From contig JAUXUL010000044.1 in NCBI GenBank assembly GCA_030680795.1, positions 1 to 32,991 of the forward strand: a stretch of DNA of 32,991 nt, in the 5' to 3' direction. Origin of the DNA: Anaerolineales bacterium. GTDB lineage: Bacteria; Chloroflexota; Anaerolineae; Anaerolineales; Villigracilaceae. This document shows, one piece after another, positions 1 through 32,991 of this stretch (positions within the stretch are counted from its first letter, which is position 1; every line of letters starts with the position of its first letter). The translations under genes were made by a program, and so were the position numbers. The notes under the pieces were generated by a model. That model saw nothing but the letters and a program-made list of their open reading frames with translations. It did not search any database and was not told where the DNA came from.

Positions 1-52
1 AAATCGGGAGCATGACCAATTGATCTTCATTGCATGGTTTGAATTTTGCCAT
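1..52 (-). CDS. Transposase N-terminus (partial, runs off left edge)
   Basis: Seventeen codons are visible on the minus strand, starting at the ATG at 50-52 and reading MAKFKPCNEDQLVMLPI. This matches my memory of the conserved N-terminus of IS1182-like DDE transposases, which typically begin MAKFKxYNxxQ followed by (M/L)(L/I)P. A purine-rich ribosome binding site (GAGGAA) lies just upstream. The rest of the gene is outside the window, so the DDE residues cannot be checked and it is unknown whether the element is intact. The family is an inference from a short stretch; another transposase group with the same opening is possible. Confidence 0.55.
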   Translation of the reverse strand, partial: MAKFKPCNEDQLVMLPI

Positions 53-275
53 AGGTTCCTCTATCTTATAGAACCCTGTAGCTTTGTGCTAGTTATTCCC
101 CCACTTTTTCGACAGTTTCAACGGTTTGCGTAAGCTTCGCATGCTTTTAGCGGGGTACTGGCAGGTGGGCGGGCGTGGACAATGCTTGGGAGCAGGACGT
201 GAAGCGGCTCGAAGCCAGAAAAATACTTGACGCGAAGCATAGCGAAGGTGTGCACGCTGTGTTGAGCGTGATTTT
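53..275. other. Probable insertion-sequence end and non-coding flank
   Basis: This stretch precedes the transposase start. It contains CTTTTTCGACAGTTTCA around 107-123, which could be the terminal inverted repeat of the insertion sequence, but the other end is outside the window so the boundary is unproven. From about 125 to 275 there is no convincing gene: a 60-codon open frame starting near 175 overlaps the 3' end of the next gene and resembles nothing I know. Confidence 0.3.
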
Positions 276-1658
276 CTACGGTATTTTTCTCCATGCAGAG
301 GCGGGCCCCTCTAATCCTGGCACACGTTCTATTAGCCCTTGGTCTCTGAGCTTATAAAACACATTCTTCATTACGTTCTCAGAACGTATACCGGTCAAAT
401 CTCTTGCTTGAGAATTTTTGATTACTTCGTTTGATTCCAGGAATTTTAGAATGGCTTTTTCAGGGGATGCCAAAGAAGCATGAGGAATCACTACTTTCAC
501 ATGATTCCCTTCCTCAGAGATTTCAGGATCTCTTAATCTCCATTCCATCATTTTTTGAAATGCTGTGTTCAGACCTTCGCCCATATCTTTATTGGGTGGA
601 TTCTTATACCTGTTTAATGTCCTCACTATTCTCGGGTTGCGAGAATATCTGGCATCAAGAATATTTTGAGGAGTAACGTATCCTGGCAATTTTCCTGGAC
701 TCAATACTTCAATTCTGTTGTTATATATGTGAATGTGGATATTGTCACTGATTGAGTAATCTCGATGAATGATAGCGTTTGTCACAATTTCCCATATCGC
801 TTCGGGTGGGTAACTTACAGTTTTTAGTCCATCTAATGTCCAGATGGATATAGAAGACATTACTTCAGATATACAATTTATAGTGTCATGGATTTGGTTG
901 TACAAATTACCTTCAATGGTAAATATTTGTTTTAGATGATCTCGCTCTGGCTCATTTTCACGAGTCTCATACCGTGCAATTTTTACTGCACATTGCCTAG
1001 GCAAAATTGCCGAGGGCGAAGACGCAAAAAGAAGAATTCCGGCAACTTTGGGCTCCCAAGTTATAACATCTACTAAATGTTGATTTACAATAAAATCAAG
1101 AGAATCGGTTTTAGGAGAATAGTCCGTAAGAAAGTCTTTTATTGGTTTACCATCCACAATATCTTCTGGGCGTGCTGATTTCACAACTTGATCTTCAAAT
1201 GAGGTAACCCCTTTTGCATATGTTAACTCCATTATTCGCTGCGGGTCATTTATTGGAATTACTTGTGCTGACATCCTTACATATACAGTTCCATCTGATG
1301 TTTGGTGTAGAAAATTGCTTTTGTCCATGTGGACGTGTAACACGAAACCAGGTTTATCTACACATGTAAAAAAACTAAACCTGAATGGTAAAGTAGGTCT
1401 TACCTCAGATAATGCTTGGATATGACCATTGAAGTCCTCTATGCTTGCTTTACCCTTCCAACGAGTATGTGGATTAGGCTCATCATGTTCATCCGCGATT
1501 CCTATAACGAATTCGCCGCCATCTGCGTTAGCAAATGCGACGGCAATTCGTTGAATTTTGGCAGGCTTTATTTCAAAGGATTTACGGTCAAAGAAATGGT
1601 CTTCTTGTCGCGTGCAAAATTCTAATGCGTCCTTTTCGTCAAGATTTTTGATTTCCAT
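276..1658 (-). CDS. AlbA_2 / HATPase_c_4 domain ATP-binding regulator-like protein
   Basis: The 460-aa product has the layout of a widespread family of putative transcriptional regulators. An N-terminal Schlafen AlbA_2 domain spans roughly residues 15-140 (DRKSFEIKP, then FANADGGEFVIGIAD). A GHKL-type ATPase-like module lies at about 270-395 (EAIWEIVTNAIIHRDYS, and the GEGLNTAF loop). A C-terminal winged-helix segment is at about 400-455. Family members are often called DNA-binding or divergent AAA-4 proteins; substrate and targets are unknown. An AGGTGAAAT ribosome binding site precedes the ATG. The gene looks more AT-rich than the aro genes and sits between a transposase and a dead integrase, so horizontal acquisition is likely. 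It could be part of a defence island, but no partner is visible. Confidence 0.8.
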   Translation of the reverse strand: MEIKNLDEKDALEFCTRQEDHFFDRKSFEIKPAKIQRIAVAFANADGGEFVIGIADEHDEPNPHTRWKGKASIEDFNGHIQALSEVRPTLPFRFSFFTCVDKPGFVLHVHMDKSNFLHQTSDGTVYVRMSAQVIPINDPQRIMELTYAKGVTSFEDQVVKSARPEDIVDGKPIKDFLTDYSPKTDSLDFIVNQHLVDVITWEPKVAGILLFASSPSAILPRQCAVKIARYETRENEPERDHLKQIFTIEGNLYNQIHDTINCISEVMSSISIWTLDGLKTVSYPPEAIWEIVTNAIIHRDYSISDNIHIHIYNNRIEVLSPGKLPGYVTPQNILDARYSRNPRIVRTLNRYKNPPNKDMGEGLNTAFQKMMEWRLRDPEISEEGNHVKVVIPHASLASPEKAILKFLESNEVIKNSQARDLTGIRSENVMKNVFYKLRDQGLIERVPGLEGPASAWRKIP

Positions 1659-1852
1659 ATTTCACCTAATTTTGACTATATTGAACTTACGCCAGCGCCT
1701 AACTATGTACTCGGTTGACGACTTCAACGTAATAGACTATATCCGGCATTTGCCAGAATTGTTTTATAATTCATACATCCTCAACCTAAACCTCAGAATA
1801 TCCACATCTTCTACAATTATTATAATGACCCCGATGGAAAAGTCAAGCACAC

Positions 1853-2098
1853 ATGGCAAAAAACCTTCTTGACCAGGTGCATGCTGCCATCCGCATCGAA
1901 CATCGCGCAGCATCCCCTGGCGGAACTATTCCCATCGCTGCGGAGAATCCTGCGTAGATTGAGCCCGCCGCTCCATCCTTTTTCATAACCCTGGACTGAG
2001 CCCGTCGAAAGTCAAGCGCCATCCCAACTACATGGGCGCTCCTGAAATCCAAGCCTTCCTTTCCCGCCTTACCGCAGTGGAATGTTACTAAGCTTATT
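1853..2098 (+). pseudogene. Decayed integron-type tyrosine recombinase, N-terminal remnant
   Basis: The opening frame from ATG 1853 reads MAKNLLDQVHAAIRIEHRA and stops at 1955. The next frame, read from 1921 to 2091, gives RNYSHRCGESCVD*ARRS, then ILFHN, then RHPNYMGAPEIQAFLSRL. Together these reproduce the SAM-like N-terminal domain of IntI-like integrases, whose members read LLDQVRxxIRxxHYSxRTExxYxxWxxRFILFHxKRHPxxMGxxEIxxFL. The damage is a frameshift near 1915, a TGA where the conserved Trp codon should be, a nine-codon insertion (PGLSPSKVK, carrying the repeat-like GGACTGAGCCCGTCGAAAG) between FHN and RHP, and a second frameshift near 2083. The catalytic domain is missing: the remnant runs into the 3' end of the neighbouring MFS gene. 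Family assignment rests on remembered conservation. Confidence 0.75.
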
Positions 2099-2100
2099 AA

Positions 2101-3321
2101 TTATTTCCTGCGCATCCAGATCAACACAACCGTAAATGGGATCAACGCAAATGCGGCGCTGACGTAGGCCATCATGTTATATCCAAGCGCTGCGAAGATG
2201 AATCCACTACCCAAACTTCCGAGCGCGGAAGCAAGACCAATCAGCAGATCATTGAAACCCTGCGTGCGGGAACGTTCGAGAGGTGAGAGTTGATCGGCGA
2301 GCAAAGTGGAACCGCCCACGAAACAAAAATTCCATCCCAGCCCAAGCAAAAATAAGGCCACACTCAATGGTAAAACATCCACTGAAACCGTGGCGGCGAT
2401 GGAAGCAACCACAAGAGTTGCAGAACCGATCAGAATAACCAGCCCGCGTCCCCAACGATCTGCAAGCCGCCCGGAGAGTATTGAAAAGGCATACATGCCA
2501 AACGTGTGCGAAGAGATCACCAGCGAAATATCAGGCAAGCCGTGATTATATTCGCGCATGTGAAGTGAGGTGATGACCATGATCAGCACCATCACCATTT
2601 GACCCAACACCATGCTGACGACTGCCACAAGCGCGGCGGGCTGACGAAGAATTTCAAGCACGCGTCGAACCTGGCCTGTGCCTGCTACGGTTTCAGGGAA
2701 TTTTTCCGCCACTGCCAGGCCGATCTCGCGCGGGTCGGGACGCAATCCGATAAACACAACCACTGCCGCAATGGCAAACAGAATCAAGCTGACAAGATAT
2801 GCGCCGGCCAATTCATCTATCCCCCACGGCCCCACAATTGCGCCTGCCGGGCCCGCCACGAACGGGCCGATCACCGAGCCGAACGTCCCGCCGATGACCA
2901 CGTTTGAAATTGCGCGACCGCGATGTTCGGGTTTGTTCACCTCCGCGGCCGCGAAACGACCGAGTTGCACTGCCGCGTTGGCCACTCCCATCAACACCAT
3001 TCCGCCAAGGAACAATGCAAATGAATGGATCGCGATGGCATAGAATGTGATACCCGAGCCGATCACACCTGCGCTTAAACCAGTCACCAGGCCGCCGCGC
3101 CGGCCGATTGCGTCAAAGACATATCCCCACATAAATGCAGAGAATGCGCCCGCCAGCAAATAAACAGCCGTAGGCACGCCCGCCCAACTTGGGTTTTGGC
3201 TGAGTTCCTTGCCCACAATTGAATTGAGAGTCGCCGCGGCAATAAAGCCAGCGGAAGCCAGCGATTGCTGCGCAAAAAGAATACCTGTAATTTTCCGTGC
3301 GAGGGACTCTAGATTGTTCAT
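2101..3321 (-). CDS. Major facilitator superfamily transporter
   Basis: This is a 406-aa membrane protein with about 12 predicted hydrophobic segments, the usual MFS size. The loop 2-3 signature appears as WGYVFDAIGRRGG, and the equivalent in the second half as GRLADRWGRG, so it is a two-bundle secondary transporter of the inner membrane. I chose the ATG at 3319-3321 (MNNLESLARK) because AGGAAGTG lies just upstream; the longer open frame to 3393 adds 24 residues with no hydrophobic or conserved character. The substrate cannot be read from sequence; efflux or metabolite export are both possible. It is separated from malic enzyme by about 40 bases, so the two may be cotranscribed. Confidence 0.85.
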   Translation of the reverse strand: MNNLESLARKITGILFAQQSLASAGFIAAATLNSIVGKELSQNPSWAGVPTAVYLLAGAFSAFMWGYVFDAIGRRGGLVTGLSAGVIGSGITFYAIAIHSFALFLGGMVLMGVANAAVQLGRFAAAEVNKPEHRGRAISNVVIGGTFGSVIGPFVAGPAGAIVGPWGIDELAGAYLVSLILFAIAAVVVFIGLRPDPREIGLAVAEKFPETVAGTGQVRRVLEILRQPAALVAVVSMVLGQMVMVLIMVITSLHMREYNHGLPDISLVISSHTFGMYAFSILSGRLADRWGRGLVILIGSATLVVASIAATVSVDVLPLSVALFLLGLGWNFCFVGGSTLLADQLSPLERSRTQGFNDLLIGLASALGSLGSGFIFAALGYNMMAYVSAAFALIPFTVVLIWMRRK

Positions 3322-3435
3322 GTCACTTCCTGTTTTTAAGATAAGCCGAGTATAACAAAACTCACCCCGAAATAAGCATTCGAGGCGAGTCAATTACAAT
3401 TTACGTTTCGCGTATTACGCATCACGCATTACTTC

Positions 3436-5730
3436 TCACTTCTTCTTCCCGGCCTTCTTTTCAGCGATTTTCTCTTCACGCCCCATGGCATCCATCACAG
3501 CCACAGATGCGATTTGAACGATGGCATTCACATCATCGCCCGTTTGCAGGACATGTACTGGCGCGCCCACTCCCAGCAGGATCGGGCCGATCGCTTTGGC
3601 GTTGCCCAAACGAGCCAGCAACTTGTAGGCAATGTTTGCAGATTCAAGTGACGGGAAGACGAGCACATTGGCATCCTTCACAGCGCTGAATGGATAGCGT
3701 TCTTCCACGATCTCCGGGACCACCGCAGTATCTGCCTGCATTTCGCCGTCCACTTGCAGGTCAGGGCGGCGTGCTTTCACCAGCGCAACAGCTTTGCGGA
3801 CTTTATCCGAAAGCGGATGCGGCGTGGAACCAAAATTCGAGAACGAGAGGAAAGCCACGTGCGGCTCAATTTCAAGTTTCAGCGCATAATCAGCCGCAAG
3901 ACAAGCGATCTCCGCCAGGTCTTCGGCACTTGGGTCAATATTCACGGTGGCATCTGTGAAGAGGAAAACCTTTTCTTCAAAGATCATGATGTAGACACCC
4001 GCCGCGCGCGCCGCACCCGCCGCCGTGTGATGAATTTGCAAAGCAGGACGGATCACATCGGGATAATCAAAGGTGAGCCCGGAGATGAACGCATCTGCAT
4101 CGCCCATCTTTACCATCAATGAACCGAAGATGTTGGGGTCCTGCACTTTCTTGATGGTATCACTTGCCATGACGCCCTTCCGCTGGCGAATATCATAAAA
4201 ACTCTTGGCGTATGCTTCCAACTTATTAAAAAGAGCAGGGTCCACAATCTTGGGCTGGTAATCCAGGCTGAGATTGTTCAATTGTTCTTCAATAACTTTT
4301 TTATTTCCAATTAAGATTGGAGTAGCAATGCCCTCTTCCTGAATTTGATATGCGGCGCGGATGATCTTCTGTTCTTCGCCTTCAGCAAACGCTACGCGCT
4401 TCTTGCCGCCTGAAGAACGCGCCTTATTCTGGAAGAAATATCGAATCCGCTCACCCTTGCCCTGGCGATATGCCAACTGCTCGCGATATTCATCAAGGTC
4501 AATTGTCTTGCGCGCCACGCCGGTCTTCATCGCCATCTCAGCGACAGCGGGCGCTTCCCACAAGAGCACACGTGGATCAAGCGGAGTTGGCAAAATATAT
4601 TCTCGTCCAAACTTCATCGCCACGCCGCCGTATGCGCGGATGACCGAATCTGGCACATCTTCTTTTGTTAATGCAGCTAAAGCTTGCGACGCCGCAAACT
4701 TCATCTCCTCATTGATACTCTTCGCGCGCACATCCAACGCGCCGCGGAAGATGAACGGGAAACCAAGCACATTATTGACCTGGTTTACATAATCTGAGCG
4801 TCCGGTTGCAATGATGACATCCTTGCGCGCTTCTCTGGCCAGCTCAGGCTTGATCTCCGGGTCCGGATTCGCCATGGCGAAGATAATCGGGTCCTTCGCC
4901 ATCAACTTGACCATTTCAGGCGTCATCACATTCGCCACAGACAAGCCATAGAATACGTCGGCATCGCGCAAGGCATCTGTCAATGTGCGGGCCTCGGTCT
5001 CAACTATAAAACGCTCCTTGTATTTATTCATCCCTTCTGTACGTCCTTTATAGACCACACCCCTGCTGTCACACAACATGATATTCTCGCGCTTCACACC
5101 CCACCTGATCGCCAGCTCCGCGCACGAGATCGCCGAAGCGCCCGCACCAGAAATGACAATGCGGATCTCATCATGTTTCTTGCCTACAATCTCCAACGCA
5201 TTGGCCAAAGCCGCCGAAGAAATGATCGCCGTGCCATGCTGGTCATCGTGGAACACCGGAATATCCAGCATCTTCTTTAATTCCTCCTCAATGTAAAAAC
5301 ATTCAGGAGCTTTAATGTCTTCGAGATTGATCCCGCCAAAAGTCGGGGAGATCGCCGCCACAACTTTGATAATTTCATCGGGATCGTGGGAGTTCAATTC
5401 AATATCAAAAACATCAATATCCGCAAACTTCTTGAACAAAACCGCCTTGCCCTCCATGACAGGTTTGCTCGCCAATGCGCCGCGGTCACCCAAGCCTAAG
5501 ATTGCTGTGCCATTGGAAATGACCGCCACTAGGTTGCCCTTCGAAGTATATTCATAGGCATCCTCGGGATTTTTTTCGATCTCCAAAACAGGTTCCGCCA
5601 CACCCGGCGAATACGCCAAACTCAAATCCCTTTGCGTATCCATCGGCTTGGTTGGCACAATTGCCACCTTGCCAGGTTTGCCCTTCAAACGATGATATTC
5701 AAGTGCATCTTCACGCGTAATCTTAGCCAT
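3436..5730 (-). CDS. maeB: NADP-dependent malic enzyme with phosphotransacetylase-like domain
   Basis: The 764-aa product has the two-part architecture of MaeB: oxidative decarboxylation of malate to pyruvate and CO2 with reduction of NAD(P). The malic N-terminal domain is at about 15-160 ([42 protein letters not shown]). The Rossmann domain is at about 165-400 ([14 protein letters not shown]). A phosphate acetyl/butyryltransferase-like domain runs from about 430 to 750 ([32 protein letters not shown]). In characterised homologues the PTA-like part is regulatory and lacks transacetylase activity. A GGAG motif lies upstream of the ATG. The C-terminus ends in a Lys-rich tail. It would supply pyruvate and NADPH in the cytoplasm. 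Confidence 0.95.
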
Positions 5731-5868
5731 AGTGTCTCCGTTTAATTTAGGTGGTAATCACATGATTATTGCATAACTTGAGTAAAACCACATAGTTCCA
5801 TTTGTCACGATTCTGATGAATACAATTACCCCCTTGACCTTGGAAAGTTATGTTACAGAGTGCCGCAC

Positions 5869-5905
5869 GCATGTTTGACATGCGTAACTAAACCAGAATT
5901 ATGAT
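5869..5905 (+). promoter_or_regulatory. Candidate promoter with overlapping palindrome
   Basis: TTGACA (5875-5880) is a perfect -35 consensus. After 17 bases comes ATTATG, or after 19 bases TATGAT, as a possible -10. The -35 lies inside the inverted repeat ACGCATG-TTTGA-CATGCGT, which could be a repressor operator. It points toward recX, about 385 bases away. Inferred from sequence only. Confidence 0.4.
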
Positions 5906-5984
5906 TTTACTCGTAATTTCTTCCAGCAAGTTTAGTAAATTATGCAACCACGGTAACAAATCCTGAATTTCAAGTATAATTTGG

Positions 5985-6280
5985 GTAATAATAAGAAACT
6001 TCCGCCGCACTCGCGGCCTTTGCTTAAAACTGACTGGAAATTCGCGCACGAACTCTCCCTCGCCAAAGTCCTTTGGGAGTTACTTTGTGAAGTCTCATTT
6101 AGGATAATAATTGAGAAAACAGCTGGCTTCACCTTAACCTTCATGCCGAACGTGATGTAAGACCTGTCACGCGATTTTGACCTGCCCAAACCCCGCCTCC
6201 TTCGGGACCCGGAAACTGGTCATCCATCCCAGACATTTTCCACAGCCGAGGCCGTTTAGACGGAAGCCTCGGCTGTATGT
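5985..6280 (+). ncRNA. Candidate structured RNA or structured recX leader
   Basis: Downstream of TATAAT (5975-5980) the plus strand holds a series of good stems. One is CTCC-ctcgc-CAAAG-tc-CTTTG-GGAG near 6054-6079. The next is GTGAAG-TCTCA ... TGAGA ... CTTCAC near 6087-6132, and the last is a perfect 11-bp stem ACAGCCGAGGC/GCCTCGGCTGT at 6242-6276. The last hairpin lacks a strong T tract but ends 11 bases before the recX ATG. It may be a free small RNA or a long 5' leader controlling recX. I could not match it to tmRNA, RNase P, SRP or a named riboswitch; a 6S-like RNA is possible but unproven. Confidence 0.4.
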
Positions 6281-6287
6281 GTTTAAA

Positions 6288-6941
6288 ATGAAAAAAATAA
6301 CTGCCTTAGACGTGCAAAAAAAGGATCCCAATCGGGTAAACCTTTACCTGGATGGAGAGTTCGCCTTCGGGCTGGCGCGCATCACAGCCGCCTGGCTGCA
6401 AAGAGGCCAGGCAATAAGCGATGAAAAAATCGCGCAACTGAAAACCGAAGATGCGTGTGAACGCGCCCGGCAACAAGCCCTGCTCTTCCTGAGCTACCGC
6501 GTCCGCTCTGAAAAAGAAATCAGGCAAAACCTGCTCAAGCATGAAATTCCAGAAGAGGTCATCGAGCAAACGCTCGAACGACTTCGCAAGAGCGGGGTAG
6601 TCAACGATAAGCAATTTGCCCGCGTCTGGGTGGAAAATCGCAATACCTTCCACCCGCGCAGTCGCCGTGCATTGACGATGGAACTTCGTCAACAAGGACT
6701 CGACGATGAAACTGTGCAAGCCGCAGTATCAAATGTGGACGAAAATGCCCTAGCCTATGAATCTGCCCATAAACGAGCAGGCAGGCTCAAGGATCTGGAA
6801 TGGGGCGGGTTTCGCAAGAAACTGTCCGAGCACCTCGCACGCCGCGGCTTCCCTTATTCCGTGATCGCACCAGTCGTCACCCAGGTCTGGAACGAGGCGC
6901 ATGTGGAAGAACAACATTTTGAAGATGAGGATATAACATGA
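6288..6941 (+). CDS. recX: Regulatory protein RecX
   Basis: The 217-aa product from ATG 6288 (MKKITALDVQKKD) has the all-helical, three-helix-repeat pattern of RecX. Diagnostic stretches are YLDGEFAFGLARI near residues 20-32, LLFLSYRVRSEKEIRQNLL near 63-81, and a third repeat with FRKKLSEHLARRGFPYSVI near 175-193. RecX binds and modulates RecA filaments; recA is not in the window. A 37-residue upstream extension is open but reads through the hairpin at 6242-6276 and is unlike RecX, so I reject it. There is no Shine-Dalgarno before the ATG. The stop overlaps the rny start by four bases, so the two genes are translationally coupled. Confidence 0.9.
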   Translation: MKKITALDVQKKDPNRVNLYLDGEFAFGLARITAAWLQRGQAISDEKIAQLKTEDACERARQQALLFLSYRVRSEKEIRQNLLKHEIPEEVIEQTLERLRKSGVVNDKQFARVWVENRNTFHPRSRRALTMELRQQGLDDETVQAAVSNVDENALAYESAHKRAGRLKDLEWGGFRKKLSEHLARRGFPYSVIAPVVTQVWNEAHVEEQHFEDEDIT

Positions 6942-8464
6942 GTCCGCTTAACATATTAATAGATATACTGGCGCTCATCGTGGGCGTTGTGGCTGGATAT
7001 TTTATTCATCGCTACCGGTCCGAAGTCGCCGCAAAAGCGCAGCAGGATAAGGCCGACGACATATTAAAAGTGGCCAACACGCAGGCACGCATGATCGAAA
7101 GCGGCGCGCGCGATTCTGCCACCAAGATCGTGCAGGCGGCCGAGTCCGAGATCAAAGAACGCCGCATCGAGATTAACAAGGAAACGGATCGCCTGGAAAA
7201 ACGCCGCTCCGAACTCGACAGCCGCTTCGACAAGATCGAACAACGCGAACAAACCTTGAACAAGCGCCAGTCTCAAGTTGACAAACGCGGCAACGACATC
7301 GAAAAACTTTACGAAGATCAAGTGAAAAAACTTGAACAGGTCGCGCAATTAACGCAGGAAGAGGCGCGTAAAGATTTGTTTGCCGCAGTGGAAAAAGAAG
7401 CGCGCGGCGACATGGCACGCATCATCCGCCAGATCGAAACGGAAGCGCGTGAGGAAGGCGAAAAACGTGCCCGCAAGTTAATTGCGGATGCGATTCAGCG
7501 TGTGGCTTCTGAGCATGTGGCCGAAGTCACGCGTGCCGTGGTGACCCTGCCCAGCGAAGAAATGAAGGGACGCATCGTCGGACGCAACGGGCGTAATATC
7601 AAAGCCTTTGAGCAAGCTGCGGGCGTGGATGTGATCGTGGACGATACGCCTGATTCCGTCACCGTCTCCTGCTTCGACTCAGTCCGCCGCGAGATCGGCC
7701 GCCGCTCGTTGGCAAAATTGGTTTTGGATGGCCGCATTCATCCCGCGCATATCGAAAAGATCATTGAAGACGAAACCAAAGCCGTTGAGAAGATCATCAA
7801 TGAAGCCGGTGAACAGGCCGCCTTCGATGCCAACGTCACAGGCTTGCACACCGAAGTATTACGCATGATGGGACGTTTGAAATTCCGCACATCGTATGGT
7901 CAAAATCAACTCGCGCATGCGGTTGAAGTCTCCAAACTGGCGGGCATCCTGGCCGCAGAACTCGGCGCAAATATAGAGCTATCCAAACAAGGCGGCTTCC
8001 TGCACGACATCGGCAAAGCCATGGACCATAACCAGGATGGCACACACGCCGGCCTGGGCGCGGAATACTGCAAACGCTACGGCGTCAACCCGATTGTTGT
8101 CAACGCCATCGCTTCGCACCACCATGAAGTGGATCAAGAGACCGTTGAAGCAGTTATCGCTGAATCGGCCGACGCCATTTCAGGCGCGCGCCCCGGCGCA
8201 CGCCGCGAAGACCTGGAAGCCTATATCAAACGTATCCGCTCGCTCGAGGAAATGGCGATATCCTTTGAAGGCGTACAGCAAGCCTTCGCCATCCAGGCCG
8301 GTCGCGAAGTGCGTATCCTCGTCAAACCAGAGGCGATTGACGACCTCGCTTCCGCGCGACTGGCGCGTGACATTGCCAAAAAGATCGAGGAGACTATGCA
8401 ATACCCCGGTCAGATCCGTGTGACGGTCATACGCGAAACAAGGTCAACAGAGTACGCGAAATAG
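6938..8464 (+). CDS. rny: Ribonuclease Y
   Basis: This 508-aa membrane-anchored endoribonuclease initiates mRNA decay in many bacteria. In order the protein shows one N-terminal transmembrane helix (residues 5-23), a long charged coiled coil (about 28-190), a KH RNA-binding domain with the GxxG loop GRNG at 215-218, and an HD phosphodiesterase domain. The metal-binding HD is H356-D357 in FLHDIGKAMD, and ASHHHEVD follows near 392. Length matches the family (about 510-520). It overlaps recX by ATGA. RecX-RNase Y neighbourhood is familiar to me from other phyla (rny lies near recA in Firmicutes). A strong palindrome follows the stop. Confidence 0.96.
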   Translation: MSPLNILIDILALIVGVVAGYFIHRYRSEVAAKAQQDKADDILKVANTQARMIESGARDSATKIVQAAESEIKERRIEINKETDRLEKRRSELDSRFDKIEQREQTLNKRQSQVDKRGNDIEKLYEDQVKKLEQVAQLTQEEARKDLFAAVEKEARGDMARIIRQIETEAREEGEKRARKLIADAIQRVASEHVAEVTRAVVTLPSEEMKGRIVGRNGRNIKAFEQAAGVDVIVDDTPDSVTVSCFDSVRREIGRRSLAKLVLDGRIHPAHIEKIIEDETKAVEKIINEAGEQAAFDANVTGLHTEVLRMMGRLKFRTSYGQNQLAHAVEVSKLAGILAAELGANIELSKQGGFLHDIGKAMDHNQDGTHAGLGAEYCKRYGVNPIVVNAIASHHHEVDQETVEAVIAESADAISGARPGARREDLEAYIKRIRSLEEMAISFEGVQQAFAIQAGREVRILVKPEAIDDLASARLARDIAKKIEETMQYPGQIRVTVIRETRSTEYAK

Positions 8465-8488
8465 TTTCTGATAAGGATATTACGAGTG

Positions 8489-8566
8489 AAATCCCCCATT
8501 TCACAGAGTGCTGCAATAGCGGGAATGAATAATAATTCCCGCTTGCCTCTGCTGAATTGGGGGTTT
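8489..8566 (+). terminator. Long nested hairpin after rny
   Basis: An outer stem of about 15 bp with one mismatch (AAATCCCCCATTTCA against TGAATTGGGGGTTT) continues into CAGAG/CTCTG. It encloses a perfect 8-bp hairpin, GCGGGAAT-GAATAATA-ATTCCCGC (8519-8542). The 3' arm ends in GGGGGTTTATTATT. It could terminate rny transcription or be a small palindromic mobile repeat; no second copy is seen in this window. Confidence 0.55.
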
Positions 8567-8600
8567 ATTATTCCCCTGACAGCACTCCACATCCCAAAGT

Positions 8601-8625
8601 AATTCCTATTATAAGATTGAATATT
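8601..8625 (+). promoter_or_regulatory. Candidate -10 element for a near-leaderless thrC
   Basis: TATTAT (8607-8612) overlapping TATAAG (8610-8615) lies 10-13 bases before the GTG start at 8626, with no Shine-Dalgarno in between. The mRNA would therefore begin at or very near the start codon. No clear -35 was found. Confidence 0.35.
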
Positions 8626-9807
8626 GTGAACAAATCCTATCTCAGCGGACTGACTTGTTCGGATTGTGGGAGATCATTTTCCATCAATCAAGTCCACACC
8701 TTCTGCCCGGATTGCCAAGCCACGCTCATCTCAAATTATGACATGAACGCCGCCCGCAAAGAAGTGGACCGTGATGAGATCCATACACGGCCAAAGGGAA
8801 TGTGGCGCTGGCATGAGATGCTCCCAGTACAAGATCCTGAATATATCGTGTCGCTTGGGGAAGGCGACACGTCATTACTCAGGATCCCTCGCGTTGGGAA
8901 GGAATTTGGTCTTGCGGATCTTTGGGTCAAGGATGAAAGCAGTAACCCGACCGGCTCCTTCAAAGCGCGCGGACTTTGCACCGCAGTTTCCAGGGCAAAG
9001 GAACTCGGCCTAAAAAAAATCATCATCCCCACTGCTGGTAATGCCGGCGGAGCCATGGCGGCCTATGCCGCGCGCGCCGGCTTGCAGGCCTTGATCTACA
9101 TGCCGAAAGACACACCCAGCGCGAACATCCAGGAAAGCCGCATTGCAGGTGCGCAGGTTATCCTGGTGGAAGGATTGATCAGCGACGCCGCTGGCATGGC
9201 TGAGGTCAAAGCGCGGGAAGAGGGCTGGTTCGACCTTTCCACCTTTAAAGAACCCTACCGGGTCGAAGGAAAAAAGATCATGGGTTACGAACTTGCTGAA
9301 GCCTTGAACTGGACTTTGCCGGACGTGATCCTCTACCCCACCGGCGGAGGCACAGGCCTGGTTGGCATGTGGAAAGCCTTTGCTGAAATGGAAGCCCTCG
9401 GCTGGCTAGAGGAACCGAAACGTCCGCGCATGGTTTCAGTACAGGCGCAGGGATGCGCGCCAATTCCCAAAGCATTCCATGCCGGCGCAGCCTTCTGTGA
9501 CTTTTGGCCGGGCGCACAGACTGTGGCATCCGGCTTGCGAGTGCCAAAAAGCTTTGCTGACCGAATCATCCTTGCCAACATCCGCGCAAGCAATGGGACG
9601 GCGGTTGCAGTCAGCGATGAAGCCCTGATCAATGCTCAGAAAAAATTAGCCGCCATGGAAGGCATCTTTGCCGCACCCGAAGGCGCCGCTTGTCTTGCGG
9701 CGCTCGAAGAACTTATCAAACAAGATTGGGTAAAACCAGACGAACGCATCGTTCTTTTCAACACGGGTTCAGGCTTGAAATATCTCGACCCAATTGCGCG
9801 CTATTGA
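8626..9807 (+). CDS. thrC: Threonine synthase
   Basis: This PLP enzyme converts O-phosphohomoserine to threonine and phosphate, the last step of threonine synthesis. From the GTG at 8626 it is 393 aa, the compact bacterial/archaeal form. An N-terminal zinc-ribbon-like segment has Cys11, Cys14, Cys27 and Cys30 (CSDCG ... CPDC). The PLP lysine is K113 in [12 protein letters not shown]. The phosphate-binding glycine loop is [12 protein letters not shown]. The C-terminus [11 protein letters not shown] is typical. An upstream TTG at 8557 gives a longer frame, but it lies in the preceding hairpin arm and adds non-conserved residues, so I prefer GTG. It stands alone; hom and thrB are not nearby. Confidence 0.93.
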
Positions 9808-9823
9808 CGTTAGCATAATTTGA

Positions 9824-9910
9824 TTATGTCTCCCTGAGCGCAGCGAAGGGTCTCTACCCCAGTTATACGAGACCCTTCGGTCGCAAAAACGCTCCATCAG
9901 GGTGACATAA
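9824..9910. repeat. Palindromic repeat, family B copy 1
   Basis: TTATGTCTCCCTGAGCG and GCTCCATCAGGGTGACATAA form imperfect outer arms. CGAAGGGTCTC and GAGACCCTTCGG form the inner arms. It lies between the convergent ends of thrC and the minus-strand aro block and could act as a bidirectional terminator. A related copy is at 30993-31065. Confidence 0.75.
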
Positions 9911-9960
9911 CTTAATTGATTTTGATGAGCCTCAATAGTGCTTTTATTATTCCACTTTGC

Positions 9961-10851
9961 CTAAAAATGGATCACAGTCGGCTTCAACCCCAACTCGTCT
10001 ATCAATTCATTCAATTCATGATCGCTCAATCTTCTTCCTTTGCCTGCGTAGGCGGTGAGCATGGCCTCGTTCATGTTTGTGCCAAAGGAGCGTCCGTCAA
10101 ATCTCGGCGTGGTGGTGATGACTCGTTTCACACCGCGTTCTTTTAGCAATGCAATATTATCTTCCGTGGTCGTGTTCGTCACAATCGTTTTGGCAGATAA
10201 ATCATTTGGCATGTATTTCCTCATAAAGAGAAAATCACCCGCAATCAAATCAGACTCTTCAAAATATTTGGTGTACTTCGCTTCCTGCTCCGCACCGCCG
10301 CTTCCGTAAAAGATCATGCTCATGGGGAAATGACTGACAAAAGGCAACATGACTCTTGCAACTCGTTTGAATGCGGGAATCCCATAAATGGGAATTGGGA
10401 CTCCCAAGGCAACCATCAAGTCACCGAATACGGTTCTTTCTGCGATCTCTGCGACTGCTTCTGCCAGCCCAAGCCGATCAATGGCGACGGGGATGAAGGC
10501 CTGCTTAAAGCGGATTTCTCCAAGTTGAGGCTTTGCCAGTTCAAAGACACGTCGCTCGAGGGTGTGCTTGAGTCCGCGTCCATCACAGAGTGGAGTCTTC
10601 GTCACACCGGAGACAAGTTTCAGCGCGGCATGAAGCGGATACTCCTTTTCATCCAAGCGTAAATAAAGATCCACGCCGCCAACGCCAAAGGCATCCACCT
10701 TGCCATCCAAATCCAAATACAATTGGCGGGCTTTGGCGATATCGCCATCCATGCCAACGCGTTCGACGAGAATCTCCTGCCCATTAAGATTGACCTTCAC
10801 GCTTTTATCGCGCTCGGAACCACCGAGGCTGATACTAATTGCGTGTTTCAT
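9961..10851 (-). CDS. Conserved protein, 'quinate 5-dehydrogenase'-like (function unproven)
   Basis: The 296-aa protein begins MKHAISISLGGSERDKSV and contains GKVDAFGVGGVDLYL, a conserved TPLCDGRGLKHTLE, DLIAGDFLFMRKYMP, TIVTNTTTEDN and RFDGRSFGTNMNEA. I remember proteins with these stretches being labelled quinate 5-dehydrogenase in Chloroflexota and Firmicutes, but I know of no biochemical proof and see no classical Rossmann GxGxxG motif. Its ATG overlaps the stop of the upstream hydrolase (ATGA), and it is the last gene of the aromatic operon. That position fits a role touching quinate or shikimate metabolism, as inference only. It ends about 50 bases before the family B repeat. Confidence 0.6.
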   Translation of the reverse strand: MKHAISISLGGSERDKSVKVNLNGQEILVERVGMDGDIAKARQLYLDLDGKVDAFGVGGVDLYLRLDEKEYPLHAALKLVSGVTKTPLCDGRGLKHTLERRVFELAKPQLGEIRFKQAFIPVAIDRLGLAEAVAEIAERTVFGDLMVALGVPIPIYGIPAFKRVARVMLPFVSHFPMSMIFYGSGGAEQEAKYTKYFEESDLIAGDFLFMRKYMPNDLSAKTIVTNTTTEDNIALLKERGVKRVITTTPRFDGRSFGTNMNEAMLTAYAGKGRRLSDHELNELIDELGLKPTVIHF

Positions 10852-11486
10852 GCTAACCTCACAAACGGATTATTCGCCTTCTCCTCACCTACCGTCGTTT
10901 CTGGACCATGACCTGATAACAATCTCGTCTCATCGGGAAGGGTAAAGATTTGTGTGCGGATGCTGTTTTCCAATGTGTTCCAATCACCGCCAGGCAAGTC
11001 GGTGCGGCCCACACTTCCTTTGAAAATGAGATCACCGCAGAAACAAATTTTTTCTTTGGGAACATACAACACGCAATGACCTTTGGTATGCCCAGGCGTG
11101 TAACGGACTTCAAATTCATTCGAGCCGAGTTTTAAGATCTGTCCGTGAGTAAAATCAATCGTCGGTTCGGGGCCAGGGTCAATGTCAAAGCCAAAGACCG
11201 CACCGCCTCCGCCCGCGCGCCAGAGGACGTGGTCATCGGGATGAAGCGCGACAAGAGGAAGAGGATTCAGAGAATCAGCGATCTCAGCGGCCCCGCCAAT
11301 GTGATCAAAGTGCGCGTGCGTGTACCAGAGGTGACCAATTCTCCAACCGCGATCCTGTGCAGCCTTGAGGATGATGTGGCCATCCCAGGCTGGATCAATC
11401 ACAACGGCTTCTTTTGTTTCAGGGTCAGTGACCAGATAGGTATTGGTCTGCACGGGGCCCAAAATGAAGGAAATAATCTCAAGCAT
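10848..11486 (-). CDS. Metallo-beta-lactamase-fold hydrolase (glyoxalase II-like)
   Basis: The 212-aa protein has the complete dinuclear-metal signature of the MBL superfamily: H57, H59, D61 and H62 in THAHFDHIGG, H133 in TPGHTKGH, D152 in FCGDLIF, and H193 in SGHGPETTVG. Length and motifs match the YcbL/glyoxalase-II-like thioesterase group, which hydrolyses thioesters such as S-lactoylglutathione or related thiols. The true substrate is unknown. Its start overlaps the upstream MFS gene by eight bases and its stop overlaps the next gene by four, so all three are translationally coupled. It is probably cytoplasmic, since no signal peptide is seen. Confidence 0.85.
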   Translation of the reverse strand: MLEIISFILGPVQTNTYLVTDPETKEAVVIDPAWDGHIILKAAQDRGWRIGHLWYTHAHFDHIGGAAEIADSLNPLPLVALHPDDHVLWRAGGGGAVFGFDIDPGPEPTIDFTHGQILKLGSNEFEVRYTPGHTKGHCVLYVPKEKICFCGDLIFKGSVGRTDLPGGDWNTLENSIRTQIFTLPDETRLLSGHGPETTVGEEKANNPFVRLA

Positions 11487-12606
11487 GGCTCACCTTCCGT
11501 GGCAGAAATATGGAACTCACAACAATCGAGACAACGATCAAACCAATCGCAAGCGGATACAAAATCATTGGGTCGTATTCATACAATAAACCTGCAATGG
11601 GCGGCGTGAGAATGAAGATCACCGAACTGACGGTTTCCATGATGCCATAAGTAATTCCCATTTGCGATTCATGGACAAGTTCGCGCGCTTGCGCCATTGC
11701 CATGGGTCGAGCTGCACGGAAACCTCCAAGCAGGAAGTATCCTAATGCAAAAATGGGCAAAGCCGTGCCTTTCCAAATGAACAAGGCAAACAGGATAACA
11801 AACGTCTGCGCAAACAAAAATCCTTTTCGAGGATTGACACGGCTGAATGCAATCGCCATCAACGAGTTCCCCAGCGCGCCCACTGTAAAGATCAACCCTG
11901 TCTGACTCAATGAAAGTCCGCGCACGCCTTCGAGAAAGTTTGGTGTAAGCGGCTGCGCGATATACATTGCAAATATGGAAAATATAATAACACCAATAAG
12001 AGTAATAAACCGTTGATTACTCCTCAGGCCTGGCGGTGGGGCATCAGGGTCATGATTGTCAACTGGCTGGCGCTTTATGAAAATTATGAACATGTTCGAA
12101 ATAACGAACACAGCTGCCGCAACATAGAAACTCATCCGCATGCCGTAATGATCGCCGATCCACCCGCCGGTCACAGGGCCGAGTACCATGCCCATGCCAA
12201 AGGTCGCAGTGGTCAGCGAAAGCACGGTCCCCACAGACCACTTGCCGCGCGCCGCAGTTACATAACTGCTCAGCGGGGATGCGACAAAAGCTGTCAGTCC
12301 ATAGGCAAATAAACCGACCAGAAAAAGCGGTAAAGCCAGGGCAAACCCCATCGTCAATGTAGAAACCAAACCGAGCAGCCAGGCAATAATGAGCAAAGGT
12401 CTGCGCCCAATTCGGTCTGCGAGACGACCAGCCGGAATGTGTGTAATGGCCATGAAAAAACCGAACGCGCCCAGGATCAAACCAATTTCATATTTGTTCA
12501 ACAGAAATTGAAGATCGAGATAAATCGGCACAAAGTTAAAGAACATCCCTTCGCCAAAACCCCAGAGAAACAATGCGGCGGCGACAAAAAATAGATTACG
12601 ATTCAA
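11479..12606 (-). CDS. Major facilitator superfamily transporter
   Basis: This 375-aa protein has about 12 hydrophobic segments and the MFS loop motif GRLADRIGRRPLL at about residues 61-73. A second family-typical stretch is GILMGILTPP-like in SVIFILTPPIAGLLYEYD near the C-terminus. The start is a TTG at 12604-12606 preceded by AGGA; no better ATG exists upstream. It follows the esterase in the aro block after a palindromic repeat of about 80 bases and overlaps the downstream hydrolase. The substrate is unknown. Its place at the end of an aromatic biosynthesis operon might suggest export of an aromatic compound, but many MFS genes sit in unrelated operons. Confidence 0.83.
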   Translation of the reverse strand: MNRNLFFVAAALFLWGFGEGMFFNFVPIYLDLQFLLNKYEIGLILGAFGFFMAITHIPAGRLADRIGRRPLLIIAWLLGLVSTLTMGFALALPLFLVGLFAYGLTAFVASPLSSYVTAARGKWSVGTVLSLTTATFGMGMVLGPVTGGWIGDHYGMRMSFYVAAAVFVISNMFIIFIKRQPVDNHDPDAPPPGLRSNQRFITLIGVIIFSIFAMYIAQPLTPNFLEGVRGLSLSQTGLIFTVGALGNSLMAIAFSRVNPRKGFLFAQTFVILFALFIWKGTALPIFALGYFLLGGFRAARPMAMAQARELVHESQMGITYGIMETVSSVIFILTPPIAGLLYEYDPMILYPLAIGLIVVSIVVSSIFLPRKVSHA

Positions 12607-12618
12607 ATTTCCTCACAT

Positions 12619-12698
12619 ATGTCATTGCGAGGAGGGCGCCTTTCCCGACGAAGCAATCTCATGTTACGATGAGGCTACTTCGTTCCTCGCAGTGACAT
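12619..12698. repeat. Palindromic repeat, family A copy 1
   Basis: The arms are ATGTCATTGCGAGGA (12619-12633) and TCCTCGCAGTGACAT (ending 12698), with GACGAAGCAATCTC inside. It fills the gap between the esterase and MFS genes. Other copies are at 13919, 15597 and 25188. Confidence 0.85.
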
Positions 12699-12701
12699 GG
12701 T

Positions 12702-13472
12702 TCATTTTTCGATATGATTGATAAAATTCCGTGCGACTTCAAATACTTGATGACGAGCCGCATCCCGTGTGACAACGTGGCCTGATCCCGTTACATAAAG
12801 TTTTGTCTTGTCTGACGCATTGACCAGTCCCGCGTAAATCCTTTCCATATTTTCAGGCTGAACATACGGGTCATCTTTGGAATGGATCAGCATCACAGGC
12901 TTTCTAACCTCAGGCAGCGCGGCTTGCATCTCATTGAGCAATAACTTCAACTCCACTACTGAACTCATCGGGTTTTTCGGATATGAAACATGTTCGGCAT
13001 ACGCGGCTTTGTCAAACCACGAAGCGCCAGGCGTTTCTTTGGATTTTGGGTTATCGCGAAAGAATATGCTGTATAAACGCAGCGCCCAAAGGGGATGATC
13101 ATTTGGCAATTGATACGGCGTGGACATCGCCACCACACCCGCCACATCCAACTTTGTAGACATCAACAATGACAACACACCGCCCATCGAAAGCCCAACG
13201 AGGAATACTCGGTTAACACTGCCACGCAGGAGATGATAGCCATCTTGGACAGAAGCAGTCCAATCGGTCCAGCGGGAGCGGCGCATATCTTCGAGGTCGG
13301 TTGCATGTCCGTTGAGTCGGATCCCCAAACAGGTCAATCCCCGCTGATTAAAATATTCCCCCATCCAACGCATATCCTTGGGTGTGCCGGTGAATCCATG
13401 AATGAGTAAAATTCCTGTTTTATTCCCTTGAAGAAAAAAAGGTTCGGCAGTTGGTAAGATCTGATTATTCAC
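12702..13472 (-). CDS. Alpha/beta hydrolase, carboxylesterase/monoacylglycerol lipase type
   Basis: The 256-aa serine hydrolase has its nucleophile in GLSMGG (S near residue 95), an acid in HSKDDPYV and a catalytic His in GSGHVVTRD. The oxyanion-hole segment is LIHGFTGTPKDM. This layout and length match the Est30/bacterial monoglyceride lipase family, which hydrolyses short or medium acyl esters. The start is GTG at 13470-13472, overlapping the aroQ stop as GTGA, so it is translated with the aromatic operon although it has no known shikimate role. It could be a housekeeping ester hydrolase carried in the transcript. Confidence 0.87.
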   Translation of the reverse strand: MNNQILPTAEPFFLQGNKTGILLIHGFTGTPKDMRWMGEYFNQRGLTCLGIRLNGHATDLEDMRRSRWTDWTASVQDGYHLLRGSVNRVFLVGLSMGGVLSLLMSTKLDVAGVVAMSTPYQLPNDHPLWALRLYSIFFRDNPKSKETPGASWFDKAAYAEHVSYPKNPMSSVVELKLLLNEMQAALPEVRKPVMLIHSKDDPYVQPENMERIYAGLVNASDKTKLYVTGSGHVVTRDAARHQVFEVARNFINHIEK

Positions 13473-13903
13473 GGCTTGATTATATCAATCAACCCGCGCA
13501 AGCCCAGCTCGTAAGACCGCCAGCCAAAGCCGACAACCTTTCCCTTGCACACCGCCGAGATCATCGAAACATGGCGGAATTCCTCGCGCACATACACATT
13601 GGATAAATGCGCTTCGATGACAGGAATTTGAATCGCCGAGATCGCATCACGCAATGCAACTGAAGTATGTGTGTATCCGCCAGGGTTGAACACAACTCCA
13701 CTCGCCCAGGTACGCGCATCCTGCAAGGCATCGATCAACGCGCCTTCGTGATTCGATTGCAGACATTTTATTTCAGCGCCCAACTCTTTTCCCAACTCGA
13801 TCATCTTTTTATTAATGTCATCCAGAGTCATCGAACCATAAATCTCGGGTTCGCGCGTGCCTAACAAATTTAGGTTGGGTCCGTGCAAGATCAGTATTTT
13901 CAT
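13469..13903 (-). CDS. aroQ: 3-dehydroquinate dehydratase, type II
   Basis: This 144-aa enzyme catalyses the third shikimate step, 3-dehydroquinate to 3-dehydroshikimate. The start ATG at 13901-13903 (MKILILHGPNLNLLGTREP) follows AGAGGAAAT. The family landmarks are GPNLNLLGTREPEIYG, with the catalytic Tyr in EIYG, then the QSNHEG loop, NPGGYTHTS, and EAHLSNVYVREEFRH with the catalytic His. Length is standard for type II dodecameric enzymes. It is separated from aroKB by a palindromic repeat of about 85 bases and overlaps the following esterase. The longer upstream frame reads through the repeat and is not used. Confidence 0.97.
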   Translation of the reverse strand: MKILILHGPNLNLLGTREPEIYGSMTLDDINKKMIELGKELGAEIKCLQSNHEGALIDALQDARTWASGVVFNPGGYTHTSVALRDAISAIQIPVIEAHLSNVYVREEFRHVSMISAVCKGKVVGFGWRSYELGLRGLIDIIKP

Positions 13904-13918
13904 ATTTCCTCTTTTCAT

Positions 13919-14005
13919 GTCATTGCGAGCCGTTCTTTGGCGAAGCAATCTCCCACACTGTGTCTGAGATTGCTTCGGGCGGAAGAGCACCGCCCTCGCA
14001 ATGAC
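13919..14005. repeat. Palindromic repeat, family A copy 2
   Basis: GTCATTGCGAG (13919) and CTCGCAATGAC (ending 14005) are perfect 11-base arms. Inside, GAAGCAATCTC pairs with GAGATTGCTTC. It ends three bases before the aroKB stop codon and occupies the aroKB-aroQ gap. Confidence 0.88.
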
Positions 14006-14007
14006 GG

Positions 14008-15585
14008 TTATTTCAACACCGATTCTAAATCCATCACATCCACCAACTCCACTTTGCCGATCTCAACAGGTAACGCGAATCGAATTGCATTTGCATTCTT
14101 CTTTTTATCCACTCTCATCGCACGAATAATTTCCTCGCGCAGCATATTTTCTGGGATATGGATGGGCAACCCCAACGCTTTGAGCGACTCAGTCACCGCT
14201 TCCACCAACCCGACGCCTGCCAGCCCAACCCGGGCAGAATACTTCGCCTCAGCCACCATACCAATGGCAATGGCTTCTCCATGCCGCAAATTGAACCTGC
14301 TGACAAGTTCCACCGCGTGCCCAACGGTGTGTCCCAAATTCAACGCCGCACGGAATCCTTTTTCGTACGGATCTTCTTCGATAACCTGTATCTTCACTGC
14401 CATCGCGCGTTTGACGATTTCTTCCAAATTATCTTTTACAGAATCCAGTCCACGCGCACATAGTGAGAATAATTCAGGGTCAGAGACAATGCCATGCTTG
14501 ACCACTTCCGCCATGCCAGAGATCAATTCCGCTTCGGGCAGTGTCTTCAATAATTGCGGATCTGCCAACACCAATCTGGGCGGATAAAACGAACCGATAA
14601 GATTCTTTCCTTCTGGCAAATCAAAGCCTGTCTTTCCACCAAGGGAGGCATCCACCATGGAAAGTAAAGTTGTCGGCACAGCCACCCAATTTATCCCACG
14701 CATGTAGGTTGACGCGGCGAACCCCGCCATATCACCAATTACACCGCCGCCCAACGCAATGACCGTGCTTTGGCGGTCAAGTCCATTTTCAAGAAATGAT
14801 TTCCATAAACCAGAAACCGTCTTCAATTCTTTGTAGGCTTCTCCAGCAGGAACAGCGATTACTTTTGGGTCAAATCCCGATGAACGCAAAGCAGCAACCA
14901 CCTTTACAGCGTGGAACTTCGCCACGTTTTCATCGGTCACGATGATCGGGTTTATTAATCTGCGTTCGGAGAAATAGTTGCCAACTTGCTCTACATTCTG
15001 CACAACCACGTCATACTCGGCCATCGCAGACAAGTGATGCCGTCCCAACACCACCTGCACGTGATGCGCGTTTTGTTCAGCAGTTTTTCCATCAACGTGA
15101 ACGATCAGAGGAAAGGAATTGTAATGCTCGCCGCGCTTTGCGAGCAATGAAGAGAGTTTCGCGTTCAAATCCCCTGCCAATAAGGGGCGCTTTCCAAAGT
15201 TGTTATGTAATCGCTCCAGCAAAGTGGATAATTCTGCCATCAACAAAATGACTTTGCCATTGTTTTCTGCAAATGCACGATTCTCGTCTCGCAACAAGGC
15301 GCCCCCACCGAGTGCAACAACCAATGTAGGGCCGGTTTGTGACCCGCCAGGTTTTTTAGCATTTATCACGCTCAAAGCGTGACCTATAGTTTCTTTCAGG
15401 GCGGCGGTTTCCAAATCACGAAAAATGGATTCACCCTGCTGTTCCAAGATCTGTGGAATGGACATGCCCGCGTTCGTTTCGATGACGCGGTCAAGGTCTA
15501 TGAAGGAGAGTTTTAGACTCCGCGCGAGGATTTTCCCAACTGTGGATTTGCCTATCCCAGGCGGGCCGTAGAGGAAGATGTGCAT
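14008..15585 (-). CDS. aroKB: Bifunctional shikimate kinase / 3-dehydroquinate synthase (AroK-AroB fusion)
   Basis: The 525-aa protein joins two pathway enzymes. Residues 1-185 are shikimate kinase: P-loop GPPGIGKST at 7-15, FIDLDRVIE, IFRDLE with the shikimate-binding Arg, ALGGGALL, and RPLL of the lid. Residues about 190-525 are dehydroquinate synthase: EAYKELKT, ALGGGVIGDMAGFAAS, VPTTLLSMVDASLGGKTG, metal-binding ELISGMAEVVKHG, and LNLGHTVGHAVE with RHGEAIAIGM. The domains catalyse steps 5 and 2, so the fusion does not link consecutive reactions. AroKB fusions are known in Thermotoga and, I believe, Chloroflexota. GGAGAAAC precedes the ATG. The gene lies between two family A repeats. Confidence 0.96.
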   Translation of the reverse strand: MHIFLYGPPGIGKSTVGKILARSLKLSFIDLDRVIETNAGMSIPQILEQQGESIFRDLETAALKETIGHALSVINAKKPGGSQTGPTLVVALGGGALLRDENRAFAENNGKVILLMAELSTLLERLHNNFGKRPLLAGDLNAKLSSLLAKRGEHYNSFPLIVHVDGKTAEQNAHHVQVVLGRHHLSAMAEYDVVVQNVEQVGNYFSERRLINPIIVTDENVAKFHAVKVVAALRSSGFDPKVIAVPAGEAYKELKTVSGLWKSFLENGLDRQSTVIALGGGVIGDMAGFAASTYMRGINWVAVPTTLLSMVDASLGGKTGFDLPEGKNLIGSFYPPRLVLADPQLLKTLPEAELISGMAEVVKHGIVSDPELFSLCARGLDSVKDNLEEIVKRAMAVKIQVIEEDPYEKGFRAALNLGHTVGHAVELVSRFNLRHGEAIAIGMVAEAKYSARVGLAGVGLVEAVTESLKALGLPIHIPENMLREEIIRAMRVDKKKNANAIRFALPVEIGKVELVDVMDLESVLK

Positions 15586-15596
15586 GTTTCTCCATT

Positions 15597-15692
15597 CGTC
15601 ATTGCGAGGAGCGCTCTAGTTCTTCGCGACGAAGCAATACCCAACAACGAGGAGATTGCATCGGGCGGACAATCACAGCCATCGCAATGACG
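15597..15692. repeat. Palindromic repeat, family A copy 3
   Basis: CGTCATTGCGA (15597) and TCGCAATGACG (ending 15692) are perfect outer arms, with GACGAAGCAAT and GATTGCATCGGGC inside. It fills the gap between aroC and aroKB. Confidence 0.87.
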
Positions 15693-15700
15693 TAAAATTT

Positions 15701-16900
15701 TTATTCCCAAAAGATGTATGAAGTGTTATCCATCGGTAAGTCTTCAAGCGTTGCTTTTCGCAAAGCCTCGAAGCGCGGTTTCATTTCATTCATCGAGTCA
15801 CCGCCGAGTTTTTCAATGAGAGCATCAGCTAAGACAAAAGCGATCATCGCTTCTAAAATTGGAACGGCACGCGGAACGGGACAAAAATCGGAGCGTTCAT
15901 ATTTGGTGGGAGATTCTGTCCCTGATGCAAGGTCAACTGTCGGCTGGGGAAGAAGCGTGGTGGCAATTGGTTTCATCGCCGCGCGGATGATGATCGGTTG
16001 TCCATTGCTAATTCCGCCTTCGATTCCGCCTGCTCGATTGGAATTACGAATTAGGAATTGCGACCCTTCGACTGTGCTCGGGGCAGAATTAGGAATTAGG
16101 TTGATCGCGTCCTGAACTTGTGTGCCTGGCAGGCGGGCGTTATTGAACGCGTCACCGACTTCCACGCCTTTGATGGCCTGCACGGACATAATGGCCAGGG
16201 CAAGTTTTGCTTCGAGGCGTTTATCCCATTGGACAAAGCTGCCGAGTCCGACGGGAAGATTGAGCGCGACAATTTCAAGAACCCCACCCAAAGTGTTTTT
16301 GCCATGAATAGTCTTTTCGATTTCAGCGTGCATTTTTGCAGCAGAGGTTTCAACGGGACAACGCACATCGGATTCTTCGGCGCGGGTGAAGCGTTCTTCG
16401 TAAGGCATGTCCCCAAAATCGGTTTGCACTTTGCCAATGGATGAGACATACCCACCGATGATGATTCCAAACTGTGCAAGAAAATTCTTGCACACCGCCC
16501 CTGTTGCTACACGCATGGTCGTTTCGCGGGCAGAAGCGCGTTCAAGCGCGGGTCGTAAATCTTTGTAGCCATATTTCACTGCGCCTGTTAAGTCCGCATG
16601 ACCCGGACGAGGCGCGGTCATCGACTCAATGGCTTTGCCTTTCCATTTGACATGGTCATTGTTTTGGACGAGCAAGGCAATCGGCGCGCCTGTGGTTTCA
16701 CCTGCCATGACTCCGCCAAGAATTTGCACGGTGTCCTTTTCAATTTTCATACGCCCGCCCGAACCGTAGCCCTGCTGACGGCGAGCGAGTTCTTTGTTGA
16801 TGATTTCAGGTTTGATGGCGAGTCCAGCGGGCACGCCCTCGAGGATGGCGGTGAGGGATGGTCCGTGGGATTCTCCTGCTGTTAAGAAGCGTAGGGGCAT
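15701..16900 (-). CDS. aroC: Chorismate synthase
   Basis: This 399-aa enzyme converts EPSP to chorismate, the final shared step, using reduced FMN. The N-terminus MPLRFLTAGESHGPSLTAILEG is diagnostic, followed by RRQQGYGSGGRMKIE, RPGHADLTGAVKYG and ASARETTMRVATGA. The later landmarks are NRAGGIEGGISNGQPI and KPIATTLLPQPTVD. GGAGAC lies upstream of the ATG. An oddity at about residues 268-288 is the stretch NLIPNSAPSTVEGSQFLIRN just before NRAGG. It is longer than I expect for the family and is encoded by repeat DNA (see repeat at 16040-16101), yet the frame is kept. Confidence 0.96.
   Translation of the reverse strand: MPLRFLTAGESHGPSLTAILEGVPAGLAIKPEIINKELARRQQGYGSGGRMKIEKDTVQILGGVMAGETTGAPIALLVQNNDHVKWKGKAIESMTAPRPGHADLTGAVKYGYKDLRPALERASARETTMRVATGAVCKNFLAQFGIIIGGYVSSIGKVQTDFGDMPYEERFTRAEESDVRCPVETSAAKMHAEIEKTIHGKNTLGGVLEIVALNLPVGLGSFVQWDKRLEAKLALAIMSVQAIKGVEVGDAFNNARLPGTQVQDAINLIPNSAPSTVEGSQFLIRNSNRAGGIEGGISNGQPIIIRAAMKPIATTLLPQPTVDLASGTESPTKYERSDFCPVPRAVPILEAMIAFVLADALIEKLGGDSMNEMKPRFEALRKATLEDLPMDNTSYIFWE
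16040..16101. repeat. Repeat inserted in frame within aroC
   Basis: GAATTACGAATTAGGAATTG and AGAATTAGGAATTAGG flank a core CCCTTCGACTGTGCTCGGGG, which resembles half of the family B palindrome. It lies inside aroC and is translated without breaking the frame, giving about ten extra residues before the conserved NRAGGIEGG. Confidence 0.6.
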
Positions 16901-16914
16901 TTAGGTCTCCAGTG

Positions 16915-16977
16915 ATCAGTAATCAGTAACCCGTTATCAGTAATCAGTGTGCTAGGAAAGATGAAAGAAGAAAGATT
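16915..16977. repeat. Heptamer tandem repeat, aroE-aroC gap
   Basis: The sequence divides into seven-base units in one phase: ATCAGTA, ATCAGTA, ACCCGTT, ATCAGTA, ATCAGTG, TGCTAGG, AAAGATG, AAAGAAG, AAAGATT. This is the pattern of short tandemly repeated repetitive (STRR) sequences. It fills most of the 87-base gap between aroE and aroC. Confidence 0.75.
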
Positions 16978-16987
16978 GGTTGGTGAT

Positions 16988-17818
16988 TTATTGGTCAACG
17001 CTTTGTAACAAAATCTCGCGCGGTGGATTATGACCTGTCCAGATTTCGAAAGAGAGCGATGCTTGTTCAATGAGCATACCCAAGCCTGTGGTGGCTTGCA
17101 ATCCCTGCGTGTGCGCGTCTTTGACAAGTTTGGTTTCTCGTGGATTGTAGACCAAATCGTAAATTAAAGTATTTGAAGGCAATGACAGTTTTTCAGGCAG
17201 CGGAGATTGGTCTATGTTTGGGGTCATACCAATGGGAGTAGTATTTACGATTAGTTGCAAGTAAGAAAGGTTGAAAGTTTGAAAGTTAAGTTCCATCACA
17301 TTAACGCCCACAAATCGCCAAGATAATTCTTGAGCCTGTTCGATGCGGCGCGCGGTGATATTTACATTCCAGCCATCATTGAGCAAGGCATACACAACCG
17401 CGCGAGCAGAGCCGCCTGCACCCAAGATGATTGCCGATTTACGTTTTACGATTTTCGATTGATTTCTGGCTAGAAAATGATTCAGGTCTTTGAGAAATCC
17501 AAACGCATCGGTGTTATCGCCAACCAGTTTATTATCTCTTGAATAAATGGTGTTTACTGCGCCGATGGCTTGGGCGGTGAGATCGAGCTCATCCATGAAC
17601 TCGATCACATTTTGTTTGTGTGGAATGGTGACATTGAGTCCTGTGATTTCACCAGAGCGGACTCGGGCGAGCAAATCTTTCAAACCTTGTTTGTCGTCAG
17701 GATGAATGGGAAATAGGGAATAGTCACCTTGCAATCCACACGCTTTCAAAGCCGCAGTGTGAATTTTTGGGGACAAGCTATATCCCAACGGAAAACCGAT
17801 CAGGCCGAGATGAATCAT
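16988..17818 (-). CDS. aroE: Shikimate 5-dehydrogenase
   Basis: This 276-aa NADP enzyme reduces 3-dehydroshikimate to shikimate. The landmarks are GLIGFPLGYSLSPKIH at the N-terminus (shikimate pocket), catalytic K68 in NVTIPHKQNV, D104 in GDNTDAFGF, the dinucleotide loop ILGAGGSARAV at about 130-140, NTTPIGM, and GLGMLIEQA near the end. Two stretches are encoded by short tandem repeats: NQSKIVKRKS before the GAGG loop and NFQTFNLSYL before VNTTPIGM. These look like translated repeat DNA that the fold tolerates at domain edges. The start overlaps the aroA stop by four bases. Confidence 0.95.
   Translation of the reverse strand: MIHLGLIGFPLGYSLSPKIHTAALKACGLQGDYSLFPIHPDDKQGLKDLLARVRSGEITGLNVTIPHKQNVIEFMDELDLTAQAIGAVNTIYSRDNKLVGDNTDAFGFLKDLNHFLARNQSKIVKRKSAIILGAGGSARAVVYALLNDGWNVNITARRIEQAQELSWRFVGVNVMELNFQTFNLSYLQLIVNTTPIGMTPNIDQSPLPEKLSLPSNTLIYDLVYNPRETKLVKDAHTQGLQATTGLGMLIEQASLSFEIWTGHNPPREILLQSVDQ
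17257..17290. repeat. Octamer tandem repeat inside aroE
   Basis: GAAAG recurs every eight bases (GAAAGGTT, GAAAGTTT, GAAAGTTA) and is translated as part of the stretch NFQTFNLSYL in AroE. Confidence 0.5.
17434..17468. repeat. Heptamer tandem repeat inside aroE
   Basis: Units CCGATTT, ACGTTTT, ACGATTT, TCGATTG and ATTTCTG follow in one seven-base phase. They encode NQSKIVKRKS immediately before the NADP-binding glycine loop of AroE. Confidence 0.6.
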
Positions 17819-19137
17819 CGCAAAGTTTCCAGCACTTCAAAATAATCGGGGAATGTTTTGGAGACGCAGGATGGGTTTTCAATGGTCACACCGTTGAAGC
17901 GTAGACCGATCAACGAAAAGGACATGGCCATGCGATGGTCGTTATAGGTTTGGATGAGGGCAGGCCGCGTCTTTTCTACGGGATAGATGGTCATGCCATC
18001 TTCATGTTCTTCCACTCTGACGCCGAGTCGCGCGAGTTCGGTGCAGGTCGCATGGACACGATCTGTCTCTTTCACACGTGCTGAAGCAATGCCGCGAATT
18101 CTCGTTGGCGAGGAGGCGAAAGGGGCGACGGCAGCGAGGGTTTGGGCGGTATCGGGGATGTCGCGCATGTCTATGTCAATTCCACACAGGTTTCCTGACC
18201 TGCGTGCAACGCTTATGGAATCTGCGCCGTCTGTGATTACACATCCCATTTTTTGTAAAACATCCAGAAACGCAATATCGCCTTGTTTGGATTTGCGCGA
18301 GATGTTTTCCACGCAGACTGTCCCGCCGCAAATGGCGGATGCGGCGAAGAAGTAGGAGGCGGCGGAGGCGTCAGACTCGATTGCATAAGTGGAGGAGGGT
18401 TGAGAATTGGAGATTGGTAATTGGTAATTGGTAATTGGGATGGAGAAGAATTGGTAAGCATTTCGTTTTACTTCAACACTGAAATCTTGCATAACGGCAA
18501 TGGTCATGTCCACGTAGGGTTTTGAATTCAGTTCTGTTGTCAGGGTGATTTCAATTGGGTTTTGAGCATACGGGGCAACCATCAACAAGGCAGAAAGAAA
18601 TTGGGATGAAATATCGCCAGCAATTCTTGTTTTTCCGCCAGGCAAACCGTTGGCAAAGATTTTTACAGGAGGGCAGGCTGAAGAAGGACGAAGGCTGAAC
18701 GCTTCGCGTGAAGGCTGAATTGGTTGAATGTTTGCGCCGAGTTGCGTCAAAGACTCCACTAAATCCCCGACAGGTCTTGCTCTCATGCGCGCGTCACCAT
18801 CCAAAATGAATTCGCCGTTGCCAAGCGTGAGAAATGCGGAGAGGAAGCGCGCAGCGGTGCCTGCGTTGCCGATGAAAAACTCGGCTTTATCAGCAGGGAT
18901 TACTCCGCCCAAGCCCGTGATGATCATTTCATGATTTGCTTCATCAAGTTGAATATCGAAGCCAAGAGTTTGCAGGGCTTTGGCAAAATAACGCGAGTCG
19001 TCCGAGAACAAGGCATTGGTTAAGCGCGTAGTTCCATTTGCAAGTGATGCAATCAGCAAGGCGCGATTGGTCAATGACTTGGAGCCAGGCACACGGACGG
19101 TGGCGGAGAGGGGATGTGTAATCGGGGTGATTAGCAT
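17815..19137 (-). CDS. aroA: 3-phosphoshikimate 1-carboxyvinyltransferase (EPSP synthase)
   Basis: This 440-aa enzyme joins shikimate-3-phosphate and phosphoenolpyruvate. The landmarks are VPGSKSLTNRALLIASLA at 16-33, NAGTAARFLSA at 91-101, DGDARMRARPVGDLVESL, GDISSQFLSALLMVAP at 175-190, ESDASAASYFFAA and KETDRVHA, with the C-terminal TYNDHRMAMSFSL. The sequence type NAGTAARF differs from the glyphosate-sensitive class I consensus NAGTAMRP. Two probable in-frame repeat-derived inserts lie at about residues 139-153 (QPSREAFSLRPSSA) and 234-247 (ITNYQLPISNSQ). The ATG lacks a Shine-Dalgarno; the bases before it are a heptamer repeat. The stop overlaps aroE. Confidence 0.95.
   Translation of the reverse strand: MLITPITHPLSATVRVPGSKSLTNRALLIASLANGTTRLTNALFSDDSRYFAKALQTLGFDIQLDEANHEMIITGLGGVIPADKAEFFIGNAGTAARFLSAFLTLGNGEFILDGDARMRARPVGDLVESLTQLGANIQPIQPSREAFSLRPSSACPPVKIFANGLPGGKTRIAGDISSQFLSALLMVAPYAQNPIEITLTTELNSKPYVDMTIAVMQDFSVEVKRNAYQFFSIPITNYQLPISNSQPSSTYAIESDASAASYFFAASAICGGTVCVENISRKSKQGDIAFLDVLQKMGCVITDGADSISVARRSGNLCGIDIDMRDIPDTAQTLAAVAPFASSPTRIRGIASARVKETDRVHATCTELARLGVRVEEHEDGMTIYPVEKTRPALIQTYNDHRMAMSFSLIGLRFNGVTIENPSCVSKTFPDYFEVLETLR
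18401..18441. repeat. Heptamer tandem repeat inside aroA (insert 2)
   Basis: ATTGGTA is repeated three times and followed by ATTGGGA; GAGAATTGGAG precedes it. It is translated as ITNYQLPISNSQ, just ahead of the conserved ESDASAASYF of EPSP synthase. Confidence 0.75.
18677..18722. repeat. Tandem repeat inside aroA (insert 1)
   Basis: GAAGGCTGAA occurs twice around CGCTTCGCGT, with a degenerate GAAGAAGGAC before. It is translated as QPSREAFSLRPSSA between LGANIQPI and PPVKIF of EPSP synthase. Confidence 0.6.
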
Positions 19138-19143
19138 GGGAAA

Positions 19144-19206
19144 GGATGAAGGGTGAAGGCGGAAGGATGAAAGAGGAAAGATGATATCAGTAATCAGTTT
19201 TCAGTG
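19144..19206. repeat. Nine-unit heptamer ladder between aroA and tyrA
   Basis: In strict seven-base phase the units are GGATGAA, GGGTGAA, GGCGGAA, GGATGAA, AGAGGAA, AGATGAT, ATCAGTA, ATCAGTT and TTCAGTG. It fills the 56-base gap. On the left it reaches to within 7 bases of the aroA start codon. On the right it supplies the last codons and stop of tyrA (TEN-stop). Confidence 0.85.
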
Positions 19207-20057
19207 AGGGATTTGTATGCGGTGCGGGATTGGTTGAGGAGGAGTTCGAGTTGTGTATCGTTCTCGTCTTGCAAGGCAGATTCGATTTCGTTGAGGGAAT
19301 TTCGGAATTGTCGAATTGAATTGAGGATGTTTTCTTGATTCGATTTGAAGATGCCCATCATCATGCGGGCGGGCGTTCCTGCGAGACGGCTGGTGGAGCG
19401 GAAACCTGGACCGATCAGAGATGCGAAATCAGGTGAGGTTGAATGTGCGAGAGCAGAAGAGAGCAGAAACGGTAAATGACTTGTGGATGCAAGGATGCGG
19501 TCATGCTCCTCGGCGGTCATTTCGATGAGGCGTGCGCCGATTGTTGAAATGAGTTGAGTAATGGCAGATTTTGCTTGATGTGTTGTGCGCTCTAAAAGAG
19601 TAGTTACAAAAGGAGCGTCTTGATATAAATTTGGGTCCGCATTTTCCAAACCCGGTTTTTCTTTTCCGCAGATGGGGTGTCCGCCGACGGGGTCAAATCG
19701 TTCGGGCAAAATGGACATGGCTTGTAGGATGTCTTGCTTGGTGGAACCCAAGTCTATAATGATGCAGGGATTGGGCATGAGGGATGGCAAACGCTGAATG
19801 ATGTTTATGATTGACTGCACGGGGGTCGCGAGGATGAGCAAGTCCACTTGAGGGAGGAAGGTTGCCAAGTCTGCTGAGGCGTGGTCAATGATATTTTTGG
19901 AAAGAGCAAGTTCGAGCGTGGGAGGATGCGAGTCGAATCCAATCAGGCGGGCACAATGTCCTTTGAGGCGCATGGCGAGCGAGCCGCCCATGAGTCCCAA
20001 TCCAAAAATCCCAATGGTTGAATCTTTCAGCGAAAAGCCAGATTCCATGATTACCAT
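19194..20057 (-). CDS. tyrA: Prephenate dehydrogenase
   Basis: This 287-aa NAD(P)-dependent enzyme leads from prephenate toward tyrosine. The Rossmann loop GIFGLGLMGGSLA lies near residues 17-29. Further family stretches are LLILATPVQS, DLGSTKQDI, GGHPICGKEKPGLENAD, EEHDRILASTSHLP with the catalytic His, and GPGFRSTSRLAGTPARMM. There is no ACT domain, so feedback control by tyrosine would have to come from elsewhere. The start may be M1 at 20057 or M4; both are compatible with coupling to the overlapping aroF stop. The final residues are supplied by the heptamer repeat. Arogenate specificity cannot be excluded. Confidence 0.92.
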   Translation of the reverse strand: MVIMESGFSLKDSTIGIFGLGLMGGSLAMRLKGHCARLIGFDSHPPTLELALSKNIIDHASADLATFLPQVDLLILATPVQSIINIIQRLPSLMPNPCIIIDLGSTKQDILQAMSILPERFDPVGGHPICGKEKPGLENADPNLYQDAPFVTTLLERTTHQAKSAITQLISTIGARLIEMTAEEHDRILASTSHLPFLLSSALAHSTSPDFASLIGPGFRSTSRLAGTPARMMMGIFKSNQENILNSIRQFRNSLNEIESALQDENDTQLELLLNQSRTAYKSLTEN

Positions 20058-21097
20058 CCAGCAGTGACAGATTTATTGATGGGCGCAACACAGCGACCCA
20101 TGATTTCGGCAATGGCTTTGACCTGCTTGACCATCTCGGCAAATTTTTCAGGCTTGAGGGATTGCTTGCCATCGGAGACAGCCTTGGCGGGATCAGGGTG
20201 GACTTCAACAATTAGACCATCGGCGCCTGCCGCAATTGCAGCGCGCGCGATCGCGGCGACATAATCGGCATGACCCGTTGCATGAGATGGATCAAGAATA
20301 ACGGGAAGATGCGTGAGTTTTTTGAGAACAGGAATTGCATTGATGTCGGTTGTGTTGCGCGTGGCGGTCTCAAAGGTGCGGATGCCGCGCTCACATAACA
20401 AGACCTGCTTGTTGCCACCCGCGAGAATATATTCAGCAGACATGAGCAATTCTTCGATGGTGGCGCTTAGACCACGTTTAAGCAAAACACTTTTACGCGT
20501 TTCACCGATGGCGCGCAGAAGGTTGAAGTTTTGCATGTTGCGCGCACCGACTTGAAAAACATCCACATATTTCAGCATGAGATCAAGTTGAGTCTGTGAC
20601 ATGATCTCGACCACGATGGGCATACCCGTTTGCTCACGCGCTTCCGCCAGGTATTCGAGACCTTCTTCGCCGAGACCTTGAAAGGCATACGGTGAGGTAC
20701 GCGGTTTGAAGACTCCGCCGCGTAAAGCATTCGCGCCTGCTTCACGGACAGCGTGCGCGGTTTCAAGAATCTGTGAACGGGATTCAACGGAACAGGGCCC
20801 AGCCATGATGACGATGTCGTCGCCGCCAACGGTGAATCCATCGATCGGGAAAATTGAATTTTCAGGATGCACTTGACGCGAGCCAAGTTTGAAGGGTTGT
20901 GAGATTCGCTTGACGCTCTCGACCCCTTCCAAAGCTTCAAAGGGATCCATTGTAGGTGTGTGGAATTCACCGACCGCGGCGATGATGGTGGTCTCGACAC
21001 CGTGTGTGATGTGCGGAGTCAGTCCATGCACTTTGGCGGTATTTACCACTGTCTCAATTTGCTGAGGTGTGGAATTGGGTTTCATGATGATCAACAT
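20051..21097 (-). CDS. aroF: 3-deoxy-7-phosphoheptulonate synthase (DAHP synthase, type I-beta)
   Basis: This 348-aa enzyme catalyses the committed step, phosphoenolpyruvate plus erythrose-4-phosphate to DAHP. Residues 1 to about 70 form a ferredoxin-like N-terminal domain (MLIIMKPNSTPQQIETVV ... VEGVESVKRI-like), as in the Thermotoga enzyme, where it mediates allosteric feedback. The barrel starts at about 95 with MAGPCSVESRSQILE and includes GGVFKPRTSPYAFQG, QVGARNMQNF, VLLKRGLSAT, LCERGIRTFE and DPSHATGHADYV. The ATG at 21095-21097 has GGAG upstream; the 20-residue extension to 21157 is unlike the family. The gene is second in the operon after aroH. Confidence 0.96.
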   Translation of the reverse strand: MLIIMKPNSTPQQIETVVNTAKVHGLTPHITHGVETTIIAAVGEFHTPTMDPFEALEGVESVKRISQPFKLGSRQVHPENSIFPIDGFTVGGDDIVIMAGPCSVESRSQILETAHAVREAGANALRGGVFKPRTSPYAFQGLGEEGLEYLAEAREQTGMPIVVEIMSQTQLDLMLKYVDVFQVGARNMQNFNLLRAIGETRKSVLLKRGLSATIEELLMSAEYILAGGNKQVLLCERGIRTFETATRNTTDINAIPVLKKLTHLPVILDPSHATGHADYVAAIARAAIAAGADGLIVEVHPDPAKAVSDGKQSLKPEKFAEMVKQVKAIAEIMGRCVAPINKSVTAGW

Positions 21098-21145
21098 AGG
21101 GTCTCCTAAGGGATGTCGGATAAAAAATATTATACAAGTACGCAT

Positions 21146-21217
21146 GTAAACAGGCAAACAGGTTTACAGGTCGGTCGAAGAATTGTCTGCTTGTTTACTT
21201 GAGTACCTGCCTGCTTC
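21146..21217. repeat. Octamer tandem repeats, aroH-aroF gap
   Basis: GTAAACAG, GCAAACAG, GTTTACAG and GTCGGTCG run in one eight-base phase at 21146-21177. TCTGCTTG, TTTACTTG, AGTACCTG and CCTGCTTC run in another at 21186-21217. The two arrays are roughly complementary and could fold on each other. Confidence 0.6.
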
Positions 21218-21218
21218 C

Positions 21219-21590
21219 TCACTGCGCGGCAACTAAGTCTGGTCTCAAACTTACCGCGTCGCGCAAATATACGTGGGTGATTTCATTTTGCGGTGTTTCC
21301 GTATTCCAATGGACAAGTACACGAATGACTCTTGGCAAACTGCCTGGCACGGGGATCTCGCAGGCACACATCATCGGGACGAGCTCCCAGCCCATTTGTC
21401 GGGCTGCCTGTGCAGGGAAGGTGGCGGCGAGGTCTTCAGTCACTGTGAACAAGGCGCTGGCTACATCTTCGGGAGTCATTCCAGAATTTGCTTCCAGAAT
21501 GGCTTCCAGTAATTCCCGCGTAGCTTCAAGGATTGAGTCCAGCTCATCTGCCTGGACTGTGGTTGCGCCGCGGATTCCACGAATTGACAT
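21219..21590 (-). CDS. aroH: Chorismate mutase, AroH class
   Basis: This 123-aa enzyme rearranges chorismate to prephenate, feeding Phe and Tyr synthesis. It matches the trimeric Bacillus-type Aro[10 protein letters not shown] at the N-terminus with the active-site Arg, then [47 protein letters not shown] and [14 protein letters not shown]. Length is standard. A strong ribosome binding site AGGAG stands eight bases before the ATG, at the foot of a hairpin (21599-21635). It is the first structural gene of the aromatic operon and lies directly behind the leader peptide and attenuator. Confidence 0.95.
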
Positions 21591-21598
21591 AAATTTCT

Positions 21599-21635
21599 CC
21601 TGTGTGAAATCCGCAGATTACGCAGATTTCACAGG
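21599..21635 (-). promoter_or_regulatory. Hairpin overlapping the aroH ribosome binding site
   Basis: On the minus strand CCTGTGAAATC (21625-21635) pairs with GATTTCACACAGG (21599-21611), with a two-base bulge. The AGGAGA ribosome binding site occupies 21596-21601, so its first bases are in the stem. It may tune aroH translation or be an incidental palindromic repeat. Confidence 0.4.
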
Positions 21636-21645
21636 TTGGGATAAC

Positions 21646-21677
21646 AAAAAAGAGCGAGACCGTGTGGTCCCGCTCTT
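21646..21677 (-). terminator. Intrinsic terminator (attenuator) upstream of aroH
   Basis: On the minus strand AAGAGCGGGACC-ACAC-GGTCTCGCTCTT forms a 12-bp stem with one G-U pair and a four-base loop, followed directly by a T run (CTCTTTTTTG). It lies 55 bases ahead of the aroH start and 30 bases after the leader-peptide stop codon. Because it stands between the promoter and the operon, its natural role is conditional termination. Confidence 0.85.
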
Positions 21678-21723
21678 CTACGTGAACAGCTATATTCTCT
21701 GTTTACTTAAGCGCCACCAACGG
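21660..21723 (-). promoter_or_regulatory. Candidate antiterminator pairing
   Basis: The minus-strand sequence CCGTTGGTGG (21714-21723), the last codons of the leader peptide, can pair with CCACACGG (21660-21667), which spans the terminator loop and the start of its 3' arm. Eight pairs form with a two-base bulge. The two structures are mutually exclusive. A ribosome finishing the leader would cover CCGTTGGTGG; a ribosome stalled upstream at aromatic codons would leave it free. Confidence 0.6.
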
Positions 21724-21784
21724 CAACCGAACCTCGGAAACCGTAATAAAAATAAAACACAAACCAGCGGGTGGAGTTAAGCAT
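21707..21784 (-). CDS. Aromatic leader peptide of the shikimate operon
   Basis: A 25-codon frame starts at ATG 21782-21784 and ends in TAA at 21707-21709. Residues 7-16 are WFVFYFYYGF: one Trp, four Phe and three Tyr in ten codons, followed by a Gly/Val/Ala-rich tail (RGSVAVGGA). The frame lies about ten bases after a promoter -10, so the mRNA would be leaderless or nearly so; no Shine-Dalgarno is seen, in keeping with other genes here. It is followed by an intrinsic terminator and then aroH. I infer that stalling at these codons when charged aromatic tRNAs are scarce relieves termination. It was too short to be called as an ordinary gene. Confidence 0.82.
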   Translation of the reverse strand: MLNSTRWFVFYFYYGFRGSVAVGGA

Positions 21785-21794
21785 ATTGGTCGCT

Positions 21795-21823
21795 ATTCTA
21801 TGCCTGTCATGCGGATACGTCAA
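21795..21823 (-). promoter_or_regulatory. Promoter of the aromatic (shikimate) operon
   Basis: On the minus strand TTGACG (21818-21823), exactly 17 bases of spacer, then TAGAAT (21795-21800). The expected start of transcription falls within a few bases of the leader-peptide ATG at 21784. Both elements match the sigma70 consensus in five of six positions. Confidence 0.75.
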
Positions 21824-21898
21824 GAGGCAAATTTGAATTGTTAGCCCAATGTTAAAATGTCACCTGTTTTCTCAAGGTAGTTGGACAAAACGGGGTCT

Positions 21899-22019
21899 GT
21901 CATGCTGAGGGGCGGTTTTCCCTGGCACCGCCCGCCAGGGCAGGTGTGCCCCGAAGCATCTCTACGACACCGTTAGAGATGCTTCGGTCGCTGAAGTGCG
22001 TTCCCTCAGAGGGACATAA
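21899..22019. repeat. Palindromic repeat, compound element
   Basis: The outer arms TGTCATGCTGAGG and CCCTCAGAGGGACATAA are imperfect. Inside are two perfect hairpins: CCCTGGC/GCCAGGG (21920-21940) and GAAGCATCTCTA/TAGAGATGCTTC (21953-21985). It resembles family B in ending with GGGACATAA but has a different core. Confidence 0.75.
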
Positions 22020-22084
22020 TTTATGACTTTGAGAAGGCCGTGTCATAAGAGGGTACCCCCGCTTCATAATATTGAGGTTGGCAG

Positions 22085-22096
22085 TATAATCATTAT
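22085..22096 (+). promoter_or_regulatory. -10 box placing coaBC on a leaderless transcript
   Basis: TATAAT at 22085-22090 is a perfect -10, and the ATG at 22097 begins seven bases after it ends. Transcription would start at the start codon. No Shine-Dalgarno is present. The -35 is weak (CTTCAT at 22062-22067 at 17-base spacing). Confidence 0.55.
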
Positions 22097-23326
22097 ATGT
22101 CCATCCTTTCAGGAAAGCACATTTTACTTGGCGTGACGGGGTCTATTGCGGCGTACAAAGCGGCAGACCTGGCTTCCAAGTTAACACAAGCCGGCGCACA
22201 GGTGGATGTGATACTGACAGGCGCGGGCGAAAAGTTTGTGACACCGCTTACCTTTCAATCCGTCACTGGCCGCCGCGCATATACAGATAATGACTTGTGG
22301 GGAAATGAAGCGCATATTTTACATGTCACTTTCGGAAAAACAGCCGATATACTTGTGATTGCACCTTGCACCGCAGATACAATGGCAAAGCTCGCGCATG
22401 GTATTGCAGATAACTTACTAACCGTCACTGCGCTTGCGGCGGCTTGTCCGATTCTGATCGCGCCCGCAATGGATGGCGGCATGTTCGATCACCCCGCCAC
22501 GCGAGCAAATCTCGCGGCGCTTCAATCGCACGGAGTGCTGGTTGCTGGTCCTGCGGAGGGGTACCTCGCTTCGGGGCTTTCGGGCAAGGGACGCATGGTT
22601 GAGTCTGTAGAAGTACTTGGTCATATCCGCAATGTTCTGGGTAAACGAGGAAAACTTGCAGGAAAGAAAATTATTGTCACAGCAGGTGGGACTCAGGAAG
22701 CAATTGACCCTGTCCGCATCCTCACGAATCATTCAAGCGGCAGGCAGGGATATGCGCTGGCCCAAGCCGCTCTCGATTCAGGCGCAGACGTGTGCCTGAT
22801 CACAACACCGACAGCATTGACTCCACCTGTTGGCGCGCGGGTTGTATGCGTAAAAAGCGTGCAGGAAATGCTGGATGTATTGATAAACGAATCTGCTGAC
22901 GCGCTGATCATGGCGGCCGCCGCGGCAGATTTCCGCCCAAAGCAGGTTGCCAAGGAAAAAATGAAAAAGCGGGATGGCATTCCGCAGATCGAACTCGAAG
23001 CCGCGCCTGATATTCTAAAAATAGTCACATCGTCTCCGCTCGGAGCAGGATCAGGCTCACCAGCAGGAAAGAAGCGCTTTAAAGTTGTTGTGGGGTTTGC
23101 AGCGGAGAGTCAGGACCTGCTCGAAAACGCAGCTGAAAAGTTACAATCCAAAGGTTTGGATTTTATCGCCGCCAATGACATCTCTGCAAAGGATGCGGGG
23201 TTTGCCATTGAAACAAACCGCATTACCTTGTTATTCGCAAATGGGACACAGGAAATTTTGCAGTTGATGAGCAAGACCGAAGCGGCTGAAAAGATCATCG
23301 AACATACAGCGAGGCTGTTGGAGTAA
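22097..23326 (+). CDS. coaBC: Bifunctional phosphopantothenoylcysteine decarboxylase / phosphopantothenate-cysteine ligase
   Basis: The 409-aa protein performs two steps of coenzyme A synthesis. The FMN-binding CoaC half (1 to about 180) has VTGSIAAYKAADL, the His of EAHILHV (equivalent to E. coli H75), IAPCTADTMAKLAHGIADNLL and PAMDGGMFDHPAT. The CoaB half (about 185-409) starts KIIVTAGGTQEAIDPVRILTNHSSGRQGYALA and includes AAAAADFRP and VVGFAAES, with a C-terminal NDIS. Two CoaC positions differ from E. coli Dfp: Asn125 of PAMN is Asp (PAMD), and Cys158 of ACG is Ser (LASGLSGKGRM). I recall similar variants in related phyla. It is two bases from the next gene. Confidence 0.94.
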   Translation: MSILSGKHILLGVTGSIAAYKAADLASKLTQAGAQVDVILTGAGEKFVTPLTFQSVTGRRAYTDNDLWGNEAHILHVTFGKTADILVIAPCTADTMAKLAHGIADNLLTVTALAAACPILIAPAMDGGMFDHPATRANLAALQSHGVLVAGPAEGYLASGLSGKGRMVESVEVLGHIRNVLGKRGKLAGKKIIVTAGGTQEAIDPVRILTNHSSGRQGYALAQAALDSGADVCLITTPTALTPPVGARVVCVKSVQEMLDVLINESADALIMAAAAADFRPKQVAKEKMKKRDGIPQIELEAAPDILKIVTSSPLGAGSGSPAGKKRFKVVVGFAAESQDLLENAAEKLQSKGLDFIAANDISAKDAGFAIETNRITLLFANGTQEILQLMSKTEAAEKIIEHTARLLE

Positions 23327-23328
23327 AT

Positions 23329-24060
23329 ATGCGTGTTCTGGTCATCTCGGATATTCATGCAAATTACACAGCGCTCGAAGCCGCATTAATAGATGGGGGT
23401 GAAGTGGATGAGACCTGGTGTTTGGGCGATCTGGTTGGATATGGTCCCGATCCAAATGAAGTCGTTGAAAAAGTACGTGATATAAAAAATCTGACCTACC
23501 TGCTTGGCAATCATGATGTGGCGGTCATCGGCAGAATGCCGCTTGAAACATTTAATGGCGAAGCGCGGCGTTCATTGCTCCATCACGGAAAAGTTTTAAC
23601 CGCCAGCAACAAGGAATTTATGCGCGCGCTTCCATCCAATACAACAGTGCGCGGCGAAGCGACCCTGGCGCATGGGAGTCCACGCGACCCGTTATGGGAA
23701 TATATTTTGAATTCGCTTACGGCGCGCCTCAACTTTGAGCATTTTGATACGCCCTGGTGTTTCGTCGGCCATTCGCACATCCAATGCATGTTTGCATTGG
23801 ATGAAGAACAAGACCGCGTGAGTCTTGAAAAGGTCAAACCAGATGTGCCGATCATACTCCGCCGAAAACTGATCCTGAACCCGGGGTCTGTCGGCCAGCC
23901 GCGTGACCGCGACCCGCGCGCCGCCTATGCCATCTACGACACCACAGCCTGCACATGGACTCCGCGCCGCGTGGAATATAACATCGCCGAAGTACAGCAG
24001 CGTATTCGCGCTGCAGGCTTGCCTGAGAAACACGCGATTCGCATTGCAGAGGGATGGTAG
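23329..24060 (+). CDS. Metallophosphoesterase, YfcE/MJ0936-like
   Basis: The 243-aa calcineurin-like phosphodiesterase has all expected metal ligands: D8 and H10 in ISDIHANYTALEA, GDLVGYGPDPNEV, LLGNHD, HGSPRDP and VGHSHIQ. GSVGQPRDRDPRAAYAI is typical of the bacterial subgroup that includes DR1281/YfcE-like proteins. The natural substrate is unknown; members act on various phosphodiesters. It starts two bases after coaBC, so the two are cotranscribed, without an obvious metabolic link. Confidence 0.9.
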   Translation: MRVLVISDIHANYTALEAALIDGGEVDETWCLGDLVGYGPDPNEVVEKVRDIKNLTYLLGNHDVAVIGRMPLETFNGEARRSLLHHGKVLTASNKEFMRALPSNTTVRGEATLAHGSPRDPLWEYILNSLTARLNFEHFDTPWCFVGHSHIQCMFALDEEQDRVSLEKVKPDVPIILRRKLILNPGSVGQPRDRDPRAAYAIYDTTACTWTPRRVEYNIAEVQQRIRAAGLPEKHAIRIAEGW

Positions 24061-24067
24061 TTTACCC

Positions 24068-24116
24068 CCATCCCCAAACCTCCCCCCCATATGGGGAGAG
24101 GTTTAGGGTGAGGGCA
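24068..24116. repeat. Palindromic repeat after the metallophosphoesterase gene
   Basis: CCCCAAACCTC and GAGGTTTAGGG surround CCCCCCCATATGGGGA. The element would fold into a stable hairpin on either strand. I recognise this as a type of dispersed intergenic palindrome common in bacteria; no second copy is present here. Confidence 0.7.
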
Positions 24117-24184
24117 GGAACTATTCCTCGGGTATGTTCGTCCTTTGGGTGGAGAAACCACAAAGATAAAAAGGAGAAGAAATC

Positions 24185-25135
24185 ATGAAAAAGATATTGC
24201 CATTTAGCCTAATCACTATTGCAGCACTGTTCCTCGCCGCGTGCGGGGGTGCCCGTTCACTGACGCCATCTTATGCATCCACCGAAGCACCGGCAATGAT
24301 GGAATTACCCGCCATGGCACCCGAAGCAGGGTTTGTTGCTGATCAAGTTCAAGCGAATAGCGGCTCTGGCGTTCCTGCCGCAACGGTCGAACGGCTGGTC
24401 ATCCAAAATGCAGACATTTCCATTGTCGTTTCAGAAGTGGAAACCCGCATGAAGAATATCCAGATCATGGCGCAGCAAATGGGCGGGTTTGTTGTTTCGT
24501 CCAATCTGTATCAAAGTTACACCAGCAATTACGTTGAAGTGCCTGAAGCGCAGATCGTCATCCGTGTGCCGTCGGAAAAACTGGAAGAAGCGTTGGGAAA
24601 GATCAAGAAAGATGTGGTCGAAGTTCAAAACGAAACACGCTCAGGCCAGGATGTGACCGCCGAATATGTGGACTTGAAATCACGCCTGAAAAATCTTGAA
24701 GCCGCTGAAGCACAATTGAACGAGATCATGCAAACCGCCACAGAAACCGAAGACGTGGTCAACATCTTCAATCAACTTGTTTATTATCGTGAGCAGATCG
24801 AAATCGTAAAAGGTCAGATGAAATATTACGAGGAAGCTGCCGCGCTATCCGCCATCACCATCCGTATCATTGCCGAAGAAAAAGACCAGCCCATTGAGAT
24901 CGGCGGTTGGGAACCCAAAGGCATTGCGCGTGATGCCATTCAGGACCTTATCTACTTCTATCAGGATTTCGTAAACTTCGTCATCCGCTTCGTGATCTAC
25001 ATCCTGCCTGTCTGGATCACCATCGGTGTTCCGTTGTACCTGATCTTCATCGGGTTCCGCGCCATTATCCGCAAGCTGCGCGGCAATAAAAAGAAGGTGG
25101 AGCCCAAGGCTGAAGTTGAGGAAGAGAAGAAGTAG
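24185..25135 (+). CDS. DUF4349 lipoprotein
   Basis: The 316-aa protein has a signal peptide with lipobox LFLAAC (Cys about residue 20), so it should be lipid-anchored outside the membrane. A Ser/Pro/Ala-rich linker is followed by the DUF4349 region (about 70-230): VIQNADISIVVSEVE, MGGFVVSSNLYQ, IRVPSEKLEEALGKI and DVTAEYVDLKSRLKNLEAAEAQL, the last being a likely coiled coil. One strong transmembrane segment at about 265-290 and a Lys/Glu-rich cytoplasmic tail (KKKVEPKAEVEEEKK) follow. Function is unknown; related proteins are linked to envelope stress or secretion. AAGGAG precedes the ATG, and a clear terminator follows. Confidence 0.9.
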   Translation: MKKILPFSLITIAALFLAACGGARSLTPSYASTEAPAMMELPAMAPEAGFVADQVQANSGSGVPAATVERLVIQNADISIVVSEVETRMKNIQIMAQQMGGFVVSSNLYQSYTSNYVEVPEAQIVIRVPSEKLEEALGKIKKDVVEVQNETRSGQDVTAEYVDLKSRLKNLEAAEAQLNEIMQTATETEDVVNIFNQLVYYREQIEIVKGQMKYYEEAAALSAITIRIIAEEKDQPIEIGGWEPKGIARDAIQDLIYFYQDFVNFVIRFVIYILPVWITIGVPLYLIFIGFRAIIRKLRGNKKKVEPKAEVEEEKK

Positions 25136-25155
25136 GAATTGAAAAGTGAAAAGGT

Positions 25156-25184
25156 AGGACGGTGGTGATACCGTCCTCTTTTTT
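25156..25184 (+). terminator. Intrinsic terminator after the DUF4349 gene
   Basis: AGGACGGT-GGTGAT-ACCGTCCT forms a perfect 8-bp stem followed by CTTTTTT. Confidence 0.9.
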
Positions 25185-25187
25185 ACC

Positions 25188-25302
25188 ATCATTGCGAGCC
25201 GCCGCTCTTGTGGTTTGGCAGCGAAGAAATCCCCAACAAAGTTGGAGATTTCTTCGGGTTGGGTCTCGATAAAAATGCTACTCGACCGCCAGCCCTCGCA
25301 AC
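25188..25302. repeat. Palindromic repeat, family A copy 4 (diverged)
   Basis: ATTGCGAGCC and GCCCTCGCAAC are outer arms. GCGAAGAAATC with GATTTCTTCGG and CCAACAAAGTTGG form the inner stem. It is longer and more diverged than the copies in the aro operon. It lies just after a terminator and before rsmG. Confidence 0.75.
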
Positions 25303-25328
25303 ACATGCCACACATTTAAAAGCAGGCG

Positions 25329-25366
25329 TGACGAAGAAGGATGTATTTGTTTTATAATCAACCCAC
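25329..25366 (+). promoter_or_regulatory. Promoter placing rsmG on a leaderless transcript
   Basis: TATAAT (25353-25358) stands eight bases before the ATG at 25367, with TGACGA (25329-25334) 18 bases upstream as a possible -35. No Shine-Dalgarno is present, so the mRNA most likely begins at the start codon. Confidence 0.55.
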
Positions 25367-26077
25367 ATGGATTCATTAATCAACGACGCGCGCACACTGT
25401 TCAATGTCCACCTCACAGCACGGCAGGTGAGGGCGCTCATCAATTATGAACGCGAACTGATCGAGTGGAATCAGAAATTCAACCTGACCGCCATTCGGGA
25501 TGTGGAATCGATCCGCACCAAACATTTTCTGGATTCATATTCCTGTGCGCTGGCCTGGAAGGCAATGCCTCCGCTTCGCCTCGTGGACGTTGGAACTGGC
25601 GCGGGGTTCCCGGGCATTCCCTTGAAAATAATTTACCCCAACATGCACATCACCCTCGTGGAATCAGTCGGCAAGAAAGCCATGTTCTGCCAGCATATTG
25701 TCAGCAAGCTTGGCTTGGAAGGCGTGGAGGTCATTCACGCCCGCGCTGAGGAAATTGGACAAACTCCCGCGAAGCGCGAATCCTACGACTGGGCCATAGC
25801 GCGCGCTGTTGCCAAGCTCAACATCCTGAGCGAATACCTACTACCGCTTGTGAAAGTAGGCGGATCCATGCTCGCCCAAAAAGGCGAAAGCGCACCCGCC
25901 GAAGCACAGGCCGCTGAAAAAGCAATGAAATTATTGGGTGGAAAATTGAAACAATTGATCCCCGTTAATTTGCCCGGTGTTGCCGATGACCGCTATCTTG
26001 TGCTGGTGGATAAAATCGCCGCCACGCCGCCTAAGTATCCGCGGAGCGCAGGGATGGCCGCGAAGATGCCGTTGTGA
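25367..26077 (+). CDS. rsmG: 16S rRNA (guanine527-N7)-methyltransferase RsmG
   Basis: The 236-aa SAM-dependent enzyme methylates G527 of 16S rRNA. The landmarks are YERELIEWNQKFNLTAIRD, HFLDSYSCAL, the SAM-binding loop VDVGTGAGFPGIPLKI, LVESVGKKAMFCQHI, AIARAVAKLNILSEYLLPL and LAQKGESAPAE. Length is near the family norm. It stands alone here, although in many bacteria it accompanies mnmG or parAB. It is convergent with the minus-strand genes that end at 26103. Confidence 0.95.
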   Translation: MDSLINDARTLFNVHLTARQVRALINYERELIEWNQKFNLTAIRDVESIRTKHFLDSYSCALAWKAMPPLRLVDVGTGAGFPGIPLKIIYPNMHITLVESVGKKAMFCQHIVSKLGLEGVEVIHARAEEIGQTPAKRESYDWAIARAVAKLNILSEYLLPLVKVGGSMLAQKGESAPAEAQAAEKAMKLLGGKLKQLIPVNLPGVADDRYLVLVDKIAATPPKYPRSAGMAAKMPL

Positions 26078-26102
26078 GCAGTTGGTAGTTCCCACAAAGT
26101 TT

Positions 26103-26282
26103 TCAGCAGATTTGCCTTGCTTCAACTGGTCCAACAATGGGTAAATCAACCGCGTTTAAATGCTGGGACACCTGCTTCCCTGTGTTGCAGCGAAGTTCAG
26201 CTTCAGTGATGATTTTGTCGGGAATGTTCGTTGAAAGTCCATGGGGCGAAGGCAACAAAATGATTTCGATGGAACCTGTCAC
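26103..26282 (-). CDS. Small hypothetical protein, possibly coupled to the upstream membrane protein
   Basis: A 59-codon frame begins with GTG at 26280-26282, overlapping the stop of the upstream gene as GTGA, the usual form of translational coupling. It reads GSIEIILLPSPHGLS ... TEAELRCNTGKQVSQHL ... VGPVEARQIC. The strand-helix pattern is faintly like a ubiquitin-fold (ThiS/MoaD) protein, but the C-terminal GG is missing. I do not recognise it; it may be a chance frame. Confidence 0.3.
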   Translation of the reverse strand: MTGSIEIILLPSPHGLSTNIPDKIITEAELRCNTGKQVSQHLNAVDLPIVGPVEARQIC

Positions 26283-27640
26283 TTCATTGTGCCAGGATCG
26301 AACCAACATTTTGGGGCTTTGCCTTCAAGTTTATCGCCACAGGTACCTCGCAACACCTGCAAATCGGATAGGTCCCACACTCGTTCAGGCGCCTGAACAA
26401 TGGCCACAGGCTTTCCATTCCACATCATAGGATATATGCTGGATACATATCTGAAATGTACAAGAGTGCTTAGGATAAGCGCTGTGCCAAAAATAACTTT
26501 CCACCATTGTAATGACCATAGCCGTTTTTCTTCGAGTACCGGGATTATGAAATAGGCAAGATAAGACGCCATGTCCGTAAACAAACGCGGACCAAGAGAC
26601 CAACCACCATACCAGTTATCAAAAGATGAAATTGTTACCCAATGTGTGATTAAGATGAGGACAAGATAAGGCTCGACACTCTTCAAAACCATGTAACCAT
26701 CCCTGACCACCAAATATATGCCAAACATTGAAATCAGGAATATGGGCGTGGAAATAAAAAGCCCTCGGTTTGGGCTGATCAAATTGCCCAATAGAGCATT
26801 GAAAAAATCCAAATTGGCTCCCAAGCGTTGAGGCAGATAATAAGGGGGAAGGACTGAATGGTATACTCGCAAACTATCAATGACAAGAATAGTGATTGGT
26901 ATCAGCAGTCCTGTAAAATAGAATGCCAGATCCTTCCTGTGATTTATCAAAATGTATAGCGTGAGGAAGAAGAGAGAAAGACTGTTGGTAGGCCTGACAA
27001 TGTACGAAAATCCAAGCAAGGCACCAACAAAGAACATCCACCATTTGTTCGAGGAGCCCCGTAGTATCATCCATAGGGCTGTGGTTAAACACAAAACAGA
27101 GAGCCCATGCTGCCATAATGCTCTGCTGGCAGTTGACAACATGGGAGTCGAAAAAGCAAAAATAAAAGTAAGCAGGAGAGAACGCCATTTATCAAGCCGT
27201 AAAGAAACAAGCAGATAAAACAAAACTGCCGCCAAGGCGGATATGAACGAAGCCGCTATCTTCTCGATCTTTGCAAGCCTCCCGTCTGGAAAATGATCCG
27301 TCAGATAGGTTGCGAAATCAGTTGAATAGCGCAAATCAAATACTTTATCCATCCCCCATACAAAAGGTACACTTATAATCGGCACTCCCAAAGGAAAATA
27401 GGGATAGATATGATTGTCCAGATAAACGACACGGAAGTCCCGATCTTCCATGAGATGAACGTACTCGTCAAGGTTTGTGTTGTGTTCGCGAAGCATACTC
27501 ATGGAGATATAAAAAGTCCACCTGGAATCAGTGCTGGTTGTCACCGGGCAAAGGATATAGATAAAAAACACAACCAGAAAAACCGGCATCATCCATATGA
27601 TATCGGGGTTCAGTTTTGGATTAACCAATTTTGTGCTCAC
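26279..27640 (-). CDS. Multi-pass membrane protein, GT-C glycosyltransferase-like
   Basis: The product, about 453 aa, has 9-11 hydrophobic helices and a long non-membrane segment near 40-110 (SRWTFYISMSMLREHNTNLDE, HIYPYFPLGVP), where GT-C enzymes of the ArnT/PMT type carry their acidic catalytic residues. FDNWYGGWSLGPRLF near residue 350 is typical of this loose family. It may transfer sugars from polyprenyl phosphate carriers, but no specific function can be named. I prefer GTG at 27638-27640, seven bases after GGAG; TTG at 27641-27643 is also possible. The gene appears more AT-rich than its neighbours, suggesting transfer. Confidence 0.7.
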   Translation of the reverse strand: MSTKLVNPKLNPDIIWMMPVFLVVFFIYILCPVTTSTDSRWTFYISMSMLREHNTNLDEYVHLMEDRDFRVVYLDNHIYPYFPLGVPIISVPFVWGMDKVFDLRYSTDFATYLTDHFPDGRLAKIEKIAASFISALAAVLFYLLVSLRLDKWRSLLLTFIFAFSTPMLSTASRALWQHGLSVLCLTTALWMILRGSSNKWWMFFVGALLGFSYIVRPTNSLSLFFLTLYILINHRKDLAFYFTGLLIPITILVIDSLRVYHSVLPPYYLPQRLGANLDFFNALLGNLISPNRGLFISTPIFLISMFGIYLVVRDGYMVLKSVEPYLVLILITHWVTISSFDNWYGGWSLGPRLFTDMASYLAYFIIPVLEEKRLWSLQWWKVIFGTALILSTLVHFRYVSSIYPMMWNGKPVAIVQAPERVWDLSDLQVLRGTCGDKLEGKAPKCWFDPGTMK

Positions 27641-28105
27641 CAAGAAGCTCCATATCTTTGTCTAACTGTCTTTCAGGTTTGAATTTTTGGATATAGGTGT
27701 TTTAGTTTGAACGTAAAGGGTTTTGTTTGTCCACACTGATAGCCTCATATTTTTTATACGCATTGTCCAACTCACCGAATCCTGATCCTAGAAAAAGAGC
27801 GTTGTCCGCGCTTCAAGCTTTGCATGTAGGGCCAAGTGATTGATCCAGAAACTATCGTCAATAAAACGATGGTACTATAAAACTTCGGAAGTTTGGTTGG
27901 AATCATCGATTACCTTACACCCTCAAAATATAGACGAGATGAACGCTGAAAACGCTGATTCTTCTTGATTTTCGCGGCAAATTCGCTTAAGAATCTGCGT
28001 TCGTCTGCATTTTTCAGCGTCCCGTCTCAAAGTGTAAGGTAATCAGTTGGGGTCATTAGAATCATATTGCATTGAAAAAGACTTCCGAAGATTCAAAAAA
28101 AGAAT
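27641..28105. other. Intergenic region with MITE-like palindrome
   Basis: No gene is supported in these 465 bases. The main content is the inverted-repeat element at 27908-28044. Outside it, CTTCGGAAG near 27884 and CTTCCGAAG near 28082 are related small palindromes on either side. Confidence 0.6.
27908..28044. repeat. MITE-like element with 13-bp terminal inverted repeats
   Basis: GATTACCTTACAC (27908-27920) and GTGTAAGGTAATC (28032-28044) are perfect terminal inverted repeats. The internal arms are also complementary (GAACGCTGAAAA and TTTTTCAGCGTCC; GATTCTT and AAGAATC), so the 137 bases could fold into one long hairpin. No coding frame is inside, and no obvious target-site duplication is visible. 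Confidence 0.6.
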
Positions 28106-28471
28106 CTAACAACCCGCTTCATCCACAATCGTAATCTTATCATCCTTGTTGGGGATAATACACAAAAACTCAAACGGTTCTTCGCCGATATTCTCATAGA
28201 AATGCACCATGCCAGCGGGAATAAAAACCACATCACCTGCTTTTATTTTATAAATATCATCACCGATCCCGATCTTCGCATGTCCGCTCAGGACATATTG
28301 CTCATGTTCCACCGTGTTGGTGTGGCGCGGCATTCCACCGCCGGGCAGCATGGAGAATTTCCGCAGGGCAAAATTCGGTCCTTCTTGTGATGAAATCAAC
28401 ACTTGAATGGTCGTGTCTTTCCCAGCAGTTACGTATTTGGCTTCGACATCGCTACCATGTTTGACGGTCAT
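28106..28471 (-). CDS. Cupin-domain protein
   Basis: The 121-aa single-domain cupin has metal-ligand motif 1 as MPRHTNTVEHEQYVLSG (H-x-N-type variant with H, H/E and E) and motif 2 as GDVVFIPAGMVHFYENIG. It may bind a metal ion and act as a small-molecule enzyme or sensor; the substrate is unknown. AGAGGT lies upstream of the ATG. It follows the acetyl-CoA hydrolase gene (69-base gap) on the opposite side from transcription, so it is upstream of nothing else and has its own candidate control region (28481-28516). Confidence 0.85.
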   Translation of the reverse strand: MTVKHGSDVEAKYVTAGKDTTIQVLISSQEGPNFALRKFSMLPGGGMPRHTNTVEHEQYVLSGHAKIGIGDDIYKIKAGDVVFIPAGMVHFYENIGEEPFEFLCIIPNKDDKITIVDEAGC

Positions 28472-28480
28472 GGTTACCTC

Positions 28481-28516
28481 TTTACAGTCTGAAGATAATT
28501 TATACTCATCTGTAAA
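28481..28516 (-). promoter_or_regulatory. Operator-like palindrome upstream of the cupin gene
   Basis: TTTACAG (28481-28487) and CTGTAAA (28510-28516) form a perfect 7-bp inverted repeat around an AT-rich spacer. On the minus strand that spacer contains TATAAA, a possible -10. It could be a repressor site or a weak hairpin ending the upstream transcript. Confidence 0.4.
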
Positions 28517-28540
28517 CCTTCCTTCGACCTATCCTTTAAG

Positions 28541-29851
28541 TTATGTGTAGTGCAGCTCTTTCGCCTGCCTTTGCAATTCTTCCTGGAATTGCGGATGCGC
28601 GATCTTGATCAGAGCCTGCGCGCGCTGACGGATGGTCTTTCCATATAGATCGGCTACGCCGTACTCCGTCACTACAAAACGGACGTGATTGCGGCTGGTC
28701 ACCACACCAGCGCCATGTTTAAGCATGGCGGCGATTTTGCTGATTTGTGTCCCATCTCGCATGACCGCTGTGCTTGGCAGGGCAATGATCGGCACGCCGT
28801 CCTTGGAGCGGGATGCGCCGTAAATAAAATCCAATTGCCCGCCGACGCCGCTGTAAAGTTTTGGTCCAATGCTGTCGGCACAAACCTGGCCGGTAAGATC
28901 CACTTCAATGGCGGAGTTAATGGCCACCATGCGGTCGTTTTGCGCGATGACGAATGGATCATTCACGTATTCCGTGCGATGCAGTTCGATCATTGAGTTA
29001 TCGTCCACCCATTCATACAAGCGCTTCGTGCCAAGGATAAAACCTGCCACGATCTTGCCCGGGTGCAGAGATTTGCGGGCATTCGTCAACACGCCGGCAT
29101 TGACAAGGTCAATCACACCATCCGAGAATAATTCTGTATGAATACCCAAATCCTTTTTATCGAAAAGATATTTCAAGACTGCATCTGGAATTCCGCCGAT
29201 ACCAAGCTGCATGGTCGCGCCATCGGGAATTAATCCCGCCACATGCCCGGCGACCTTTTGGACAATTTCCGCATCGCCTTCATCAGCCATGGGGAGTTCC
29301 GGAATATCGTAATTGACAGGCACAATATGGGTCAGACGGCTGACATGAATGAAGGAATCGCCCAAAGTGCGGGGCATTTTTTCGTTCACTTCGGCAATGA
29401 CCACCTTGGCCGATTCCGCCGCAGTCTTGGTCAAACCGACTTCAACGCCAAGACTGCAAAAGCCGTGTTCGTCCGGAGTTGATACATGGACAATGGCAAC
29501 ATCCAGAGGCAGGATACCTTGCTTGAACAACAAAGGAAACTCAGAAAGCAACACAGGTGTGAAGTCTGCGCGGCCCTCCTGAACAGCCTTGCGGATATTG
29601 GCGCTGATGAACATGGAGTTCACCCGCAAATGACCTTCCATGGCAGGATCGACGTAATCTGCCGCACCAACCGTCAGCGCCTGGCAAATCTCCACGTCTT
29701 TTAATGTGGGAGCAATCTCCACCAGCGCCGCTAATAGTGTCTGAGGGACGGACACATTTCCCGTCAGAAAGACGCGCTGTCCCGATTTGATCACTTTCAC
29801 TGCTTCCTGAGCAGTGGTCACTCGTGATTGATAAATACTTGTATCAGTCAT
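28541..29851 (-). CDS. Acetyl-CoA hydrolase/transferase family protein (4-hydroxybutyrate CoA-transferase-like)
   Basis: The 436-aa family I CoA-transferase has an N-terminal half with LTGNVSVPQTLLAALVE and a C-terminal half with GIGGIPDAVLKYL at about 217-229. The catalytic Glu is in HTELFSDGVIDL near residue 240, and GVGGQLDFIYGAS and VTEYGVADLYGKT follow. Length matches 4-hydroxybutyrate or butyryl-CoA:acetate CoA-transferases, which move CoA between organic acids in anaerobic fermentation. The exact acid is not readable from sequence. It starts four bases after the ald stop, so the two form an operon that could link alanine-derived pyruvate and acyl-CoA metabolism. Confidence 0.9.
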   Translation of the reverse strand: MTDTSIYQSRVTTAQEAVKVIKSGQRVFLTGNVSVPQTLLAALVEIAPTLKDVEICQALTVGAADYVDPAMEGHLRVNSMFISANIRKAVQEGRADFTPVLLSEFPLLFKQGILPLDVAIVHVSTPDEHGFCSLGVEVGLTKTAAESAKVVIAEVNEKMPRTLGDSFIHVSRLTHIVPVNYDIPELPMADEGDAEIVQKVAGHVAGLIPDGATMQLGIGGIPDAVLKYLFDKKDLGIHTELFSDGVIDLVNAGVLTNARKSLHPGKIVAGFILGTKRLYEWVDDNSMIELHRTEYVNDPFVIAQNDRMVAINSAIEVDLTGQVCADSIGPKLYSGVGGQLDFIYGASRSKDGVPIIALPSTAVMRDGTQISKIAAMLKHGAGVVTSRNHVRFVVTEYGVADLYGKTIRQRAQALIKIAHPQFQEELQRQAKELHYT

Positions 29852-29855
29852 CTTA

Positions 29856-30938
29856 TTATTCCTGCGCGCTCAATCGGACGAGGTGAAGAAGTTTTCCATT
29901 GCAAGTATTAACCGCAGCTTCGATGGACAGGTTTTCCTGCATGGCCAGTTCCATCCCTTTATTTGCAATATCCAAAATATAGGGGATGGCCGCATTTAGA
30001 AATACATGGCTGGCTGTCCGCGCTACAACGCCCGGGATATTCGGCACACAATAGTGCACGATCCCTTCTTCAATATATGTGGGAAGCTCATGTGTCGTTG
30101 GGCGCGAGGTTTCCACGCACCCACCTTGATCGATACTCACATCGAGAATGACAGAACGCGGTTTCATACCGCGTACCATCTCTCGCGTCACTACAACGGG
30201 CGCACGTTGTCCACTGACCAATACTGCGCCGATCACAACATCCGCATAAGCGGTTGCGCGTTCGATATTGCGTTTGGTGGATATCATTGTCACCACTCGC
30301 GGAAACTTCCCCACAATCTTCTCCAAAACGCTCATATTTTTATCGATCACTGTGACATGCGCGCCGGCGCCGATCATGGATTGAGTCGCAGTAAAACCGA
30401 CAGTGCCGCCGCCAATAATCACCACTTCCGCAGGAGGCACACCGGGCAAGCCGCTCAATAAAATTCCTTTGCCGCCCCAATCGTTTTGTAATAGGCGCGC
30501 CACGATCTGAGCCGTCATTGAACCGCATATCAAACTGAATGGGCGCAAGACGGGAAGCGAGCCATTTGCATCCACAATTTGTTCGTAGGCCAGCGCAGTT
30601 ACCTTCTTCTCCAGCAGCGTGTCAATCTGATCTTGTGAACTTGAAGCAAGGTGTAAAAAGCCTGCGAGAGTGGCGCTTTCCTTCAACCATTCCATCTCTT
30701 GTTTTATTGGACGTGAAATCTTCAATAACAGATCAGCGCGGCCAAAGACTTCTTCTGCGGAATACGCGATGCGCGCCCCGGCACGTTCATATTCCAGATC
30801 GCTGAATCCTGCACCCAGGCCCGCCTCATGCTCGACGAAAACCTGATGCCCGCTCTGAGACAGGATCTCCACCCCGGCAGGAGACAGTCCCACGCGATAC
30901 TCAAAGGGCCTGCTTTCTTTTGGAATTCCAATATACAT
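29856..30938 (-). CDS. ald: Alanine dehydrogenase
   Basis: The 360-aa NAD-dependent enzyme interconverts L-alanine and pyruvate plus ammonia. The landmarks are MYIGIPKESRPFEYRVGLSP with the substrate-binding Arg, LLLKISRP with the conserved Lys, LAGFLHLAS with the catalytic His, VVIIGGGTVGFTATQ as the dinucleotide loop, DVSIDQGGCVETSRPTTH with the catalytic Asp, and NIPGVVARTASHVFLNA. A strong ribosome binding site GGAGG precedes the ATG. Proteins of this family also include lysine/ornithine-type dehydrogenases and transhydrogenase subunits, but the length and motif set fit Ald. Confidence 0.92.
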   Translation of the reverse strand: MYIGIPKESRPFEYRVGLSPAGVEILSQSGHQVFVEHEAGLGAGFSDLEYERAGARIAYSAEEVFGRADLLLKISRPIKQEMEWLKESATLAGFLHLASSSQDQIDTLLEKKVTALAYEQIVDANGSLPVLRPFSLICGSMTAQIVARLLQNDWGGKGILLSGLPGVPPAEVVIIGGGTVGFTATQSMIGAGAHVTVIDKNMSVLEKIVGKFPRVVTMISTKRNIERATAYADVVIGAVLVSGQRAPVVVTREMVRGMKPRSVILDVSIDQGGCVETSRPTTHELPTYIEEGIVHYCVPNIPGVVARTASHVFLNAAIPYILDIANKGMELAMQENLSIEAAVNTCNGKLLHLVRLSAQE

Positions 30939-30992
30939 AGTGCCTCCATATTTAGACTCTTACCATTTATTAAGTGACCATACGCACCCAAT

Positions 30993-31065
30993 CATGATTC
31001 CCTGAGCGAAGCGAAGGGTCTCTGAGATTATCGTAGGGACCCTTCGCTGACGCTCAGGGCGACAT
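30993..31065. repeat. Palindromic repeat, family B copy 2
   Basis: CCCTGAGCG and CGCTCAGGG are perfect arms. GCGAAGGGTC pairs with GACCCTTCGC within. The outer ends are CATGATT and GCGACATG. It lies between the ald and MttB-family genes and matches the element at 9824-9910. Confidence 0.85.
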
Positions 31066-31116
31066 GCCTAAAAGTGTTAAAGTGCGTAAGGTGAGTTATT
31101 ATAAACATAACAGTCG

Positions 31117-32541
31117 TCAAACTTCATGCTTCTTGATGAACTGCTCCCCCTTTTGGATGAATTCATCATGGTCATCAGGCGCGGAAGAGCTGGCCATCAA
31201 ATCCTGGGTCTGCTCGCGCAAAACCTGATGCGCGGGTGGCGCGCCAGCCTCCTGCCACTTTTCCATGCTGTAATGCGGATACACATTGCTGATGTAATAT
31301 CCGCTTTTATAATTTCTCATGGTGGAAGGTGATTTCAAGAAATTTTTTCCAGGACCCACTTTGGCAATCTCATCCACAGCCGAGTTGACATCATCCAGTT
31401 GGAAGCCTGCGTGCAGGCGCAGAGCCTGGTCAATGATCTCGTGGGTGTGAACAAAGGTCGTTGGCGAAATGGACTTCGAGCCAAGAGAATCTCCAATGAA
31501 CGGAGCCAGGTGTCCGTGTGAGAGAAGAAGCGCGAGGGTGTTCATCCAATAGGTGTCTGCGGCGATCAAATCCATACCCCAGCCTGTACCGCTTCCCGAT
31601 GTCGAACAATGCGGAATGCCATAATGATTCATCATCTCGGAACAGGCCACGCTGATAAGGATGCTTTGCGGGTCGTAGAAGTTGAGCATGGTGCGCATGT
31701 CAAAATAAACCGGCAACATGCCCAGCAAAATTGACGCGCCCTTTTTAATGGTCTGGCTGATGACCAATCCCGCGAGAAGTTCTGCCATGAGCAGCGTGAG
31801 CGTGCCAGCAGGCGTCAGCGGCGTGGACGCGCCGGCCATGCTGTAATTTGAAAAGATGATCGGCAAGCCGCGCTCGATGGCATTTTTCATTTTATCCACC
31901 GTGCCTGCGTTCATGACCAGCGGGCTGACGGGATTGAAGTATGGAATGATGAATGGTTTGCTTCCGAGATCGCCATGCAGCATTTCAAACATTTGCATGA
32001 CCTCGTGAAATTTATTCTCATCTGAAACAAGCAGAACCAAAGGCTTGGTAGTATTTGCAATGTGCTCGAGTGAACCGTATAGGTCGGTCATTTCTTCAGG
32101 GACATCGCGAATGATGCCAACCGTGGAAATCACATCGTAATACTTAAGGCTGGAACCGAGGCGGACGAGGTCCCTAAAGTTTTCCCGTTTGAATATATCG
32201 AGGGTTTCATCAAATGGGTTTTGATAAAACAACGCGGTTACGCCCACGCCAAAGCGCAAACGGTCTTCCCCCAATTTTAATTTGTGCCCGCCGCGGCGGT
32301 CATAAATATCAATCGTCTTCGGCGCGGAACTGATCGCATCTTCCACAATTTCTTGTGGAAATTTAATGATGCAGTCCTGTGATTTCAATCCCAGTTTCCA
32401 TTCGAGCATTTGCAGAATCGCGGGTGAATCCACTCGCACACCAGTTTCGCTTAATACTTTCAAAACATTATTATGCGTTTCCTGAATTTGCTCTTCATTC
32501 ATCATCATTAATCGCGGGCGGACATTATTCAATTGATTCAT
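31117..32541 (-). CDS. Trimethylamine methyltransferase (MttB) family protein, non-pyrrolysine
   Basis: The 474-aa protein belongs to the MttB superfamily of corrinoid-dependent methyltransferases acting on quaternary or tertiary amines. Diagnostic stretches are NEEQIQETHNNVLKVLSETGVRVDS at the start, FGVGVTALFYQNP, SPLVMNAGTVDKMK, PLTPAGTLTLLMAELLAG, CSTSGSGTGWGMDLIAADTYW and LRLHAGFQLDDVNSAVDEI. It is read through with no in-frame TAG, so it is of the non-pyrrolysine type, of which the glycine betaine methyltransferase MtgB is a characterised example. The substrate here is unknown, and no corrinoid protein or reactivase is adjacent. AGAGAG precedes the ATG. Confidence 0.88.
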   Translation of the reverse strand: MNQLNNVRPRLMMMNEEQIQETHNNVLKVLSETGVRVDSPAILQMLEWKLGLKSQDCIIKFPQEIVEDAISSAPKTIDIYDRRGGHKLKLGEDRLRFGVGVTALFYQNPFDETLDIFKRENFRDLVRLGSSLKYYDVISTVGIIRDVPEEMTDLYGSLEHIANTTKPLVLLVSDENKFHEVMQMFEMLHGDLGSKPFIIPYFNPVSPLVMNAGTVDKMKNAIERGLPIIFSNYSMAGASTPLTPAGTLTLLMAELLAGLVISQTIKKGASILLGMLPVYFDMRTMLNFYDPQSILISVACSEMMNHYGIPHCSTSGSGTGWGMDLIAADTYWMNTLALLLSHGHLAPFIGDSLGSKSISPTTFVHTHEIIDQALRLHAGFQLDDVNSAVDEIAKVGPGKNFLKSPSTMRNYKSGYYISNVYPHYSMEKWQEAGAPPAHQVLREQTQDLMASSSAPDDHDEFIQKGEQFIKKHEV

Positions 32542-32908
32542 CTCTCTATAACTCCAATATATAATCAGAGTTTCACTTATGATTACACTGCAAAAAGGTC
32601 AAGAGCATAACGCAAAGCCGTCAAGATCCAAAGTCGCAAAGAGATTCTGTGCTATTCGACGGCAATATTTTCAAGATTTTCAAACCGTATTTCAGATTTT
32701 CTTTGCGTCTTTGAGCCTTCGGGTTAAGTTAATAGTTTTTGCAGTAGACTCACATATTTATCGAAGAATTATGCTAAACACGCCATAAACACAAACCACA
32801 GATCCCCAATAAAGGAGTTACCTTCACCTTCGTAAGCAATAATTTGTGCATCCTGGCCTGCTTCAATGAAACCAGCAGAAGTGCGCCGTTTCGTAATGGC
32901 GTGAGACT
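32542..32908. other. Intergenic region with degenerate inverted repeat
   Basis: Around 32609-32650 and 32697-32727 lie imperfect inverted arms: AACGCAAAGCCGTCAA with GTCGCAAAGAGATTCTG, and CAGATTTTCTTTGCGTC with TTTGAGCCTTCGGGTT. A 69-codon plus-strand frame here is built from this repeat and is not supported. On the minus strand, 32780-32900 has an open stretch containing SAGFIEAGQDAQIIAYEGEG with no start; it may be the eroded remainder of a gene. Confidence 0.45.
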
Positions 32909-32991
32909 TTAATATTCACGTACATCATCCCACATTCCCTGCTCGGATGCATCTTCTGCTTCGTTCATCAAACGAATCGTTACATCTTCAT
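32909..32991 (-). CDS. C-terminal end of an unidentified protein (partial)
   Basis: The minus-strand frame entering from the right edge gives EDVTIRLMNEAEDASEQGMW then DDVREY and a TAA at 32909-32911. The acidic, helical composition and clean stop suggest the true end of a small protein such as a ribbon-helix-helix or antitoxin-type regulator. Twenty-six residues are not enough to name it. Confidence 0.4.
   Translation of the reverse strand, partial: EDVTIRLMNEAEDASEQGMWDDVREY

Follow-up and report, generated by a model that had tools for sequence, protein, structure and literature searches.

A probable ribosome-mediated attenuator reading phenylalanine and tyrosine codons ahead of a shikimate operon in Anaerolineae

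The region in front of aroH in the window (the whole stretch of 32,991 nucleotides that was analysed) very probably encodes a ribosome-mediated transcription attenuator that reads charged tRNA-Phe and tRNA-Tyr. Sequence comparison established the leader with its codon bias, the terminator and a covarying pairing between segments 2 and 3 of the leader RNA. The attenuator and the switching logic proposed in the preliminary description of this DNA are strongly supported by the comparison across families, both by the terminators (118/123) and by the 2:3 covariation. Confidence in this reading is slightly lowered because of the stop-codon geometry of some leaders and because of a promoter-like site inside the operon.

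The leader region lies between aroH and the divergent coaBC gene, which starts at 22097 on the plus strand. Promoter, ORF, small hairpin, terminator and aroH follow one another in this order, all on the minus strand (Table 1). The three elements first recognized there were confirmed, namely the promoter TTGACG-17-TAGAAT (21823-21795), the 25-codon ORF with aromatic codons at positions 7-16 (21784-21707) and the 12-bp GC-rich hairpin with a T run before aroH (21677-21646), all on the minus strand. Given the composition of 17 window proteins, the chance of finding at least eight aromatics in ten residues is 8e-9 per position. The aroH gene of the window has an AGGAG ribosome-binding site, located 3' of the terminator. 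A palindrome, GAAATCTGCGTAATCTGCGGATTTC, was also observed between the terminator and aroH (21606-21630); it is present as a single copy in the genome (up to 2 mismatches), and a similar stretch occupies the same place in another locus (L048).

Table 1. Features of the leader region and of the genes behind it (window coordinates).
Feature	Positions	Strand	Remarks
-35 box TTGACG	21818..21823	-	TTGAC at the same place in most of 49 listed leaders
-10 box TAGAAT	21795..21800	-	17-nt spacer to -35; 10 nt from its end to the leader ATG
Leader peptide ORF MLNSTRWFVFYFYYGFRGSVAVGGA + TAA	21707..21784	-	25 codons; counterparts in 123/195 distinct aroH loci
Control codons 7-16, W F V F Y F Y Y G F	21737..21766	-	F/Y interchange at positions 10-13 (24 leaders of the same type)
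Segment 1, ACGGU at 21744-21740	21727..21744	-	can pair with GCCGU 21724-21720, start of segment 2
Segment 2, antiterminator 5' strand CCGTTGGTGGCGCTT	21709..21723	-	within the ORF end, overlaps the stop codon
Small hairpin ACAG...CTGT, between leader stop and terminator	21686..21702	-	83.1% of cells paired
Segment 3, terminator 5' arm and loop, partner of segment 2	21660..21675	-	pairing evidence across families
Intrinsic terminator	21646..21677	-	12-bp stem, ACAC loop, T run; 96.8% of cells paired in the 49-leader alignment
aroH, monofunctional chorismate mutase	21219..21590	-	TIGR01796, 154 bits
DAHP synthase	20051..21157	-	TIGR01361/NF006421; start codon uncertain
Prephenate dehydrogenase, tyrA-like	19194..20057	-	matches below curated cut-offs
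aroA, EPSP synthase	17815..19137	-	TIGR01356
aroE, shikimate dehydrogenase	16988..17818	-	TIGR00507
aroC, chorismate synthase	15701..16900	-	NF003793/TIGR00033
aroK-aroB fusion, shikimate kinase / 3-dehydroquinate synthase	14008..15585	-	TIGR01357 on residues 198-517
aroQ, type II 3-dehydroquinate dehydratase	13469..13990	-	TIGR01088

Behind the leader, eight co-oriented genes cover all seven shikimate steps together with chorismate mutase and the Tyr-branch dehydrogenase, which bears out the complete shikimate pathway noted at first sight; the shikimate kinase matches at the N-terminus of the aroK-aroB fusion were below cut-off. Gene order and strand suggest that aroH to aroQ form one operon. 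Between aroH and the DAHP synthase gene, a promoter-like site, TTGCCT-17-TATAAT, is found at 21157-21129 on the minus strand. It is not conserved, with at least 9 of 12 matches in 5 of 51 loci, the window's included, compared with 7.6% of shuffles. This site is probably due to chance; it could free the later genes from the leader.

The occurrence of the leader was studied in stretches upstream of aroH, which came from relatives, from the matches listed in 396 genomes belonging to the class and 301 to the phylum, and from loci taken by place. This gave 195 distinct stretches of at least 350 nt, those with identical last 150 nt being counted once. A leader was defined as an ATG-started ORF of 10-60 codons on the sense strand, at most 450 nt before aroH, with at least six aromatics in ten residues, W, F and Y being counted alike. 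Such an ORF was present in 123 of the 195 distinct loci among the matches listed, whereas comparison sequence from the same loci contained 10 in 983 kb (strands counted apart), and the antisense strand of the same upstream stretches contained none. The aromatic leader before aroH is real and occurs far beyond chance. With each locus assigned to the class or elsewhere by the search that brought it in, the 123 leaders comprise 117 in the 142 class loci, 6 in 50 loci from the phylum's other classes (L211 and L222 being doubtful) and 0 in 3 other named loci. Among the 25 class loci failing the strict definition, 12 carry a variant that has five aromatics or starts with GTG or TTG. The named contigs with the closest aroH are mostly MAGs of Anaerolineales, Anaerolineae or Chloroflexi, apart from a few at low identity; Anaerolineales are part of the Chloroflexota. 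The weak second matches of the search model R1 (L238-L242) were tried as aro leaders and rejected, being without an ORF with at least six aromatics in ten; L241 (G027) coincides with a Thr-rich leader before aspartokinase, and the other matches were treated as chance.

The terminator hairpin of the window, AAGAGCGGGACC-ACAC-GGTCTCGCTCTT (21677-21650) followed by T's, has 14 counted pairs. Of the 12 terminator-like sites in 12600-22100 it is the longest, those next in length having 7. Shuffles of this region yield 11.0 terminator-like sites of any size. The fold of the 139-nt leader RNA has -50.6 kcal/mol, compared with -34.2 kcal/mol (sd 3.6) in shuffles (z -4.5). In an alignment of 49 distinct leaders of the window's relatives (A1), 33 cells of the terminator were changed on both sides. 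All four pairs of the small hairpin at 21702-21686 also show changes on both sides in A1, and this hairpin perhaps serves for pausing, or for bringing segments 2 and 3 together. By script, the aromatic leader was followed by a terminator in 118 of the 123 loci; of the other five, L083, L084, L177 and L208 have an evident hairpin by eye and L211 has none. Some of the script-picked hairpins (e.g., L085, L222) seemed wrong on inspection but were retained in the counts. Both the aromatic-rich frame (123/195 loci) and the terminator behind it are conserved in relatives.

The end of the leader ORF (CCGTTGGTGG) had been described as able to pair with the terminator loop (CCACACGG); this pairing is real and extends further, to 13 bp in all. 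In the window, CCGU-UGGU-(GG)-CGCUU (21723-21709) pairs with GAGCG-(GG)-ACCA-(C)-ACGG (21675-21660). Other families have their own partners: in L093, GGCUCCAUGC pairs with GCGUGGAGCC, using other letters than the CCGU-UGGU / ACCA-(C)-ACGG of the window; in L107, CUGGCUGC-(GA)-CGCGC pairs with GCGUG-(GA)-GCAGCCAG; and family-specific 2:3 partners are likewise found in L145, L160, L179 and L190. For the pairing tests, leaders were omitted if the hairpin found by the script was weaker than -8 kcal/mol or exceeded 48 nt, or if less than 15 nt preceded it. This left 111 leaders, or 106 distinct ones with identical leader peptides counted once. Pairing of segments 2 and 3 was better than in dinucleotide shuffles (p ≤ 0.05) in 74 of the 106. 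In a swap test with row and column means removed, the own partners of the 106 leaders were better than swapped ones by 3.8 kcal/mol (z -14, 0/20,000 permutations), and the difference was 4.3 kcal/mol (z -11, 0/20,000 permutations) for the 60 leaders taken as outside the genus. It is strongly supported by these comparisons that the 2:3 partners differ between families yet change together. Within A1 alone, the 2:3 helix keeps 90.9% of its pairs and covaries little, with 6 pairs changed on both sides (small hairpin included) versus 4.4 in shuffles.

Segments 1 and 2 can also pair. The minimum-energy fold of the untranslated window leader consists of the 1:2 helix, the small hairpin and the terminator, and the 1:2 pairing encloses a small hairpin, CCGA-GGU-UCGG (21737-21727). 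In A1, 87.5% of the cells of the 1:2 helix are paired. As a general protector helix, the 1:2 pairing was above shuffles in just 6 of the 106 leaders across families.

The proposed attenuator would work as follows. Transcription would start a few bases upstream of the leader ATG, giving a leaderless or near-leaderless RNA on which ribosomes would load. With enough Phe and Tyr, the ribosome would reach the stop codon and cover segment 2, and segment 3 would then pair with segment 4, leading to termination before aroH. Under Phe or Tyr shortage, the ribosome would stall on the F/Y codons and open segment 1, the free segment 2 would capture segment 3 to form the antiterminator, and RNA polymerase would read through into the shikimate operon. 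The genes behind aroH would depend on the leader promoter.

The position of segment 2 is consistent with this mechanism in most leaders. It begins within the leader ORF in 105 of the 106, and its start lies 13-19 nt past the last aromatic codon in 79 (median 16), the distance being 13 nt in the window. A ribosome is reported to cover up to about 12 nt downstream of the stop codon (PMC4833913). Given this footprint of about 12 nt and the spacing of 13-19 nt, a ribosome on the last control codon would just leave segment 2 free. A ribosome at the stop codon would cover segment 2 in most leaders; in 21 of the 106, more than 20 nt separate the end of segment 2 from that of the stop codon, and segment 2 would therefore be covered incompletely.

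Ribosome positions were also evaluated in a crude fold model, in which equilibrium 2:3 pairing is calculated for an RNA that is truncated at the terminator loop and has 30 bases masked as the ribosome. The mean 2:3 probability of the 106 leaders was 0.54 with the ribosome at the last aromatic codon, 0.22 with no ribosome and 0.16 at the stop codon, a low value that results in large part from the mask. The probability at the last aromatic codon exceeded that at the stop by more than 0.3 in 56 of the 106 leaders, and the order was reversed in 5. For the window leader, the model gave about 0.5 at codons 3-10, aromatic or not (lowest 0.47), rising to 0.86-0.88 at codons 11-12 and falling to 0.69 at codon 13 and to nearly 0 at codons 14-16. 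Codon 17 gave 0.29, codons 18-26 no more than 0.1, and the ribosome-free RNA 0.

The amino acids that would be sensed can be read from the ten-residue core, which has 6-9 aromatics. In 118 distinct leaders, the core contains F in 117, Y in 118 and W in 55, and W makes up 54 of 767 core aromatics (7.0%, 106 leaders) compared with 9.3% in the 17 window proteins. F/Y counts at positions 10-13 were 14/10, 10/14, 13/11 and 12/12 in 24 leaders of the window's type, which have 25 aa and were chosen for R-W at positions 6-7, so the W there is fixed by choice. As read from these codons, the conserved signal is Phe and Tyr, and Trp is not conserved. Of the joint sensing of Trp, Phe and Tyr originally proposed, the Phe and Tyr parts are conserved and the Trp part is not. 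A Phe and Tyr signal fits the operon, since chorismate mutase and prephenate dehydrogenase are encoded beside the common pathway.

A true three-way sensor, where starvation for Trp, Phe or Tyr alone would each relieve termination, is unlikely. The window leader does have a W, nine codons before the last aromatic codon, as do 33 of the 49 leaders of its relatives, but across families W is found in just 55/118 leaders and is not enriched, and leaders of the RFYFAYYF type are without it. The fold model still gives 0.5 for the 2:3 pairing with the ribosome at this codon 7, although the value is the same at the non-aromatic codons 5, 6 and 9. Upstream of trpE, no ORF with two Trp in ten residues was found in 8 loci within 450 nt (two loci having just 143 and 342 nt), so the need for Trp might be signalled at aro. 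Trp sensing in the window's own lineage is possible. Short Trp-Trp ORFs at trpE were considered as Trp leaders and rejected, as they are readings of another frame within the trpE coding region; the GWW peptide encoded there (L243-L250, L254) mimics a Trp leader in ORF scans.

The motif CCGTTGG(T/C)GGCGCTTAAG is found in 32 leader loci, in one frame in 27 (..VAVGGA) and in another in 5 (..LPLVALK etc.). Since F and Y interchange and the segment 2 nucleotides are kept across frames, a functional peptide or an arrest peptide is disfavoured. The leaders argue for selection acting on codons and RNA, not on the peptide sequence. An arrest of the ribosome by the nascent peptide (TnaC/SecM-like), answering an aromatic amino acid or a related metabolite instead of uncharged tRNA, would suit an aromatic-rich leader, and known arrest peptides do contain aromatic residues. 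Such peptides depend on particular residues at set distances, whereas in the aro leaders F and Y interchange at positions 10-13, the core length is variable and the C-terminal part changes frame, with no fixed critical residues of the TnaC type at fixed positions; such an arrest is very improbable. A small functional protein followed by an ordinary terminator and an independent aroH promoter downstream is hardly credible either: the ORF is conserved and the ribosome-binding site of aroH lies behind the terminator, but the peptide is conserved in its aromatic class only, the terminator covaries with the ORF end and no promoter-like site was found on the minus strand between terminator and aroH.

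Concerning initiation of the attenuator leader, the end of the -10 box is exactly 10 nt from the leader ATG in 51 of the 118 distinct leaders, and a -10 box lies 3-14 nt before the ATG in 70 of the 118 compared with 131 of 615 shuffled controls. The Shine-Dalgarno match is weak before leaders (mean 3.1/6) and strong before aroH (4.9/6). Because of the 10 nt between -10 box and ATG and the weak Shine-Dalgarno match at leaders, the leader transcript is probably leaderless or near-leaderless in the order of the window. The best promoter match in several other families is 25-40 nt upstream, and therefore close promoter-ATG spacing is not universal. In E. coli, attenuator leaders have Shine-Dalgarno starts. 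For attenuators of this kind in C. glutamicum, leaderless transcripts were reportedly described by Neshat et al. in 2014.

The architecture resembles that of the E. coli trp, pheA, his, leu, thr and ilvGMEDA attenuators, which likewise have a leader ORF with control codons, an intrinsic terminator and an alternative antiterminator, but serve other amino acids or branches. Mixed sensing as such is not new, since some E. coli attenuators, e.g., those of ilvGMEDA and thr, respond to several amino acids. T-boxes of low-GC Gram-positives sense tRNA charging for aromatic genes and no leader peptide is read; unlike these, the aro leader is without a T-box match. The ilvGMEDA and thr attenuators are listed in PMC1183508, and Tyr T-boxes are cited in PMC1262725.

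The closest likeness is to aroR of C. glutamicum, a leader with Phe-Tyr-Phe before the DAHP synthase gene aroF (PMC4046766, PMC11802643), whose attenuation answers Phe limitation, Tyr availability being without effect (PMC11802643). By analogy, the aro leader, also an F/Y leader, may work alike. It differs in several respects: in aroR, from Actinobacteria, the DAHP synthase gene is directly behind and a run of three codons is described, whereas here aroH comes first and the DAHP synthase gene second, 6-9 of 10 residues are aromatic, genes for all seven shikimate steps lie behind the leader and the hosts are Anaerolineae. The uORFC-13-1 motif of Acholeplasma aroF has a uORF with at least one Phe codon, a promoter and a terminator (PMC8632094); it has a ribosome-binding site, is reported from Acholeplasma and environmental sequences only, and is described without a mixed F/Y run. 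A 2005 comparison of Actinobacteria reports no conserved structure before Phe/Tyr operons (PMC1262725), and a leader-gene survey mentions Chloroflexi as too sparsely sampled (PMC4833913).

No leader-peptide attenuation in Chloroflexota was met among the matches listed from the open literature searched. The early impression that the element appears new was therefore right in part: its kind is known from C. glutamicum aroR, while the literature searched contained no case in this phylum, before a whole-pathway operon or with a class-wide spread. At gathering score, the window had 0 Rfam matches (Trp_leader RF00513, T-box and other families), a relaxed E-value on 21560-21900 gave matches far below gathering scores, and 18 trpE/pheA loci gave no match beyond chance at gathering score. 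Annotation that depends on Rfam would accordingly miss the aro leader. The element offers a concrete and testable control mechanism at the entry into the synthesis of aromatic amino acids in a large class that is mostly uncultured, and would show that one attenuator can stand before a whole common pathway and not one branch. In addition, about 100 distinct covarying leaders are available for studying leader ribosomes, antiterminators and near-leaderless initiation together.

The more novel part, within the literature searched, is the phylum, the spread and the candidate sister leaders before hisG, aspartokinase and argG. In the genome that contains the window, 17 places fit the pattern TTGAC-N17..19-TANNAT-N7..11-ATG, most of them leading into other ORFs, while a reversed control gave none. 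A candidate His leader, MNSMFAHNHHVHHHMPPKTGRFCART, stands before hisG (G000:C9, ATG near 29317, minus strand; L274/L307), with a hairpin and T run by eye. Among 19 hisG loci of relatives, 16 have a leader with at least four His in eight residues, and of the three without one, two offer just 262 and 60 nt of upstream sequence; the 19 come from 20 places, the one left out being a contig-end fragment. Before aspartokinase, a candidate Thr leader, MHSTLNNACFGTMSMTTTTSRSRRENFVLGQK, is likewise followed by a hairpin and T run by eye (G000:C45, ATG near 49331, minus strand; L285/L327). It carries ..MSMTTTT.., and relatives have MTMTTT; by reading of ORFs, a Thr-rich leader was found in 19 of 25 loci (of 26 places above cut-off, one had no locus). 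Joint Thr/Met sensing by this leader is possible.

Before the argininosuccinate synthase gene (argG), the candidate Arg leader MFSCFALPRTRRPKPTSQRRSGFFCFDGGTNAIVR, which includes ..RTRRPKPTSQRR.., also has a hairpin and T run by eye (G000:C9, ATG near 21012, minus strand; L273/L385). RTRRP recurs in relatives, and an ORF with at least three Arg in ten residues was found at the promoter-ATG match in 15 of 23 loci. Leu/Val/Ile leaders before ilvB, with at least six such residues in eight within 600 nt, were found in 0 of 18 loci. It is likely that Anaerolineales run much of their amino acid biosynthesis through genome-wide leaderless or near-leaderless attenuators, for aro, hisG, aspartokinase and argG; that these leaders share the promoter-to-ATG geometry is a likely part of the same reading. 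If true, this would be attenuation on the scale of a regulon in a phylum without any met in the literature searched, and mixed codon runs (F/Y, M/T) would make one switch answer the shortage of either end product of a shared pathway.

A further short ORF, MSEIIRGKHLFPHHFFGMLISVL, with a close promoter and then a terminator-like hairpin, was observed in the same genome (G000:C45 near 174546, plus strand; L286). The gene behind it resembles, by eye, a uracil/xanthine permease, which perhaps points to nucleotide-linked attenuation.
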